Origin: Thermacetogenium phaeum DSM 12270
GTDB taxonomy: Bacteria > Bacillota > DSM-12270 > Thermacetogeniales > Thermacetogeniaceae
Assembly: GCF_000305935.1 (NCBI RefSeq)
Contig: NC_018870.1
Location: 265,942-329,941 of the forward strand
Direction: 5' to 3'
DNA length: 64,000 nucleotides
Below are positions 1 through 64,000 of the stretch, one piece after another (position 1 is the stretch's first letter; every line of letters starts with the position of its first letter). Under the pieces are notes generated by a model, which made no database searches, had not been told where the DNA came from, and worked only from the letters and a program-made list of their open reading frames with translations. A program made the position numbers and the translations under genes.

Positions 1-1956
1 GGCAGGATCATGTCTACGTTCCAGTACCCCAACGCCCTGGCGGTCTACCTGGTGCTGCTCAACTGCGTTGGGCTCGCCTTGAGCGTCAAGAGCGAAAACC
101 TGCTTGCCAAGAGCTTCTACGCCTGCGGCAACTTTTTAATGATACTGGTAATCCTGGGAACGCAGTCGCGCGGCGGCTGGGTGGTCTACCCCCTGGCGGT
201 CGGCGGCCTGATCGCCATGCTCCCCTCCGCCTACAGGTGGCGGGCGGCCTATCACCTGGTGATCCCGCTCGGGTGCGCCCTCTTCGCGGGGCGGGGCTTC
301 TTCGGCCTGCTGCGCGCAGGGGAAAATCTCGCTGCGGTGAAGTACGCCGTCTACGGGGGGATTGCGGCGCTCGTCCTCCAGGCGGCCTACCACCTGCTGG
401 CGCAGTGGCTGAACCGGGATGAGGTCTCCGATGCCACCAGGCGCCTGGCTGCTGCCGGAGGGGTGGGTTACCTGGTGCTCGTCATCGCCTTCTACGTCTA
501 CGCTTCGGCCGGAGCCCTGCCGATCACCGCCGCCACCGTCGCCCCCGTCGAGGTGGTGCGCAGGGCGGAGCAGATCTCCGCAGCAGAGGAGAACTTCAGA
601 AACAGGCTGGAGTTCTCCCGTGACGCCCTGAGGATCGTCAGGGATTACCCACTCGTCGGGGTTGGCGGCGGAGGCTGGAACGCCCTCTACCACAAGTATC
701 AGTCCTCCCTCTACTGGACGACCGAGACCCACAACCACTTCTTTCAGACGTGGGTAGAGGCGGGGACGATCGGCTTACTCGCCCTGCTGAGCCTGTGGGC
801 GGGCTTTACTGCCCTTACCGTCAGATACCTGCGGCGGCGTGAAGGTGGCGGCCTGCGCATCTCCGTCGCCGGCGCTTTTACCGGGATGCTTGCCCTCGGC
901 CTGCACAGCGCCTTCGACTTCGACCTCTCCCTGCCCGCTTTGAGCTTTCTCCTCTTCACCCTGTTCGGGGCGGTGCGCGGTGCGGCCGCAGGCGCTTTCG
1001 AAGCGCCGTCTGAAGAAAAAGCAGCCGCTGCGGCGGGCGGGCCGGCCGGCGGTGACGGCACGGCGCCGACGGGCAGCGGCTCAGGCCTCAAAGGGCTTCT
1101 CCGGAGGCTGCAGAGGTTGAGCCCGCAGGGGACTGCCGGCCCCCCTTGGCTGATCGGGGCTGCCGTCGTCGGTCTGGCAGCGGGGCTGGCCCTCATCATT
1201 CCTGCCCGCAACTTCTACGCCGCCGGGACTGTTGGCGCCGTAGGGGCAAGGGCGCTCCTCAACAAGGATTTGGAGACGGCAGAGAGGTGCTATGCGGAGG
1301 CCCACAGGCTTGACCCCTTCACCGCCTCCTATGCCGCCGACCTCGCTCAAATTTACGCCGCCCAATCCCTTGCCGGGGACGATGCCATCAAGCACTACAG
1401 GGCGATCGACCTGGCGCGGAAGGCGGCAAGGGCCGAACCCTATAATGCCCGCGTGCGAGCCGTGTTGGTCAACGTCTACCTTCAACTCGGGGAACCCCTG
1501 CTGGCGGCAAGAGAGGCAGAGGGGCTTCTCGAGGCCAATCCCATGCTCGCCTCCAGCTACGAGTTGGTGGTCGCTGCCCGCCTGGAGGCGGCGCGCTACT
1601 ACCTGCGCTACGGAAAGGGGGATCTTGCCCGCCCTCTCCTGCGGCCGGTGGACGACCTGGTCGAGGAGATGGAGAACAAAGGGATTGAGGTGACCCCTAG
1701 ATTCCGCCTCTACCAGGGGGCGCTGGCAGCCGTCGCCGGGAGGCTTACAGAAGCTCTGGCGCACCTTGAGGAGGCGGCGCAGGAGCGCGACACCGAATTT
1801 GAGGCGAAGGCCTGGCTGGCAGCAGCTTTGGATGCTGCCGGTGATTCCCATAAATCCGGGGAGTTGGCGTCTAATCTGCGGGAGAAAAGCCCTCAGTTCC
1901 ACGAGCTTTATGAAGCGTTGAGAAAGGAGAGTTCATCGTGGCCGAGCAGCCGGTAG
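1..1956 (+). CDS. O-antigen ligase/polymerase-like membrane protein with C-terminal TPR region (5' partial)
   Basis: The reading frame is open to the window edge, so the gene starts upstream; the first ATG is at 10. The visible 651 residues begin inside a Wzy_C/O-antigen-ligase type domain: a motif STFQYPNALAVYL, several hydrophobic helices, and a periplasmic loop containing VGGGGWNALY and TETHNHF, typical of WaaL/Wzy proteins. After a low-complexity Ala/Gly linker (about residues 335-360) and one more membrane helix, a roughly 220-residue tail rich in Ala/Leu/Tyr helices resembles tetratricopeptide repeats (AERCYAEAHRLDPFTASYA). The likely role is ligation or polymerisation of lipid-linked glycan at the outer face of the membrane. 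It overlaps the next gene by 19 bases, suggesting translational coupling. Family is confident; ligase versus polymerase is not decidable. Confidence 0.85.
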   Translation, partial: GRIMSTFQYPNALAVYLVLLNCVGLALSVKSENLLAKSFYACGNFLMILVILGTQSRGGWVVYPLAVGGLIAMLPSAYRWRAAYHLVIPLGCALFAGRGFFGLLRAGENLAAVKYAVYGGIAALVLQAAYHLLAQWLNRDEVSDATRRLAAAGGVGYLVLVIAFYVYASAGALPITAATVAPVEVVRRAEQISAAEENFRNRLEFSRDALRIVRDYPLVGVGGGGWNALYHKYQSSLYWTTETHNHFFQTWVEAGTIGLLALLSLWAGFTALTVRYLRRREGGGLRISVAGAFTGMLALGLHSAFDFDLSLPALSFLLFTLFGAVRGAAAGAFEAPSEEKAAAAAGGPAGGDGTAPTGSGSGLKGLLRRLQRLSPQGTAGPPWLIGAAVVGLAAGLALIIPARNFYAAGTVGAVGARALLNKDLETAERCYAEAHRLDPFTASYAADLAQIYAAQSLAGDDAIKHYRAIDLARKAARAEPYNARVRAVLVNVYLQLGEPLLAAREAEGLLEANPMLASSYELVVAARLEAARYYLRYGKGDLARPLLRPVDDLVEEMENKGIEVTPRFRLYQGALAAVAGRLTEALAHLEEAAQERDTEFEAKAWLAAALDAAGDSHKSGELASNLREKSPQFHELYEALRKESSSWPSSR

Positions 1957-3275
1957 TTCAGATGGAAGAAGAGTTTATCGATCTGCGCTCGATCTTCAAG
2001 GTGATCGGCAAGTGGCGCAAGGTGATCATCGGGGGAACGCTGCTGGCAGTGCTCACTGCAGCTCTCTTGAGCTTTTTCGTGCTCCCACCGGTCTACGAAG
2101 CGAAGGCTCTGCTGTTGGTGACCCTGGCCACGGATAAGCAGCAGACCGCCCAGCAGAGCGGTGAAGGCGTCGAGGGGGTCGTCGAGCCCCTTACCAGGAT
2201 CCCCGTCCTGACGATCAACACCTACCTCGGCCAGCTGCAGAGCGAGGAGCTGATGAGGAGGGTGATCGGCAGGCTCAAGCTCGATCCGGCCGTCTACACG
2301 CCGAAGTCGCTCGCCCAAATGGTTAACGCCAGCGTTCAGAAGGACTCCAACCTGATCGAACTGACGGTGCAGAACAGCGATCCCAGGCTGGCCGCCGATA
2401 TAGCCAACGCCGTCTGTAAAGAGTTTTTGGAGCTGCTCTCCCAGAAGAATCAGGAGCAGATGGGGCGCTCTGTGGAACTGCTCCAGAAGCAGCGCCAGGA
2501 GACGGAGAAAGAATTAGAAAAGGCCATCCAAAACCTCAAAAAGTTTCAAAGCCAGCCCCGCGGGGTAGCCGTCCTCGAGGAGGAGTTTAAGCTCATGGCC
2601 TCCAACCTGGCAAACTACAAGTCCCAGATGGACAGCCTGAACGTGGAAATCCGGCAGCTCCAGGCCGGGATCGGCGTATTGGAGGGAGAGCTCGCCAAGA
2701 CGCCTCCGATGATCGAGGTCCAGCGCCTCGACCCGGTGACCGGCAAGGTGCTCGAAGGCAAGGACTCCAATCCCGTTTACGTTGACCTCTCGGAAAAACT
2801 GGCGGAGAAGAAGTCGACACTTGCCGAAAAGGAGGCCCAGCTGGCGGCGATGGGCAGCCTCACCTCCGGCCTGACGGCAGAGATCGACAAACTCAACGCC
2901 GAGCTTACCGAGAAGAAGGCGCAGCAGGACAAGCTCCAGTCCGAGGTCGACCGCTTAAAGGAGACGCTGAAAAATCTCGCCGGGAAGATCACCGAATCCC
3001 AGATCGCCAAGTCGCTGGACATCGGCCGGACGACTGTCGTCGTCGTTTCCGATGCGGCGACGCCCACGCAGCCTGTGAAGCCCAGAAAGGCCTTGAACAT
3101 GGCGGTTGCCGGAGTCCTCGGCCTGATGCTCTTTACCGGGCTGGCATTTCTCCTCGAGCACATTGACTACACCATCAAGACGCCGGAGGACGTCGCTCAG
3201 CATCTCGAACTGCCGGTGATCGGGACGATCCCGCTGGCCACGAGGAAAACCACTGAGTCTTCATACGGTTCCTGA
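1938..3275 (+). CDS. Wzz/CapA-like polysaccharide chain-length determinant
   Basis: 445 residues with a GTG start; AGAAAGGAGA at 1921-1930 is well spaced. An N-terminal Wzz domain has a membrane helix at about residues 35-55, followed by an extracytoplasmic region dominated by coiled coil (about 170-370; many E/K/Q/L heptads). A second membrane helix near residue 400 is preceded by the proline-rich signature PTQPVKPRK. This is the co-polymerase architecture that controls chain length and activates a partner BY-kinase, and the kinase gene follows 37 bases downstream. The protein ends shortly after the second helix with no fused kinase domain, as in Gram-positive split systems. Regulation is probably by tyrosine phosphorylation through the neighbour (inference from family). 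Confidence 0.9.
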   Translation: MAEQPVVQMEEEFIDLRSIFKVIGKWRKVIIGGTLLAVLTAALLSFFVLPPVYEAKALLLVTLATDKQQTAQQSGEGVEGVVEPLTRIPVLTINTYLGQLQSEELMRRVIGRLKLDPAVYTPKSLAQMVNASVQKDSNLIELTVQNSDPRLAADIANAVCKEFLELLSQKNQEQMGRSVELLQKQRQETEKELEKAIQNLKKFQSQPRGVAVLEEEFKLMASNLANYKSQMDSLNVEIRQLQAGIGVLEGELAKTPPMIEVQRLDPVTGKVLEGKDSNPVYVDLSEKLAEKKSTLAEKEAQLAAMGSLTSGLTAEIDKLNAELTEKKAQQDKLQSEVDRLKETLKNLAGKITESQIAKSLDIGRTTVVVVSDAATPTQPVKPRKALNMAVAGVLGLMLFTGLAFLLEHIDYTIKTPEDVAQHLELPVIGTIPLATRKTTESSYGS

Positions 3276-3312
3276 AGCCGTTCATAATCGGGGATGAAAG
3301 GAAGAGACGCAG

Positions 3313-4038
3313 ATGAAGAAGGGATTCAAGGAATTCAATAACGGTTTCAGCCCCGGGCTGATCACGGTGGATTACCCGCGTTCGGCCGTTTCCGAGGCCT
3401 ACCGCACGATGAGGACGAACCTCAGCTTCGCTTCCATCGACCAGGAGTGCAGGCTGCTGCTGGTTACCAGCGTCGCCCCAAGTGAGGGCAAGACGACGAC
3501 CGCAGTCAACCTCGCCGTCACGCTGGTGCAGGCGGGGAGCAGCGTTCTGCTCGTAGACTGCGACCTCCGCAAGCCCGGCGTTCACAAGATCCTCGGGTTG
3601 GAGAACGGCGGAGGCCTCACCAACGTCCTCGTCCAGGGGAGGTCGCCTTCTGAGCTCTTCCACGAGGGACCGGTAGAGGGCTTGAGGGTTCTCACCAGCG
3701 GCCCGATCCCCCCGAATCCGGCGGAGCTCCTCGGCTCCGAGCGAACCAAACAACTCTGGCCGCAGCTTCTCGAGGAGTTCGACTACGTTCTCCTCGACTC
3801 CCCGCCGGTGCTGGCGGTGACCGATTCCGTACTGCTGGCGTCCCAGGTGGACGGCGTGCTGCTGGTCATCTCTGCAGGGATGCAGAGGGTCGACGTCGCT
3901 CAGGAGGCGAAGGAGCAGCTGCTCAAGGCCAACGCCCGCATCCTGGGGGTCGTGCTGAACAAGGTGAAGATCCCGGCACGGGACTACCACTACTATTACT
4001 ACTATCACAGCCGGGAGGAAGGGAAGATCAGGCTGTGA
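3313..4038 (+). CDS. cpsD: CpsD/CapB-type bacterial tyrosine kinase
   Basis: 241 residues. Walker A SVAPSEGKTTTAVNL (about residues 56-70), Walker A' VLLVDCDLRKPG and Walker B DYVLLDSPP identify a BY-kinase of the MinD/ParA fold. The C-terminus carries a tyrosine cluster (HYYYYYHSREEG) of the type that is autophosphorylated in trans in CpsD/Wzc kinases. Together with the preceding Wzz-like activator it forms the usual two-part regulator of capsule or exopolysaccharide polymerisation. No cognate CpsB/Wzb phosphatase gene is visible in the window. Start ATG has GGAAGAG about 7 bases upstream. Confidence 0.93.
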   Translation: MKKGFKEFNNGFSPGLITVDYPRSAVSEAYRTMRTNLSFASIDQECRLLLVTSVAPSEGKTTTAVNLAVTLVQAGSSVLLVDCDLRKPGVHKILGLENGGGLTNVLVQGRSPSELFHEGPVEGLRVLTSGPIPPNPAELLGSERTKQLWPQLLEEFDYVLLDSPPVLAVTDSVLLASQVDGVLLVISAGMQRVDVAQEAKEQLLKANARILGVVLNKVKIPARDYHYYYYYHSREEGKIRL

Positions 4039-4144
4039 ACGCCCGTCTTAAAGGCCGCCCTTGAAATTCCACGGCAAAAATTCCAAAATTCCTTCTTCAA
4101 GGAAGGATTTTCAAGCTTTTTGTCGTATGTTAACTAATTGGTAG

Positions 4145-4315
4145 TTCTGGAGTCCTACGGCTTATAGGACCCTTCCCACGGCCCCGGTGCGGCCGCGGAA
4201 AGTGCTGAACGTCGCCGTGGCGGGGGTGCTCGGCCTGATGGTGGGCGTTTTTTCCGCCTTTGCGCTGGAGTACTTCCGGAAGAATCCGCTGGTTCTCGAA
4301 GATCAAAGTTCTTAG
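4145..4315 (+). pseudogene. C-terminal remnant of a second Wzz-like gene
   Basis: In frame from a stop at 4142-4144 to the TAG at 4313-4315 the translation includes PTAPVRPRKVLNVAVAGVL, then a hydrophobic helix and ALEYFRK. This aligns with PTQPVKPRKALNMAVAGVL of the intact Wzz protein at 1938-3275. No start codon or upstream coding sequence exists, so this is the leftover end of a paralogous chain-length gene. It sits exactly where the GC-rich block gives way to the AT-rich cassette that starts near 4320. The rest of 4039-4480 shows no gene; a short inverted repeat around 4088-4110 could be the terminator of the upstream operon. Confidence 0.8.
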
Positions 4316-4479
4316 GCGGTAAAGGTCGGATGATGTTATGGTGACGTGGGTAGTAATTGTGCCGCTTTATAAATTCAATAACTTAATTCAATAACGTCAA
4401 CTGTGAAATGATATTTGTATTAATTCGTATGAGAAGTTTTAGGATCGAATTTAAGTGCTGAGACAGGAGGAATTAAATA

Positions 4480-5358
4480 TTGTTGTTCATAACTGGTGTT
4501 ACTGGCCTAACTGGGCGCTTTTTAATTGACTGTTTGCGAGAAGCAGGATATAGAGGTCCAATTCGCTGTCTTGTGCGCGAACATAGTGATGTATCATGGA
4601 TCAGAGATAAAGATAATACCGAATTGTATTTGGGGGACGTTAGTAATGTAAAATCTTTGAAAGTTGGGCTCAAGGGTATTGAGGGGGTTATTCATTTAGT
4701 TAACATTCGGTTCTCTCCCCAAATTATTGAGGCTTGTCACTCTGCAAATGTAAAAAGAGTTATTATTGTCAGTACTACTGGTATTTACAGTAAATATCGA
4801 GAGTGTTCAGAGGAGTACAAAAGTCTGGAGAAAATTATTATAGAGAGCGGTTTGGACTACACGATTATCAGACCCACCATGATTTACGGAAATCAGCGGG
4901 ACAAAAACATTCATAGATTGATCATGATAATTGATAAATTCCCTGTAATTCCTGTAGTCGGTGATGGTACAGGATTGATGCAGCCTATTTACGCACGTGA
5001 TTTAGCAAGAGCCATAGCTGAGGCTTATGTACGTCCCGTCTCAATTGGTAAAGCATATAATGTTGCAGGAAAAAATCCAATTAAATACATAGAGATATTA
5101 AAACTTATCGCAGATAAACTTAGGAAAAGACGTTTATTTGTAAAGATACCTTATAGTATATCGTTGCTTGCGGGTTATATAGGTAGCTTGTTAAATAGTA
5201 AGCTCATCGATGTAGAAAAAGTTAAGCGCGTTAGGGAAGATAAAGTATTTGATTATTCTGATGCAGTAAGAGATTTAGATTTCAGCCCAATATCATTTGA
5301 GGAAGGAATTCAACTCGAAATAAACGCCTTACGCGAGGTTGGTTTAATCAGAGCCTGA
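4480..5358 (+). CDS. NAD-dependent epimerase/dehydratase (SDR family)
   Basis: 292 residues, TTG start with AGGAGG at 4465-4470. The N-terminal Rossmann motif is TGVTGLTGRF (GxxGxxG); RPTMIYG and a C-terminal substrate-binding part follow. The canonical YxxxK is not clear (YKSLEK in its place), so it resembles atypical or extended SDRs that modify nucleotide sugars. It lies 23 bases before an initiating sugar-phosphate transferase, a pairing known from O-antigen clusters where the epimerase makes the first sugar (for example FucNAc or QuiNAc precursors). The gene is clearly more AT-rich than flanking genes, suggesting recent acquisition. The exact substrate is unknown. Confidence 0.8.
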   Translation: MLFITGVTGLTGRFLIDCLREAGYRGPIRCLVREHSDVSWIRDKDNTELYLGDVSNVKSLKVGLKGIEGVIHLVNIRFSPQIIEACHSANVKRVIIVSTTGIYSKYRECSEEYKSLEKIIIESGLDYTIIRPTMIYGNQRDKNIHRLIMIIDKFPVIPVVGDGTGLMQPIYARDLARAIAEAYVRPVSIGKAYNVAGKNPIKYIEILKLIADKLRKRRLFVKIPYSISLLAGYIGSLLNSKLIDVEKVKRVREDKVFDYSDAVRDLDFSPISFEEGIQLEINALREVGLIRA

Positions 5359-5381
5359 GCGAATGAGAGGTTCTTTGACGC

Positions 5382-6425
5382 ATGAGCGTTTGGATTTTAA
5401 TTGTAATTATTTTAGTTTTTCTTTTGTCCTTCATAGTGACCGGGAGAGTGCGGAAATACGCTTTGGACAAAGAAATCTTAGATATTCCTAATGACCGCAG
5501 TTCTCATGACCGGCCTACTCCGCTGGGTGGAGGATTGGCAGTAGCTATCTTATTTATAACAGTGATTGCAATTTTAGCTTTATCCGGTTTCGTATCACTA
5601 CCACTTGCTGCCGCATTATGTTGTGGGGGCTTACTCGTGGCAGGAATTGGCTGGATTGATGATTGTTTCAACGTACGACCATCTTTGCGAGCATTGGTTC
5701 ATTTGGTAGCTGCTGTATGGTCTTTGTATTGGCTTGGAGGGCTAAACACTCTCAACCTAGGAATAATCAAATGCTCAATGGGTGCTGCGGGTTCAGTGTT
5801 GGCGGTGGTCGGAACTGTCTGGTTAATCAATTTGTATAATTTCATGGATGGTATTGACGGGATCGCTGGAAGCGAAGCATTTGTTGTTGGGTTTATAGGT
5901 GGGTCATTAGAGCTGGCATTCGGCAGGCCAGATTTAGCTGTAATATCATGGCTGCTGGCTTCCGCCAGTGCAGGCTTTTTATTGTGGAACTGGCCACCGG
6001 CGAAAATATTTATGGGTGACATTGGTAGTGGCTTTATCGGTTTTGTCTTCGCTGTTCTGGCTATTGCGTCCGAGAAAAGCGGGGCTTTGCCGCTTCTAGT
6101 CTGGCTAATGCTCTTGGGCGTGTTTATCGTAGACGCTACTGCCACGCTGCTCAGGAGAATCGTTCGAGGGGAGCGTTGGACCGAAGCACACCGGACTCAC
6201 GCATACCAGCTGGCTGTGCAAGCTGGATATAGCCATAAACAGGTTACTATTGCAGTAATTATTGTCAACATGATACTAGGCTGTGCAGCAGCTATCGCTG
6301 CACTGTGGCCGAAATTTATACTTCTGATTAGTGTACTTGTTGCACTTGCATTAATTGTTTTGCGTGCCGAGGTAATCAGACGCTGTACACATGATCAATC
6401 CTCTTCGTTATCAGTAAATATATGA
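5382..6425 (+). CDS. Undecaprenyl-phosphate sugar-1-phosphate transferase (MraY/WecA family)
   Basis: 347 residues, almost entirely hydrophobic with about ten membrane helices. Diagnostic cytoplasmic motifs of the polyprenyl-phosphate glycosyl-1-phosphate transferases are present in order: RSSHDRPTPLGGG, GWIDDCFNVRPS (the DDxx catalytic aspartates), NLYNFMDGIDG, FMGDIGSGF and HRTHAYQ near the C-terminus. It would load the first sugar phosphate onto undecaprenyl phosphate and start repeat-unit assembly. The preceding SDR gene probably supplies the sugar nucleotide (WbpV/WbpL-like pair, inferred). AT-rich like its neighbour upstream. Confidence 0.92.
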   Translation: MSVWILIVIILVFLLSFIVTGRVRKYALDKEILDIPNDRSSHDRPTPLGGGLAVAILFITVIAILALSGFVSLPLAAALCCGGLLVAGIGWIDDCFNVRPSLRALVHLVAAVWSLYWLGGLNTLNLGIIKCSMGAAGSVLAVVGTVWLINLYNFMDGIDGIAGSEAFVVGFIGGSLELAFGRPDLAVISWLLASASAGFLLWNWPPAKIFMGDIGSGFIGFVFAVLAIASEKSGALPLLVWLMLLGVFIVDATATLLRRIVRGERWTEAHRTHAYQLAVQAGYSHKQVTIAVIIVNMILGCAAAIAALWPKFILLISVLVALALIVLRAEVIRRCTHDQSSSLSVNI

Positions 6426-6490
6426 TTTAACATACGAAAAAATGGCCTCATGTCTTTATATACTTGTGAATCGATCATGAAATTTCCGGA

Positions 6491-8491
6491 ATGATTAGGA
6501 TGAACATTTCAGGGATGAAGATTTTGTTGACAGTTATAGACGTATTGACCGTGAATCTGGCCTACTGCGGGGCGTTGTTCCTACGCTTCGACGGCGCCGT
6601 TCCGGCGGAGTATGCCTCGGCTTATCTCTACCTGGCCCCAGCGGCCACCCTGTTGACCCTGCTGGCCTACCAGTATGCCGGGCTCTACCGGAAGATGTGG
6701 CAGTACGCCAGCGTGCGAGAGATTTACGACATCCTTGAAGGTGTCACGATTGGCGGGCTGCTGGTGGTGGCCTTTGCCTACGTCTTCGTCTATCAGCAGG
6801 GAGCTGTGCACCCTCTGCCGCGCAGCGTATACTTGATTGCCTGGCTGCTGAACCTGCTCCTCACAGGCGGATCGCGGTTCTGCCTCCGTTCTTTCCGCGA
6901 GTTCCGGGGGAATTCCGGTGCCGACGGAAATGAGCAAGCGGAAGCGGCACCGCAGCTCCGGCGCCGCGCCCTGATCGTCGGGGCCGGGGACGCCGGTGCT
7001 ATGGTCGTGCGGGAGTTGCAGAACCACCCTTCCCTCGGCCTCGACCCGGTGGGCTTCATCGACGACAATCCCCATAAGCACGGCCTTTACCTCCTGGGGC
7101 TCCCCGTTCTCGGCAGGAGGGAAGATATTCCCGGAGTTGCCGGGAAGTACGACGTGGATGAGATCATTATCGCCATCCCTTCGGCGCCGGGGCGCGTGAT
7201 CCGGGAGATCGTCGATATCTGTAAGAAGACCGGTGCCAGGCTGAAGACTCTGCCAGGGGTGTACGAGCTGATCGACGGCAGGGTGTCCGTCAGCCAGATC
7301 CGGGACGTCCAGGTGGAGGACCTGCTGGGGCGGGAGCCCGTGCAGTTGAACCTCGACGAAATTGCCGCTTACCTGACGGGAAAGGTGATCCTGGTTACCG
7401 GAGCAGGAGGGTCCATCGGCTCTGAGTTGTGCCGCCAGATCGCCCGCTTCAACCCTGCTTCCCTGATTTTGCTCGATAATGCGGAAAACAACCTGTTCGA
7501 GATCGAGCAGGAGATAAGGGAGCGGTTTCCCGGGCTTAATGCGCCTGCTCAGCTTGCTGACATCCGCGATCGTGAGCTGATCGAGCTGATCTTTGAAGAG
7601 TACCGGCCGCAGGTGGTCTTTCACGCCGCTGCCTACAAACACGTGCCGATGATGGAGCGATTTCCGGAACATGCCGTGTCCAACAATGTTTACGGGACGT
7701 ACAACGTCGCCTCTGCTGCAGAGAGGTACGGCGCAGAGATATTCATCCTCGTTTCGACCGATAAGGCCGTTCGCCCGACCAGCGTGATGGGGGCGTCAAA
7801 GCGGGTGGCCGAGTTGCTCATCCAGCACTTTGACGGTAGGAGTAAAGCACGTGGCGGGAAGACCCGCTACGCCGCCGTCCGCTTCGGCAACGTCCTGGGG
7901 AGCAGGGGGAGCGTCGTTCCCATATTCAAGCGGCAGATCGCCAGAGGCGGCCCGGTCACCGTGACCCATCCGGAGATGGTGCGCTACTTCATGACGATCC
8001 CCGAGGCGGTGCAGCTGATCATCCAGGCGGGAGCCCTGGCCCAAGGGGGGGAGATCTTCGTCCTGGACATGGGGGAACCCGTCAGGATCGTTGACCTGGC
8101 AAGTGACCTGATCCGCCTCTCCGGCCTGGAGCCGGGGGAAGACATCGAGATCCGGTTTACCGGCATCCGCCCCGGCGAAAAGCTGAAGGAGGAGCTCTTC
8201 ACCGACCGGGAGAAGATGTCCGCCACCAAGCACAGCCGCATCCTCATCGCAAGGAACGGTGACGGCGAAGGGGCGGAACGGGAGGTAGCCTCCCTGGCCG
8301 ACAAGCTCGACGGCGGCCGCATCGAAGAATTCAGAATGGAGGCCCTCGCCCTGATCGAGCGGCTGCTTCACGCTCGCCCTAGACGCAGCGGCGGGACTGG
8401 GGTAACAGGGGCTCAGGAATCCCAAAAGGCGGAGGACGCCGCTCCTGCCAGCCGGCTGCGGCAAGACAAAAAATCGCCGACCCGAATTTGA
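6491..8491 (+). CDS. CapD/PglF-like nucleoside-diphosphate-sugar 4,6-dehydratase, membrane anchored
   Basis: 666 residues: four N-terminal membrane helices (about 1-130), a first Rossmann domain with GAGDAGAMVVREL (about 160-290), and a catalytic SDR domain beginning VTGAGGSIGSELCRQI (about 305). The catalytic loop is STDKAVRPTSVMGASKR, where the usual Tyr of YxxxK is replaced by Met, as in the WbpM/FlaA1/PglF family. These enzymes convert UDP-GlcNAc to a 4-keto-6-deoxy sugar. The C-terminal 40 residues are low-complexity and GC-rich. The start ATG is preceded by a weak GGA. Function is confident; the final sugar is not. Confidence 0.92.
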   Translation: MIRMNISGMKILLTVIDVLTVNLAYCGALFLRFDGAVPAEYASAYLYLAPAATLLTLLAYQYAGLYRKMWQYASVREIYDILEGVTIGGLLVVAFAYVFVYQQGAVHPLPRSVYLIAWLLNLLLTGGSRFCLRSFREFRGNSGADGNEQAEAAPQLRRRALIVGAGDAGAMVVRELQNHPSLGLDPVGFIDDNPHKHGLYLLGLPVLGRREDIPGVAGKYDVDEIIIAIPSAPGRVIREIVDICKKTGARLKTLPGVYELIDGRVSVSQIRDVQVEDLLGREPVQLNLDEIAAYLTGKVILVTGAGGSIGSELCRQIARFNPASLILLDNAENNLFEIEQEIRERFPGLNAPAQLADIRDRELIELIFEEYRPQVVFHAAAYKHVPMMERFPEHAVSNNVYGTYNVASAAERYGAEIFILVSTDKAVRPTSVMGASKRVAELLIQHFDGRSKARGGKTRYAAVRFGNVLGSRGSVVPIFKRQIARGGPVTVTHPEMVRYFMTIPEAVQLIIQAGALAQGGEIFVLDMGEPVRIVDLASDLIRLSGLEPGEDIEIRFTGIRPGEKLKEELFTDREKMSATKHSRILIARNGDGEGAEREVASLADKLDGGRIEEFRMEALALIERLLHARPRRSGGTGVTGAQESQKAEDAAPASRLRQDKKSPTRI

Positions 8492-8588
8492 TTTGTCTTA
8501 AATCCGGGTGATTGAGGAAGCTTTCGGGGGAAGTACCCTTCAAAATAAAATATTTAACATTGCTGTGAGAGAGGATGTGGAACCGAAG

Positions 8589-9947
8589 ATGAAAGTAGCG
8601 GTTATCGGCTGCGGTTATGTCGGCCTTACTACCGGCGCAGCCCTGGCCTATCTGGGCCATGAAGTCATAGGAGTAGACAAGGATGAGAGCAAGCTCGACC
8701 TTCTGATGAAAAGGGAAAGCCCCATCCACGAGCAGGGGCTTGGTGAGCTGCTCAAAGACGATGACTGCGGGATCACCTTTACTGCCGATACGGCCGGCGC
8801 CGTTGCAGATGCCGAGGTAATCATGATTGCCGTGGGTACGCCCCAAAAGGAAAACGGCGAGGCCAATACATATTACGTCGAAGAGGCGGCCCGGGAAGTT
8901 GCCGCCGGCCTAAAGGATGGGCGCAGCTATACCCTGGTAATAAAGTCTACGGTGCCCATAGGTACCAACCGCCGGGTGGCCCACGTGGTGAGGCGTGCCC
9001 TGGCAGAGCGGGGCATAGAGGTCTGGGTCAATTTCGCTTCCAATCCTGAGTTCCTGAGGGAAGGCATGGCCCTGCGGGACACCTTTTACCCGGACAGGAT
9101 AGTCGTGGGGGCCGAGTCGCCAGAGGCCGTTGAGGCCCTGCGGCGCCTGTACCGCCCCTTCCTGGAGCAGACCTTTGAACCGCCCATTTTTTTGCCGCGC
9201 CCGGAGGGCTACGGGCTCCCTCCCCTCATCACCACCGACCCCACCAGCGCCGAAATGATCAAGTACGCTTCCAACGCCTTCCTGGCAGTGAAAATAAGTT
9301 TTATCAACGAGATCGCCGGGCTGTGCGATAAAGTGGGGGCCGACGTGACCGAGGTTGCCCGCGGTATGGGCCTGGACCCGCGCATCGGGTCGCGTTTCCT
9401 GGGCGCGGGCTTGGGGTGGGGCGGGAGCTGCTTCCCCAAGGACACGGCGGCGCTGCTGGCGGTAGGGACAGAGTACGGCTACACCATGCCTATCGTTCAG
9501 GCCGCCCGGGATGTGAACGCCCGCCAGCGCCTGCTAATCTTAGAAAAGCTGCAAGCTGCTCTCAAAGTTCTGCGCGGTCGGACCATTGGAGTGCTGGGTC
9601 TTTCCTTCAAGCCCAATACCGACGACGTGCGGGAATCCCCGGCCCTAGACGTCATCCGCCTTTTAAGCGAACGGGGAGCCCACGTTCAGGCCCATGACCC
9701 CGTGGCCGTGCCCAGGGCTGTGGAGGCGCTGAAAGGCCTGGAAGTGGAATTCAAGGAGAGCCCCTATGAAGCGGCGGCGGGAGCCGATGCCCTAATTTTA
9801 GCCACGGAGTGGGACGAGTACCGCTACCTGGATTTAAAAGAGCTTGCCAGAAGGATGCGGAACCCCGTCCTGGTGGACGGCCGCAACATCTACCGGCGGG
9901 AGGAAGCCGAGGATGCCGGCCTGACCTACATGGGGGTAGGACGGTGA
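8589..9947 (+). CDS. ugd: UDP-glucose 6-dehydrogenase
   Basis: 452 residues from ATG 8589; an in-frame GTG at 8508 would add a non-conserved tail, and the protein proper starts [16 protein letters not shown], the NAD-binding GxGxxG. The active-site motif [10 protein letters not shown] contains the catalytic cysteine, and the three UDP-Glc/GDP-Man dehydrogenase domains are complete ([18 protein letters not shown] in the C-terminal domain). It oxidises UDP-glucose to UDP-glucuronate. The stop overlaps the start of the next gene (GTGA, 9944-9947), an epimerase that would use the product. A purine-rich GAGAGAGGA lies at 8567-8575. Confidence 0.95.
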
Positions 9948-10894
9948 AGAGCGCTCTGGTGACCGGAGGGGCGGGCTTCATCGGCAGCCACCTGGTCGAC
10001 AGACTCCTGGCCGAAGGTTGGCAGGTTACAGTTGTGGACAACTTCGACCCCTTTTATGATCCAGAAATTAAGCGCAAAAACATTGCCCCTCACTTCGACT
10101 ACGGCAGCTACAAACTGGTCGAGGTTGACATCCGAGACCTGGGTGCGCTGCGGGAGCAGCTGACGGGGGAATACGACGTCATCGTCCACCTGGCCGCCAA
10201 AGCCGGGGTGCGCCCCTCTATAAGGGATCCCATCGGCTACCAGGACGTCAACGTCCGCGGCACACAGAACCTGCTGGAGCTGGCCAAGGAGTGGGGTGTA
10301 AAGCAGTTCGTCTTCGCCTCCTCGTCCAGCGTCTATGGGGTCAACCCCCACGTGCCCTGGCGGGAGGACGACTGCGTGCTCATGCCCATCAGCCCCTACG
10401 CCGCCACAAAGGTGGCGGGGGAGCTTTTGGGCCACGTCTACAGCCACCTCTATGGGATCAGGTTCATCGCCCTGCGCTTCTTCACAGTCTACGGCCCCCG
10501 CCAGCGGCCCGACCTGGCTATCCACAAATTCGCCCGGCTGATGCTGAAAAGAGAGCCCATACCGGTCTACGGAGACGGTACCAGCCGCCGCGACTACACC
10601 TACATCGACGACATAATCCAGGGTGTGCGGGCGGCTATGGACTACACCAAGACGCAGTATGAAGTGATCAACCTGGGCAACAACCGCACCGTGAGCCTTA
10701 TGGAACTCATTAGAGCCCTGGAAGAGGTTCTGGGTGTGGAGGCCAAACTGGAGTATCTGCCGCCTCAACCGGGGGATGTTCCTCTGACCTTGGCGGATAT
10801 GGATAAGGCGGGGAAATTATTATGTTATACGCCAGTTACAAACTTATTCAAAGGTCTTTTTGAATTCAAGAAGTGGATTACAAATGTTAATTAA
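9944..10894 (+). CDS. UDP-glucuronate 4-epimerase-like SDR
   Basis: 316 residues starting with GTG 9944, which overlaps the ugd stop; the Rossmann motif [11 protein letters not shown] begins at residue 6, so the longer upstream frame is not used. The catalytic set is SSSSVYG and YAATKVAGE (YxxxK). [14 protein letters not shown] resembles the signature of UDP-glucuronate 4-epimerases. With the preceding dehydrogenase it would make UDP-galacturonate from UDP-glucose. The last 40 bases are AT-rich and run into the flippase gene, marking the start of a second AT-rich cassette inside the gene end. Confidence 0.87.
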
Positions 10895-12320
10895 GAATAC
10901 ATTGTTGTATTTGGTCGCTCGCGGTGTGCCAGGGATAATTAACTTTTTGGCTATTGCCATATATACGCGTCTTTTATCTCCAGAAGAATTTGGGAAATAT
11001 ACACTGGTTATTGCGTGGGTAAGTTTATGCAATGTGGTTCTGTTTCAATGGTTAAGACAGGGATTATTTCGTTTTTTACCGGCTCATCTTAATAAGAATA
11101 GACCTTCTTTATTAACAACTATATTAACAGCTTTTATCGGGTTATCTTTGTTTGTAGGTATTATCAATTTCATTTTGATAATTTTTTTACCAGAAAACGG
11201 TTTGCGAATTCTATTAGCTGTAGGATTTATACTTCTAATATCAGAGGCTTGGCATGAACTGAACTTAACTTTTTTAAGTACCAAACTGGAACCTCTGCGT
11301 TACGGTATAATGAGTTTATCTAAAGCTGTTATTGCCTTGTTGGTGGGATGGTATCTTGCTTCCAAGGGTTACGGCGCGTTTGGATTGCTCTACGGCTTGA
11401 TAATAGGTTTATTAATTCCAACAATTAACAATATTTATCGCGAATGGAGAAAGATTAATTTCACATTTTTTGATCGTTCTATTATTCAGAACATTCTATC
11501 TTATGGATTGCCGCTTACAGCCACGTTTGCTTTAAACTTTATAGTCAGCAGCTCTGACCGCATAATGCTTGGATGGCTTGTAAGCACAGAAGCTGCAGGA
11601 CTTTATGCTGCTGGTTATGATTTAGCCAATCAGACCTTGGTGATGCTCATGATGGTAGTAAATCTAGCTGCTTATCCCTTGGCATTGTGGAGTTTGGAGC
11701 AAAAAGGTTACAATGTTGCTCAAATACAGTTGAAGAAAAATGGTATTCTCTTACTTGCTGTGGCTATGCCTGCCGCAGCAGGGCTGGTAATTCTTGCTCC
11801 AAATATCGCTGGTGTAATGTTGGGGGAGTCGTTTCGCAAAACGGCGGCCGAAATTATACCGTTGATTAGCTTGGGAGCCCTTTGTATGGGTCTCAAAGCC
11901 TATTATTTTGATTTATGTTTTCAGTTAGGACGACGCACACAAGGCCAAATGTTTGTATCTTTAGCCTCAGCGATATTAAACCTTATATTAAATTTATGGT
12001 GGATTCCGCTTATTGGAATATATGGTGCGGCTTATGCTACTATTTGTTCGTATTTATTGGGTTTGATTTTAAGCATAAAGATTGGAAGAAAGATATTTTA
12101 CATGCCCTTTCCTGGCACAGATGTATTTAAATTATTTTTGGCAACTGCAGGGATGAGCATAGTTTTGTGGCCGATGGCAGATTGGCGGGGTACAGGGGCA
12201 TTAATTGCTCAAATTTTGGCGGGTGTAATAATTTATGGTCTCTTATTTTTAATAACAAATGTAATGGACAGCCGTAAAAGAGTATTAAAAGCTATAAAAA
12301 TCGCCAACAGGTTAAATTGA
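10884..12320 (+). CDS. Wzx-type polysaccharide flippase (MOP superfamily)
   Basis: 478 residues from ATG 10884, overlapping the epimerase end; an alternative TTG at 10860 adds eight unlikely residues. The protein is an integral membrane protein with about 12-14 hydrophobic helices, starting [19 protein letters not shown]. The motif [23 protein letters not shown] in its middle is typical of RfbX/Wzx lipid-linked oligosaccharide flippases. It would move undecaprenyl-linked repeat units to the outer leaflet. Strongly AT-rich, like the rest of the 10.9-19.3 kb block. Confidence 0.92.
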
Positions 12321-12334
12321 ATGGAGTGAGGCAT

Positions 12335-13834
12335 ATGATTTCGCCCGAAAAATGGCTAGAGACTTATGATCATGCAGGCCACTTTTGTCCCTATTATTGT
12401 TATAACAACATAAATGATCTGCATGTCCATATTGGTGAAGCTTTGGGAATGTTTCCAGTTGGAGAGAGATGGATAGATCCTGTTGCTATTGTCGAATATC
12501 TAGCAAAAACTTACATCCTAGCTGACCGGACTATGGTTCAAAATATCAGCCGTACTCCTTGGATGGCCAGGCCTCGCGGTGAGGGCTGGGATTATGCGGG
12601 CGTGCCAGAACACGGCTTTCATCGTATGCCGGCAGCAGAGATTGCTCGGGAATTAAAAATGCGGTTGTTAGACGAAGTAATTAATTATCTCCATGGAAAG
12701 AAGCAAATTGGAATACTTCTTTCCGGGAGTATGGACAGCAGAATTTTGGCCGGCATTGTAAAAGAACTTCAGCTGAGAGGCGAGTGGAATGGTCAGGTCA
12801 CCGCTTTTACGTGGGGGGTAAAAGGTTCGCGTGATGTGGAATATGCACAAAAGATTGCTGGTACGTTTTCCTGGGAATGGGTCCATTTAGAACTCACCCC
12901 GGAAGTATTATATAATAACTTTTTCATTGCTGCCGAAATGGGCGCTGAATTTGCTCCGCACCATCTGCACGCAATGCAGAAAGTGATTGATTATAAGGAA
13001 GAGCTGGATGTAGTGCTGGCAGCTACTTATGGTGATAGTATCGGCCGAGGTGAATTTTCAGGAACTCATCTTATAGATTGCCAACCAACTTTAGAAGGAC
13101 GTTCTTTTTATTTGATTAAACGGCGAGATTTCTGGCTGGTAAGCAGTAAGGTGTATAAAGATGTTGAAAACAAAGTAGTAGAAGATGCTTATGGGTATAA
13201 GAATCTGTTAAATGTAGACAATCAAAAGCATAATTGCGTGGAAATTGAGTTAATGATGCATTATTTGAGACGTAAATTAATGCCGGCAATGAGTTATATT
13301 GGTATGCATATACCACTTTATCAGATATTTACTCATCCGAGAGTATTCGGTTTCATGTGGAGCCTTGACCCGCAAATCAGAAATGATGAAATTTACAGCG
13401 AACTCCTCAAAATCCTGCCGGGCAACTTATCTTCAATACCGTGGGCGCGTACTGGCAAAACCTTTGGCTCCAATGAAGGGGAAAGAGACTCTTCTTCAAA
13501 GGAGCATCATAAATACGGCATATGGTTGAGACATGACTTGCACGACTTCATAGAATCCCATGTCTTAAGCGAAACAATACTCGGCCTCAATATATTTAAC
13601 GAAAAACTGCTCAAAAATTTGGTAAGAATTTGGCCCAAAGCAAAAACCATATCGACTAATAAAATAGATGAGATTTTAAGCTGGCTGACATCCCTTTGCA
13701 TCTTTATTAGAAAATATAACATAAGAAGCCCTTATGGTATAAACATGCAAGAAATTAAAGATACATTGGGTTTTCTGTGCGGGAGTATAACAGCCTGGCT
13801 CTATCAAGAAGCCAGAGAGAGGCTGCGTGAATAA
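12335..13834 (+). CDS. Asparagine-synthase-like amidotransferase domain protein, no glutaminase domain
   Basis: 499 residues from ATG 12335 (GGAGTGAGG just upstream). The ATP-pyrophosphatase P-loop is ILLSGSMDSRILAG at about residues 130-143, followed by DVEYAQKIA, as in the synthetase half of AsnB. The N-terminal Ntn-hydrolase part is short (about 120 residues) and the protein does not start with the Met-Cys of a glutaminase, so it cannot release ammonia from glutamine itself. In polysaccharide clusters such proteins are thought to amidate uronic acids or sugar intermediates, which fits the UDP-uronate enzymes upstream (inference). AT-rich. Confidence 0.8.
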   Translation: MISPEKWLETYDHAGHFCPYYCYNNINDLHVHIGEALGMFPVGERWIDPVAIVEYLAKTYILADRTMVQNISRTPWMARPRGEGWDYAGVPEHGFHRMPAAEIARELKMRLLDEVINYLHGKKQIGILLSGSMDSRILAGIVKELQLRGEWNGQVTAFTWGVKGSRDVEYAQKIAGTFSWEWVHLELTPEVLYNNFFIAAEMGAEFAPHHLHAMQKVIDYKEELDVVLAATYGDSIGRGEFSGTHLIDCQPTLEGRSFYLIKRRDFWLVSSKVYKDVENKVVEDAYGYKNLLNVDNQKHNCVEIELMMHYLRRKLMPAMSYIGMHIPLYQIFTHPRVFGFMWSLDPQIRNDEIYSELLKILPGNLSSIPWARTGKTFGSNEGERDSSSKEHHKYGIWLRHDLHDFIESHVLSETILGLNIFNEKLLKNLVRIWPKAKTISTNKIDEILSWLTSLCIFIRKYNIRSPYGINMQEIKDTLGFLCGSITAWLYQEARERLRE

Positions 13835-13867
13835 ATTTTTAATGGGTTTAAATTGGGGGAAATAATC

Positions 13868-14983
13868 TTGCAAGAAAAAATCGCTCTTTTTGTACCATCC
13901 CTCCGCGGCGGCGGAGCGGAGCGGGTGATGGTGAACTTGGCCAGGGGTTTTGCTGAAAGAGGGATAAGTGTAGAACTGGTGCTGGCTAAAGTAGAAGGTC
14001 CATACCTATCAAAAGTGCCTAAAGATGTGCGAATAGTTGATTTAAAAGCCTGTCGGGTGCTTTATGCTTTACCGGGGCTTGTGCGATATTTGAAGCGTGA
14101 AAAGCCTTTAGCTATGTTATCTACATTAAATCATGCAAATATTATAGCTCTTTGGGCAAAGCGATTGGCTCGAGTATCAACTAGGATCGTAGTAAGAGAA
14201 GCGAGCACTATACGTTTGAGTTCAGCCAACGCTCCAACAGTAAAAGGAAGATTTATGCCTCTTTTGATGCGCCTTTTCTATTCTTGGGCTGACGCGGTTG
14301 TAGCTATATCCAAAGGCGTTGCGGAAGACCTTATTCAAATTACCAAACTTCCCAAGGAAAAAGTTAAGGTTATTTACAACCCTGTAATTACAAATGAAAT
14401 ATTTGAAAAAGCCGAAGAGCCTGTTGAACATCCCTGGTTTGCCCAAGGAGAGCCGCCCGTTATTTTAGGAGTGGGGCGTCTAACCGAACAAAAGGATTTC
14501 GCTACATTAATTCGTGCCTTTCATCTTGTTCGAAAAGAATGCAATGCCAAACTTGTTATATTGGGCGAAGGTGAAAAAAGGGCTGAGCTTGAAAAGTTAG
14601 TTGAAGGACTAGGATTGAAAGAAGATGTAGATATGCCGGGATTTGTTAAGAATCCCTTTAAATATATGAAAAGGGCTACTGTGTTTGTTTTTTCATCTAA
14701 ATGGGAAGGCTTCGGTAATGTACTGGTAGAGGCCATGGCTGTAGGCACTCCTGTAGTTTCCACAGACTGCCCCAGCGGACCTGCGGAGATACTGGAAGGA
14801 GGGGAATATGGTTATTTAGTTCCATTGGGAGATATTAATGCAATGGCGCGAGCAATTTTAAGTATCATAAAGGAGAAAAAAATAGACACTGGTTTTCAAC
14901 AACATGCTTTAAAATTTACTGTTGATAAAATTGTAGAATGTTATTTGGAGGTCCTGTATGTACAAAATAAACAGAAAAAGTGA
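13868..14983 (+). CDS. GT4-family glycosyltransferase
   Basis: 371 residues from TTG 13868 with GGGGGA at 13855-13860; the upstream in-frame TTG 13853 lies inside that site. The N-terminal donor-side motif is SLRGGGAERVMVNLARGF, and the C-terminal GT-B half has GVGRLTEQKDF, WEGFGNVLVEAMA (EX7E) and GTPVVSTDCPSGPAEIL. It is a retaining, cytoplasmic, nucleotide-sugar transferase that extends the lipid-linked repeat unit. The end overlaps the start of the split polymerase gene by 26 bases. Confidence 0.92.
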   Translation: MQEKIALFVPSLRGGGAERVMVNLARGFAERGISVELVLAKVEGPYLSKVPKDVRIVDLKACRVLYALPGLVRYLKREKPLAMLSTLNHANIIALWAKRLARVSTRIVVREASTIRLSSANAPTVKGRFMPLLMRLFYSWADAVVAISKGVAEDLIQITKLPKEKVKVIYNPVITNEIFEKAEEPVEHPWFAQGEPPVILGVGRLTEQKDFATLIRAFHLVRKECNAKLVILGEGEKRAELEKLVEGLGLKEDVDMPGFVKNPFKYMKRATVFVFSSKWEGFGNVLVEAMAVGTPVVSTDCPSGPAEILEGGEYGYLVPLGDINAMARAILSIIKEKKIDTGFQQHALKFTVDKIVECYLEVLYVQNKQKK

Positions 14984-15772
14984 TTGGGGCATTAACATTT
15001 CAATACAGCTTAGCATTTTAATAACTATATTGGGCACTGCTATATTCAGCCTTACAAATGGGACAAGTGAGCCTCTTTTTCCATTTTCAGCTGAACTAAT
15101 GCTGTCCACCCAGCTTTTGGCGTTCATTATAGCTCTGCCTGTATTTCGTATACCTCTTTATGGACCAGCTATAGTAGGTATTATAATGTGGTTTTTTTTA
15201 TTTTTTTAAGTATGGCTTCGGCATTATGGGGAACAAATCAGACTTTGATTTTAAAACGGACATTACTTATTTTTGTGCCAGCAATATGTTTATATTTATT
15301 AGTTATCAGAGATAAAAATCCAGTGGATACTTTTTGGAAAATATCTAAAGGGCTCACTTATTTTGGTTGTTTTGTTTCAGTTATAGGAATTTTATTATAT
15401 ATTTTTGGGTCTAATGTATTTACTGATTATGGTCGTATGCAAATTATAAAAATTGCAGGTTTACAGATACAACAATCCGTAGTTGGCATACCGCCAATTT
15501 TACGTATATCTTCTTTATCCGGGAACCCCAATAATTTGGCTTCTTGGTTAATGATAACTCTAACTTTAACTACAGCGCAAAGAATAGCGGGTTACATTTC
15601 GCAATCCAAACTATTTTTTTTAGGAGGCTTACAGGCTACTGCTTTACTTTTAACTTTTTCGCGAGCAGGTATTGGTACAACTATAATCATTATAGCTTTA
15701 TTATATTTATTATCCGCACGTAACAAAATGGAAGTCATAAAGAGGACTATATTATTGATACTGTTACTATCT

Positions 15773-15779
15773 GTTATAT
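15773..15779. repeat. Target-site duplication, left copy (GTTATAT)
   Basis: GTTATAT directly left of the insertion sequence; an identical copy follows the right end at 17725-17731. Confidence 0.85.
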
Positions 15780-17724
15780 GATTTCGCTGCAAAAACCCCC
15801 CAAAAACACCTTCAAATCGACATTAGAAGGAGGAAATCTTTCCATAATAACGAATCATAGAGATATAGCAAAAAACAAGAAGCAATAGTAATCAAAATTT
15901 AGTTTTAGGGTGACAGGTCATGTTCAGAGAGAATAAATCACATTTGCAAACAGAACTATTCAATACCACTACCTTAATGCACCCCAGAACAATAGCGCAG
16001 TTAAAGAAGAGTTGGGCGCCTATCTACTATGAACACGTTTTTTGCCGGATAGACGAAAAGAAGTTTGCGCACCTTTATTGCGAGAATAACGGCAGCCCCA
16101 ATAAACCGGTGAACATCCTCCTTTCCCTGGAATTTATCAAGCACCTTTACGACTATACCGACGAGCAACTTTTGGAGCAATATTACTTTAATTACCAGAT
16201 AGCCTATGCCTTGGGCCAACGTAACCTGGGCGAACTCTATATCTGCGAAAGGACCCTCTATGACTTCCGCCGGCGGCTCTACGAATATACCATCCAGCAC
16301 CCCGAAGAAGAGGACCTGATATTTCAGCAATTTCAGGGGCTCCTAGAGCACTTTCTTGCCATAACCAAAATCAAGACGAATGAACAGCGGATGGATTCCA
16401 CCGCTATCATGCCCAATATCAAACGCGCCGGCAGGTTGTCCTTAGCCTTTGACGTTTTAAAAAAAGGAGTAGCGGCATGCCCCCAGGAGCTGTTGCCGGA
16501 AAAGCTCCAAAAGGTTTTAGAGCCGGCCTTTAAAACTGAGGTCCTCTATCGCTCCCGCAGCCAGGACGTCCAGGCCAGGCTAGAAAAGATAGTGGAATTG
16601 CAAGAAGAGCTTCTGGCTTTAACCTCCAACCTGCCGGAAATCCAAGCCAAGCCGGAGATAAAACTCGTCCAGCGCTTTATTGATGAACAAACCACCTATG
16701 ACCCGGAACAAAAGAAGAGGATTGTCAAAGAAAACAAAGACATCCGCCCCGACTCCTTACAATCGGCCTACGACCAGGACGCCACCTTTCGCAAGAAAGG
16801 GAATAAAGAGCAGGTGGGTTACGTCTGCAACCTCACCGAGACCTGTAGCGAAGAAAATGACGTCCAGTTCATTACTGACTATGTGCTGGAAAAGAATACT
16901 AAAGCCGATGTCGAGATGGCTGCCGAGCGCCTACCCAAAATAAAAGAGCGCACTGGCGTAACGGACCTCTACACCGATGGCGGCTATTACGGCGAAGACC
17001 TCCACCGTAAGGCCGAAGCAGAACTGAATGTAAAGATGCACTATACCAATCTAACCGGGCGGCAACCGGAGGCAGATAAAATACCCCTGACTGCTTTTAA
17101 AATCGAAAACCGGCAAAAGGTCTTAGCCTGCCCGCAACAGCAGACCCCTACCCATACCTTTTATGACGAAGCCAAGCGGAGAATTACAGCCTGGTTTGAC
17201 CCCCAAATTTGTCGGGAGTGCCCCCTCCACGAACAGTGCCCGGTGAAGATCCAGAAGAAAAAAGCCTTGTTGCAATTTAATCAAAGCGCTCTTTTAGCAG
17301 CAGAGACCCGCCAAGAATTGGCCGATAGCCAATGCCGGCGGGAAAATACCAGCAAACGGGCAGCCATCGAAGGAACTGTCTCGGCCATAAAACGCGGTCA
17401 CGGTGCCCAAAAGCTAACCGTAAGGGGTCAAATAAAGAGTGCTTTGGTAATGGGCTTTAAATGTATTGCTCACAACTTTCAACAGCTGAAGAACTGGTTT
17501 CACATTAAACGCAAAGAGGCTAGGGAAATATCTGTTAAACCCAAAATATCTTTGCCAGGGGTTGGTGTCCCTGTCTAATGGAATAACCAGGAAAAACGGA
17601 GTGGAACAATAGTTTTAGGCACACTGTAATGCGCTATATCACCTATAAAATACCATTTTTTGTTGTCAAAGAGCTTTTGTGTACTTGTATGGGTTGGTTG
17701 TTTTGGGGTTTTTGCACCAGAATC
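15780..17724 (+). mobile_element. Complete insertion sequence (IS1182-like), 1,945 bp
   Basis: The element has imperfect terminal inverted repeats. The left end GATTTCGCTGCAAAAACCCC (15780-15799) matches the reverse complement of the right end GATTCTGGTGCAAAAACCCC (17705-17724) at 17 of 20 positions. It is flanked by the 7-bp direct repeat GTTATAT and carries one transposase gene on the + strand. About 140 bp precede and 146 bp follow the gene. It is more GC-rich than the host gene. The intact duplication and coherent reading frame suggest a recent insertion. Confidence 0.88.
15920..17578 (+). CDS. DDE transposase, IS1182-like
   Basis: 552 residues with AGGGTGA upstream of ATG 15920. An N-terminal DUF772-type region (SPNKPVNILLSLEFIKHLYD) precedes the catalytic core. 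Candidate DDE residues are in RMDSTAIMPN, LYTDGGYYGED and KRAAIEGTVSAIKRGHG. A cysteine cluster CRECPLHEQCPV lies before the last catalytic motif, as usual for this family. The frame is intact, so the element could be active. Family assignment rests on motif order and length; a related DDE family cannot be excluded. Confidence 0.88.
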   Translation: MFRENKSHLQTELFNTTTLMHPRTIAQLKKSWAPIYYEHVFCRIDEKKFAHLYCENNGSPNKPVNILLSLEFIKHLYDYTDEQLLEQYYFNYQIAYALGQRNLGELYICERTLYDFRRRLYEYTIQHPEEEDLIFQQFQGLLEHFLAITKIKTNEQRMDSTAIMPNIKRAGRLSLAFDVLKKGVAACPQELLPEKLQKVLEPAFKTEVLYRSRSQDVQARLEKIVELQEELLALTSNLPEIQAKPEIKLVQRFIDEQTTYDPEQKKRIVKENKDIRPDSLQSAYDQDATFRKKGNKEQVGYVCNLTETCSEENDVQFITDYVLEKNTKADVEMAAERLPKIKERTGVTDLYTDGGYYGEDLHRKAEAELNVKMHYTNLTGRQPEADKIPLTAFKIENRQKVLACPQQQTPTHTFYDEAKRRITAWFDPQICRECPLHEQCPVKIQKKKALLQFNQSALLAAETRQELADSQCRRENTSKRAAIEGTVSAIKRGHGAQKLTVRGQIKSALVMGFKCIAHNFQQLKNWFHIKRKEAREISVKPKISLPGVGVPV

Positions 17725-17731
17725 GTTATAT
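17725..17731. repeat. Target-site duplication, right copy (GTTATAT)
   Basis: Identical to 15773-15779; the wzy-like frame resumes through this copy as Val-Ile-Phe. Confidence 0.85.
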
Positions 17732-18217
17732 TTATTACATTAGGTCACTTAACTAAAGTGTCTCCGGTGTTAGAAAATCGATTAACAGTAGGGCTTAATG
17801 AACGTGGTCCTGCTTGGATTTTATTATATAATGCTTTTTTACAAAAGCCGTTATTCGGAACTGGTTTTGGTGTTTCATATGAAGAAATTCTTGAAGAGCC
17901 TGGTTTAACTATAACATCACATAATCTGTTTTTAGCTATAATATCAGAAATAGGTCTCTTAGGTTTTTTACCTTTTATATTAATATGGTTAATAGGTATT
18001 TACAGCGCTTATCTCATTGTTAGAAAGTCATTTAAAACAAATAATCTTTTTATAGAGAACGTAGTAATAGGTAATACAATTATAGCTATTTTATTAGGTT
18101 TTATTGCTCATCAGGTATTTGAGGTTAAACTATTGCGATATGGATTTATGACTAATTTATGGGTTTATTTAACAGGAGTTGCTTTAAATCCATTTTTATC
18201 AGGAGTGCGAAAAAATA

Positions 18218-19360
18218 TTGAAAATAGAATTTCGGAACGTGTTACTTACCACCGGCCTTGCCTACGGGGGAGCCGAAACACAATTAGTAAGCCTGGCTAC
18301 TAGGTTGAAAAAGCGCGGGTGGGACGTCCGCGTTGTGTCTATGCTTCCGCCGCAGGCTTTTATGGAAGAGTTAACAGCGGCAGGGATTCCGCTGGCTACT
18401 TTAAATATGCGACGCGGGGTGCCGGATCCGCGGGCCATATTTAAGCTTGTCAAAATCTTAAGGCAGTGGCAGCCTGCAATTCTCACCAGTTTTATGTTTC
18501 ATGCCAACCTGTTAGGAAGAATAGCGGGTCGTATTGCTGGAGTGCCTGTAATTATTTCATCAATACGCAATGAAAACTTCGGCGGACCGCGAAGGGATAA
18601 AATCCTGCGGTATACCGACTGGATGGGGAATATTAGCACCACAAATTCTAGGCTTGCAGCTGAAAGTTTAATCAAGCGCGGCGTAGTTCCTGCCGACAAG
18701 ATGCAAGTAATCCCCAACGGCCTTGTTTTAGACAGGTTTTATATAGATTTGAAGGAAAGAATAAAGCTTAGGCAACAGCTTGGTATATCTTATAATGAAT
18801 TTTTATGGCTGGCTGTGGGTCGTTTAGAAGAACAAAAAGACTATCCAACTTTGTTGGATGCTTTCCGGATTCTTATTCTTAAGAACGTTAGGGTGCAGTT
18901 AAGGATCGCTGGACAGGGGCCTTTACTGGAGGTGCTTAAACGGCAGGCAGTAGATTCGGGACTTTCAGATCGCATTGTTTTTCTAGGCCTGCGCCGGGAT
19001 ATTCCTTCTCTTTTAAATGCTGCTGATGGATTTGTTTTATCATCGGCCTGGGAGGGTTTGCCAAACGTAGTTATGGAAGCCATGGCTGCATGCAAGCCTG
19101 TTGTGGCTACAAATGTAGGCGGAGTGCCGGAACTCGTAGAGGATGGTGTCAGCGGCTATATCGTACCTCCGCACGATCCCGAGGCCCTGGCCGCAGCGAT
19201 GCTGAAGATAATGTCTCTATCTGAAGACGAAAGAAGAGCCATGGGAAGGGCCGGCAGGGCGCATATTGAGGCGAAGTACAGCCTGGATCAAGTTGTTGAC
19301 CGGTGGGAAAAGCTTTACCAGGATTTACTGCGTAATAAGGGCGTAAGCAGGTCCAGGTAA
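18218..19360 (+). CDS. GT4-family glycosyltransferase
   Basis: 380 residues; TTG 18218 with AGGAG at 18201-18205, overlapping the 3' end of the split polymerase gene. The motif GLAYGGAETQLVSLA opens the N-terminal GT-B half; WLAVGRLEEQKDYPTL, SSAWEGLPNVVMEAMAA and KPVVATNVGGVPELVEDG define the nucleotide-sugar-binding half. It is probably a cytoplasmic transferase adding a sugar to the repeat unit. GC content rises through this gene, marking the end of the AT-rich cassette. Confidence 0.92.
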   Translation: MKIEFRNVLLTTGLAYGGAETQLVSLATRLKKRGWDVRVVSMLPPQAFMEELTAAGIPLATLNMRRGVPDPRAIFKLVKILRQWQPAILTSFMFHANLLGRIAGRIAGVPVIISSIRNENFGGPRRDKILRYTDWMGNISTTNSRLAAESLIKRGVVPADKMQVIPNGLVLDRFYIDLKERIKLRQQLGISYNEFLWLAVGRLEEQKDYPTLLDAFRILILKNVRVQLRIAGQGPLLEVLKRQAVDSGLSDRIVFLGLRRDIPSLLNAADGFVLSSAWEGLPNVVMEAMAACKPVVATNVGGVPELVEDGVSGYIVPPHDPEALAAAMLKIMSLSEDERRAMGRAGRAHIEAKYSLDQVVDRWEKLYQDLLRNKGVSRSR

Positions 19361-19459
19361 AAGGATGAACGGTGGAGTCAATGATAAAACTCGGACGCTG
19401 GCCGCAGGTATGAAGTTGGCGAATGACGTTTGTCTGTTCGTGCTCGAGGTGTTCGGGGC

Positions 19460-21391
19460 GTGTTAATTGAGCGGTATTATCTGGAGCGGGCTCTTCTTTT
19501 TCGTGTGCCTGGAATTGCGAAAATTAATTCCGTTGGCGAAAAACCTTATTCGATCACGGTTTTTATCGGGGATAAAAACGGCGAAATTTTGCCGGAGGTG
19601 CTCGAGATAGCCGAAAGGGTGGCAGAAGAAATAAGGCCGGTGACATCTCTCGTCGCCGTTAAGCCTTATAGAGATGGCCCCGGTGATGCCGTGCCGCCGG
19701 CGGCTCTCCCTGAAGAAATTAAAAGGGCCGCTGTTTTCACTCCGCCCACGAAGTCGGATTTGGAGTATTTGCTGAAGAGAGCACTCGACGGCTGCATTTT
19801 TGCGGAAGCTGTAACCGTCAGAGGTGGAGAAATTGCCGTCTATGTCGGCGGTGAGGATGGGTCTGCTTCGGCGGATATGCTGGAGAAAGCAGAGCAGCTT
19901 TTGAAAATAATTTACGGAAATGCGGTCAAGTATGAGATATGCGATTACAGGGATTACTCAGCATCTGCCGGGGCAAATCGCTCTCCAACTCCATTTTTCA
20001 TAGATTTTAGGTTCGATCCCCAGAGATACGGTGACGGCAGTCTGCTGAAACTGGCAAAGAACGATGAGGAAAGGTATTGCGACCTGCTGCCAAAGCTGAT
20101 TGACGGTGAAGCCGATCCCGAAAAGGAGCTCGGCTGCAGGTTTGTGAAGAAGGGAGCGGCGCTGGTAGATCTAGGGGCATCAGAAGGCGTTCTGGAAGCG
20201 CTGCTGACGATCTTCTCCTCCGTTTACCTTTACCTACCACAGGATGGGGAGCGTTTTTCCGGTTCAAGGGCGGCGACTCTACCCTTTTCGATTAAGGATA
20301 AAACCTTTATTCGACTGGTCAATGCGGGAAGGATAATACCTGTTTTTCATGCCCCTCTCCATCAGTATTCGCTGAATACTGTAATCGAACTGATTGAGGC
20401 TTCAAAGGGGAGAGCCGTTCTGCCGCGGCAGCTCGACGGCCTGACGGTTTTAACCATGGCACGGCAGTTTCCTTTTTGGAAGACCATACGCCGCAATCCT
20501 GGGGCTGCTGCTGAGATCTACCATTTGCTGAATTATCAAATGCACGATTTTGGTGATGACGATTTCGGAGCATTGGTGCTGAGGAGCTTAAAGCAGGTTT
20601 TCGAAAACCACCTGTTGGTGGCAGAGCGTGGCGAGCAGTGGTTTCTTGATGTGGGTCGTGTGGCGGCGGGGACTTTGACGGCAGGTGGATTGGTCGCTTC
20701 GTTTCTCGATGATTTTGCGCAAACTGTGGATAAAGAGGTTCTTGATACCGTCATGATCGAAACGCACGGCCATGCTGTGAATCTGACTGCCGCTCGTGCT
20801 TTGGGTGCGGTCTATTCTCCGGCTCTGGTAATCAACGAAAAGATACTGAATATGGTCGCCCACTTGCAGGCCGGACCCCGCCGGCAGGTTTCGGCTGTGT
20901 CAGTAAATCAATTCGACGAAGTGATCAAAGGCCTTCACGTGGTGAGGCCGGAGCACGTGCCGCTGGAGGAATACCTCGATGTTCTCAATTCCTCAGAGGC
21001 GGAGAGGGTGCGGCGGGTCGTTTTCGACGTCATTTATCGGGCGCAGGGCGACCCCCAAAAAGTAAAAGAAGAGGTAGACCGCTTAAACCGTGAGGTTTTA
21101 AAGTGGAGAAGATCGATGATCGGTAAGGCTGCAGATCGTGTGATAGATGTAATCGATATCGTTGGTTTAGTGCTGGATAAGGTGCCAATCCCCCTGGGGG
21201 CGTTTGGTGAGCCCGTGCTCTCATTTTTCGGCATGGCGATAAATGCCCTCTTCGGCGATAAGATCAAAGAGACCGTTGACGCAGCCGTCTTTGCTGCTCT
21301 TGAAGACAGGGTCTTTGCCGCCCTGGGAGGGGTCTCTCCGGCTGCCGTCAGGCTCAGCAAGGTCAGGAGCAAGATCGGGTCGAAGTATTGA
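19460..21391 (+). CDS. Protein of unknown function in the polysaccharide locus
   Basis: 643 residues from GTG 19460 (GAGGTG at 19446-19451); a TTG at 19430 would add ten residues. I do not recognise the family. The first 165 residues appear to contain two copies of an alpha/beta unit (ITVFIGDKNGEILPEVLEIAE and IAVYVGGEDGSASADMLEKAE), each ending in a basic or acidic dipeptide block. The middle is mixed alpha/beta without known motifs. A glycine/alanine-rich helix (VAAGTLTAGGLVASFL) and a last hydrophobic stretch near residues 580-610 could touch membrane. There is no signal peptide. It lies between two glycosyltransferases and shares their strand, so a role in glycan assembly or regulation is possible but unproven. 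Confidence 0.7.
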   Translation: MLIERYYLERALLFRVPGIAKINSVGEKPYSITVFIGDKNGEILPEVLEIAERVAEEIRPVTSLVAVKPYRDGPGDAVPPAALPEEIKRAAVFTPPTKSDLEYLLKRALDGCIFAEAVTVRGGEIAVYVGGEDGSASADMLEKAEQLLKIIYGNAVKYEICDYRDYSASAGANRSPTPFFIDFRFDPQRYGDGSLLKLAKNDEERYCDLLPKLIDGEADPEKELGCRFVKKGAALVDLGASEGVLEALLTIFSSVYLYLPQDGERFSGSRAATLPFSIKDKTFIRLVNAGRIIPVFHAPLHQYSLNTVIELIEASKGRAVLPRQLDGLTVLTMARQFPFWKTIRRNPGAAAEIYHLLNYQMHDFGDDDFGALVLRSLKQVFENHLLVAERGEQWFLDVGRVAAGTLTAGGLVASFLDDFAQTVDKEVLDTVMIETHGHAVNLTAARALGAVYSPALVINEKILNMVAHLQAGPRRQVSAVSVNQFDEVIKGLHVVRPEHVPLEEYLDVLNSSEAERVRRVVFDVIYRAQGDPQKVKEEVDRLNREVLKWRRSMIGKAADRVIDVIDIVGLVLDKVPIPLGAFGEPVLSFFGMAINALFGDKIKETVDAAVFAALEDRVFAALGGVSPAAVRLSKVRSKIGSKY

Positions 21392-21412
21392 GGGAGAGGA
21401 GCAGTTAAATTG

Positions 21413-22540
21413 ATGACGCAAAGAAGAGTCCTCTTTCTTGCCACCGTCTACACCCATCTGGCTGCCTTCCACGTGCCCTTTATGAAGATGCTGCAGGGGT
21501 GGGGGTGTGAGGTCCACGCCGCGGCCTCTTCCGCAGAGGGGCATAAGGAGCGGGTGGAGGAGGCAGGGGTGATATGCTGGGAGATTCCATTTGCCCGTTC
21601 CCCTTACAGCCCGGCCAATCTGGATGCCTACCGGTGTTTGAAGGCTTTATTACGGGAGCATCGTTTTGACCTGATCCACGTCCACACCCCGGTGGCAGCT
21701 TTTCTGGGGAGGTATCTGGCGAAAAAGACGGGGCAGGGGCCGGTGCTCTACACCGCCCACGGCTTCCACTTTTATAAGGGCGCTCCTTGGAAGAACTGGC
21801 TGATCTACTATACTGCGGAGCGCCTTGCTGCCGTTTGGACGGACGGCCTTATCGTCATGAACGGGGAGGATTACGAAAACGCCCGCCGCATGGGTTTTGA
21901 GCCGGATAAGAACCTTTTTTACGTGCACGGGGTGGGTGTAGACTTGAGGTCCTTCGAGGCGCCGCCTGCTGCGTACGGAATCCGCCGGGAGCTCGGCATT
22001 GAGGCGTCTGATGTGGTGGTCAGCTGCGTGGCGGAGATGATTCCTAGAAAGAATCATGATTTTCTCTTGGAAGCGTGGAAAGGCGTGGCTGCCGGTTGTT
22101 TCCGCTGCCACCTTTTGCTGGTGGGGACGGGGAAGCTGAAAAGCCACCTTGAGGAGAAGGTCAAACGGGAGCAGATTCCCCGGGTGCACTTTCTCGGCTT
22201 TCGCCGTAACGTGCCGGAGATACTTCGCGAAAGCAACATCATCACTCTTACTTCAAAACATGAGGGTCTTCCCCGCTGCGTCATGGAGGCCATGGCCGCC
22301 GGCAAGCCGGTGGTGGTCACCGATGTGCGCGGTAGCAGGGATCTGGTGGAGGACGGTCGCACCGGGTTTTTGGTTCGGCTGGGCGACGCGGCGGGGCTGG
22401 CGGCGGCACTGGAAAGGCTGGCGCGTGACCCGGAGCTGCGTACCTCCATGGGCGCCGCCGGGCGGGAGAAGATCCGGGAGTATTCCCTGGAAAGAGTCCT
22501 AGCCGAAATGGCCGAAGTTTACGGCCGCTATTTGAGATGA
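21413..22540 (+). CDS. GT4-family glycosyltransferase (EpsD/CapM-like)
   Basis: 375 residues; ATG 21413 preferred over TTG 21410, with GAGAGGAG upstream. The N-terminal half has LIHVHTPVAAFLGRYLAKK and YTAHGFHFYKGAPWKNW, strongly characteristic of EpsD/CapM-type transferases. The second half has SKHEGLPRCVMEAMAAGKP and VTDVRGSRDLVEDGRTG. It probably transfers an early sugar of the repeat unit. It is the last recognisable gene of the polysaccharide locus. A fragment of a related gene is found at about 41158-41202. Confidence 0.93.
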   Translation: MTQRRVLFLATVYTHLAAFHVPFMKMLQGWGCEVHAAASSAEGHKERVEEAGVICWEIPFARSPYSPANLDAYRCLKALLREHRFDLIHVHTPVAAFLGRYLAKKTGQGPVLYTAHGFHFYKGAPWKNWLIYYTAERLAAVWTDGLIVMNGEDYENARRMGFEPDKNLFYVHGVGVDLRSFEAPPAAYGIRRELGIEASDVVVSCVAEMIPRKNHDFLLEAWKGVAAGCFRCHLLLVGTGKLKSHLEEKVKREQIPRVHFLGFRRNVPEILRESNIITLTSKHEGLPRCVMEAMAAGKPVVVTDVRGSRDLVEDGRTGFLVRLGDAAGLAAALERLARDPELRTSMGAAGREKIREYSLERVLAEMAEVYGRYLR

Positions 22541-22731
22541 AACAAAGCGAGTTTAGGGTTGAGGAAGAGGGGATGCAGTTTCCCGGTGTGGTTGGACGGG
22601 TCTGATAGCGCTTCAACAAGAGGTGACCAGAACACAGCAGCGGGGTGCTACCGTTAAAGGATTTGCAAGCTTACCTGGAAAGCCTGGCAGGGATCAGTGC
22701 CGAAGATAAAAGTTGAAGAGAGAGCTAGCTG

Positions 22732-22765
22732 CGTCCCGGCCTGGACGGGACGTCCTTTAGCCTTT
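22732..22765 (+). terminator. Probable terminator after the polysaccharide operon
   Basis: CGTCCCG (22732-22738) and CGGGACG (22746-22752) form a perfect 7-bp stem, followed by TCCTTTAGCCTTT. The preceding 190 bases (22541-22731) hold only a 23-codon frame (22645-22716) without recognisable family. Confidence 0.5.
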
Positions 22766-22788
22766 AGCATGGTGATAAGGTGGTATCT

Positions 22789-24099
22789 ATGAAGTATTAT
22801 GAAATCCGGGACCCTATACTCGGCTTTATTGCCGTCAATGAGTGGGAAAGGGAGATCATCGATCATTGGGCTTTTCAGAGGTTGCGCCGCATCAAACAAC
22901 TGGCCTGGACTGATATGGTTTATCCTGGAGCCACCCACAGCAGGTTCGAACACTCACTTGGGGTAATGCATATAGCAACACAGATGTTTGATTCCATTGT
23001 AAATAAAAATGCTGAGTTTTTGAAATCAGAATTAAATTTCACCGAGGCAGGCTTTCAGCGCGACAGGGTATTGGTGAGATTGGCAGGGCTTTTGCATGAT
23101 ATAGGGCATCCCCCCTTTTCCCATGCTGGTGAGGAGTTAATGCCAATAAACCCTGCAACAGGGAAGGCTTATAAACATGAAGCATATTCGGAAGCGGTGA
23201 TCAGATATCTCTTTAAGGATGTCATTGAAAATCATCCTTTAAATCAAAATTATCACATAAAAGCCGATGACATAGCGGATTTCCTCGCTGGCAAGCCTTC
23301 AACGGGTCGCAGTTTGCTCTGGCGCAGCTTGATCACAGGCCAGCTGGATGCCGATAGGGCCGATTATCTTTTGCGTGATTCACATCATATCGGGGTTGAG
23401 TACGGAAAATATGATTTAAAACGGCTTTTGGTGACTTTGACGGTTGCCTTTGACGAAAATGGTGAACCGGTATTAGGCGTCGAAGAGGGTGGATGGCATG
23501 CCGCTGAGGGTTTGATTTTGGCGCGCTATATGATGTTTACGCAGGTATACTTTCAGCATACAAGGCGGGCTTATGATTATCATCTGGTCCAGTTAATGAA
23601 GGATTTGTTGAAATCAAACGCAGAAGGTTCAGATGCTCAAGAGGGCATATTTCCACCCCCTACTTCTGTGGATAATGTAACATGCTATCTTAAGTGGGAT
23701 GATTGGCGAGTGTATGGCCTGCTTCAATCCGGTTTGGGTGGCCCACATGCAGAGCTTATCAGAAAGCGAAAACATCACCGGTCTGTTTTCCAAACAACTG
23801 AGGTTCCAACTGTTGAAGATTTAAGTCTTTTAGAGGAAATCTGTAGTGAATTGGGTGAATTGGTCTGTTTTGTCGATGAAGCAGAAAACAGCTGGTACAA
23901 ATTCGGCAGAGAGGATATTTATGTTTTGCCGGAAAAAAGCAAAAAGAACGCCAGGAAAACGAAACTTCTCTCTGCAATTTCGAGCGTTGTTCATGGCTTG
24001 AAACCGATCAAACAAAAAAGGGTTTATGTCCCCTGGGAGAGAAAAAGAGAAGCTGAAAAAAGAGTGAGAAAAGTGCTTAATCCTGTTGGGGGTGACTGA
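22789..24099 (+). CDS. HD-domain phosphohydrolase (YwfO/dGTPase-like)
   Basis: 436 residues from ATG 22789 (AAGGTGG about five bases upstream). The metal-binding HD pattern is visible as THSRFEHSLGV, LLHDIGHPPFSH and DADRADYLLRDS, the order of the SAMHD1/dGTPase-like subgroup. In Bacillus subtilis the homologue YwfO is next to ywgA, and a YwgA-like gene follows here without a gap (24101), so the pair is conserved. A role in nucleotide (possibly ppGpp or dNTP) hydrolysis is family-based inference. Confidence 0.87.
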   Translation: MKYYEIRDPILGFIAVNEWEREIIDHWAFQRLRRIKQLAWTDMVYPGATHSRFEHSLGVMHIATQMFDSIVNKNAEFLKSELNFTEAGFQRDRVLVRLAGLLHDIGHPPFSHAGEELMPINPATGKAYKHEAYSEAVIRYLFKDVIENHPLNQNYHIKADDIADFLAGKPSTGRSLLWRSLITGQLDADRADYLLRDSHHIGVEYGKYDLKRLLVTLTVAFDENGEPVLGVEEGGWHAAEGLILARYMMFTQVYFQHTRRAYDYHLVQLMKDLLKSNAEGSDAQEGIFPPPTSVDNVTCYLKWDDWRVYGLLQSGLGGPHAELIRKRKHHRSVFQTTEVPTVEDLSLLEEICSELGELVCFVDEAENSWYKFGREDIYVLPEKSKKNARKTKLLSAISSVVHGLKPIKQKRVYVPWERKREAEKRVRKVLNPVGGD

Positions 24100-24100
24100 T

Positions 24101-24658
24101 GTGAAATTGAATATTCCTTGGCATCGGTATGCTTTGATTGTTTACCTGGCAGAAAAGATGCAGGAAAAAGGACAGCGGTTCGGTAAAACTGCTCTGCAAA
24201 AGTTGATTTACTTACTCCAAACGATATATCAAATCCCGGTTGGGTACCATTTCAGCCTCTATATGTACGGCCCTTTTTGTAGCGATTTAATGGACGACTT
24301 GGATTATGTAAGCTGCATAGGCGGCGTGGCAGTGTCTATGGAAGAGGGATCGGTGGGGTATACGATTTCTCTCTCATCTAATGCTGAACTTATTAAGGAT
24401 AAAGGGCGTGACTTTTTGACCGATTATCAACCACAGATTGATGAGCTGTTGGAAACATTTGGAGCCATGCGCGTCAGGGATCTTGAACTGCGCTCTACTA
24501 TTATTTTTGTTGACCGCGATGCGGTTGCCGGCTCCAGGGAAATCGGGAGAGATGATTTTGTTCAGGAAATAAAAAGCATCAAGCCGCACTTTTCTTATGA
24601 TGAAATCAATCAGGCCGTGGATGAGCTTGAAAGTCTCGGATACATTGAGCGGCGCTGA
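24101..24658 (+). CDS. YwgA-like protein
   Basis: 185 residues from GTG 24101, two bases after the HD gene stop; GGGGGTG lies in the end of that gene. Features match the YwgA family: FGKTALQKLIYLLQTIY near the N-terminus, then YMYGPFCSDLMDDLDY, and a C-terminal helical part ending VDELESLGYIERR that looks like a winged-helix. The same N-terminal fold occurs in SocA/Panacea (DUF4065) antitoxin domains. Function is unknown; strict pairing with the HD hydrolase suggests it controls or targets that enzyme. A 16-codon fragment of a paralogue occurs at 27815-27862. Confidence 0.75.
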   Translation: MKLNIPWHRYALIVYLAEKMQEKGQRFGKTALQKLIYLLQTIYQIPVGYHFSLYMYGPFCSDLMDDLDYVSCIGGVAVSMEEGSVGYTISLSSNAELIKDKGRDFLTDYQPQIDELLETFGAMRVRDLELRSTIIFVDRDAVAGSREIGRDDFVQEIKSIKPHFSYDEINQAVDELESLGYIERR

Positions 24659-24683
24659 GCAGGTCTGGAGGCGATAAAAGGCT

Positions 24684-25280
24684 ATGCGAGTCCATTCTCT
24701 CTATAAGTTTTATCAAGCGCATTTTGGCTATCCTCGTGCTTCGACGGATCGACAGGGCTTGGCGTTTGCTTTGGCAGTCAAAGATTGTATAAATGTGTTA
24801 CAAGAGATATACCAAAGAAACAATTTGCAACCTATATCAGAGTATCAAGACAGCTTATACGCGAGAAGACTAACATTGTGCTTTTTGAAAAACCTTAAGG
24901 ACTTAGCGGCAAGCAGGTTCCAAGATCCTTTGAGGTCATTACGTTATCTCGATTATGAAATCGAGGTCTCACCGCAACTATTGCAGTTAGGTCGTAAAAG
25001 TGGACTATTTATATCTAGTCCGTTGCTTTGGTATCACCAACAGAGCGAGCTTATCTTTCTCACTTTTGGTGCCTCCGGTAATATGACAGCTGAGCTTGGG
25101 GTTTTCCGTACCCTCAGCGAGCAGCTTAGTATTCAAAAATTATCCGTCTCACCTGTGGAGCTTTATACCTATTGGAATCTTATTGACGGCGAAGCAACAA
25201 CCTGTGTACGAAGAAAGATACAACCAGCACCGGTTGATCGTATAATCCATACCTGTAATCAGGTGCTTAACGCAAAATGA
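24684..25280 (+). CDS. Hypothetical protein downstream of the YwgA-like gene
   Basis: 198 residues; ATG 24684 with GGAGGCG about ten bases upstream and 25 bases after the YwgA-like stop, so probably co-transcribed. I do not recognise a family. It has an even mix of helices and strands, no membrane segment or signal peptide, and a single ASGNMTAELGVF turn-rich motif. It could be a third component of the HD/YwgA operon or an unrelated passenger. Confidence 0.6.
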   Translation: MRVHSLYKFYQAHFGYPRASTDRQGLAFALAVKDCINVLQEIYQRNNLQPISEYQDSLYARRLTLCFLKNLKDLAASRFQDPLRSLRYLDYEIEVSPQLLQLGRKSGLFISSPLLWYHQQSELIFLTFGASGNMTAELGVFRTLSEQLSIQKLSVSPVELYTYWNLIDGEATTCVRRKIQPAPVDRIIHTCNQVLNAK

Positions 25281-25561
25281 AATCGCCCCTTCGATGGAGC
25301 CTGCAATTAGTGGTTAATTTAGGTTGCCAGCCAACTGCTTTTTAAGGAGATTAAATTTGAGGGCTTACGAAGCAACCAAATCAGGGAACTGGAATTAAGT
25401 CCACCATTATTTTCTAGCTCTCGATGCTTTAACCATTTAGCTTTTTTCTTATAGCTGCGGATATGGTCAGCTGGCCCTCAGCAGTTACCTGCATCACCTC
25501 ATATTCCACGAGCAGTACCACTTTATGTTAGATATTCTTACTAAGAGCAGACCAGGGGGAA

Positions 25562-25774
25562 ATGTGCAGGGACTTTATCTCGTCATCTGTTTTGAGAACA
25601 AACCAGCTTGATTCCATAAAGTGGCAACCGCCTGGTGTGTTTCATGGCTCACGTTGGAATGGCATTGGCCACTTTCTCTTAAATATAAATAGGATAGAAG
25701 TAATACCCCCTGATCTCTTACAATATACAAACCAGTTTTTATCACAATTTAGATGGGAGGTTAGACTTCCTTAA
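25562..25774 (+). CDS. Small hypothetical or fragmentary ORF
   Basis: 70 codons with a protein-like second half (PPGVFHGSRWNGIGHFLLN, EVIPPDLLQYTNQFLSQFRWEV) but no recognisable family. There is no convincing start context, so it may be the end of a decayed gene. The surrounding 25281-25930 otherwise shows nothing beyond short AT-rich frames. Confidence 0.35.
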   Translation: MCRDFISSSVLRTNQLDSIKWQPPGVFHGSRWNGIGHFLLNINRIEVIPPDLLQYTNQFLSQFRWEVRLP

Positions 25775-25933
25775 TGAGGACCAATATTAAGGATTTGGAG
25801 GAGGCCATGGGCCTCATTTAATTGCTGGTGATGCTGATGGAGGCGATTGAAGGCTTCTTTGGCTACGGCGGATGCTAGCATAGTGTAGGTGAGGTTGTTA
25901 ACTGGGTGGCTGCCCAAGTAGAAGAAAAATATC

Positions 25934-26209
25934 TTGGCAAGATCCCGAGAGAGGAGGGAAGACTTTTTTGATTTTCTCCGAGACAGTAAAACCATCAGAG
26001 AAATGGGCTTTTTGGAAGCAGGATACTTGCTTGCAGAAAACACCGTTTACAACTTCATGTTGGATGTACTGTTAGAAAAGTATAAACTCGGTACGTATGC
26101 TTTTGAAGTCCTCTGGTCTGATTTAGTGCATGAAGCTGCAGAGAGGATTTATAAAGGTAAAACCATATACATGCATCGGAAAATTCTTTATAGGCTGCCT
26201 CGCGTGTAA
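25934..26209 (+). CDS. Hypothetical protein, probably truncated
   Basis: 91 codons, helical and charged (EDFFDFLRDSKTIREMGFLE, ENTVYNFMLDVLLEKYKLG). Coding-like codon use continues slightly upstream of the first start codon without a clear ribosome site, which suggests a 3' remnant. No family recognised. Confidence 0.4.
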   Translation: MARSRERREDFFDFLRDSKTIREMGFLEAGYLLAENTVYNFMLDVLLEKYKLGTYAFEVLWSDLVHEAAERIYKGKTIYMHRKILYRLPRV

Positions 26210-26300
26210 CCAATGTTACAAAAGGGCAGTGTGTTCCAACAGATTCCGCACACGAAATTTATGAGACCCGTTGCTTTAGGTGGGGGTTCTTAGGTCAGGC

Positions 26301-26398
26301 TGTAAAAAAAGCGGGAGGTTTATTGCCGATCGCAGTGGAGGTCGGGATAGCCAAAAGGATGGTTGCTTTTACGAATGGGGGTTCTACCGCGGCAGGAA
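26301..26398 (+). repeat. Dispersed duplicate: 5' end of the Apea-like gene (copy at 35919-36014)
   Basis: About 97 bp nearly identical to 35919-36014, starting TGTAAAAAA.GCGGGAGG and ending in the codons for STAAG. The second copy sits directly against a truncated mntA copy. Confidence 0.85.
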
Positions 26399-27759
26399 GC
26401 TTTTTTGACTTAATCTGTTCGCTGATAGGTGAAGTACTCAGGTTGGTGCAAAGCTTTGCACGCGAGGGCAGGCAGGTGCCGCAAGAGCTTCTTTTTCTTA
26501 TGCAGCTTTGCGAAGGAGACAACTTCCAGAAAACGCCTCCAGGAGCGCGCTCTTATGCTTTCCTGCTCCCTCTTGCCCTTGAGAACTTGGAAAGCAGCCC
26601 GGAATACGCGGAGTTTTGCAGGCTTTTGCTCACTGAGGAGAGGTTCAACGAGGTGTTCCCTCCTGCAGAAAGGGGGGAGGCGGGCAATTTGGCGTTTCCT
26701 AAGGAGTACCTCCTCTCCATTGCCTGGCGTTATCTGAACCAGACAGGAACGCCAGCTTTACTGCCGGAGGCTCTAGGCGAGATTCTGGCTCAAAGTGAGG
26801 CTGTCAGGGAGAAAAGGAGTTTCAATTTCCGGATGGTTGCGCCGCTCGTGGGGCTCTCTGGTTCCGGGGAACTCCCTGAATTCAGGCTGGGTCGGTGGCG
26901 GCTGCGGAGGCTGAGTGAAAGCGAGGTAGCGCGTGTTCAGTATTTCCGGCAATACTTCAGTCTTCCGGCCACTATGGTCTACAGTGGGGAAGCTCCACCT
27001 TGTTTGAGCTTTGCTCTTGTTCTTGAAGATTGCGAGGTTCCTTTCAGCGGCCTTGCGGCAGGATGGAACGTGGTGCGGCCTGAGTTTTTACCGGAGAAGG
27101 AGCTAAAAGACCTGGTTTCCCTGCTTCAGGCGGCGACCAGTGTGGGCGAGTTTGGGCGCTGGTACGCGATTTCCTGCCCTGTGCTTATTTATTACACTGT
27201 TGATTGGGCGGCAAATCCCTTTGGGAACCCGTTCTCGCCGGACTACGCCTGGCCTCTAGGGAAGATCCATTTCGGCCGCGAGTGGTTCCTACCGCCTGCA
27301 GGTTGGGAAGATTGGGTCTCTCGGATGTTTTCATTTGTGGAAAGGGCACCGGAACCCGAGAAAGTCCGCTACCGGCGCGCCCTTCGCTGGTTTGCTGAAA
27401 GCATCTTCTGTGACAACCTCGGCGACAGGATGATGAAGCTGTTTGTTGCCCTGGAGGTGCTTTGCCTTGGGGGCATAAAAGCGGATCGGGGCAAGGGACA
27501 AAAAATTGCTGCCAGGTGCTCTGAGTTGCTGCACCAAGATGACAGGGAGCGGCGTCGGTGGCGAAATTTCATAAGAGATGCTTACGAAAAGGTGCGTTCT
27601 CTTCTTTTTCACGAGGGGGCAGATGAAGAAAAGTTGGCTCGGGTAATAAAAGAAAAGTTGAAAATCAGCGTTCCTGAGGAGTGCGCGGACTTGTTAGAAA
27701 TAGCCTTTAGGACAGCCTGGAACGAGCTTGCCCTTGGACCGGCACGAGAAAAAGCATAA
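26323..27759 (+). CDS. Apea-like HEPN-domain protein
   Basis: 478 residues; TTG 26323 with GGGAGG at about 26312. The N-terminal 330 residues are an uncharacterised mixed domain. The C-terminal part is helical and carries GDRMMKLFVALEVLCL, KGQKIAARCSELL and KVRSLLFHEG, which matches the Apea-like HEPN pattern with its R-x4-H ribonuclease motif (RSLLFH). Such proteins are known or suspected RNases in anti-phage defence. No partner gene is obvious. The first 76 bases of the gene plus its ribosome site are duplicated at 35919-36014, where they lead nowhere. Confidence 0.65.
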   Translation: MPIAVEVGIAKRMVAFTNGGSTAAGSFFDLICSLIGEVLRLVQSFAREGRQVPQELLFLMQLCEGDNFQKTPPGARSYAFLLPLALENLESSPEYAEFCRLLLTEERFNEVFPPAERGEAGNLAFPKEYLLSIAWRYLNQTGTPALLPEALGEILAQSEAVREKRSFNFRMVAPLVGLSGSGELPEFRLGRWRLRRLSESEVARVQYFRQYFSLPATMVYSGEAPPCLSFALVLEDCEVPFSGLAAGWNVVRPEFLPEKELKDLVSLLQAATSVGEFGRWYAISCPVLIYYTVDWAANPFGNPFSPDYAWPLGKIHFGREWFLPPAGWEDWVSRMFSFVERAPEPEKVRYRRALRWFAESIFCDNLGDRMMKLFVALEVLCLGGIKADRGKGQKIAARCSELLHQDDRERRRWRNFIRDAYEKVRSLLFHEGADEEKLARVIKEKLKISVPEECADLLEIAFRTAWNELALGPAREKA

Positions 27760-27814
27760 GAAGCTTGCTGTCTGTTTTTTCGCCCAAGAACATTCCTTGG
27801 GCATAGGTATGCGG

Positions 27815-27862
27815 TTGCTGGAGACATTCGGCGCTATGCGCGTCAGGGACCTTGAATTGCGG
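27815..27862 (+). pseudogene. Fragment of a YwgA-like gene
   Basis: Sixteen codons translate to LLETFGAMRVRDLELR, identical in protein sequence to residues of the YwgA-like protein at 24101-24658, with several silent differences. No coding sequence of that family on either side. Confidence 0.7.
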
Positions 27863-27894
27863 GTGCTCTTCCGCAAGGTGCGCAAGGTTTCATT

Positions 27895-27948
27895 ATGACG
27901 CGCCTTCCTAGGGTTTCCGGCAAAGACGTTGTAGCAGCCTTACGCTGA
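27895..27948 (+). pseudogene. hicA: hicA toxin remnant
   Basis: ATG 27895 encodes MTRLPRVSGKDVVAALR and then stops at TGA 27946-27948. LPxVSGKxVxxAL is the start of HicA mRNA interferases, which should continue into KAGF and the catalytic histidine strand. Only 17 codons survive, so this is a dead toxin gene start. Confidence 0.6.
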
Positions 27949-28009
27949 GCAAAATTTAAAACCATTCATTTATTTTGGATTTATATTAGATGCAAAGGCT
28001 CGGTAGCAT

Positions 28010-28210
28010 CTAACGAATCAATAACGGAGTTACTACAAATGTCGCAATTACGTAAGCGACCACAACACATACCACAATATCCACTATCCAGAGCAATGGC
28101 GAGCGAGACTGTTTGGAACGAGCATAGAACACTAGGCCTGTTAGAAATAAGCCTAACAGAATTAGAAAAGCGATTATTCCGGGCCAGAAGACAGATACGG
28201 TGACTGCCAT
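28010..28210 (-). CDS. Small membrane protein
   Basis: 66 residues with an excellent ribosome site (GAGAGAGGAGGTG, about five bases before ATG at 28210). Two hydrophobic segments, GIIAFLILLGLFLTGLVFYA and WIVDIVVCVVVAYVIATFVV, are separated by a short basic loop. The family is not recognised. Because the start signal is so strong the gene is probably expressed. It is isolated between the Apea-like gene and a row of minus-strand TA genes; an anti-holin or TA role would be speculation. Confidence 0.65.
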   Translation of the reverse strand: MAVTVSVFWPGIIAFLILLGLFLTGLVFYARSKQSRSPLLWIVDIVVCVVVAYVIATFVVTPLLIR

Positions 28211-28366
28211 GGTAACACCTCCTCTCTCTCAGGGACTTCAATATTCAAAAAACCGCTTCTCCACCCTGTTCAGTAATCTCCTGATGTGTTGGCTTTCCTC
28301 CTTCACGGGGTTCTTCTCTAATGTCGCCTGCAGAAGGTACACCGAATACTGCAGACTGGGTGTGCT

Positions 28367-28690
28367 TCAAGTGGATTGTTCTTGATACTCAGGATCTTCC
28401 TTGTTCACCGAGCTTTTCAGTTTCCGAATGAACACAATGTCCTGACGGTGTTTGTCTTTTAACATCAGGGCATCCTCTAGTACTAGCCGCAGTTTTCGTT
28501 CATCGAGTTCAGAGGCATAGGCCCAGCGGAAAAAGTGCCTGAAGGATCTAAGGTTGATGGTTTGTGCCAGTCGCTCCAATGCTGCGAAGGTTCGCTCAAT
28601 AAACTTTTTTCGAGTTTCTTCCCGTTCTTTCCGTTTCTTTTCTAGGACAGCGTCCAGGAGATGGGTGGAAAAACGTTCACTCACGGACAA
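28367..28690 (-). CDS. Hypothetical helical protein
   Basis: 107 residues, TTG start at 28690 (GGGGGTG close upstream) or GTG 28684. Highly charged and helical: LLDAVLEKKRKEREETRKKF, then RSFRHFFRWAYASELDERKL. I do not recognise it. The N-terminal helix resembles leader helices of some nucleotidyltransferase-type antitoxins, but the GS-DxD motif is absent. Lies between a small membrane protein and TA genes on the same strand. Confidence 0.45.
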   Translation of the reverse strand: MSVSERFSTHLLDAVLEKKRKEREETRKKFIERTFAALERLAQTINLRSFRHFFRWAYASELDERKLRLVLEDALMLKDKHRQDIVFIRKLKSSVNKEDPEYQEQST

Positions 28691-28749
28691 TCACACCCCC
28701 AGAATACCACCCTAACGTTCAGCTCGGTTGAACATGGGTATGGACCGAG

Positions 28750-29121
28750 TTACCAGATGACTTCCACATCGTAGCGTCTGATTTGAGGATCCGTGGTGAG
28801 GATCGGGAGGTTTTCTAACTGGGCCTGGGCAATGAGAAGCTGGTCAAAGGGATCACGATGAAGAGCCGGTAGTGTAGACACATGCAGGACATGGGTCAGT
28901 CCGACAGGTAAAGGGTCGATTCCATTCACGGCCAGTTGTTCGATAATGAAGGATTTCAAATTCCCTGGTAAAGTCAATTTCCCCAGAGCAGCCTTTATAG
29001 CCACCTCCCAGGCACTCGCAGCACTAAAAAACAATTTGTTTTCGCCTCTGCTGATAATTTCCCTGGCGCGCGAGATAACCGGGGATCGTCGGTAATCCAC
29101 CATAAGAAGGTAATAATACAC
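28750..29121 (-). pseudogene. PIN-domain toxin (Phd-associated VapC type), N-terminus destroyed
   Basis: The C-terminal two thirds are a good PIN domain: ASAWEVAIKAALGKLTLPG, LPALHRDPFDQLLIAQA and LPILTTDPQIRRYDV. The first strand with its catalytic aspartate (MRALLDTHTFLWW in the relative at 35103-35186) is missing or scrambled. Comparison shows one base lost in CTCG(G)CGCGCC and the LLDTH codons replaced. The same-strand partner antitoxin is also absent, so this copy should be inactive. Bases 29053-29111 are repeated at 35103-35162. Confidence 0.7.
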
Positions 29122-29196
29122 AAAGTCTCATTCCTTTTTCAAGCAGTATTTTTACTGGCAGAAGGCCTACCGAATTCTATAAGCAAATTTGCTGGC

Positions 29197-29616
29197 TCAC
29201 CAGCTCAGAATTGTTAATTGGTCGAACGGATAATGAGCAAGATTTCGCGTAACGAGGGTCAGGTTCCGGGATATAGCGATGGCAGCGTTGACCACATCTG
29301 CTACAGACAATGTGTAGCCTTTGGCCAGCCAGTCTCGACGGAATCTCCCGGCTAAAGCAGCCTCTTTATAAGTTGGTGTGGCATAATAGTATAGTTCCTC
29401 GAGCATGTTTTGGGCCTCTGCTTGCTTATTTTCTGGAATCCCGGTCAAAAATTCAATTACTGTAACGCTAGAAATGAACAGTTCTTCCGAATTAATGTCA
29501 TGCAATAGTTTTTCCGCCCTTTGCCGCCACTGGTTGCGCTTGCTACGATTTAAATCGATTAAGAAGTCGGTATCAAGCAAGGCTCCACAGATTGCTCTTT
29601 TGAGTATTTTACTCAT
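29197..29616 (-). CDS. vapC: VapC-type PIN toxin, copy 1
   Basis: 139 residues. The PIN catalytic acids are in GALLDTDFLIDLNRSKRN, SSVTVIEFLTG, LSVADVVNAAIA and LTLVTRN. The start ATG at 29616 overlaps the antitoxin stop (ATGAGTAA). It is a presumed endoribonuclease neutralised by the upstream RHH protein. A second copy with about 94% identity lies at 44958-45377. Confidence 0.88.
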   Translation of the reverse strand: MSKILKRAICGALLDTDFLIDLNRSKRNQWRQRAEKLLHDINSEELFISSVTVIEFLTGIPENKQAEAQNMLEELYYYATPTYKEAALAGRFRRDWLAKGYTLSVADVVNAAIAISRNLTLVTRNLAHYPFDQLTILSW

Positions 29617-29887
29617 CTGCCCTTACATCCTTTTCGCGCAACCGGTTGATAAAAGCCAATGTATCATCCCCTTCTTCCGGCCTTCTGTCAGGTACTAGTT
29701 TACCAGTAATGAAGCCCTCTTCTTTTTGAATGAAAGCCAGGCGTTTTTGCCTTTTTAATTCTTTCTCAATGGCGGAGAGGATAAATTTTGAGCGGTTTCC
29801 TTTGCCTGCTATGGCATCAATTTCTTTGAGAATATTGAGAGGCAACCTTACTGCCGTTATTCTTGAGTTCTTACCGGGGTTGACCAT
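29609..29887 (-). CDS. vapB: RHH-type antitoxin, copy 1
   Basis: 92 residues from ATG 29887 (GAGGTG nine bases upstream; the GTG at 29899 lies within that site). The ribbon-helix-helix DNA-binding part is SRITAVRLPLNILKEIDAIA (about residues 7-26) followed by GNRSKFILSAIEKEL. The C-terminal acidic tail (RRPEEGDDTLAFINRLREK) would wrap the PIN toxin. It probably represses its own promoter through the palindrome at 29915-29937. Confidence 0.87.
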   Translation of the reverse strand: MVNPGKNSRITAVRLPLNILKEIDAIAGKGNRSKFILSAIEKELKRQKRLAFIQKEEGFITGKLVPDRRPEEGDDTLAFINRLREKDVRADE

Positions 29888-29914
29888 GAAAGCAGTCACC
29901 TCGCTTTGTATTGT

Positions 29915-29954
29915 GGTATTACACTAAGTATAACACCTGCTGAGAAGTATGCAA
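29915..29954 (-). promoter_or_regulatory. Promoter and palindromic operator of the RHH-PIN operon, copy 1
   Basis: On the minus strand TTGCAT (29954-29949), a 16-base spacer and TATACT (29932-29927) form a sigma-A-type promoter. Its -10 sits inside the imperfect palindrome GGTATTACACTAAGTATAACACC (29915-29937; nine of eleven base pairs match), a likely operator for the RHH antitoxin. The same arrangement is kept in the second copy at 45676-45715. Confidence 0.6.
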
Positions 29955-30813
29955 TAGGCCTGAAATATAAAATAACAGATGTGGTTGCTGCTGTTGTCGT
30001 GAACATTTTGCCTAGGGAGAGCATTTGTCGTTTATTTTAAGGTATAATTAAGCTGTAGCTGTTTCCTGGCTGGAAAGTCCCCAGGAAAAAATCAGAAAAA
30101 GGAGGGCATTCTCAAAGGCGAGAGCGCGCTTTGGACGCGGCACATATGAGCAGTTTTTCACCTGAGGCAGTTGCACCGGTTAGAGCCGATTTGGAGGCCA
30201 TCTGAAGGGCAGGTTGAGCCTTCACGATGCGAAAACTGGGAAGAAGGTCACACAGGGAGCGAAGGTAGAGGTTGCCGGGTACTCACCTAGATCTCTTGGC
30301 GTTCGAGGGACATTTCAGGAGGGGAGGTAGCGGATAGCCGCCTTTCCTTCCATCTCCTTGTAGTATAGAGATAGCAGGATATTACAGTTAGTAACCGAAA
30401 TTTCATCCCGTTGGTGGGGTCAAAAGAGGAAAGCACCCCAAACAGGCTCAGGCCGCTCTAGCTTCCAAGCTTTGCAGCATCATCTTTGCCGTGTTGTCAA
30501 AGAACCAACCCTATAACCCTGAATACTTAAATAAAAACCTAAAAACATACCTCTTGACATCTGTTAGTAGGTCTAAAGGGGACGGGTGTCCAGGCGGTAT
30601 TTTTCTATGAAATGGCCAATCTTTATTATTACACAGCTTGGTTCTTATGGCCTATCACGGGCTCGAGCTGGGCGGACTGGCGGAGGATGTAGCCAGGCAT
30701 CGCTGGTAAAGGCCTGGGAGGAAGTAGTAAGTCCATCAGGAGCCGACGCCGGCGCCCCAGTTTGAGTAATATTTTCGGAAGGATTAATTCAGGGAGAGGT
30801 GGGAACACTTACC
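29955..30813. other. Long intergenic region without a recognisable gene
   Basis: About 860 bases. A hairpin TTTCCTGG (30062-30069) with CCAGGAAA (30080-30087) is followed by an A-rich stretch and a GGAGGG. The remainder (30120-30800) has no convincing ORF on either strand and no riboswitch signature that I can identify. It may be a long leader for the chemoreceptor gene or the remains of decayed genes. Confidence 0.4.
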
Positions 30814-32478
30814 ATGATGTGGCGTGAACGTTACTTACAACTGATAGGATATTTTGGCTGCCTCCTGATTTTAACTTTACTGCCCACCGTTGTTGGGGCT
30901 CTGCTTACAGCTAGGCAGGGCGTACGCCTGGAGAACTTTTTTTCTGCAGCCCTGGCCGCTGTGGTTTTAGCCATCGCGCTTAGCCTGCTGAGCAGCATAA
31001 TTCTCTGGCGCAAATGGCTGCAACCGCTGGCTGGCCTAGAGAATTTTTTGAAAATTTTAGGAGAAGGCGATCCGGTAAAAGCTGACCGGTTCTTTTCCAG
31101 CTTGGATTTGCATGTAGCCTTTAAGGAGCCGGTTATGGCAATTTTGGACAATTATTTCCGACTTATAGGCCACATGCAGCGCAGTTCCGATGAGTTGAAT
31201 TGCTTTGTGAACCTCCTTTTTAAGGGTACCGTGGTTAGTCACAACAGCCTCCGGGAGACAAACACGGCTATGCAGGAAATAGCCGGGGGTTCTGATGAGC
31301 AAGCTGGTGCGGCCCAGCGGGTAGCCGAAAGCATGGTGGTTTTGACTGGCCTGGCGGAAGAAATTACCTGTCATGCCCAGTCGGGTTCCCAGATCGCTGC
31401 CCAAGTCCAGTTCAGGCAACAGGAGGGAAGAAACCTTTTAGAACAACTTCTTCAAGAGATTGAGGAAGCGGCTGGTTCCAATGAGCGGGCAGCCCAACAG
31501 ATGCACAATCTGGAAGAAAAAATGTCTCGCATCAACGAATTTGTCCGGGTGGTTACGGCCATCGCGGAGCAGACTAACCTGCTTTCCCTCAATGCAGCCA
31601 TTGAGGCAGCGCGGGCCGGTGAACAAGGTCGGGGTTTCGCGGTGGTGGCTGATGAGGTGCGCAAATTGGCAGACCAGTCAGCTCAAGCGGCGCAAAATAT
31701 CACCAAGCTGGCGGAAGAGATCCAGGCCCAGGCGCGGGAAACAGCCTCCCAGGTGAAGAAGAATGTGGAACTGGTCAAAGGCAATATAGAAAGAGGACAG
31801 AAAGCCAAGGTTGCTTTCCAGGCCATAGCCGAGGCCATAGATCAGGCAGTCAAGGCTATGCAAGAGATAAATAATCGGGCGCACCAGCAAGCCGAGCAGG
31901 TACGGACGGTGAATGAGGACGCGACTCGGATGGCCGCAGTGGCTGAGGAGACCGCAGCTAGTATTCAGGAAATTACGGTATCGACCGGAGAGCAGCAGGA
32001 GGCCATGAGTAAAATGGAGGAAAGCGCGAAAAAACTAGCTCGTATGGCGGAGAATTTCTTTGAGTTGGCGTCCGCCTACACCCGGGGCGGGTGGGACCAG
32101 ACTACGTGTCAAGCCTTAATCCGGCAAGGCCAAACCATATTGGAAGAGCTAGCAGCTAGGCCAGAGGTGCAGAAAATGGATGCTAGCCAGATGAAGCCCT
32201 TATTGGACCGAGTTTTTGAAGGTTCTCCCGAAATTCAGACTCTTATTGCTACTTTGCCTGACGGTGCGCCCATATATAGTCGGCCGCCAGCTAAAGTAGC
32301 CAATTGGGCTTTCCGCCCTTGGTTTCAGGCAGGTATGGAAGGCAAAAAATTTGCCACTGAGCCGTACATAACACAGGTTACTAACCGCCTGGCCATTACA
32401 GTATCCGTACCCGTGAAAAAGGAAAGCGGGGAAGTAGTGGGAGTTTTGGCAGCCAATCTGGTGCCGGCCAAAGGCTAG
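30814..32478 (+). CDS. Methyl-accepting chemotaxis protein with C-terminal Cache-like domain
   Basis: 554 residues from ATG 30814 (GAGAGGTGGG upstream). Two N-terminal membrane helices (about residues 5-30 and 38-65) with almost no extracytoplasmic loop are followed by a linker. The MCP signalling domain contains the conserved tip [20 protein letters not shown] and [16 protein letters not shown]. The last 135 residues ([20 protein letters not shown], then [24 protein letters not shown]) resemble a PDC/Cache sensor, here placed after the signalling domain and therefore cytoplasmic. It would couple a cytoplasmic ligand to CheA. Flagellin is encoded 14 kb downstream. Confidence 0.85.
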
Positions 32479-32738
32479 AAAATAATGAGCTATTCACTGT
32501 TACGCCAATCAGGATCACCGGAGGGCTCTCAAGCGGTATCGTGCTCACAGGCCTGAGAGTCCGAGTTTGCTGCCAGGAATCAGAGAAAACTTTTTTCTTG
32601 CCGTTTTACTTTCATCCTAATAGAATAGCACTGGGTAGGGGAGAGAAGGGCTCTTATCCGTATTCAGGATTACGTTGTTTTAAGGAATTAACGTGGAAAT
32701 TTTTGCGAATCAGAATTAATAGCGGTTTGGGAGATATA

Positions 32739-33098
32739 TTAAGGAACGGCAGGTGGTTTTTCTGAAAAGAATTCTAAAGAAAAAAGAGGGCAGATGATTA
32801 GGAAACAGACATACATTCTTCCTGAGCAAGACCCGGGAGGAAGGTAACCTGCATCACAGAGAACGGCCATTATGTCTTTGTAGTCTTCAGGTTCGCGGAG
32901 TTGGAGTTCAGCTATGATGTGATTACCTATATCAAGGCAGGCTTCTACAGCCAGGTGAAGTGTCCGCTCGATATAGCGCCGGTGAATTTTATTTTCTTTT
33001 AGTTTTTCTAGCGAGATGTTCTTTTGTTCTTCTACTAGATCAGAAATATACTCGGTTAAAAGTTTTAATTTTTCCTCCAGGACTTCCTTATCAATCAT
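32739..33098 (-). pseudogene. hepT: HepT (HEPN) toxin, C-terminus lost
   Basis: Starts at ATG 33098, two bases after the mntA stop. MIDKEVLEEKLKLLTEYI and RRYIERTLHLAVEACLDIGN are characteristic of DUF86/HepT. After AGYLPPG the sequence becomes CSGRMYVCFLIICPL, unrelated to the family. The catalytic R-x4-6-H-x-Y motif that should follow is absent. The toxin is therefore probably inactive; the foreign tail shows a deletion or rearrangement near 32845. Confidence 0.75.
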
Positions 33099-33421
33099 TT
33101 TAACCTAGCCTTCCGAAAATCATCGCTTTTCGGAGGCTGTAGAAGTGCTGCATGTCGAAATAACGCCTCCTGGAATTTACCTCGAAGAAGACACGCTGCC
33201 TGTGGTCTTTCTCCAGAATCAGTTTACCGTATTTCCGGACCTGGTGCTGGAGCAGGGGGGGGTGCCTCCATCAAATCAATGACCTGAACAGGTCTGTGAA
33301 GCTTTTCTTGGAGGGCGATTTCCAGCTCTAGCCGTCTTTCAAAACGCTCTAGTTTGTCCTTTATGTTTGGAGAGAAGAGAACGGCAATATCGATGTCGCT
33401 TTCTGGGCGGAACCGGCCACG
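33046..33421 (-). repeat. mntA-hepT duplication, copy 1 (other copy 35544-35918)
   Basis: 376 bp covering the hepT start and most of mntA, nearly identical to 35544-35918 apart from one indel in the G run and a few substitutions. Confidence 0.88.
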
Positions 33422-33538
33422 GGCCAGTGATCCGAAGATGTATGCAGTGGTGATGTCGGGTTGATGGACAATGTATTGAGACACTATGTTAATGATTTCC
33501 TCTTGTATTTTTTGTTGTGTCTTTTGTGAGTCCATCAA
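33100..33538 (-). pseudogene. mntA: MntA nucleotidyltransferase antitoxin, frameshifted in a G/C run
   Basis: From ATG 33538 the frame contains the nucleotidyltransferase motif GSLARGRFRPESDIDIAVLF (GS-x10-DxD) and ends early at 33224. The frame breaks in a run of eight G (plus strand, about 33254-33262). The copy at 35544-35918 has seven bases there (GGAGTGG), and its frame continues through LLLQHQVRKYGKLILEKDH to a stop equivalent to 33100-33102. MntA normally AMPylates HepT tyrosines. The lesion may be real or a homopolymer sequencing error. Confidence 0.75.
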
Positions 33539-34123
33539 GAAACCTCCTGCTCGCTGCTCCCAACATTTCTTGAGAAATTATACCACAAAAATCTTCGTTG
33601 TGTCTTGTTTTTGTTTTCATTCAGGAAATCAGAAAATTCCTGCCTCAAGGAATCAAGGCAAGAGGTGGCTAAGGTCTAGGTTTTTACATTTTGCTCTTGT
33701 TGTGGATAAAAAACGCTGCGGCGCCGCCTAGGTCACAGAGGAAGCAGTGGAAAAGATTTTTCGCGCCCACCCCAGTTTAACTCTTCGAGCAATTGCCGTG
33801 TTATCTCCCTTGAAGTGTTAGCCTTCGCTCTCCGCTGCCTGAGTGCATATGTAAGGACGCTAAAAAGGGCACTCGGGAACTGTTTCCGCACGAACTTGCT
33901 CTCATCTGAAAGCACTATGTACCAAAATAAAACCTTGCTACCCAGTGCCTCGGCGCCGCGGATGATTTGTGTTCACCTCCACGTGACACAGATGTAGGTC
34001 ACGTTGTGGAAAAGCTTCAGAGAAGCGCTTTTCCTGGCATGAAGTGCCTTGGCGGGAGGCAGAAACCACGTGGGGATGAAGCCCATGTGGTTTTTTCATT
34101 CACATGTGTGTGCAGAAAAACAT
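33539..34123. other. Intergenic stretch, no supported gene
   Basis: About 585 bases. A 60-codon minus-strand frame (33733-33915: FVRKQFPSALFSVLTYALRQ) looks coding-like but belongs to no family I recognise and lacks a start signal. Probably decayed sequence. Confidence 0.4.
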
Positions 34124-34152
34124 TTGACGACTGTAACCCAGTAAGGTTATAC
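34124..34152 (+). promoter_or_regulatory. Promoter of AbrB-PIN operon, copy A
   Basis: TTGACG (34124-34129), 17-base spacer, TTATAC (34147-34152). The same boxes and spacing precede the copies at 49224-49252 and 38445-38473. Confidence 0.7.
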
Positions 34153-34188
34153 TTGTGATTGAGAAGTTATCCAGGGAGGTTCGAAGGT

Positions 34189-34467
34189 ATGTCTTATATT
34201 GCAACTGTATCACAAAAAGGGTGGGTTGTCATACCGAAGGAGCTTCGCACAAAGCTCAAGATTCGTCCTGGAAGCAAAGTACTCCTTACCGAAGGGGAGG
34301 ATGGTTTGGTGATCACACCTCTCCCCGAGGACCCGATTGCTGCTTTCCGGGGGATGCTCAAGGGGTTTCCCTTGGTAGAAGAGTTGCTGGAGGCCAGGAA
34401 GGAGGAAGCTGCCCGTGAAGAGCTACGTGCTGGACAGCTACGCGGTGCTGGCGTACTTCCTGGATGA
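34189..34467 (+). CDS. vapB: AbrB/MazE-family antitoxin, copy A
   Basis: 92 residues from ATG 34189. The SpoVT/AbrB swapped-hairpin fold is visible at the N-terminus: ATVSQKGWVVIPKELRTKLK followed by IRPGSKVLLTEGEDGLVITP. The tail (GFPLVEELLEARKEEAAREE) would bind the toxin. It overlaps the toxin gene by 53 bases. The 49289-49567 copy is nearly identical. Confidence 0.87.
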   Translation: MSYIATVSQKGWVVIPKELRTKLKIRPGSKVLLTEGEDGLVITPLPEDPIAAFRGMLKGFPLVEELLEARKEEAAREELRAGQLRGAGVLPG

Positions 34468-34834
34468 AGAGGGGGCAGCGCAGGTGGAGGGACTGCTCCG
34501 GGAGGCCGCTGCAGGGAAGGCATCCCTGAACTTATCTGCCGTTAACCTTGGGGAGGTTGCCTACATCACGCAGCGGAAGGCCGGGGCAGTAGGGAGACGC
34601 AAACTTCTGTCTGCGCTGGATGCCCTTCCGGTTACGGTTGTGGACGCAGACCGGGACCTTGCCCTCGCGGCGGCGGAGATCAAGGCAAAACACGCCGTTT
34701 CTTACGCCGACTGCTTCGCGCTCGCCCTCGCCCGGCGCGGCGGGGCAACCGTGGTAACGGGGGATCCCGAGTTTAAAAAGGTGCAAGGGGTCGTGCCGAT
34801 TCACTGGCTTCCGGAAAAACCCAAACAACGCTAA
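34415..34834 (+). CDS. vapC: VapC-type PIN toxin, copy A
   Basis: 139 residues, GTG start with GGAGG about nine bases upstream. PIN acids: VLDSYAVLAYF, AVNLGEVAYI, VSYADCFALALA and TVVTGDPEF. A presumed RNase paired with the AbrB-type antitoxin upstream. Copies: intact at 49515-49934, 3' remnant at 38474-38755. Confidence 0.9.
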   Translation: MKSYVLDSYAVLAYFLDEEGAAQVEGLLREAAAGKASLNLSAVNLGEVAYITQRKAGAVGRRKLLSALDALPVTVVDADRDLALAAAEIKAKHAVSYADCFALALARRGGATVVTGDPEFKKVQGVVPIHWLPEKPKQR

Positions 34835-34893
34835 CCCCCCATTAACACATCATCAAGACATCGTTTTGGGGACTATCACGTGGAATTCCTTCC

Positions 34894-35102
34894 ATGAAAC
34901 GTCAAAGGCTCGCTACCTTTTGGACTCCTATCCTTTCCCAACGCCTCCGTTATATTCATCAGTTGCATTCTCTAGGGATCGCGGAGTTAGCTGGAAGGGT
35001 ATTTGACGTAGTCACCCAGCCGGAACCGGTTGATGATAGGATGTTGCCAGCAGGATTTGATCGTGAAACCATGGCGGCGGTCTACAGTGGGGGGGCTCCA
35101 CC
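34894..35102 (+). pseudogene. Gene fragment, possibly of an Apea-like paralogue
   Basis: About 70 codons reading LRYIHQLHSLGIAELAGRVF and FDRETMAAVYSGGAPP before the sequence switches at 35103 to a minus-strand toxin fragment. The end weakly resembles LPATMVYSGEAPP of the Apea-like protein at 26323-27759. No function can be given. Confidence 0.35.
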
Positions 35103-35186
35103 GATAATTTCCCTGGCGCGCCGAGATAACCGGGGATCGTCAGTAATCCACCATAAGAAGGTATGGGTGTCAAGCAGTGCTCTCAT
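35103..35186 (-). pseudogene. vapC: PIN toxin N-terminal fragment
   Basis: From ATG 35186, overlapping the antitoxin stop by ATGA, the translation is MRALLDTHTFLWWITDDPR followed by LSRRAREII. This is the intact first strand of a Phd-associated PIN toxin with its catalytic aspartate (LLDTH). The frame is cut at 35103. The missing remainder is what survives in the N-terminally damaged copy at 28750-29121. Confidence 0.75.
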
Positions 35187-35419
35187 TTCTCAAACAACTC
35201 CAGAACAGAGTCTGAAAGTGGTGCATCAAAATCAGGAGCAATGGTAATCTTTCCTTTTGCGCTTCCAGGAACATGCTTTTCAGGCTGCTCCTTTATTGGA
35301 ACGAGGCGAGCAACAGGTTTGCCTGCTTTAGCGATGATAATTTCCTCGCCTTCCTTGACGCGGGCCAGAAGTTTCGAAAAGTGTGTCTTTGCTTCATGAA
35401 TATTGACTTTCCTGGACAT
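35183..35419 (-). CDS. Phd/YefM-family antitoxin, orphaned
   Basis: 78 residues from ATG 35419 (MSRKVNIHEAKTHFSKLLAR). The longer frame starting at 35596 is a chimera with a hepT fragment. KVNIHEAKTHFSKLLARVKE and EEIIIAKAGKPVARLVPI are textbook Phd/YefM. The partner PIN toxin that starts in the overlapping ATGA is cut after 28 codons, so the antitoxin has no functional toxin here. Confidence 0.85.
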   Translation of the reverse strand: MSRKVNIHEAKTHFSKLLARVKEGEEIIIAKAGKPVARLVPIKEQPEKHVPGSAKGKITIAPDFDAPLSDSVLELFEK

Positions 35420-35543
35420 TTTTATCAACCTCTCGACCCCATTGTAGACTAGACTAAGGACTAAGGCAAGATGAGGACTTCTCCTTATTTTGTTGCTGTT
35501 AGATGTTTTTCCAGTAAGCTGTGTTGCTGTTGTCGTGACCGTT

Positions 35544-35918
35544 ATATACTCGGTTAAAAGTTTTAATTTTTCCTCCAGGACTTCCTTATCAATCATTTTA
35601 ACCTAGCCTTCCGAGAATCATCGCTTTTCGGAGGCTGTAGAAGTGCTGCATGTCGAAATAACGCCTCCTGGAATTTACCTCGAAGAAGACACGCTGCCTG
35701 TGGTCTTTCTCCAGAATCAGTTTACCGTATTTCCGGACCTGGTGCTGGAGCAGGAGTGGTGCCTCCATCAAATCAATGACCTGAACAGGTCTGTGAAGCT
35801 TTTCTTGGAGGGCGATTTCCAGCTCTAGCCGTCTTTCAAAACGCTCTAGTTTGTCCTTTATGTTTGGAGAAAAGAGAACGGCAATGTCGATGTCGCTTTC
35901 TGGGCGGAACCGGCCACG
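35544..35918 (-). pseudogene. Truncated mntA-hepT copy 2
   Basis: Contains the first 18 codons of hepT (MIDKEVLEEKLKLLTEYI, from ATG 35596) and the 3' three quarters of mntA, including its unbroken C-terminal frame. The 5' end of mntA is cut within the nucleotidyltransferase motif at 35918, where the duplicated Apea-like gene start begins. hepT is cut at 35544. Neither gene can be functional. Confidence 0.82.
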
Positions 35919-36014
35919 TGTAAAAAAGCGGGAGGTTTATTGCCGATCACAGTGGAGGTCGGGATAGCCAAAAGGATGGTTGCTTATACGAATAGGGGTT
36001 CTACCGCAGCAGGA
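35919..36014 (+). repeat. Duplicate of the Apea-like gene start (copy of 26301-26398)
   Basis: Carries the same ribosome site and TTG start, but the frame leads into unrelated sequence. It directly precedes the promoter of the Rpn-like gene. Confidence 0.83.
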
Positions 36015-36028
36015 GCAGGTTTGAAGAA

Positions 36029-36057
36029 TTGTTTGCCGGCAAAAACCCTGGTATACT
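36029..36057 (+). promoter_or_regulatory. Predicted promoter of the Rpn-like gene
   Basis: TTGTTT (36029-36034), 17-base spacer, TATACT (36052-36057), 68 bases before the ATG. Confidence 0.5.
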
Positions 36058-36124
36058 TAAAGTGTCACGAAAACTAAAAAGACCGGGTGTGTTCGTTACA
36101 ACAATTTAACGGGAGAACCGTCAG

Positions 36125-37123
36125 ATGACAGAAAATCAAATTGACCATGATCGTTTATTCAAAGAACTTTTGGAGAGCTTTTTCGCCGAGTTCATGGAGT
36201 TGTTCTTTCCAGAAGCTGCTCGTTCCATTGACCTGACACAGCTCAGGTTTCTCCAGCAAGAAATCTTCACCGACGTTACAGCCGGTGACAGACACGAAGT
36301 GGACATTCTGGTGGAAACCAGGCTTAAGGGCCAGCCGGGTTTGATTCTGGTACACATTGAACCGCAATCGTACGTACAAAAGAACTTTAACGAGCGGATG
36401 TTCGTTTACTTCAGCCGGTTATACGAGAAGCACCGGCGGAAGATATTGCCGGTGGCCGTATTTGGCTACGACCGGGTACGGGATGAACCGGACAGCTTCG
36501 AGATTGTCTTTCCCTTCCTGGATGTTCTAAATTTCCGGTTTTACAAGCTGGAGTTAAAGAAACTTGACTGGCGGGAGTACATTCATAGTGATAATCCGGT
36601 AGCAGCGGCGCTGTTAAGCAAAATGGGCTTCAGGCCGGGAGAAAGGGTTCGAGTAAAGGTGGAATTCCTGCGCATGCTGGCCCGGATGAAGCTGGACCCG
36701 GCGCGGATGGAGTTGCTGGCCGCCTTTTTCGAGACCTACCTGAAGCTGGACCGCGAAGAAGAAGAACAACTTTACCGGGAATTGGGTAAAATGGACAAAA
36801 AGGAGGTTGATGCCATTATGCAAATAACCACCAGCTGGCATGAAAAGGGCCGTGCGGAAGGCCGTGCGGAAGGCCTTGCGGAAGGACGTGCGGAAGGTCG
36901 TGCGGAAGGCCTAGTGGAAGGTAAAATTAAAGCCAAGCAGGAGGTCATATGCAGGTACCTGGCTTGCAGGTTTGGAGCGGATTCTGCGGCCATACAGGAA
37001 AAGGTGCCGCAACTGACCGACATGGATGCGCTGGACCGGGTGCTGGACCGGCTGTTTGCCGCCGGCTCCCTGGAAGAAGCCCGGAGCATCATCTGGGAGG
37101 AGCTGAGCAGGTTCATTCAGTAA
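36125..37123 (+). CDS. Rpn-family (PD-(D/E)XK) recombination-promoting nuclease/putative transposase
   Basis: 332 residues; ATG 36125 with GGGAGA upstream. The N-terminal PD-(D/E)XK core is visible as DRLFKELLESFFAEFMELF, HEVDILVETR and LILVHIEPQ. The region 240-265 is a near-perfect repeat of the unit GRAEG/GLAEG, followed by a DUF4351-like C-terminal helix (VICRYLACRFGADSAAIQEK). Rpn proteins are multicopy nucleases linked to recombination and to defence islands. The gene is intact and has its own promoter. Confidence 0.87.
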   Translation: MTENQIDHDRLFKELLESFFAEFMELFFPEAARSIDLTQLRFLQQEIFTDVTAGDRHEVDILVETRLKGQPGLILVHIEPQSYVQKNFNERMFVYFSRLYEKHRRKILPVAVFGYDRVRDEPDSFEIVFPFLDVLNFRFYKLELKKLDWREYIHSDNPVAAALLSKMGFRPGERVRVKVEFLRMLARMKLDPARMELLAAFFETYLKLDREEEEQLYRELGKMDKKEVDAIMQITTSWHEKGRAEGRAEGLAEGRAEGRAEGLVEGKIKAKQEVICRYLACRFGADSAAIQEKVPQLTDMDALDRVLDRLFAAGSLEEARSIIWEELSRFIQ

Positions 37124-37129
37124 GTGTAT

Positions 37130-37197
37130 CTTTCGATTATTCCGACCCGACCTTCTCAGCACTATGCCATTAAACCCCTCGCAGTTTGTTTTATCCC
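37130..37197. repeat. 68-bp direct repeat (copy at 41029-41096)
   Basis: Differs by one base from 41029-41096 and starts CTTTCGATTATTCCGACCCG. In this copy it runs into the beginning of the methyltransferase-nucleotidyltransferase fusion; in the other it lies between an AbrB fragment and a glycosyltransferase fragment. Confidence 0.87.
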
Positions 37198-37965
37198 GTC
37201 GCTTTAATGGCCTGGGCTGCTGATCTGTTTCATAGAGCAGGAGCTTGTTTTCAGTTAAATCGAGAGTCTTCAGTTTTGGTGACCTCGGGGCCGTTTCGCT
37301 TCAGCCGTAATCCGATGTATCTCGGGATGTTGATCTGGCTCCTCGGCATGCCTGTCTTGCTGGGAACACTGAGTACGTCCCTTTTTCCCGTCCTCTTCTT
37401 CCTGGTGGCCAACTTCTTTATTATTATTCCGCTCGAAGAGAGGAGCATGGAGCAACAGTTTGGGGAGCGTTATCTTGATTACGAGCAGCTGTTCGGCGGT
37501 GGCTCTGAAATCGAGAAAAGACCTCGGCCTGCAGCGATGGTTTGGGTGGTAGGAGTTTGTGGTAAACTATTGGCGAGGGCAGGGAAATTTTTGCTGGGCG
37601 GGTGGTTCCTGGTGGACGCAGCGAAACTTGCGGAAGAAAGGGAGAGGCATGTAGCTCTGCTGCGCTCGGAGGTGGCGCGGCTGACTGGGGAGCTGCAGAG
37701 GCTGGGTGCACAAAAGATTGTGCTCTTCGGCTCGATGGCGCGCGGCCGCCTGGACCTGTTCACGGACGTTGATCTGCTGGTAGTGATGGACAGCGAGCTG
37801 CCGTTTGTGGAAAGGAGCGGCTGGGTCTACCGGGAGCTGAGGCCGCGTGTTGACGCTGACATTTTCGTCTATACCGAGGAAGAGTTTGAGACCTTGAAAG
37901 ATGGCGTTTTTCTGAGGAGAGCTCTGGCGGAGGGGGTAGTGCTGTATGAGAAGAAGCCCTCTTGA
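37186..37965 (+). CDS. Fusion of truncated isoprenylcysteine-methyltransferase-like domain and nucleotidyltransferase
   Basis: 259 residues from TTG 37186 (ATG 37207 is an alternative; neither has a good ribosome site). Residues about 25-105 match the C-terminal half of ICMT/phospholipid methyltransferases: TSGPFRFSRNPMYLGMLI, membrane helices, EERSMEQQFGERYLDYEQ. After a short linker, LAEERERHVALLRSEVARL leads into a MNT-type nucleotidyltransferase with LFGSMARGRLDLFTDVDLLVV (GS-x10-DxD). The N-terminal membrane helices of the methyltransferase are missing. Nucleotidyltransferases of this type usually start at LAEER-like helices, so the fusion probably arose by rearrangement. An internal start for the second domain is possible. 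Confidence 0.65.
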   Translation: MFYPVALMAWAADLFHRAGACFQLNRESSVLVTSGPFRFSRNPMYLGMLIWLLGMPVLLGTLSTSLFPVLFFLVANFFIIIPLEERSMEQQFGERYLDYEQLFGGGSEIEKRPRPAAMVWVVGVCGKLLARAGKFLLGGWFLVDAAKLAEERERHVALLRSEVARLTGELQRLGAQKIVLFGSMARGRLDLFTDVDLLVVMDSELPFVERSGWVYRELRPRVDADIFVYTEEEFETLKDGVFLRRALAEGVVLYEKKPS

Positions 37966-38047
37966 AGAAGGTCTGAGGTGGTTAGAAAGCTAAATATGAC
38001 CGGCGGTTTGAGGAGAAGCGTTTTTCCTGGTCGTCACTTGACGGCTA

Positions 38048-38194
38048 TTACATTCCCACACGCTGTTTGCCGGCTTCGATCACTTTTAGAATTCGGTCCA
38101 CATCGTAAACGCAGCCTCTCCACGTTCCACCGCTGATGGATTGTAAGGCAGCCCATAAACGGGTATCGTCTGGGAAATCGGGATCTGGTCTCAT
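38048..38194 (-). CDS. Small protein of unknown function, possibly truncated
   Basis: 48 residues from ATG 38194 with protein-like composition: [34 protein letters not shown], ending AGKQRVGM. The same frame is open and coding-like for another 20 codons upstream ([20 protein letters not shown]) until TAA near 38257, without another start codon, so it may be the 3' remnant of a longer gene. Family not known. The surrounding region 37966-38310 holds nothing else. Confidence 0.45.
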
Positions 38195-38319
38195 ATTCGG
38201 ATTGGGTTCACGGGCAGCTAATACCTTTGCTCCTTCTTCTGGCGTTTTCCTTTTGGCCCTTCTTTATATGGGTCCTCTCCCCAGGTTTATCGCCATAAAA
38301 TACGCCTAATAAACCGCCC

Positions 38320-38473
38320 TAGGCACCGGGTTAACGCCGGCAGCTGCTTTCCGCTCCCTGCTTCGGGAAAGCATCCCTCGGAACTTTCCTCACTTGATAT
38401 ACTCGTGGGGGAGGGCGGTGATCTGCGTCTGTAGGAAACAGCGCTTGACGATCGTGCCCCGGCAGGGTTATAC
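38320..38473 (+). repeat. Duplicated leader and promoter of AbrB-PIN operon (copy B')
   Basis: Bases 38320-38473 match 49097-49252 (starting GGCACCGGGTTAACGCCGGC), including TTGACG (38445-38450), 17-base spacer and TTATAC (38468-38473). At 38474 the sequence jumps to the middle of the toxin gene. Confidence 0.85.
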
Positions 38474-38755
38474 GTCAACCTTGGGGAGGTCGCCTACATT
38501 ACCCAGCGGAAGGCCGGGGCGGGAGGCAGGCGTAAACTTCTGTCTGCGCTGGATGTCCTTCCGGTTGCGATTGTAGACGCCGACCGGGGCCTTGCCCTCG
38601 CGGCGGCGGAGATCAAGACAAAACACGCCGTTTCTTACGCCGACTGCTTCGCGCTCGCCCTGGCCCGGCGCAGCGGGGGAACTGTGGTAACGGGTGACCC
38701 CGAGTTTAAAAAGGCGGAGGGGGTCGCACCGGTTCGCTGGCTCCCCGCCGGGTAA
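38474..38755 (+). pseudogene. vapC: VapC PIN toxin 3' remnant (internal-deletion copy)
   Basis: The translation VNLGEVAYITQRKAGAGGRR to DPEFKKAEGVAP and a variant end WLPAG matches residues 43-139 of the intact toxin at 49515-49934. Relative to that copy exactly 388 bases (49253-49640) are missing, removing the whole antitoxin and the first toxin aspartate. The promoter now abuts the fragment with no start codon. Confidence 0.85.
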
Positions 38756-38891
38756 GTAGAGTGAGGCAGCCAAATGAGGTCAAGGTGCAGGATTCATAAT
38801 GCCTTGAGGATTTTTCTGAGCACGCCGGGGAGGACCACGAGGAGTGGCTATGTTGCTTACGAAAGGTTATAATGGACTTGGGGTGATTAAT

Positions 38892-39104
38892 ATGGCAGTA
38901 GCGCGCGAGTACGTAAAAGCTCTTATTGACCGGCTGACCGATGAACAGGTAGAGGCTTTGCAGGTGATTGTGGAGTCCATGGCTTGGCCGACCGAGAAGG
39001 TCATGCCGGAAGAAGCTGCGGAGATTGAGGAGGAAGCGTTCGCCGATATCGATGCAGGCAGGGGCGTGAAGGCAGAAGATGTCTGGAAAGAACTTGGAAT
39101 TTGA
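38892..39104 (+). CDS. RelB/DUF2281-like antitoxin
   Basis: 70 residues from ATG 38892 (GGGGTG nine bases upstream; the ATG at 38850 is less likely). REYVKALIDRLTDEQVEALQ and an acidic tail EEAAEIEEEAFADIDAGRGV are typical of small antitoxins preceding RelE toxins. It overlaps the start of the broken RelE gene. Confidence 0.72.
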   Translation: MAVAREYVKALIDRLTDEQVEALQVIVESMAWPTEKVMPEEAAEIEEEAFADIDAGRGVKAEDVWKELGI

Positions 39105-39358
39105 AGTGATCTTTTCGCCCAAGGCCATTAAGTAGCTTGAAGCATCTCGAAAAAGACGTGCAGTTACGAATTAAGAGCGCAATTGAAAACAGCTTGCGAT
39201 CCTTCCCACCTCAGGGCGACATCATCAAACTGGAAGGTTACGAGGGAAGGTACAGGCTGCGAGTAGGCGACTGGCGGGTAACTTTCCGATACCAGTTCAA
39301 AACGAGGGAAGTCCACATCGCCGAAATCAAACACCGCAGGGAAGCCTACCGAAAGTAA
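39079..39358 (+). pseudogene. relE: RelE-type toxin with a one-base frameshift
   Basis: From ATG 39079 the frame reads LEFEVIFSPKAIK and meets TAG at 39133-39135. In the next frame (from TTG 39137) it continues KHLEKDVQLRIKSAIE, LEGYEGRYRLRVGDWRVTF and VHIAEIKHRREAYRK, the RelE/ParE core. One inserted base between AAG and TTGAAG explains the break. If translation starts at TTG 39137 a 73-residue toxin lacking strand one would be made, so activity is doubtful. Confidence 0.75.
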
Positions 39359-39380
39359 ACTAAAAAAAGTGATTCAACAG

Positions 39381-39420
39381 AGCGGCTTGTACAAACAAAA
39401 AGATAGCCGCTTTAATTTTT
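39381..39420 (+). terminator. Terminator after the relE-like gene
   Basis: AGCGGCT (39381-39387) pairs with AGCCGCT (39405-39411), followed by TTAATTTTT. Confidence 0.6.
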
Positions 39421-39422
39421 CA

Positions 39423-39503
39423 GGGGCACCAGCCCGCAGAACCATTCTCATAAAAACGGGATGAGGTAGGCCGAAGGCCGGAGTTCAAACCTGGTGCAGC
39501 CCC
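39423..39503 (+). ncRNA. Candidate structured RNA with H-type pseudoknot
   Basis: GGGGCACCAG (39423-39432) can close with CTGGTGCAGCCCC (39491-39503; two or three bulged bases). Inside, CCCG (39433-39436) pairs with CGGG (39457-39460) while CTCAT (39447-39451) pairs with ATGAG (39461-39465), giving the order of an H-type pseudoknot. GGCC-GAA-GGCC (39469-39479) forms a third hairpin. I match this to no known RNA family; it is not a tRNA. The remaining 39504-39920 shows no supported gene. Confidence 0.35.
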
Positions 39504-39921
39504 TCAGAGCCACCCAGCAGAAAATGCACCTGGGAGAGTTCAGCGGAACAGCCGGTCACCTAAGGCAGCGGACCGAAACCACCCCTGGTCAGAAGCAAAT
39601 TTTCAAGGCGTTTAGCCGTCAAAGAACCACCACTTCTTTTCTCCATAAGCCCCACAGGCTAGAGGGACGCCTAGTAACACACCTTTAGAAACGCACATCC
39701 TGAAACCCTTGCTCCATACGGCTTCCGGCCTTCTGTTTGTCTGTGGACTGTCGAACTCCGCTTTCTCCGAAGGCCGATTTCCCTGAACCCAGCCGATTTC
39801 GTGGCTGTATCCGGGATTGAATTGGGCCAGGTCTGCAGTGGCGTGACAGGAGTAGTCGCCAGGAAGGTGCACAAAAGGAAGAGTTTTAAAAATTTATGCG
39901 GTGAAGGCGCGGCCTTTGACG

Positions 39922-39950
39922 TTGACGTGTGGGATACAGAAGGGTATCAT
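39922..39950 (+). promoter_or_regulatory. Predicted promoter of the HTH-PIN operon
   Basis: TTGACG (39922-39927), 17-base spacer, TATCAT (39945-39950), about 60 bases before the ATG. Confidence 0.5.
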
Positions 39951-40010
39951 AGAGACAAAGATAAATAAAGAGGAAAAAAGGGTAAGCTAAAAAGCAGGAG
40001 GTAGCTTAAA

Positions 40011-40289
40011 GTGAAAAGGCTTTTGACACCGGAAGAGGCAGCGGAACTTCTCGCGGTAAGTCCCAAGAGTGTGAGAAAATGGCTGTGGCAGGGAAAGTTA
40101 AAGGGCGTCAGGGTGGGAAGGCTGTGGCGGATAAGGGAAAGCGACCTAGAGGCCTTTCTGGAAGATAGGAGCTTTCAAAAGAGTCTGCCGCAAAGAGAAT
40201 ATACCCGCCAAGAGATTCGCGGATTTCTAAAGGCTGATAAAATCGCGCCAGAAGTGGCCCGCCAGGTAGAACGTCTGCTCAACCGATGA
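40011..40289 (+). CDS. Excisionase-family HTH protein, likely antitoxin
   Basis: 92 residues, strong GGAGG upstream. LLTPEEAAELLAVSPKSVRK and GVRVGRLWRIRESDLEAFL form the MerR/excisionase (helix_turn_helix_17) winged helix. The C-terminal 35 residues are helical and charged. It overlaps the next PIN gene by four bases (ATGA), the arrangement of an HTH-PIN toxin-antitoxin pair rather than of a phage excisionase. Confidence 0.82.
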   Translation: MKRLLTPEEAAELLAVSPKSVRKWLWQGKLKGVRVGRLWRIRESDLEAFLEDRSFQKSLPQREYTRQEIRGFLKADKIAPEVARQVERLLNR

Positions 40290-40738
40290 GCGAAAAAATC
40301 AAGGTTTTCTTAGATGCGAGTTGCTGGATAGCGGCTGCGGGTTCTCCTAGTGGCGGGTTGGCAGCAATCCTCAAACTTGCAAGGGCGGGTTACCTCAAAA
40401 TTGTGGCTACCAAGGAGATCCTTTGGGAGGCTGAGCGGAACATAAAGACCAAAATGGGCAAGGAGGCTCTACTGCGCTACTATCAGGAACTTGGGACCAC
40501 GGAAGTAGAGATAGTAGACCAACCTACACCAGAAGAAAAAGCCCAATGGAAAAGTATGGTTGCAGAAAAGGATTGCCATGTGCTTGCTGGTGCTTATAAG
40601 GCAGCAGCGGATTTCTTGGTTTCTTTGGATAAACGCCATATACTGACCGAGAAAGTGAAAGAAGGGTTTCCTATACCTGTTAAGGATACTGGCGAATTTC
40701 TAGAAGGCCTAGTTTCAGAGCTAACGAAAGAAGATTGA
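40286..40738 (+). CDS. PIN-domain toxin
   Basis: 150 residues. KVFLDASCWIAAAGSPSGG contains the first PIN aspartate, ATKEILWEAERNI the conserved glutamate, and DCHVLAGAYKAAADFLVSLD the later acids (COG2405/DUF3368-like PIN subgroup). The gene overlaps the upstream HTH gene. The frame is complete, so this is one of the few intact modules in the island. Confidence 0.82.
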   Translation: MSEKIKVFLDASCWIAAAGSPSGGLAAILKLARAGYLKIVATKEILWEAERNIKTKMGKEALLRYYQELGTTEVEIVDQPTPEEKAQWKSMVAEKDCHVLAGAYKAAADFLVSLDKRHILTEKVKEGFPIPVKDTGEFLEGLVSELTKED

Positions 40739-40880
40739 AACCAGGTTGAAAGTGATGTGACCGCTAAGCGAAAAAGGTGGCTGTGCGCCTGGTGCGGAAG
40801 ATTGGCGGCAAAGAAACACGAGGGGATCAGTTCATTCTGGCAGCAGATGATCTCCTTATTTTGTTGCTGTTAGACGTTTT

Positions 40881-41028
40881 TCCAGTAAGCGGCAAATAAC
40901 TTTGCCTGCTGCAATTTATAAAAAGCTCGGCATCCAGCCGGGACAAAAAATGTTATTAGAAGTTCAAGGGGACAAAATTATTCTTTCGCCGAAGACTACA
41001 AGAACAGAATTGCCCATGTCAAGCGATT
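40881..41028 (+). pseudogene. AbrB antitoxin / PIN toxin fragment with internal deletion
   Basis: SSKRQITLPAAIYKKLGIQ to KIILSPKTT matches the AbrB protein at 42187-42444, here with the lysine codon AAG that is TAG in the other copy. After the ACTACAAG shared with 42327-42334 it jumps to AACAGAATTGCCCATGTCAA, the start region of the PIN partner (42443 onward), and then to the 68-bp repeat at 41029. About 108 bases are deleted relative to the other copy. Confidence 0.75.
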
Positions 41029-41096
41029 CTTTCGATTATTCCGACCCGACCTTCTCAGCACTATGCCATTAAACCCCTCGCAGTTTGTTTCATCCC
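41029..41096. repeat. 68-bp direct repeat (copy of 37130-37197)
   Basis: One mismatch to the other copy; flanked here by gene fragments on both sides. Confidence 0.87.
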
Positions 41097-41157
41097 CAAA
41101 AAGCTGATGTGGGCATCCTCCTTGTGGTTCGATCATCCACAACACTCTTCTGTGGTT

Positions 41158-41202
41158 CGAAAATTGCCGCCCGCTGGACGGCGGGGCTCATCGTGATGAA
41201 CG
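41158..41202 (+). pseudogene. GT4 glycosyltransferase fragment
   Basis: Fifteen codons translate to KIAARWTAGLIVMNG, matching AAVWTDGLIVMNGEDY of the EpsD-like transferase at 21413-22540. Codons differ, so it derives from a paralogue rather than that gene. Confidence 0.5.
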
Positions 41203-41226
41203 GTTTCTGTTGGTGTTGCTGTTGCT

Positions 41227-41373
41227 ACAGGGCAGGTTTCTGACAAAACCCGGTACTTGGAGGCGATATGATCAACCCCGCGCTGCGGCACCTCGTTCTC
41301 TGCATCGACTGTTTCTGCCCTCTGTAAGAGGCTGGATCCTATTATCAACGGCTGGAACGAGCGGCAAAGAAAC
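41227..41373 (+). pseudogene. IS256/Mutator-type transposase fragment
   Basis: The frame TGQVSDKTRYLEAI, a TGA at 41269-41271, then RCGTSFSASTVSALCKRLDP and IINGWNERQRN matches the conserved region of Mutator transposases before the first catalytic aspartate. Only about 48 codons remain, so this is a relic of a lost element. Confidence 0.65.
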
Positions 41374-41400
41374 ACGAGGGTTTACATTTAAAGCCGCTAC

Positions 41401-41424
41401 CTTTACTATAAAATAAAAGTAAAG
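41401..41424 (+). promoter_or_regulatory. Inverted repeat before AbrB-PIN module, possible operator
   Basis: CTTTACT (41401-41407) and AGTAAAG (41418-41424) flank TATAAAAT-rich sequence, 20 bases before the antitoxin ATG. Confidence 0.4.
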
Positions 41425-41443
41425 TAAAAGGAGTTAGGTAGTT

Positions 41444-41701
41444 ATGCCAATTGCAAAAGTTTCGTCAAAAGGCCAGGTAACCATTCCGGCAGAAATACGC
41501 AAATTTTTAGGGGTCACACCGGGTTCCCGCCTTCGTTTTGTTATCAGAGGAGACGTTGTGCAGATTGAAAAAGACGGCAAGGGTATAGCCGCTCTGAAAG
41601 GCAGCTTGCAGGTTGATGGGGAACAGGACTTCTTGAAGGCGCGCCACCACGCTATGGGGGAGGTTGCCGGAGAAATTGCAAAGGAAGGCCAAGGTGATTG
41701 A
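41444..41701 (+). CDS. vapB: AbrB/MazE-family antitoxin
   Basis: 85 residues with AAGGAG upstream of ATG 41444. AKVSSKGQVTIPAEIRKFLG and GSRLRFVIRGDVVQIEKD form the SpoVT/AbrB fold; a short acidic C-terminus follows. It overlaps the PIN gene by eight bases. Sequence distinct from the copy A/B family, so an independent module. Confidence 0.88.
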   Translation: MPIAKVSSKGQVTIPAEIRKFLGVTPGSRLRFVIRGDVVQIEKDGKGIAALKGSLQVDGEQDFLKARHHAMGEVAGEIAKEGQGD

Positions 41702-42090
41702 TGCCAATATCGTACTTCGTTTTCTATTGAATGATGACCCTGAAAAGGCCGAACGATGTTCTGCCCTTTTGCAGAGGGTTGAAAGCGGAGACGAGAAAGT
41801 ATTTTTACCTGATCTGGTTATTGCGGACATAGTATGGACATTGGAAAAGTTTTATCGCCAACCTAAAGCCAGGATAAGGGAATTATTGCTCCCTCTGATC
41901 TCACTTCGCGGCATGCGTCTTTCAAGCAAATCGGTGGCCAGGAATGCTCTGAAGTGGTATGTAGAAAAAAAACATAGACTGGACGGATGCTTTTGTTGCC
42001 GCTAAAATGGCAGCGGAAAGGCAGCTGGAGATTTACTCTTACGATCGTCATTTTGATAAGTTTTCGGGAATTAAAAGGATTGAGCCTTAA
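41694..42090 (+). pseudogene. vapC: VapC-type PIN toxin, frameshifted in an A8 run
   Basis: From GTG 41694 (AAGGAAGG just upstream): VIDANIVLRFLLNDDPEKAE and LPDLVIADIVWTLEKFY are the PIN start. At eight A's (41965-41972) the frame breaks and stops at 42003-42005. One frame over it continues NIDWTDAFVAAKMAAERQLE and IYSYDRHFDKFSGIKRIEP to TAA 42088-42090. With seven A's the toxin would be complete (about 131 residues). A sequencing error or slippage at the run could mean it is still made. Confidence 0.8.
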
Positions 42091-42186
42091 ATAGCTCCGC
42101 TGCTTTGCCGTTCCAGTAAGCTGTTGTTATGACCAGTTACTGAGTTTATAATACCCTTTAAGAAAGAACTATATGGAGGGCAAAAA

Positions 42187-42444
42187 GTGGAGCAGGTTAT
42201 AGTAAGAGTTTCCAGTTAGCGGCAAATAACTTTGCCTGCTGCAATTTATAATAAGCTCGGCATCCAGCCGGGACAAAAAATGTTATTAGAGGTTCAAGGG
42301 GACAAAATTATTCTTTCGCCGAAGACTACAAGTTATACGGAACTATTGGCCGGTTCATTGAAGAACGTCTATGGCCGAACTCCGGAAGAGGTCAACGATT
42401 ACATCAGGAAGGAACGCGAAACATGGGGCAAGACACTTTCTTGA
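42187..42444 (+). pseudogene. vapB: AbrB-family antitoxin with an in-frame amber codon
   Basis: GTG 42187 with GGAGGG upstream reads VEQVIVRVSS, then TAG (42217-42219), then RQITLPAAIYNKLGIQPGQK and on to TTSYTELLAGSL and the natural stop. The position of the TAG is lysine (AAG) in the fragment at 40881-41028 and in the family motif SSKxQITLP. Re-initiation at TTG 42232 would delete the first strand of the DNA-binding fold. Confidence 0.75.
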
Positions 42445-42590
42445 ACAGAATTGCCCATGTCAAGCGATTATTACTTGACACGAATGCAATAATCTATTTT
42501 TTGCAAGGTATTAGCCCTTACGACGCCGTTTTAAATCCTTTATTCCATCTTTTTGAAGAGGGAAGACTACAGGTAGCGCTCCTGGCAAAT
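42423..42590 (+). pseudogene. vapC: PIN toxin N-terminal fragment
   Basis: HVKRLLLDTNAIIYFLQGIS is the first strand of a PIN toxin with its catalytic aspartate. The coding sequence is recognisable to about EEGRLQ and is then replaced by the 3' flank of the converging diguanylate cyclase gene. The overlap with the antitoxin frame is as in intact modules. Confidence 0.7.
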
Positions 42591-42604
42591 GTACGTGCAC
42601 AAAA

Positions 42605-44443
42605 TCATGCTGGGCCTGGGCTTTGTTTTCTCATTTTGTTTTCGTACATCCGAAGATCGCTTTCTTTCAGCACCTCTTCCCACTTTTCCCCGGTTTCCGG
42701 CCTCCAGGTGGCGATGCCGAAGCTCAACTCTACAGGTGGTTTGCCAACGCTTTTCCTTTCTTCACTAAGGACCTCCAGCTTGCCTTTGATTCTCTCCACA
42801 ACCTTTTGTGCACCTGATTCTTCTATTTCCGGAATGATCAGCAGGAATTCGTCACCACCGTAGCGGAAAGAGAGGTCGATTTCCCGAACAGAATTCAGCA
42901 AAGTTTCTGCCACCTCTTTGAGGACTTCGTCCCCTTCCATGTGTGAGTAACGGTCATTTATTTCTTTGAAGTTGTTTACATCCATCATCACAAAAGAAAG
43001 CGGGTGTCTGTAGCGCCTGGCGCGTTCTACCTCTTTCTGGATTCTCTCAGTGAAGTAAATGCGGTTGTAAAGACCTGTGAGCCCGTCTCTTATGGCCTGT
43101 TTCCGCAGCTTTTCTTCTGTTTCCAGACTGTGGAGGGCATGGGCCAGGCTCTTTGCGAGCATCTGGAGGAGCTCCATTTCTTCGTCATCAAAAGCGTTCG
43201 GGTGTATGGAATAAACGTTGAGAACTCCAAAGACTTCATCTTCATATATCAAAGGTATGGCTGCGGAAGAAGCGTAGCCCCTCTTTTTTGCTTCAAAGCG
43301 CCAGGGCTCGAAAGTAGGGTCGTCGGCAGTATTTCTCACCACTTTCGGTTGTCTTGTTTTGACGGCTCTGCCGGTAGGACCCATGCCGGTATCCGCCTCA
43401 TCCCAGGTGATCTTTACTGCTTCCAGGTAGCCATCTTCGAAACCGGCTTTGGCTACCGGTATCACTCTTTTTGTGTTTTTTTCGGTCATCCCGAGCCAGG
43501 CGAAGATGTAGCTCCTTTTCTGGGTTAAAATTTTGCAGGCCTTCTGAAGCAGTTTTTCCGGGTTCTTTTCCGCAATGATGGTGCACATAACGTCGAGCAC
43601 ACAACGCCTAATGTTCTCAAGGTGGTTGATCCGCTCTTCGATTCTTTTGCGCTCTGTAATATCCTTAACAACGATGATAGCACCCCTGAAGTCCCCGTTT
43701 TTCATTATCGGATTGGCTGCAATTTCCAAATAACATTCTCTGCCGTAAAGTGACCGAAAAGGCGTCTCCAGAACAACTGTTTTGTTTTCCCGGTATTTAT
43801 CGAATAGTTTATCCAGCCCGGCTTGCCCGACGGAAGGGATCGTCCTTACATCCGTGCCTATGGTTAGAGTTTCTTCGCCTTCTTTCAACCCCAAAATCTT
43901 CCTCATAGCTCGGTTAATGCGCTCGATTCTGAATTCATCGTCAATCTTGATTATCCCCACCGGGCTGGCTTCAAAGATGGCGCTAAGTTCATCCTGAGCT
44001 TTTTTCCGCAGTTCGATTTCATCTTTTAGGCTGGAGTAAGCACGGGAAAAACCTACAACGACGAGAGTAAGGCCGCTTATAACGAGGATGCCTTCCAGTG
44101 TTGTGTCGAAGAGTTCTGGTTCGGAAGTAAATTCGTCAAAAAAGTCAATTAACCGGCCAAGCGTAAATAATGACCAGCCCAATTGCAAAAAGTTAATCTT
44201 GAGACGCAAGATATAGATATAGGAGATAAGAATGCATGAGAGGGTGAGACCTTCGATGATCACATCTTGAAGGTCCAGTTTGCCAATCGGGTGGAGTTTA
44301 AAAGAAAAAAACCAACCTGTGGTTGTCGCTATTAAGGCCAATAAAAAAAAGCGATGGCAGATCAATGCTGTTTTCGACTTTTGATGCTGTTCTGACTTGT
44401 GATACTGTTCTTGATCTTTTTTCATTTGTGCTCTTCTATTCAT
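42605..44443 (-). CDS. Membrane diguanylate cyclase with PAS, GAF and GGDEF domains
   Basis: 612 residues from ATG 44443 (AGGGATAG six bases upstream; the frame extends to 44503 without a better start). Order: about four membrane helices (residues 25-150), PAS domain (SAIFEASPVGIIKIDDEFRI to VVKDITERKRIEE), GAF domain (about 290-440; AAIPLIYEDEVFGVLNVYS), and GGDEF domain with RDGLTGLYNRIYF and YGGDEFLLI. The I-site RxxD (REID) stands five residues before GGDEF, so product inhibition by c-di-GMP is expected. It is intact and well preserved in an otherwise broken neighbourhood; the c-di-GMP made could control the motility genes nearby. Confidence 0.92.
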   Translation of the reverse strand: MNRRAQMKKDQEQYHKSEQHQKSKTALICHRFFLLALIATTTGWFFSFKLHPIGKLDLQDVIIEGLTLSCILISYIYILRLKINFLQLGWSLFTLGRLIDFFDEFTSEPELFDTTLEGILVISGLTLVVVGFSRAYSSLKDEIELRKKAQDELSAIFEASPVGIIKIDDEFRIERINRAMRKILGLKEGEETLTIGTDVRTIPSVGQAGLDKLFDKYRENKTVVLETPFRSLYGRECYLEIAANPIMKNGDFRGAIIVVKDITERKRIEERINHLENIRRCVLDVMCTIIAEKNPEKLLQKACKILTQKRSYIFAWLGMTEKNTKRVIPVAKAGFEDGYLEAVKITWDEADTGMGPTGRAVKTRQPKVVRNTADDPTFEPWRFEAKKRGYASSAAIPLIYEDEVFGVLNVYSIHPNAFDDEEMELLQMLAKSLAHALHSLETEEKLRKQAIRDGLTGLYNRIYFTERIQKEVERARRYRHPLSFVMMDVNNFKEINDRYSHMEGDEVLKEVAETLLNSVREIDLSFRYGGDEFLLIIPEIEESGAQKVVERIKGKLEVLSEERKSVGKPPVELSFGIATWRPETGEKWEEVLKESDLRMYENKMRKQSPGPA

Positions 44444-44957
44444 TGGGCTATCCCTGACTTGCTTGTTTATTACAAAAAACACTTGCTGGAAAAATTCATA
44501 CAATACACAAAGTAATAATACACAAAGTATTATTCCTTTTTCAAGCAGTGTTTTTAATTAGCAGAAGGCGCACCGAATACTGCAGACTGGGTGTGCGATG
44601 TAATATGAGTTAATAAGCAATGTTGGACGGCCTGGACTTCTTGCCCCGCTTCCTGCTGGTGTGTGAGGCGGTGGCACCTGGGTCACATTGGGGGATTGGG
44701 GGCGCGATCTATTTTCAAGGCAGACCCTCACGCCGCTGGCGGCGGCACCAACAGAGTATGAAAATACCCGACGGGTCTGCCGGCGAGCGACCTATGGAAG
44801 GCCGGGTAACAGGACAAGCAATATGTTACGCAGCATCTCAGAGCTGTCCCGAAGCGAGCCGTCGTCCTGTCCGGCCTGGAATCGGAAGTCGAGCGGCAGA
44901 CCGGCAGGGTATGCGGTCTATTTTCATGGCAGGATTATCGTAATAAATAATGCCGGC
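44444..44957. other. Intergenic region with short repeats
   Basis: Bases 44515-44600 repeat sequence seen at 29115-29175 and at 28330-28370 (tracts such as CTTTTTCAAGCAGT and CGAATACTGCAGACTGGG). The GC-rich part 44620-44940 has two overlapping frames with no recognisable family; I support neither as a gene. Confidence 0.45.
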
Positions 44958-45377
44958 TCACCAGCTCAGAATTGTTAGTTGGTCAAACGGATAACGAGCA
45001 GGATTCCGCGTAACGAGGGTCAGGTTCCGGGATATAGCGATGGCAGCGTTGACCACGTCTGCTACAGATAATGTGTGGCCTTTCGCCAGCCAGTCACAAC
45101 GGAGTCTCACGGCTAAAGCAGCCTCTTTATAAGTTGGTGTGGCATAACAGTATAGTTCCTCGAGCATGTTTTGGGCCTCTGCTTGCCTATTTTCTGGAAT
45201 CCCGGTCAAAAATTCAATTACTGTAACACTGGATACAAACAGTTCTTCCGAATTAATGTCATGCAATAGTTTTTCCGCCCTTTGCCGCCATTGGTTGCGC
45301 TTGCTACGATTTAAATCGATTAAGAAGTCGGTATCAAGCAAGGCTCCACGGATTGCTCTTTTGAGCATTTTAATCAT
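44958..45377 (-). CDS. vapC: VapC-type PIN toxin, copy 2
   Basis: 139 residues, differing from the toxin at 29197-29616 at about nine positions, with all PIN motifs kept (ALLDTDFLIDLN, VIEFLTG, LSVADVVNAA, LVTRNPARY). Start ATG 45377 overlaps the antitoxin end. Presence of two full copies 15.7 kb apart makes recombination between them possible. Confidence 0.88.
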   Translation of the reverse strand: MIKMLKRAIRGALLDTDFLIDLNRSKRNQWRQRAEKLLHDINSEELFVSSVTVIEFLTGIPENRQAEAQNMLEELYCYATPTYKEAALAVRLRCDWLAKGHTLSVADVVNAAIAISRNLTLVTRNPARYPFDQLTILSW

Positions 45378-45648
45378 CCGACCTTACATTCTTTTCGCGC
45401 AAGCGGTTGATAAAAGCCAATGTATCATCCCCTTCTTCCGGCCTTCTGTCAGGTACCAGTTCACCACTAATGAAGCCTTCTTCTTTTTGGACGTAAGCCA
45501 GGCGTTTTTGCCTCTTTAATTCTTTCTCAATGGAGGAGAGGATAAATTTTGAGCGGTTTCCTTTGCCCGCTATCGCATCAATTTCTTTGAGAATATTGAG
45601 AGGCAACCTTACTGCCGTTATTTTTGAGTTCTTACCGGGGTTGGCCAT
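45370..45648 (-). CDS. vapB: RHH-type antitoxin, copy 2
   Basis: 92 residues from ATG 45648 (GAGGTG upstream, as in copy 1). KITAVRLPLNILKEIDAIAG and GNRSKFILSSIEKELKR are the RHH region. It differs from copy 1 at about ten residues, mostly in the toxin-binding tail (AYVQKEEGFISGELVPDRR), which could set partner specificity. Confidence 0.87.
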   Translation of the reverse strand: MANPGKNSKITAVRLPLNILKEIDAIAGKGNRSKFILSSIEKELKRQKRLAYVQKEEGFISGELVPDRRPEEGDDTLAFINRLREKNVRSDD

Positions 45649-45675
45649 GAAAACAGTCACCTCGCTTTGTGTTGT

Positions 45676-45715
45676 GGTATTACACTAAGTATAACACATG
45701 CCGAGAAGTGTGCAA
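45676..45715 (-). promoter_or_regulatory. Promoter and operator of the RHH-PIN operon, copy 2
   Basis: Minus strand TTGCAC (45715-45710), 16-base spacer, TATACT (45693-45688). The palindrome GGTATTACACTAAGTATAACACA occupies 45676-45698. One -35 base and one palindrome base differ from copy 1. Confidence 0.6.
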
Positions 45716-45861
45716 TAGGCCTTAAAATAAAAGGGTATCCCCTGCGCCGATCCGGTTTTCCGGCGTTGTGAAAAAAGATGAACGGGCATTGAAATGGTTG
45801 CAGTTCGGGGGATATCGGCGAAAATTCGGGGTTATTCGAATGCAACCGGAAGCGATTTGGT

Positions 45862-45888
45862 TTAAGTTTTTTGCGGAAGCGACGATAA
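45862..45888 (+). promoter_or_regulatory. Sigma-D-like promoter upstream of flagellin
   Basis: TTAA (45862-45865), 15 bases, then GACGATAA (45881-45888), close to the sigma-28/sigma-D consensus TAAA-N15-GCCGATAA. It would give a leader of about 370 bases before the flagellin ATG. The leader is GC-rich with several short inverted repeats and no supported gene; the 78-codon frame at 46030-46266 is not convincing. Confidence 0.5.
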
Positions 45889-46266
45889 AGGTAAATGAGA
45901 AGGCAATCAGTGCCGGTTCCCCGCGGGCGGAAACCTCGGGGTGATCCGATGGGTGCCCGTTTTAGGTGAAGGGGGTGATGCGCTGTAGGCGGCATAAGTT
46001 AAGGGTGTGATCCATACGGCCGGTGAGGGATGTCCGGCCGAAGTCCCTGCAGGGCAGGGAACGGCGTCTGTAGCGGATATGGGGAAAGAGGACGACGGGT
46101 AAGCATTTGTGTATTTGGTGCAGTGTTGAGTCAGTACGGTATTAAGCGGCCCGGTATCCCATGCGGCGAAACTGTAAGCCGGGAAGGATGTTTTGGCTGC
46201 TCGATGCAGTTGAAAAACGGCGGGAACGGACGCCTGCCGAAACGAAAACAAGGAGGTAATGCGTGA

Positions 46267-47772
46267 ATGAGGATTAACCACAACATTTCGGCCTTGAACG
46301 CCTACCGCCAGCTTGCCACCAATCAGGCGCTAGGCAACAAATCCCTGGAGAAGCTGTCTTCGGGAATGAGGATCAACCGCGCCGGAGACGACGCCGCGGG
46401 ACTGGCCATCAGCGAGAAGATGAGAGGGCAGATCCGGGGGTTGGAGATGGCCTCTAAGAATGCTCAGGACGCCATCTCACTGATCCAGACGGCAGAGGGT
46501 GCCCTTAACGAGACCCACTCAATCCTCCAGCGGATGCGGGAGTTAGCCGTTCAGTCCGCCAGCGACACCAACACCGAAGCTGACAGGGCGGAAATCCAGA
46601 AGGAGATCGACCAGCTGGCGAAAGAGCTCAGCCGTATTTCCAACAATACTGAGTTTAATACCAAGAATCTCCTGGGCGGTGCCTTTACGGGTGTATTCCA
46701 TATCGGCGCTAACGAAAACCAGAACCTGTCTTTAAGCATTAACGCAATGGACGCTTATACTCTTGGGCTAACAGAAGATGTTGCCTCTGTAAGTGCAAAA
46801 GTTGTTTCTAATGGAGCTACTAATACTGCTAAGTTGATAGGTGCAGATATTGAAGGAACTCAGTATTTGACGGAAGGAACCTATACTGTTGAAGTTGCAG
46901 CGAATGCTACAAGCGGCGTTGATATAACGCTAAAAGATGCCGAAGGAAATGTTATTGCGTCGAAGACGGGTTACACAGCTGCGGCTGATCCCGTGACTTT
47001 ACAGAATAGTGATGGAACAGATGTTATTACGTTAGTATACGACCAAGCAATGAGCGCTGGTGACACATCAACTATTTACATCGGCGCATCGGGTGCTGAT
47101 TTGACATCGGGAACGAGTATTGCTGCAGTAGAGGTCAGCGATAAAGATGCTTTGGCAGATGGAACTTACACGCTTACAATTAAAAGCGATGGCATGAATG
47201 TCGATATAGCTGAAATTACAGATAGTGATGGGAAGGTAGTTGCGACTTACGATAATGGCGATACTGCTTTTGCAGCAAATACTGCGTACACCGTCACGCT
47301 GTCTGACGGTAAGACTCTTACCTTTACTACTGGAGCCACAGCACCTACAGCGGGTGAGACTGCTACATTCACCGTAACGAATACTGATTATACAGCGGGA
47401 CGTTCTTCGGCGGCTGTTGATTCAGACGGTGACGGCGTGCTTGATAAGGAGGCTGTTGCTGTTAAAGGCATAGATGTTCGTACGCAGACGAGCGCGAATG
47501 CTGCTATAACGAAAATCGAAAATGCCATTGAGGTCGTATCTGCCGAGCGCTCTAAACTGGGTGCTGTTCAGAACCGTCTCGAGCACACCATCAACAATCT
47601 CGGTACTGCTGCTGAGAACCTGACAGCTGCCGAATCACGCATCCGCGACGTGGACATGGCCAAGGAGATGATGGAGTTCACCAAGATGAGCATCCTGCAG
47701 CAGGCGGCGACCGCCATGCTGGCGCAGGCCAACCAGCAGCCGCAGATGGTGCTGCAACTCCTCGGTCGGTAA
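46267..47772 (+). CDS. fliC: Flagellin
   Basis: 501 residues, AAGGAGGT at 46249-46256. The N-terminal D0/D1 region (MRINHNISALNAYRQL, LSSGMRINRAGDDAAGLAIS) and C-terminal D1/D0 region (RIRDVDMAKEMMEFTKMSIL, MLAQANQQPQMVLQLLGR) are canonical. The central 220 residues form Ig-like, Thr/Asp-rich units (EGTYTVEVAANATSGVDI, DGTYTLTIKSDGMNVDIAEI) and end with DSDGDGVLDKEA, a loop of the calcium-binding DxDxDG type. The central part is more AT-rich than the ends, suggesting domain exchange. Confidence 0.96.
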   Translation: MRINHNISALNAYRQLATNQALGNKSLEKLSSGMRINRAGDDAAGLAISEKMRGQIRGLEMASKNAQDAISLIQTAEGALNETHSILQRMRELAVQSASDTNTEADRAEIQKEIDQLAKELSRISNNTEFNTKNLLGGAFTGVFHIGANENQNLSLSINAMDAYTLGLTEDVASVSAKVVSNGATNTAKLIGADIEGTQYLTEGTYTVEVAANATSGVDITLKDAEGNVIASKTGYTAAADPVTLQNSDGTDVITLVYDQAMSAGDTSTIYIGASGADLTSGTSIAAVEVSDKDALADGTYTLTIKSDGMNVDIAEITDSDGKVVATYDNGDTAFAANTAYTVTLSDGKTLTFTTGATAPTAGETATFTVTNTDYTAGRSSAAVDSDGDGVLDKEAVAVKGIDVRTQTSANAAITKIENAIEVVSAERSKLGAVQNRLEHTINNLGTAAENLTAAESRIRDVDMAKEMMEFTKMSILQQAATAMLAQANQQPQMVLQLLGR

Positions 47773-47786
47773 GTAATCAAGGGTGA

Positions 47787-47817
47787 GGTCCCAGACAAAA
47801 CTGGGACCTTATCTTGT
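47787..47817 (+). terminator. Rho-independent terminator of flagellin
   Basis: GGTCCCAG (47787-47794), loop ACAAAA, CTGGGACC (47801-47808), then TTATCTTGTT. Confidence 0.85.
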
Positions 47818-47912
47818 TATCTGCCCGTAGTCATAAGCAACGACTAACTTAAGTTCAGATTGAGGTGTTCTGCTTTTTGAGTATGGCTCGGAAAGAGGGG
47901 TAGAGATTATTC

Positions 47913-48332
47913 TATGTTAACTGGAAAATACGAAAGCGGTGTACAGGCCCTTGCTGATGAGTTGGCTAACATCGCAACTGCCTATCCTGAAATCGGACGC
48001 CACAACAACGGATGGTCAGTAATACTATCTTGCATTCGTATTGCATACTTACACCTGAAATAATTTCGGTAACATACTTTGCCAACTTCCTCAAATTGTC
48101 AGTAAGACTTGGGGGGCGGAAAATAATACCATGTCCGTTTTACGTATCGGGCGATATGGAAATTAATTGTCTGGCCCTCTTTAGGTTAGGAAACGGTAAA
48201 AAAATAAGCGACAGAAACTTTATTGAGACTCATTGCGTGGGTATAGAGTACGAATCTTGCTCTATATTTTGCAAATATGAGCAAAATTTTCTACATCTGC
48301 ATGATGTCCCGAAGAGGTCCCGGTTACGCTAA
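47913..48332 (+). pseudogene. Hypothetical gene, probably frameshifted
   Basis: A 49-codon frame from ATG 47913 (YESGVQALADELANIATAYP, EIGRHNNGWSVILSCIRIA) ends at 48060-48062. A different frame (48012-48332) continues coding-like (EIISVTYFANFLKLSVRLGG, GRKIIPCPFYVSGDMEINCL). They may be one disrupted gene; family unknown. The following 48333-48580 holds no gene. Confidence 0.4.
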
Positions 48333-48583
48333 TTGAGCTATAGCCTCGCTGGTTAGACCGAGCTTTTGGATTCCATTTACACAAAAACTACAACAGATTT
48401 ACTTTAGATCGTGGTGTTGATTTGGAACTGATGAATGGTGTGAATTCCGGTGGAACCCGTAACCGAATATTCTATCTTTGATCAGAGTGTCCGCAGCCGG
48501 TAACTTTTATTTGTTAATTCTGTTAATTCATATCTGCCAATCTCTGAGCTATTGTGAATTAATACCAGAAAGGAGTACTTACT

Positions 48584-48904
48584 ATGCAACTCGAGAAAGC
48601 TACTCAAATAACCAACACTTGCAAGAGCGCCCTAGATATAATTACGAAGCATGTAAATTTAGCCACGGGTATTTATCATCCCCTTGACCTTAATAAGGCA
48701 GTAGATGTTTTTGATCAACTCTATGAAACTGGTGATTATATACATCCAGACGAAGTTAAGAATTACTTAATAGCAGAGGGGTGGAAAGAGCGCCATGCCC
48801 ATGACGTTTCGATAGTGTGGATGACCGTGGCAACGCTAAAAGATTTTCAATACCAGCGGTGTCCACGGCCTCTTAAGCAGGGTTTGCTATTAAGACAACG
48901 TTGA
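48584..48904 (+). CDS. Hypothetical protein
   Basis: 106 residues; AGAAAGGAG before ATG 48584. Helical, with NLATGIYHPLDLNKAVDVFD and YIHPDEVKNYLIAEGWKERH. The last 15 residues (basic, after DFQYQR) look like read-through into unrelated DNA, so the 3' end may be truncated. No family recognised. 48905-49096 contains nothing I can support. Confidence 0.5.
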   Translation: MQLEKATQITNTCKSALDIITKHVNLATGIYHPLDLNKAVDVFDQLYETGDYIHPDEVKNYLIAEGWKERHAHDVSIVWMTVATLKDFQYQRCPRPLKQGLLLRQR

Positions 48905-49096
48905 AATACTTGCATGGCATCGCCGCAAATGTGAAAAGGAACACAAGGATGCTATATGGAGATAGACCTTTTATATCAATAGGGGGATCTAAAAAATTTC
49001 TTAGCTAAGGTAAAATTGGGTAGCAATTAAGACACAAACTTTACCCTTTCCGCTTTTTTTGCAATAGATAATTCTCCAGTTTCACAAAGATTTTTC

Positions 49097-49252
49097 CCCA
49101 GGCACCGGGTTAACGCCGGCAGCTGCTTCCCGCTCCCTGCTTCGGGAAAGCATCCCTCGGAACTTTCCTCACTTGATATACTCGTGGGGGAGGGCGGTGA
49201 TCCGCGTTTGCAGGAAACAGCGCTTGACGATCGTGCCCCGGCAGGGTTATAC
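49097..49252 (+). promoter_or_regulatory. Leader and promoter of AbrB-PIN operon, copy B
   Basis: TTGACG (49224-49229), 17-base spacer, TTATAC (49247-49252). The whole 156-bp leader, with GGCACCGGGTTAACGCCGGC at its start, recurs at 38320-38473, where an internal deletion follows. Confidence 0.7.
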
Positions 49253-49288
49253 TTGTGAGTGAGAAGTTATCCATGGAGGCTCAAAAGT

Positions 49289-49567
49289 ATGCCTTATATT
49301 GCTACCGTATCACAAAAAGGGTGGGTGGTCATACCGAAGGAACTCCGCGCCAAACTCAAGATCCGCCCGGGAAGCAAGGTCCTCCTCGTGGAAGGGGAGG
49401 AGGGCCTGGTGATCACACCTCTCCCCGAGGACCCGATTGCTGCTTTCAGGGGAATGCTCAAGGGTTTTCCCTTGGTGGAAGAGTTGCTGGAGGCCAGGAA
49501 GGAGGAAGCTGCCCGTGAAGAGCTACGTGCTGGACAGCTACGCGGTGCTGGCGTACTTCCAGGATGA
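49289..49567 (+). CDS. vapB: AbrB/MazE-family antitoxin, copy B
   Basis: 92 residues from ATG 49289; ATVSQKGWVVIPKELRAKLK and GSKVLLVEGEEGLVITPLPE define the AbrB fold. Nearly identical to the 34189-34467 antitoxin. It overlaps its toxin by 53 bases. Confidence 0.87.
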   Translation: MPYIATVSQKGWVVIPKELRAKLKIRPGSKVLLVEGEEGLVITPLPEDPIAAFRGMLKGFPLVEELLEARKEEAAREELRAGQLRGAGVLPG

Positions 49568-49934
49568 AGAAGGAGCAGCCCAGGTGGAGGGACTGCTCCG
49601 GGAAGCCGCTGCAGGGAAAGCATCCCTGATCCTGTCCGCCGTCAACCTTGGGGAGGTCGCCTACGTTACCCAGCGGAAGGCCGGGGCGGGAGGCAGGCGC
49701 AAACTTCTGTCTGCGCTGGATGCCCTTCCGGTTACGGTTGTAGACGCCGACCGGGGCCTTGCCCTCGCAGCGGCGGAGATCAAGGCAAAACACGCCGTTT
49801 CTTACGCCGACTGCTTCGCGCTCGCCCTGGCCCGGCGCAGCGGGGGAACTGTGGTAACGGGTGACCCCGAGTTTAAAAAGGCGGAGGGGGTCGCACCGGT
49901 TCACTGGCTCCCGGAAAAACCCAAACAGCGCTAA
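49515..49934 (+). CDS. vapC: VapC-type PIN toxin, copy B
   Basis: 139 residues from GTG 49515 (GGAGGAAG upstream). PIN motifs VLDSYAVLAYF, SAVNLGEVAYV, VSYADCFALALA and TVVTGDPEF are intact. About 92% identical to copy A (34415-34834); cross-talk between the two antitoxins is likely. Confidence 0.9.
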   Translation: MKSYVLDSYAVLAYFQDEEGAAQVEGLLREAAAGKASLILSAVNLGEVAYVTQRKAGAGGRRKLLSALDALPVTVVDADRGLALAAAEIKAKHAVSYADCFALALARRSGGTVVTGDPEFKKAEGVAPVHWLPEKPKQR

Positions 49935-50434
49935 CCCCCCAATTGATTTACTTTTATCCCAACGGTTCCCGCAGCTCCAGGGGGATGGAACAACCCGGCC
50001 GCAGGCAATAGCAAGGGGGTTGCCGCCAGATTCCTTCATTCGAGGATGTCCTCTACAAGGTGCACACCATCCGGAAGGCGTTTGGCTGTTTCGAGAGCAC
50101 CGACATCGGGATCTACGACACCTGCTGCCACCAGGTATCCTACCCCACTACCTCAAGCTCCTATCCGCTGAATTGTGGGCATAATTCAAGATCCGAAAAA
50201 TTTCCGTGAATCAGCGCAAAAGGTAGGGGCTTCCGCTCCTCCTGCAGTTGCGCAGGATGTGATTTTTGCTGTGGGGCAGCCCTTTCCGGTCCGGCGCATT
50301 ACTTATAACCGAGACCGTCTGTTGCGCAAAGGCTCCGGGCGCCGTTCCCGCACCAGGACGGCCACCCGGGCCGGGCGATATGTGCTCAGTGATCAGGAGC
50401 TTAAAAACTATTGTGCGAGGAGGAGGAAGGGTGT
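49935..50434 (+). other. Stretch of unrelated gene fragments
   Basis: Bases 50037-50160 translate to DVLYKVHTIRKAFGCFESTD and GIYDTCCHQV, a coding-like fragment of unknown family. Bases 50253-50393 give DVIFAVGQPFPVRRITYNRD and GSGRRSRTRTATRAGRYV, which resembles the linker before the VWA domain of Mg-chelatase subunit D (ChlD/BchD)-type proteins. Neither has a start or full domain. Confidence 0.4.
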
Positions 50435-52072
50435 TTGTATAAAGAAAGGGTTTCGAAATCATCAGATGAACTGGAACAACTAATTGAAGAATTTCGAAAT
50501 TTTGCTTTTTCCGGTATGGTTGGATTTTACAATTCCTGTTCTATTACAAGCATTATCCTTTCGTCACAGAAGTATGGATGGCATAAAAATGTTTTTACTA
50601 TTGTCGTTTTTGAAGAATTACCTTTTCGTGATTATCGCCGAAAATATCATACAAAGCATCCGGTCAAGATTACAAACGACTTGAGATTGTCTGTTGTATC
50701 ACAACGAGCAATGGTTGCAGATGCGGTTAGACTGTATGAAGATGCTTGCAGAAAAGGAAGATGGCAACAGCCCGGCTGTCCTGAATTGCAAATTGCCGAA
50801 TGCAATATACTGAGTAAGCATTTTGTTCCCTCATCATCTGATGTTCCCCTTAACAGCATTCTGAAAAATCCTCACCGTTACCCCAGTTATGTTTTTGAAC
50901 TTTTTTGTGAAAAAAAGGAATTCTATAAGAAATTAAATCCTGAATATGCTTTAGGAAAGATATCGCCTGCTGTAAAAAAACTATACCAAGCAGTCAATGA
51001 CTGTATACCAATCGACCTGGAGTATATAAGTGACCGTTGGGAAAATATTATCTTTCAGTTTCCTGTGAACTTGTTAAAAATAGAGGCACGCGGCGAAAAA
51101 GATGGTGAGCATATAAATGTATCGCTACGCTGGCATCCTCTAGTTGTGAATGAACGGCGAGTTGTTAATATTCAGTTGGATTCAAAGCATGATAAGATCA
51201 TCCTGGGTTGCTGCAACACGACTGTATCTGAATCTTCTGCAAGATTAAGAGTAGGAACAACCCAGGGAGAGATGTCTATCCAAGTGATGAGCAGAGATAA
51301 TAATATTATCTTATACCAGAAAGCATTTCACTTGATTAATTTAATTGGGGTGTCTCTCCGTAATTTGAATCATGAAAAGGTGACAATTAATGTTCCTCCC
51401 CGTGGTAAACGGCAGCCCGCATTCACTTATACAATTCAGCCGGTTTCTATAGAACATATGTCAAGTGGTAAAATCCCAGAGTGGCGTGAATGGGTTAATA
51501 AAAGATCAAATCTGGCTTCGAAAAGAGAACTGGAAAGACGTCTGGAGTTCGTGCAATATGGTGTGGGAGGAGCCCAGGATTGGGAAAGGGCACTTCGAGA
51601 TATACATCAACTGATCAAATGGCACGGCGAAAATGGGGTTTACCTCTGGGATCCTTTCGCTGATGGCAGGGATATTATTTCAACAATATTTGCGTGTGAG
51701 ATCAATGATGCCCCTCTCAAAGTGATAACATCATTTAACAAATTTGTCAGGAAAATTGCCGTAAGAAATGGTATTGAAATTTGCAATTGCGAGGATTGGA
51801 TGCGTCATTTAAAAGGATTTTTATCAAAAGCTGTACAGCAAAGAAAAGTTAATCTGGAAGTCCGCTGTCAGCATGGCTGCCGGGGATGGAAATTTCATGA
51901 TAGATTTTTGATCTTTCCCGGTCTTGAACCAAAGGTATGGTCACTGGGCTGTTCGATAAATGCTCTCGGCCAATCACATAGCATTTTGATGAAAGTGGAG
52001 CATGCTCAGCCTGTGCTGGATGCTTTTGAACTTCTTTGGGAGGAACTCGATCAGTGCGTCATATGGCCTTAG
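50435..52072 (+). CDS. Unknown protein with C-terminal PLD-like HDR motif (first gene of a two-gene operon)
   Basis: 545 residues from TTG 50435 (AGGAGG at 50421-50426). The first 380 residues are not recognised: helical at the start, then beta-rich (about 210-350). The C-terminal 160 residues look like a single phospholipase-D-type domain: HGENGVYLWDPFADGRDIIS, then WKFHDRFLIF and SLGCSINALGQSHSILMKVE. HDR-FLI plus GxSxNxxG is a variant of the HxK motif seen in PLD-like proteins of defence loci. There is no signal peptide or membrane helix. AT-rich DNA unlike its flanks, and the downstream gene overlaps by 19 bases, so the two proteins probably act together. Confidence 0.65.
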   Translation: MYKERVSKSSDELEQLIEEFRNFAFSGMVGFYNSCSITSIILSSQKYGWHKNVFTIVVFEELPFRDYRRKYHTKHPVKITNDLRLSVVSQRAMVADAVRLYEDACRKGRWQQPGCPELQIAECNILSKHFVPSSSDVPLNSILKNPHRYPSYVFELFCEKKEFYKKLNPEYALGKISPAVKKLYQAVNDCIPIDLEYISDRWENIIFQFPVNLLKIEARGEKDGEHINVSLRWHPLVVNERRVVNIQLDSKHDKIILGCCNTTVSESSARLRVGTTQGEMSIQVMSRDNNIILYQKAFHLINLIGVSLRNLNHEKVTINVPPRGKRQPAFTYTIQPVSIEHMSSGKIPEWREWVNKRSNLASKRELERRLEFVQYGVGGAQDWERALRDIHQLIKWHGENGVYLWDPFADGRDIISTIFACEINDAPLKVITSFNKFVRKIAVRNGIEICNCEDWMRHLKGFLSKAVQQRKVNLEVRCQHGCRGWKFHDRFLIFPGLEPKVWSLGCSINALGQSHSILMKVEHAQPVLDAFELLWEELDQCVIWP

Positions 52073-53682
52073 AAAAATTATTTCTCAAGCGGAAAAAAAC
52101 AATTGATATATACCGGGGTAGAACTTTTAGGCAGATGCTGGCTGAATTGGAAGCTTTGCTTCGAGATTATACAGCCTGGGAGAATTATGAACAAGATTAT
52201 AAAAATCTTGTGGAAGAAAAAGCAGAAATGCTCTCAAAAGTGTTAATGGGAGAAATTGTAGAACGGGATGAGTTTTTGAGTGAGGAAGCCTTATGGAATG
52301 AAAGGGGGTGGCAGTTGAAGCTGGTAGTAGGTGGCCTGCTGCATTTCGCGAGGAAGCAAACAAAAGAAATTTTACTTCAATTTGCTGCTCTCTACAACCT
52401 GCTGGAAATGCCTGTTGTTATACTGCGCGTGATCATAGAAACCTGTCCGGATATCACAAAAAACATCAAAGATGCTATATCTGAGTGCTTGCATACAAAT
52501 TACTTTTTTGATTGCAAGCTTTCTCTAAGAGAATCTAGCAGGGGTACATGGGAAGAGCATGTTCTGCGTGAGTATGAAGAAGGAATAAAAGATGGTAATA
52601 TTTCAAAAGTTACTAGTTTTATGCAAAGATGGCATGCCGGCCACCTGGATTATTTAGAAGGCCCTTATGCAGTGGTGTTAGCTCTTGTTTATTACTGTGA
52701 TAAAGATCTTTTTGCCAAAATGGTGGCAGCAACTGAAACTCCAGTTTTTGTTTGTTTGGTATGTGAAGATCCTGAATACGCTTATGATCTCGTAACACTC
52801 TGGAAAATTGCCGAGAATGGTGGCATATGGGCAAGGATGGAAGTGTTTTATCATCTTAGTAAACTTTTGCTTGGTTGCAGGATGTGTGTGGATGGACGTG
52901 AAAAAATTGAGGAACGGGCTTTCAGGAGAATGATTACTGTCTATATGGGAAGGACAATTGTTCTCCTGCTGGATACAAAAAAAGCTGGGGTTTTGCGCTA
53001 TTTACTGGATGCCATGCCGGGACTCGATCTAAGAAGATCGGAGATTCGTTATTTATTATTTTTTCTTGGACAGTATCTGGGCAAAGGAATCTCCCAAAAT
53101 CTGTCTGGAGAATTTATTGAGCAAGAGTTTAATCTATGGAATCCACCGCACTTTGATCCGGGAGTCATGTTTTTATTGTACGGCATTCAGAGAGCTTTGG
53201 AAAAAGATAATTCATCGTTGCTCGAAGCGCTGAATAAAGCAGTATTAAAGAAATGGTTGGAAATCTTGTGTAAATCATATAATTGCACAGATGAGGTGGA
53301 TAGTTATAACTTTTTACCTTTTACTAGTTTAGATTTATCTGTATTTTACGCATTGTCGAAAAGATGGCAGACCAGGCGAAGATCGGTCCAATTTCTCAAG
53401 GGCCTATGCCGTCGATTACAACTGACAGATGGAATGTGGTTTAAAAGTCCTATGGCAGAAGAACAGCGCAGAAAAGCACTTTACGCTGGAATTCGTGCGC
53501 ATGCCAAAGCATGGTCGATGCTACCCCCGGATGATTCTATATCTGAAATATCTTATTCTTTGAAATTTCTTCAAAAATACTTTATGGATCAACGCAATTG
53601 GGAGAGAATGCCTGGGGATGCCGGTGAATCCAATAAAATGTCTGATATATTTATGGAGATCCTAAAATCTTACCAAAATTAG
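52054..53682 (+). CDS. Unknown all-helical protein (second gene of the operon)
   Basis: 542 residues from GTG 52054, with GGGAGGAA at 52038-52045; ATG 52063 is an alternative. Predicted almost entirely alpha-helical, with possible HEAT/TPR-like packing and no recognised motif (LHFARKQTKEILLQFAALYN, MITVYMGRTIVLLLDTKKAG). No membrane segment is evident. Translation is coupled to the PLD-like gene by overlap. It could be the sensor or scaffold partner of a nuclease; this is inference from gene order only. Confidence 0.6.
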   Translation: MRHMALEKLFLKRKKTIDIYRGRTFRQMLAELEALLRDYTAWENYEQDYKNLVEEKAEMLSKVLMGEIVERDEFLSEEALWNERGWQLKLVVGGLLHFARKQTKEILLQFAALYNLLEMPVVILRVIIETCPDITKNIKDAISECLHTNYFFDCKLSLRESSRGTWEEHVLREYEEGIKDGNISKVTSFMQRWHAGHLDYLEGPYAVVLALVYYCDKDLFAKMVAATETPVFVCLVCEDPEYAYDLVTLWKIAENGGIWARMEVFYHLSKLLLGCRMCVDGREKIEERAFRRMITVYMGRTIVLLLDTKKAGVLRYLLDAMPGLDLRRSEIRYLLFFLGQYLGKGISQNLSGEFIEQEFNLWNPPHFDPGVMFLLYGIQRALEKDNSSLLEALNKAVLKKWLEILCKSYNCTDEVDSYNFLPFTSLDLSVFYALSKRWQTRRRSVQFLKGLCRRLQLTDGMWFKSPMAEEQRRKALYAGIRAHAKAWSMLPPDDSISEISYSLKFLQKYFMDQRNWERMPGDAGESNKMSDIFMEILKSYQN

Positions 53683-53975
53683 TTCTATGCTAAAGATATC
53701 CGACAGCAGCAAGAACTTGGTACATAGAGGCCGAATCTGTATATGCCGTGAGTGCATCATATAACTCAATTTGTATGCGAGGGGATTGATACGATGGGCT
53801 TCCGGGGGCAGTTGGATGAATCGATTGGAACAGAGGTTTCACGGGTTAACACGACGAGCGATTTCTATGCAATTGTGCCATTCTCAGGAGTAGTCGCTGT
53901 AGGACGGGGTTCCATAGTGAGTTGGGCGGCAGCTGATAATGGGCCGGGCACGCGCGGGCTGGGCTTTCTGTTTTT
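53683..53975. other. Intergenic stretch
   Basis: A plus-strand frame from 53752 (GFRGQLDESIGTEVSRVNTT, then GVVAVGRGSIVSWAAADNGP) is coding-like until it enters the antisense of the PIN toxin. No family recognised and no ribosome site; likely a fragment. Confidence 0.35.
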
Positions 53976-54443
53976 TCAACTCTCGGCCTTGCTCGTTAAA
54001 AACAGAGAGGGTTTCCTCTCCGGCAGCACTTTGATATCTACGGCGCGCAAGGCCTCCCACAACCTGTCGTCAAAGCAGCCCGCCGCTATTCTTTTCTTCA
54101 CCTGCGTCTTCAAAGTCACTGCAGAAGCAAGGTGAATGGCGTCAAAACCTCTGAGACAGTATTTTTCGGCCAGTTCTCCGGCGAGGAAGACGAGAGAATC
54201 CGTGACTTCTATCACGAGACATTTCGGCCAGTCGTTTTGAAGAGCCGCCACAACCTGGCGGTAATCCTTTTCCTCTATATAGCCATCCATGAAGCCCCTT
54301 GCGAGAGCAGCGCGGGCTTCTGCATAGGCAACTTTGCTGGTGACCACCACGGAGGCTTCGTCAACCAACTTATGAACCATCTCCGAGCCCTGTTCCTGGA
54401 CGTAGAGTTTCACCAAAGCGCTGGTATCAAGGTAGCAGATCAA
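53976..54443 (-). CDS. vapC: PIN-domain toxin
   Basis: 155 residues from ATG 54443, overlapping the antitoxin stop (ATGA). MICYLDTSALVKLYVQEQGS, VVTSKVAYAEARAALARG and LRGFDAIHLASAVTLK carry the PIN acids. An intact toxin of the Phd-linked VapC group with a slightly extended C-terminal tail. Confidence 0.9.
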   Translation of the reverse strand: MICYLDTSALVKLYVQEQGSEMVHKLVDEASVVVTSKVAYAEARAALARGFMDGYIEEKDYRQVVAALQNDWPKCLVIEVTDSLVFLAGELAEKYCLRGFDAIHLASAVTLKTQVKKRIAAGCFDDRLWEALRAVDIKVLPERKPSLFLTSKAES

Positions 54444-54706
54444 CGGCGATCCTTCACCACCAATGCCGCAATTGATTTATTGCCGCTAATAACCGGCGGC
54501 GTCGCTATTCCCTGGGGCTTTCCGCCACGCCAGGACGCCATTCCCTGTTCTACCATGGTTAAAACAGAAACCTGCTCCTCTCCCTGAGTCGGAACCAGCT
54601 TTGCAATAGGTACGTTGCGTTCCGTTATGAGCAGTATTTCTCCCTTTTTGACGCGTCTGAGGTATTCGCTAAAGCGGTTCTTAACCTCTCTTATACCCGC
54701 CTTCAT
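54440..54706 (-). CDS. Phd/YefM-family antitoxin
   Basis: 88 residues from ATG 54706 (GGAGGTGG eight bases upstream). MKAGIREVKNRFSEYLRRVK and EILLITERNVPIAKLVPTQG are the Phd/YefM fold. The rest is the flexible toxin-binding part. Overlaps the PIN gene by four bases. Confidence 0.9.
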   Translation of the reverse strand: MKAGIREVKNRFSEYLRRVKKGEILLITERNVPIAKLVPTQGEEQVSVLTMVEQGMASWRGGKPQGIATPPVISGNKSIAALVVKDRR

Positions 54707-54735
54707 AAAACCACCTCCTGTAGCCACATTCTAGC

Positions 54736-54927
54736 ATGTATGTAGCTACAAAATCAAATATGTTATCACACAAACGGAGAAAGTACGCTACTGACATGGA
54801 CTTCGCGGCGGCGGAGCAGAGGGCGAGAAACATCCTCGGGAAATGGGCGTATCTCTTCATCCAGCCCGGCAGTGTTAACATCAACGTCTGGAGAAACGGG
54901 GATACCGCACATGCTTTGAGCGACTGA
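54736..54927 (+). CDS. Small hypothetical ORF
   Basis: 63 codons from ATG 54736; the part from ATG 54796 (MDFAAAEQRARNILGKWAYL, then PGSVNINVWRNGDTAHA) is protein-like. No ribosome site or family recognised; perhaps a fragment. Its end carries the promoter of the next gene. Confidence 0.3.
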   Translation: MYVATKSNMLSHKRRKYATDMDFAAAEQRARNILGKWAYLFIQPGSVNINVWRNGDTAHALSD

Positions 54928-54945
54928 CTCGGCGCATGGTATAAT
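54916..54945 (+). promoter_or_regulatory. Promoter of the small antitoxin-like gene
   Basis: TTGAGC (54916-54921), 18-base spacer, TATAAT (54940-54945), 28 bases before the ATG at 54973. Confidence 0.6.
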
Positions 54946-54972
54946 CTGTATAAAAAGAGAGGCGTCTTGTAA

Positions 54973-55221
54973 ATGGGTAAAAAAAATAAATATTATAAAG
55001 GAATTGTAACCGGTAATGTTGTCGTTTTAGAAGACGGCAACTCAATGCCGGAAGGAACAAAAGTAATTGTAATTCCTGAACGGGAAATAGAAAAAAAGCC
55101 GGATTTTGAATCCGACCCTTTTTTAACCGTAGATGAATGGGCACCATTGATAATAAATGAACTTCCGGGTGATTTAGCCCACCAGCATGATCATTATCTT
55201 TATGGAACAGAAAAAAGATGA
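54973..55221 (+). CDS. Probable antitoxin of a PIN module
   Basis: 82 residues. YKGIVTGNVVVLEDGNSMPE and GTKVIVIPE recall short beta-rich antitoxins of the DUF104/VapB-like kind, followed by an acidic tail. It overlaps by ATGA (55218-55221) a truncated PIN gene, which supports the antitoxin reading. Confidence 0.65.
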   Translation: MGKKNKYYKGIVTGNVVVLEDGNSMPEGTKVIVIPEREIEKKPDFESDPFLTVDEWAPLIINELPGDLAHQHDHYLYGTEKR

Positions 55222-55319
55222 CGGCGAGAAAGTCCGTTTTTATCGACACAGCTGACTGGATCGCATTGATTCATCGCGGTGATGTTCTCCACCAGCAGGC
55301 TGCTTTGTTAGCGGGGTGA
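55218..55319 (+). pseudogene. PIN toxin N-terminal fragment
   Basis: ATG 55218 encodes KSVFIDTADWIALIHRGD and LHQQAALLAG, the first strand and helix of a PIN domain with its aspartate, then stops at 55317-55319, where the end of the convergent ECF S-component gene begins. The two frames overlap tail to tail, showing that a rearrangement joined the TA island to the ECF locus here. Confidence 0.75.
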
Positions 55320-55995
55320 ACGTTATTTTTTTCCGGAAGCGTTCGAGTATTTTGATTATCCGGTGGCCCAACGTCAGGTAAAACACTGCGTTGCCCAGGG
55401 CGTGTAAGGTGTCGAACCAGAAGCTGGCGGCGCAGGCGGCGAGCAAAGACTCCCAGTTGAGGGGATGGAGAAAGCCCGTCCAGAACCAGAGGTTGATGAT
55501 CCATCCGTATAGGTAGCCCCAGGCAAAGCAGAACAGCGTCATTCCTGCGGTTCCGATCCGCGGGCAGAGTTTTCTCAGCAGCCCTGCCGATATTCCGGCC
55601 AACCCCCATCCCAGCATCTGCCACAGCGTCCACGGCCCGTGCCCGAGAAAGAAGTTGGAAACGAGGGCGGCCGTTGACCCGACCATGAAGCCTGCGCCGG
55701 GGCCGAAGACGAAGCCGGAGACGATCACCATAAAGGTCACCGGCTGGAGGTTGGGAATGGCGGCGAAGGGCAGTCGGGCGACTGCGGCCACCGTTCCCAG
55801 GACGGCGATCAGGCCGATTTCCCGCGAGGAAAGGGCGCCGCGCTCAAAGCCCAGATAAGCGAGGATGAGGAACGTGAGCATGAGGGCCGTGGTGAGGAGG
55901 CCCCAGTTTTGCTGCCGGAGGCCGGCGGCCAGCATTCCGGCGGTGAGAACGATGCCGATGAAGACCGCTAAAGGCTTGCCTTTGTTCCCGTACAT
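55240..55995 (-). CDS. ECF transporter S component (substrate-binding membrane protein)
   Basis: 251 residues, ATG 55995, overlapping the ATPase gene end by 28 bases. Six or seven membrane helices; FAAIPNLQPVTFMVIVSGFV and FGPGAGFMVGSTAALVSNFF match S components of energy-coupling factor transporters. It would bind the vitamin-like substrate. Substrate unknown; context with DUF4430/toroid surface proteins suggests cobalamin or a relative. The last 25 residues (from about TKQPAGGEHH) lie in DNA shared with the PIN fragment and may be a post-rearrangement extension. Confidence 0.85.
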   Translation of the reverse strand: MYGNKGKPLAVFIGIVLTAGMLAAGLRQQNWGLLTTALMLTFLILAYLGFERGALSSREIGLIAVLGTVAAVARLPFAAIPNLQPVTFMVIVSGFVFGPGAGFMVGSTAALVSNFFLGHGPWTLWQMLGWGLAGISAGLLRKLCPRIGTAGMTLFCFAWGYLYGWIINLWFWTGFLHPLNWESLLAACAASFWFDTLHALGNAVFYLTLGHRIIKILERFRKKITFTPLTKQPAGGEHHRDESMRSSQLCR

Positions 55996-57692
55996 AGGGC
56001 GATGTCTCCGTTCGCAGAAATTTTTTCGATCCCTTCCCTGACGGTCAGAACTCCCTCCGCCGCAAAGTCCTTAAACAGCCTCGCCATTTGCGGCGAATAG
56101 AAGGTTGAGCCCGCCAGCACCTCTTCTTTGGAGCCGTCGTTCACGATCCTCCCGTCGAACATCATAACGACCCGCCCTGCGTATTCGGCGGCGAATTCCA
56201 CGTCGTGGGTCACCATTACCACGGTGAGTCCTTCCTTCACCAGTCCGGCGAGCAGGCCGCCCAATTCTTCTTTGAGGCGGCAGTCGATCCCCCGCGTCGG
56301 TTCGTCCAGTATCAGCAGCTCCGGTCGGGCGACGAGGACGGCGGCCAGGGCGACCCGCTGGCGCTCTCCGCTGCTTAAGTCCCTGGGGTTGGCCTTCCGG
56401 TGCCGTTCGAGGTCCAGCTTTTTCAGGACGCCGTCGATCACCCCTCCGTCTTCCAGGCCCAGGTTGTCGAGGGTGAACCGGAGCTCTTCCTCTACACTGT
56501 CCTGGAACAGGGTGTCGTCCGGGTTTTGGGCGAGGTAGCCGACGCGGCGCCCCAGCTCCGGTAGGGAAAGGGTGCGGGTATCCCTTCCCGCAAGGAGCAC
56601 GCTGCCGCGGGAGGGCTTTAAAATTCCCGCCATCTGTTTTAACAGGGTGCTTTTGCCTGCGGCGTTTTCCCCGATGACCACCGCCAATTCCCCCCGGTTT
56701 ACCTTCAGGTTCACCCCTTTCAGGGCCTCTTTGCCGTTGGGGTAGGTAAACCAGACGTTTTTGACCTCCAGGACCGGTCTGTCCCGCCCTCCTTCTCGGG
56801 CAGGCGGTGTGGAGCGCAGCCGCAGGTGCTGCGGCTCCTCTTTTCCGAAGACGGGTGTGCCCCCGTAAAACCTCTTCAGTTCCCGGCGGCCTTCTTTTAC
56901 GGTAAGGGGGAGGGAGGGCCACCGGAGTTCGGCGAAGAATTTCGCAACGGGGGGTAGAAAGGGGAGGGAGTTCTCGACCTCCCACCGGGCCACCTCTTTG
57001 ACGGGGCCGCTCCGGAGAATTCTTCCTCTCTCCATGATCGCCAGGCGGTCGGCAAGGTGAAAGCACCTTTCCAGCCGCTGTTCGATCAGGACCACGGTGT
57101 AGCCCATTTCCTTGTTTAAGCGCTCCACCAGATTGAAGAACTCGTCGGCCGCCGGTGGGTCCAGCTGAGAGGTAGGCTCGTCCAGGATCAGCACCCTGGG
57201 CTGCATGGCCAACACCGCCGCCAGGGCCACCTTCTGCTTTTGCCCCCCCGAAAGGTTGGCGGTAAATTCGTCCTTGAGGGGGGTGAGGCCGAGAAAGCTC
57301 ATAACCTCGGAAAGGCGGCGCAGCATCTCCTCCTGCGGCAGCCCCAGGTTTTCCAGGCCGAAGGCTATTTCGGCTTCGACTGTGGTCATCACCAGCTGTT
57401 TCTCGGGGTCCTGGAAGACGATGCCGATCTGGGTGTTTAGGTGAGGGGAGGCGGTTTCTGTTAAGCTCTTCCCCCTGAAAAGAACCCTGCCTGCCAGCGT
57501 TCCGCCGTAAAAGGCGGGAATCAGCCCCGCCAGAAGGCGCGCCAGGGAGGATTTGCCCGAACCCGAACCTCCCGCGATCAAGAGGAGTTCCCCTTCTTCA
57601 ACGTCGAGATTGACGTCGTCCAACGCCGGTGTGCGGCTTTCGGGATAGAAGTAGGTCAGATTTTCGATCTCAAATAAGGGCAACGTTTCCAC
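55968..57692 (-). CDS. ECF transporter ATPase, two fused ABC domains (EcfA1-A2 / YkoD-like)
   Basis: 574 residues, GTG start at 57692 inside the T-component gene. The first domain has Walker A GGSGSGKSSLARLL, signature LSGGQKQKVALAA and Walker B RVLILDEPTSQLD. The second has GENAAGKSTLLKQM, LSSGERQRVALAA and LLILDEPTRGID. Both catalytic sites look intact. The fused design resembles YkoD. It energises the S and T components encoded on either side. Confidence 0.93.
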   Translation of the reverse strand: METLPLFEIENLTYFYPESRTPALDDVNLDVEEGELLLIAGGSGSGKSSLARLLAGLIPAFYGGTLAGRVLFRGKSLTETASPHLNTQIGIVFQDPEKQLVMTTVEAEIAFGLENLGLPQEEMLRRLSEVMSFLGLTPLKDEFTANLSGGQKQKVALAAVLAMQPRVLILDEPTSQLDPPAADEFFNLVERLNKEMGYTVVLIEQRLERCFHLADRLAIMERGRILRSGPVKEVARWEVENSLPFLPPVAKFFAELRWPSLPLTVKEGRRELKRFYGGTPVFGKEEPQHLRLRSTPPAREGGRDRPVLEVKNVWFTYPNGKEALKGVNLKVNRGELAVVIGENAAGKSTLLKQMAGILKPSRGSVLLAGRDTRTLSLPELGRRVGYLAQNPDDTLFQDSVEEELRFTLDNLGLEDGGVIDGVLKKLDLERHRKANPRDLSSGERQRVALAAVLVARPELLILDEPTRGIDCRLKEELGGLLAGLVKEGLTVVMVTHDVEFAAEYAGRVVMMFDGRIVNDGSKEEVLAGSTFYSPQMARLFKDFAAEGVLTVREGIEKISANGDIALCTGTKASL

Positions 57693-58585
57693 CCCCAGTT
57701 TAAGAGTGAGGGCAAAGCCAGGTTTGCCAGAATGATTCCCAACAGGACCGGTGAGGATGGGTGGGGCATTAAAGCCCCTAACTGCGGATAGTAGTTGTAG
57801 TCGGCGTAACCCTTGGCCTTGGCGTAAAAGGAGAATGCCAGGGCCAAACAGCAGGACGCCAGGCAGAGGAGGTCGCGGGGGCGCCAGAGCTCGCGCCGGT
57901 AGCGGGAGCGGGGGCCGCTGCCGAAGGCCCGGGCCTGCATGGCTTCTGCCGTTTGGAGAGCACCCTCAAGGGAAGATAAAAGAAGGATGTCGAGCAGCCA
58001 GGAATATTTTTTCAGCCGCTCCTTCAAATTCCCGGCAGTATAGTCCACACCCCTCATCTGGAGCATTACCCGCGCCTTTGCCAGCTCTCTTGCCGCAGCA
58101 GGCAGCATCCTCGTGGCCAGGGAAACCACCAGTGCGGACTTGTACGCAAAACGGGAAAAAAGGCTCAGGAACCTGTCGGGGTGGACCACCGCCGCTGCCA
58201 GGCAGAAGATCGTCAGGATGGACAGCAGCCGTATTCCCATGGCGGCTCCGTAGCAGATTGCCTCCAGGCAGATGGAGGCGTCGCCTACGATGGGCAGGGT
58301 GGGGCCGCGCCAGATGATGGTTTTTCCGCCGTGAAAGGAGAGGGGGTTGATGATCATGATCAGGAGCGCCATCCAGATGCCGGCTTTCAAGTAGAACTCC
58401 CACTTTTCCATGGCCTCTGCGGTGACGACGGCAAGGGCGCTGACGAGAAAGATGCCGGCCAGATAGAGTGGGTGGGAGAAAAGAAGGGCCAGGGCGAATA
58501 AAACTGCCGGGTAGCTCAGGGCGGTCACGCTGTGGAGGTTTTGCAGCAGAACCCCTTTATCCTCGTAAAACAAGCGATCCAGCAT
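57656..58585 (-). CDS. ECF transporter T component (EcfT/CbiQ family)
   Basis: 309 residues, ATG 58585 with GAGGAGAG upstream, starting directly after the preceding gene stop. Several membrane helices, and the coupling-helix motif with A-R-G-like residues (EAMQARAFGSGPRSRYRRE; also ARVMLQMRGVDYTAG) define EcfT. It connects the ATPase to the S component. Confidence 0.88.
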   Translation of the reverse strand: MLDRLFYEDKGVLLQNLHSVTALSYPAVLFALALLFSHPLYLAGIFLVSALAVVTAEAMEKWEFYLKAGIWMALLIMIINPLSFHGGKTIIWRGPTLPIVGDASICLEAICYGAAMGIRLLSILTIFCLAAAVVHPDRFLSLFSRFAYKSALVVSLATRMLPAAARELAKARVMLQMRGVDYTAGNLKERLKKYSWLLDILLLSSLEGALQTAEAMQARAFGSGPRSRYRRELWRPRDLLCLASCCLALAFSFYAKAKGYADYNYYPQLGALMPHPSSPVLLGIILANLALPSLLNWGWKRCPYLRSKI

Positions 58586-58597
58586 CGTTTCTCTCCT

Positions 58598-59992
58598 CTA
58601 CCTGGTGATCAAAACCTCACGGCTGGATTCAAGCCACTGCACCTGATAGCCGAAGGCATTGGCAACGAACCTGGCCGGGAGGAATACCCTTCCACTGACG
58701 TTTACGGGAGCGACATCCATTGTCCTGACCGTTCCGTTGAGCAGGAGCACCTTTTCACCCACTGTCAGTTTGACGACGGTGCTTCCAAGGGTCAGGGTGA
58801 CTGTATTGCTCTTGCCGTCCCAGACGATTCCCTTTTCCGGCACGCCCAGGGCGTATGCCAGGTAGCGCACCGGGACGTAGGTGCGGCCGCTGTTGATGAA
58901 TGGGGCAACATCCATCTCCTCCCTTATCTCCCCTCCAGCAGTGGAGAGCGTGTAACTCCTATTCCCTACGGTGAACCTGGCCAGCTCTTGACCGGTTTTC
59001 TCCGTATTTCCTGTTAATCCGGCAGATGCCTTTGCTCGCAAGCGCTCGAACAGTGTGTTTCCGGAGGTAACATCGGCCAGGGCGATCAAGGCCTGCTGGG
59101 TGGCCATCTCGTTCGCGCCACCGCCTTTGACGTGCTCAAAGGAGCCGTCGGCTAACTGGAACCTCAGCATGGCTGTGACGGGATTCCCGCCGGGTTTGGT
59201 GAATTCGTGGCCGGCGGGATCGATCCCCAAGGCGGTCAGTCCCTGAATCACCATGCTGCAGGATTCAGGGTTTTCTGCCCCCCAGGACTCGAAGCCACCG
59301 TTCGGCTTCTGGGCTTTTTCCAGGTAGGCCAGCGCCTTCTGAACGGCAGGGTGATCTTTCCCTACTCCCAGGGCACCCAAGGCCATCAGGGCCATGCCGG
59401 TGGAATCCACATCAGAGGTCTTTTGGTCGGGGGCGTACCAGTAAAAGGAGCCGTCGGGGTGCTGCCTTTCGATCAGCCACCGGATGGCTTGATCCCGGTC
59501 GGGCACCGCTGCCCCAGCTGCCGTGAGGGCGAGGACCGCCCAGACATGGGCGTTGAGGAGGTCCTCTCCTCCCGTTTGCAGGTTGTCCGGAAACTTGCCA
59601 TTCGGGAGCTGGGAGCGCTGAATCTGCTGGATGAGATTCTGGCCGTGGAAGTTAGAGGGGTCAGCTCCTGCGGCCAGGAGGGTAAAGACCAAGAGACACC
59701 AACTGTTGGTGTCTCCGCTCTGGAGCATCTCATCCTGCCAGAGCAGCTCAGCAGCGTTTCGCACAGCCGCGGTATTCACGGAAGCACCTGCTCCCGCAAG
59801 AGCCAGGTAGCTCCAGGGGGAAAGGCCCCCTTTGCTCACTTCCTGCCGCTTCAGGTAGGCTGTCGCTCTCTCCATGGCCTGACCGATCTCCCCGGATGGG
59901 GGAGCTGCGGAGGCCAAGGGAGTAAGAGCGAAGGAGAGCAAAAGCACAGGCACCAGCGACAAACTGATGAGTTTTTTCCTCAGGGTTTTCAT
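58598..59992 (-). CDS. Secreted alpha/alpha-toroid protein with copper-amine-oxidase-like C-terminal domain
   Basis: 464 residues, ATG 59992 with GAGGAGG upstream. Signal peptide (LISLSLVPVLLLSFALTPLA; cleavage near ASA). Residues about 35-330 hold prenyltransferase/squalene-cyclase-type repeats (QLPNGKFPDNLQTGG, ERQHPDGSFYWYAP, KAQKPNGGFESWG, LADGSFEHVKGG), the fold also used by intrinsic factor and transcobalamin. The last 120 residues carry two copies of the Cu-amine-oxidase N-terminal (stalk) motif (GRTYVPVRYLAYALG, GRVFLPARFVANAFG), probably a wall-attachment module. It is the nearest upstream partner of the ECF genes, so a ligand-capture role is inferred. Confidence 0.85.
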   Translation of the reverse strand: MKTLRKKLISLSLVPVLLLSFALTPLASAAPPSGEIGQAMERATAYLKRQEVSKGGLSPWSYLALAGAGASVNTAAVRNAAELLWQDEMLQSGDTNSWCLLVFTLLAAGADPSNFHGQNLIQQIQRSQLPNGKFPDNLQTGGEDLLNAHVWAVLALTAAGAAVPDRDQAIRWLIERQHPDGSFYWYAPDQKTSDVDSTGMALMALGALGVGKDHPAVQKALAYLEKAQKPNGGFESWGAENPESCSMVIQGLTALGIDPAGHEFTKPGGNPVTAMLRFQLADGSFEHVKGGGANEMATQQALIALADVTSGNTLFERLRAKASAGLTGNTEKTGQELARFTVGNRSYTLSTAGGEIREEMDVAPFINSGRTYVPVRYLAYALGVPEKGIVWDGKSNTVTLTLGSTVVKLTVGEKVLLLNGTVRTMDVAPVNVSGRVFLPARFVANAFGYQVQWLESSREVLITR

Positions 59993-60005
59993 TGATCACT
60001 CCTCC

Positions 60006-60698
60006 TCAGCGCTGTTTTTCCAGGTCATCCCAAGAAGGGGGTGCCTGGTTAATGCCCTTGCTGTACCACCAGATCACTTTGTCCCCCTGCTTTAAGGGTT
60101 TTTTGGCAGCCGCAACCGCCGGAATTTCGCCGTTAACATTGTACATCCAGCCCGACTGGCCGCGGTTGCGCTGGCCGGCAATGGAATCCACCAGGTCGGC
60201 GTACCTGGGGGAAAGGGTGTAGGGCAGGCCGGTGGCGTCGAGCGCCCCCAGAGCGGTGACCCCCCAGCTGCTTTCCTTTCCGATCCTTACCTCGGCCGGG
60301 CCGTAGAGCAGTTCGCCGCCGCTCCCGACGACCGCAATGCCAACGACCGTCACGCTGCCGGAGGCAGGGGGTGCCGGTTCTGCTGCCCTTTCCTGAGATG
60401 GCTGCTGCGGGGCCTGCTTCTGTTGAGAATCCCCGGCGGGCATTTTCCCGGAGGCGGTGCTCACGGGACCGACGGCCTCGCTCCGGGAATTTGCGGAGCC
60501 GGTCTCCGTTCCCTTTTCTTCTCCGTCGGCGGTGGGCGTCGTACCCGTTCCTTGTGCGGGCGCCGTTTCTTCCCTCGCCGGCGTCCCGGTCTGTCCGACC
60601 GGCTGGCCCTTCTTCTGAACCCAACTGGAGTAGGTCACCGGAACGATTAGCCCCAATAAGAGCAGGGCCACGAGGAGCAGATAAGAGTATCTCTTCAC
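60006..60698 (-). CDS. Membrane-anchored DUF4430 (transcobalamin-type) domain protein
   Basis: 230 residues; GTG start with GGGGAGGA 11 bases upstream. A signal-anchor helix (YSYLLLVALLLLGLIVPV), a Pro/Ala/Thr/Glu-rich linker to about residue 115, then one DUF4430 domain (GELLYGPAEVRI, SSWGVTALGALDATGLPYTL, GWMYNVNGEIPAVAA, GDKVIWWYS). DUF4430 is the C-terminal ligand-binding domain of transcobalamin/intrinsic factor. The linker would let it reach across the wall. Same operon as the toroid and ECF genes. Confidence 0.85.
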   Translation of the reverse strand: MKRYSYLLLVALLLLGLIVPVTYSSWVQKKGQPVGQTGTPAREETAPAQGTGTTPTADGEEKGTETGSANSRSEAVGPVSTASGKMPAGDSQQKQAPQQPSQERAAEPAPPASGSVTVVGIAVVGSGGELLYGPAEVRIGKESSWGVTALGALDATGLPYTLSPRYADLVDSIAGQRNRGQSGWMYNVNGEIPAVAAAKKPLKQGDKVIWWYSKGINQAPPSWDDLEKQR

Positions 60699-60815
60699 GA
60701 AGATTCATTCCTCCCCTCATTCGAGTGAGGCCGCCGGCATCCACCCGGCGGCACAGGTGCCGCGCCGGCTTTGCCGAAAACGGCCTGCCCGTTGGCTCTT
60801 AGAAAAAGAGGATTT

Positions 60816-60868
60816 GCCGGGTGCAGGTCGGCCGTGTTCGGTTTGCCTGCCTCCCGCCTGCACCCGGC
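60816..60868 (-). promoter_or_regulatory. Perfect inverted repeat in the leader of the DUF4430 gene
   Basis: GCCGGGTGCAGG (60816-60827) is exactly complementary to CCTGCACCCGGC (60857-60868), a 12-bp stem with a 29-base loop in the 197-base gap between two genes. There is no T run, so it may be an attenuator, a processing site or an operator. No B12-box consensus visible. Confidence 0.4.
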
Positions 60869-60895
60869 GGTTCGGTGAGAAAGTTAATGGTACGT

Positions 60896-63800
60896 TTAAA
60901 GCTTTCCTAACAGCCGGAGCAGGTTCTCCAGCACCACGACGGCCTCCGCCCGCGTGGCGCTGCCCAGCGGGGCAAGTGCGGCCTCTGCTCTTCCCTTGAT
61001 AATGCCTTTACTTACGCAGACCGCCAGCCCCTCTTTTGCCCACTCGGAAATCCGGTCGGAGTCGCCGTATCCCTTGAGGACTTCATCTCTTTGGGTGTCC
61101 GTCAGGGCGGTGGCGATTCCGTTTCGTTTCAGGACTGCCGCCAGAATTACCGCCATCTCCTCCCTTTTGATGGCCCTCTCCGGCTCAAATCTCCCTGCAC
61201 CTGTACCTGCGACCAGTCCTTCCCTGAACGCCGCTTCGATTGCCCTGTACCCCCAGTGATCGGGAGGAACGTCGCTGAAGGTTCTCACCTGCGGCGTTTC
61301 TTCTTCGACGTCCAGTGCCCTGACCAGGAATGCCGCAAACTGCGCCCTGCTGAGTTTCTGGTCAGGGGCAAAGGAATCCTCGCTGATTCCCCTGGCGATC
61401 AGCCTCATTGCCATCAGCTCGATGGTTTCCCGCGCCCAGTGGCTCGTGACGTCCTTGAAGGGGTTCTGGAACTCCATCAGGCTGTAGACGCTCAGGTGGT
61501 CGGTCTCAAAGGAGTAGCTCTTTTCGTCCGCGCTCAGGCTTCCGCCGACGAACTCCCAGGAGCCGTCCCCTTTCTGCCTGTAAACCGCCAGCCTGCCTCT
61601 GTCGATCCCTCCAAGATCAATCCCCTCCAGGGAAAGCGTCACGGTGACCTTCTTTGAGAAACTGCCCTTCAGGGATTCCTTTTTCCCTTCTGCTGTGATT
61701 GTATTAGCCTCGAGGTCGAATGCCACATTGCCGACAACGCTAGCCCCCTTGAAGGGATTGAGTTTTGAGGGCTCTCTCCTGGCGACTGCAAGCTCAAGCC
61801 CGGCAAGGTTTGGTGCCGTATCGCATGCTTTCTTCAGCACCTCCGGCGGGAGGGAGAGGGAAACCTCGGGACCCTCCACCGCAAGCCCCAGGTTGGCGGA
61901 GACGAGCTCCTCTCCCGCCTCTGCAGGAAGCTCTACGGTGAATCCCTTCTGGGAGGCAAGCTCTGTGGGCAGCTTTACGACGATTTGCTCTAATGCCAGA
62001 TTCCCCACTTCGTTTACTCCGATTTGTTCCAGCTTCTCAGCCAGGGTGACCGCACTTTTGACGGCGCTTACCTGGTTTTTAATGGCATCCCCGTCTACTT
62101 CAACCTTTGCCGTTGCTCCGTCCGTCCTGACGCTCAAGGCTTCATCCGGGATTTTTGCCAACCGCAGGGAAAGGGCATTGACGGCCTCTGCCAGCTTGCT
62201 TTTCAGCTCTTCAGTTGCCTCCGCTGCGCCGAGCTGGTCGAGGAGGTCGCCGATCCCGGTTATTACCTCACCCGGTGTGAGCTTACTCTTTTCCAGGTCT
62301 GTCAGGAGATCTGCGATCTCCTCGACGGCAGCGCTCGGGGAAACCGTTCCCGAAGCCGCCCGTTTGACCAGGTCATCCCATTTCGGGGGCGGCTCGTTGA
62401 TGTCCTTGCTGTAGTACCAGATGATTCTGTCACCGTCTCTGACGTCGTATTTTGCGGCGGCCACAGACGGTATGTTTCCGTTAACCACATAGCACCAGCC
62501 GGCCATGCCGCTTCCGGCCTGGCCGGCAATGGATTCGATGAAATCCGGCCATTGGTCGGACATGCTATAGGGAAGGTCTGTGGCATCCAGGGCCCCCAGA
62601 GCCGTCATGCCCCACCTGCTGCCGGCAGAAATCGTGACGGGGCCGGGGCCGTAGAGCAGTTCTCCGTCCATTCCTACAACGGCGATCTCCACCGTGTACG
62701 TGCTGGTACCACCCGGCGGTACCGGCGATTTTACGGTCAAGACGGCCGAACCCGTCAGGCCTCCATAGGCTGCACTCACAACTGTGGTTCCCGCCTTCAG
62801 GCCCGTCACGAGGCCGTAGGCAACACTGGCGATACTTTGCTCGCCTACAGTCCAAACCGCGTCCTGAGTAACATCGGAGCCGTTGAGCATAGACTTAAAG
62901 TAAACTTTCTCTCCAACACTCAGGCTGGCGCTCGTGGGTTCCATGAAGAGCTGGTTTTGCACTCTTCCGCCTAAGAGCCAGTACCCCCACAGCGCCCAGG
63001 TGGCGTCCATGGCGTTTTTGCTGGTGCCGAAGCTTCCGTCGGGGTTGAGGGCGTTGCCGATCAGATAGTCAACAGGGCTCTTGCCTGTGTTACTTGTTAA
63101 AGAAGACGGATCTATTTCCAGAACCTCAAGGGTGGCTACCATCTCCACCGTGTTTATTAGCGGGTCTTCCCAATCAGATACCGCAAAGCTTCCGTCCTCT
63201 TTTTGCTGCTTCTTCAGCCATTGGAGGCCGAGGTCGACTGCTGCTCGTATCTCGGGATCTTCTTTCAGCGGGTCCAGGTAGGAGAGCGCCCTAATGGCTT
63301 GGGCCGTCGTTATAAAATCGGGGTAAAAGACCCCGTCCCAGCTCATGCCCCAGGAACCGTAAACACTTTCGTAAACGGCTTCGGGGATGCTCGCGTAAAC
63401 CTTGTTCTGCGTGCTCAAAATATAATTTCTGGCGTAATCTGTGTTCATCGCGTCGAGCTTGCCGGATCTGCCCAGGAGGTCGTAGGCCGGCATGTCGCTG
63501 TAAACGTTGTAGTCGAAACCGCCGGTGCTCTGCTCCCTGTTTTTCAGCACCTCAAGCAGCTCTTCAGCTAAATCCTGCCGCTCCAGCGCCTGCGCTGCCA
63601 GCAGGTCCTGGGCGAGAACCTTTACCGATACCTCCGGATCGGCGATGTCTTGAGTAATGATCTCGATAACTGCATCTTTAAGGGACGTTCCATCGTGCAG
63701 CCAAGCACTGACGTCGACGCCTGCTTGAGTGAGCGTCCAAACGGCGTACGAGCCTACGGAAGAGTCTCCATTTTTGGCCCCTTCTCTGACGAATTCGTTG

Positions 63801-63955
63801 TAGAGATAGTTGGCCGCTCTGTCCGCCAGACCAGATAAATCAGAAGATCCGGCGTGGGCGAAGGGAACCGCCGGGGGAAGTGCCGCAAAAGAGAACGACA
63901 TTACGGCGATGAGCAGTAAGGCGAGGACTCTGAAGCCTTTTCTCCTGGTTGACAT
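60896..63955 (-). CDS. SLH-anchored surface protein with toroid, Ig-like and DUF4430 domains
   Basis: 1019 residues; ATG 63955 with AAAGGAGG upstream. Order: signal peptide (about 1-35, VLALLLIAVMSFSFAALPPA), prenyltransferase/intrinsic-factor-like toroid repeats (about 40-330; QKEDGSFAVSDWEDP, NPDGSFGTSKNAMDATWALW), Big_2 Ig-like domain (EPTSASLSVGEKVYF, about 333-410), DUF4430 domain (GELLYGPGPVTI, ALGALDATDLPYSM, GWCYVVNGNIPSV), a helical/beta spacer, and three SLH repeats (FKDVTSHWARETIELMA, FSDVPPDHWGYRAIEAA, GYGDSDRISEWAKEG) that bind wall polymer. It combines both halves of the transcobalamin architecture on one wall-bound chain, upstream of the ECF genes. Confidence 0.9.
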   Translation of the reverse strand: MSTRRKGFRVLALLLIAVMSFSFAALPPAVPFAHAGSSDLSGLADRAANYLYNEFVREGAKNGDSSVGSYAVWTLTQAGVDVSAWLHDGTSLKDAVIEIITQDIADPEVSVKVLAQDLLAAQALERQDLAEELLEVLKNREQSTGGFDYNVYSDMPAYDLLGRSGKLDAMNTDYARNYILSTQNKVYASIPEAVYESVYGSWGMSWDGVFYPDFITTAQAIRALSYLDPLKEDPEIRAAVDLGLQWLKKQQKEDGSFAVSDWEDPLINTVEMVATLEVLEIDPSSLTSNTGKSPVDYLIGNALNPDGSFGTSKNAMDATWALWGYWLLGGRVQNQLFMEPTSASLSVGEKVYFKSMLNGSDVTQDAVWTVGEQSIASVAYGLVTGLKAGTTVVSAAYGGLTGSAVLTVKSPVPPGGTSTYTVEIAVVGMDGELLYGPGPVTISAGSRWGMTALGALDATDLPYSMSDQWPDFIESIAGQAGSGMAGWCYVVNGNIPSVAAAKYDVRDGDRIIWYYSKDINEPPPKWDDLVKRAASGTVSPSAAVEEIADLLTDLEKSKLTPGEVITGIGDLLDQLGAAEATEELKSKLAEAVNALSLRLAKIPDEALSVRTDGATAKVEVDGDAIKNQVSAVKSAVTLAEKLEQIGVNEVGNLALEQIVVKLPTELASQKGFTVELPAEAGEELVSANLGLAVEGPEVSLSLPPEVLKKACDTAPNLAGLELAVARREPSKLNPFKGASVVGNVAFDLEANTITAEGKKESLKGSFSKKVTVTLSLEGIDLGGIDRGRLAVYRQKGDGSWEFVGGSLSADEKSYSFETDHLSVYSLMEFQNPFKDVTSHWARETIELMAMRLIARGISEDSFAPDQKLSRAQFAAFLVRALDVEEETPQVRTFSDVPPDHWGYRAIEAAFREGLVAGTGAGRFEPERAIKREEMAVILAAVLKRNGIATALTDTQRDEVLKGYGDSDRISEWAKEGLAVCVSKGIIKGRAEAALAPLGSATRAEAVVVLENLLRLLGKL

Positions 63956-64000
63956 CTGAAAATCCTCCTTTCCTTATTACCGATAGTAGGGAGACTAGAA

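Follow-up and report, generated by a model that had tools for sequence, protein, structure and literature searches.

The window analysed here, a 64,000-nucleotide stretch of the Thermacetogenium phaeum DSM 12270 chromosome (NC_018870.1), contains a pair of overlapping genes that stand out from their surroundings by base composition (GC 41-42% in the operon versus 50-60% in the flanks) and that lie between two toxin-antitoxin modules. An earlier note, made from the letters alone, had described two AT-rich genes of 545 and 542 residues with a 19-base overlap set between such modules, a description with which the open reading frames, start codons, GC content and family matches listed here agree, save that the PIN identity of the second toxin is a judgement by eye.

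49259..49934, plus strand: flanking toxin-antitoxin module outside the cassette, an AbrB-type antitoxin (TIGR01439, 42.8 bits, cut-off 28.3) with a VapC-like PIN toxin (VapC30, E 6.6e-4)
about 50418..50430, plus strand: AGGAGGAGGAAG, resembling a ribosome-binding site, upstream of gene 1, as read in the sequence
50435..52072, plus strand: gene 1, 545 aa from TTG 50435; the frame is open from TTG 50411 (553 aa from the first TTG)
52054..53682, plus strand: gene 2, 542 aa from GTG 52054; the frame is open from TTG 52036 (548 aa from the first TTG)
53976..54727, minus strand: flanking toxin-antitoxin module outside the cassette, a Phd-type antitoxin (TIGR01552, 35.3 bits, cut-off 20.8) with a PIN-like toxin assigned by inspection only, for which no PDB match was found

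For gene 1, TTG 50435 is a better start than TTG 50411 because the ribosome-binding-site-like AGGAGGAGGAAG precedes it, and for gene 2 GTG 52054 is preferable to TTG 52036 because it aligns with the ATG starts of homologues (MxxMExx); with these starts the genes overlap by 19 nt. Both are truly coding, since they are conserved over many phyla and dN is well below dS for each of them in most close pairs of adequate divergence. Neither direct nor inverted repeats were found bracketing the operon, and a promoter search there gave nothing above chance. The intergenic stretch upstream of gene 1, as far as the PIN gene (49935-50410, about 475 bp), holds an apparent gene fragment (...VHTIRKAFGCFESTDIGIYDTCCHQ...), perhaps a relic.

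Family, fold and motifs of the two proteins

Gene 1 matches the NCBIfam model NF040700 (VPA1262_N_dom) at 309.1 bits, against a cut-off of 80, with residues 79-545 aligned to positions 6-478 of the 478 in the model. The pair had earlier been called unrecognised, which this match overturns for gene 1 and which stands for gene 2, where no family was matched. No match to gene 1 was found in Pfam, and its matches to PADLOC 2.0.0 profiles were insignificant (best E 0.011). An AlphaFold (AF2) model of the protein, with a pLDDT of 90.2, and an alignment of 72 homologues delimit the following parts.

About residues 10-200: N-terminal alpha/beta domain in the AF2 model
About residues 205-300: Ig/FN3-like beta-sandwich in the AF2 model, matched to FN3 domains by Foldseek
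About residues 350-545: after a linker, a C-terminal PLD-like domain, from the AF2 model and Foldseek
51647..51658, plus strand: WDP[YF] motif (W405-D406-P407-F408) in a strand of the PLD domain, with W, D and P identical in 72/72 aligned homologues
51893..51907, plus strand: FHDRF motif at residues 487-491, where the PLD domain has its variant of the HxK site, identical in 72/72, an invariance that is partly by construction, one retrieval pattern having contained FHDRF
51947..51961, plus strand: GxSxN motif (G505, S507, N509), the counterpart of GSxxN, with G, S and N identical in 72/72

Structural comparison of the PLD-like domain by Foldseek returned TrmBL2, NucT, FAM83 and Zucchini. The best match overall for gene 1 was TrmBL2, a chromatin protein of archaea that binds DNA and has a PLD-like domain not known to be catalytic; the closest nuclease was NucT of Helicobacter pylori (6ehi; E 1.2e-4, probability 1.00, TM 0.58 by target). 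Among viral models the matches were mainly weak and of the beta-sandwich kind. The C-terminus of gene 1 is thus modelled with a PLD fold, and the reading of WKFHDRFLIF...SLGCSIN as a variant PLD nuclease-like motif, proposed in the earlier note, is borne out by the presence of the motif and by the resemblance of the model to NucT, Zucchini and FAM83. Nuc-type PLD enzymes carry the motif HxKx4Dx6GSxxN, from which the site in gene 1 (H-D-R-F-L-I-F-P ... L-G-x-S-x-N) departs in that Lys is replaced by Arg, GxSxN takes the place of GSxxN, and the position of the Asp is occupied by Pro in 70/72 homologues. FHDRF is also kept in the stand-alone gene-1 homologues reached by tblastn or by the family profile without the FHDRF pattern.

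At a few near-invariant positions (within 51041-52000) the protein of the window itself deviates, having E203 where 71/72 homologues have Gly, S516 where 65 have His, and M519 where 68 have Gln; S516 and M519 also occur in its nearest relative, L020. Unrelated proteins, too, gave weak matches to the PLD-like C-terminal part of NF040700 (L013:1501-1863, which is ORF6N-domain-like by eye, L011 and L014), and from these sequences the HDR-type PLD domain seems common to several kinds of protein.

The product of gene 2 is modelled (pLDDT 81) with 26 helices and no strand, in keeping with its earlier description as all-helical, and its predicted architecture is that of an alpha solenoid. It had no match in NCBIfam or PADLOC, matched a single Pfam family far below the cut-off of that family, and found no close PDB relative in Foldseek (best E 0.02); searches of the PDB and of plasmids with the single sequence returned nothing. 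Across homologues the protein is about 480-550 aa long and consistently evolves faster than its partner, with a median identity of 15% versus 31% for gene 1. Clear homology of both genes to a metabolic family had been named beforehand as an outcome that would speak against a defence role, and neither gene matched any such family.

Pairing, transfer and neighbourhood of the genes

A first scan of the genome collection, with the single gene-1 protein as query, found nothing, but the gene-1 alignment, run against 84,980 genomes, yielded 98 relatives, 80 of which were kept. Their hosts belong to the Bacillota, Bacteroidota, Pseudomonadota, Campylobacterota, Acidobacteriota, Chloroflexota, Spirochaetota, Fibrobacterota, Melainabacteria and Methanobacteriota (Methanobrevibacter). 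When the candidates for gene 2 from the genome scan, plasmids and phylum hits were compared (n=82), 79 of the open reading frames directly downstream of gene 1 formed one homology family; the three exceptions were a transposase that has been inserted in Bradyrhizobium, a partner that has diverged (L023) and, in one Methanobrevibacter, a frame without homology (L070). The two genes overlap, gene 2 starting inside gene 1, in 75 of 83 cases, and lie within 15 nt of each other in 80 of 83. Over 64 pairs their identity matrices correlate with r = 0.91, where permutations reached at most 0.12. A profile of gene 2 matches 27 of the 29 genomes with a stand-alone gene 1 and is single-copy in those 27, bar one genome with two copies of the locus. 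Within the phylum, where gene 1 exceeds the cut-off in only 10 of 398 genomes, a sporadic distribution, the profile matched three of the 398, all three of which also have a stand-alone gene 1 (hypergeometric p about 1e-6). Co-occurrence of the pair, proposed earlier as a check, is therefore upheld in both directions, and genes 1 and 2 are a conserved genetic unit.

Some individual loci are worth recording. On the Bradyrhizobium plasmid (L029:10651-11715) it is an IS630 transposase gene that separates the two genes, with the true partner downstream of it, and in Methanobrevibacter (L070:9568-11076) the downstream frame, at 502 aa, is of similar length to gene 2 without being homologous to it. 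Chitinophaga arvensicola (L052) carries gene 1 alone: no gene 2 follows it or lies anywhere else in the genome, and the downstream frame has a P-loop motif instead. In Rhizobium sp. R634 a 17.6 kb region bearing the operon occurs twice on one contig, 100% identical and about 280 kb apart (L087 and L088), through either recent duplication or an assembly artefact.

Three comparisons of genomes speak directly to the mobility of the pair. Aureimonas and Aurantimonas have in common a stretch of 3,492 bp (99.4% identical), a Vibrio halioticoli plasmid and the chromosome of another Vibrio one of 3,558 bp (98.3%), and two clostridia one of 3,270 bp (95.6%), in each case consisting of exactly the gene pair and its leader, with flanks that show no nucleotide match between the genomes. 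The pair therefore moves as a cassette and, because the transferred stretches hold exactly both genes, the functional unit is most likely these two genes alone. A third conserved gene was considered and rejected, for upstream neighbours, although co-oriented in 62 of 75 cases, are largely unrelated to one another, and the transferred cassettes comprise two genes only. Copies sit on chromosomes and plasmids and, in small number, on viral contigs (five in IMG/VR, and one fragment labelled phage), with no constant third partner. Neither gene was found in 14 other genomes of the family to which the host of the window belongs; the nearest relative, with 55% identity in gene 1, comes from another family of the same phylum. 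That relative (L020:6382-8229) directly follows genes for a three-Cys-motif partner protein (TcmP) and for a protein with a weak match to radical SAM mobile pair protein A. The unit is small (3.3 kb) and, as the transfers of the exact cassette attest, self-contained, and it ranges from Methanobrevibacter to Pseudomonas.

The neighbourhood of the operon was compared with that of other loci by means of 139 proteins encoded within 6 kb of 20 homologous operons and 130 from distant stretches of the same genomes, the controls covering 16 of the 20 genomes and proteins longer than 1,100 aa being excluded from both sets. At E <= 1e-40, 35 PADLOC models were matched near the operons, including a CBASS set, Lamassu LmuA/LmuB, Hachiman HamA, AbiEi/AbiEii, SIR2, PDC-M62 and PDC-S05, versus four in the control stretches (a type II restriction-modification (RM) pair, mad3 and GlgB). 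Because one protein can match several models, and with 25 of the 35 models among those listed, these amount to 12 to 16 distinct proteins versus at most four (Fisher p 0.007-0.05 depending on counting). Reverse transcriptases (RTs) among the neighbours, which at first resembled defence RTs, were left out of the stricter enrichment test because a group II intron maturase domain is present in three of the four. Among individual copies, the one on a Rhizobium etli plasmid adjoins CBASS, one on an Agrobacterium plasmid has AbiEii, an RT and two restriction endonucleases alongside, and one on an Aliarcobacter plasmid an RM specificity subunit and an RT. Homologues of the operon thus do lie near defence genes more often than same-genome controls, as a check suggested in the earlier note had anticipated, and the enrichment is real but moderate, because many of the flanking genes are housekeeping ones.

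Possible functions of the pair

Because the unit travels together across many bacterial phyla and some archaea, and often beside genes for defence against viruses, the pair is probably an anti-phage system, a reading already put forward in the earlier note and supported here. Stated more fully, we infer, with a probability of roughly 0.58, that the operon forms a self-contained cassette of two proteins, exchanged horizontally and serving in defence against phages or other mobile DNA, with a PLD-nuclease effector and its partner. Protein 1 is proposed as the effector because it is the conserved partner and carries a putative active site; it would be a nuclease whose domain with the variant site (H-D-R ... 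GxSxN) is preceded by an N-terminal domain peculiar to the family and by one of Ig/FN3-like type. Protein 2, the fast-evolving alpha solenoid, is proposed as the sensor because fast change is expected of the part that meets the phage; it would bind protein 1, recognise or be displaced by an infection signal, and thereby control the nuclease as a sensor-regulator.

The main alternative, which we regard as improbable, is that the PLD-like domain is catalytically dead and serves as a nucleic-acid-binding or dimerisation module, so that the pair would act as a DNA- or RNA-binding regulator or impose a non-cutting block on phage replication. In the HKD motif, the exchange of Lys for Arg and the missing Asp favour it, as do the top Foldseek match to DNA-binding TrmBL2 and the match to the pseudo-PLD FAM83. 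However, the H, R, G, S and N residues never vary among the aligned homologues, including those found without the motif pattern, which suits an active site better than a relic, and a Lys-to-Arg variant of the HKD motif was judged likely active in BrxL-HKD (PMC12839542). Less probable again would be a toxin-antitoxin or addiction module for the stability of islands and plasmids, with protein 1 as a toxic nuclease and protein 2 as its neutraliser, as might be suggested by the tight translational coupling, the mobility of the cassette, the plasmid copies and the adjoining toxin-antitoxin modules; yet protein 2 is far above the usual size of an antitoxin, the nuclease gene comes first, and at least one gene 1, that of Chitinophaga, lacks a gene 2, which is difficult to square with a partner that must always neutralise it, unless the Chitinophaga copy is inactive.

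It is very unlikely, in our estimate, that the pair serves its mobile element in conjugation, transposition or competition between elements, with the defence genes merely co-resident in the same islands. Cassette-like transfer fits such a role, as does the presence, at some loci, of insertion sequences, integrases and group II introns among the neighbours, but the common unit is two genes with no recombinase among them, found on replicons as different as chromosomes, plasmids and viral contigs with no third partner held constant. An ordinary metabolic or housekeeping operon, for which we found no support, is scarcely credible given the sporadic occurrence within the phylum, the horizontal transfer and the absence of any match to a metabolic family.

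Relation to known families and systems

The family of gene 1 takes its name from VPA1262, a gene of the Vibrio parahaemolyticus island VPaI-6, which was described without a role for VPA1262 (PMC1464126); in the literature we found nothing on the function of the family and met VPA1262 only as a gene of that island. Gene 1 fits NF040700 end to end, the C-terminal PLD motif being part of the model, but the model comes without a function and is silent on a partner gene. Longer proteins, single chains of about 1,000-1,100 aa, contain the NF040700 domain too, and four of them score above the cut-off of NF040699, the single-chain VPA1262 family, which has the same N-terminal domain with FHDRF and is present in the same phylum (L015-L018). 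The window protein scores 18.3 bits against the NF040699 cut-off of 325 (about 1,026 positions), over positions 403-528 only, and falls outside that family. Gene 2 was considered as a split-off C-terminal half of long VPA1262, with which its length would agree; hhalign with a profile of five long proteins gave a probability of 0.1%, equal to shuffled controls, and gene 2 is therefore not demonstrably such a half. By its sequence the window is thus assigned to a two-gene class of NF040700-domain proteins, as opposed to the long single-chain class. It is about an even chance that the two-gene class is a widespread immune system whose variant PLD nuclease is under the control of an alpha solenoid from a new family, and that long VPA1262 is a second, single-chain class with a different regulatory half.

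With the single-HKD PLD nucleases (Nuc, NucT, Zucchini) gene 1 shares the fold, one motif per chain, and the positions of the H and of GxSxN, but it differs from them in having HxR for HxK, no Asp, extra Ig/FN3-like and N-terminal domains, and a near-constant helical partner. Among PADLOC 2.0.0 components of known anti-phage systems no match was found, homologues reaching only weakly to the candidate PDC-S05, the profile of which aligns weakly with the PLD-like C-terminus in the window protein and with 17/72 gene-1 homologues (best E 5e-6); the match covers a short C-terminal stretch only, and PDC-S05, a protein of which also lies in the flank of one gene-1 homologue, is a single-gene candidate without gene 2. 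Type II toxin-antitoxin modules consist of a small toxin and a small antitoxin, whereas both proteins here are of about 540 aa. BrxL-HKD and other HKD-DNase defence effectors have the Lys-to-Arg variant in common with gene 1, but BrxL-HKD has another architecture, with ATPase and BREX partners, and the likeness is at the level of the PLD fold.

The pair provides leads to the function of two families, of which the first owes its name solely to a Vibrio island gene and the second has no model. If the pair is a true defence system, it adds to those known one built on a PLD nuclease whose active site is unusual and whose helical partner is new: the fold of the effector and the family name of gene 1 are known, and what is new is the partner, a helical protein with no family model.
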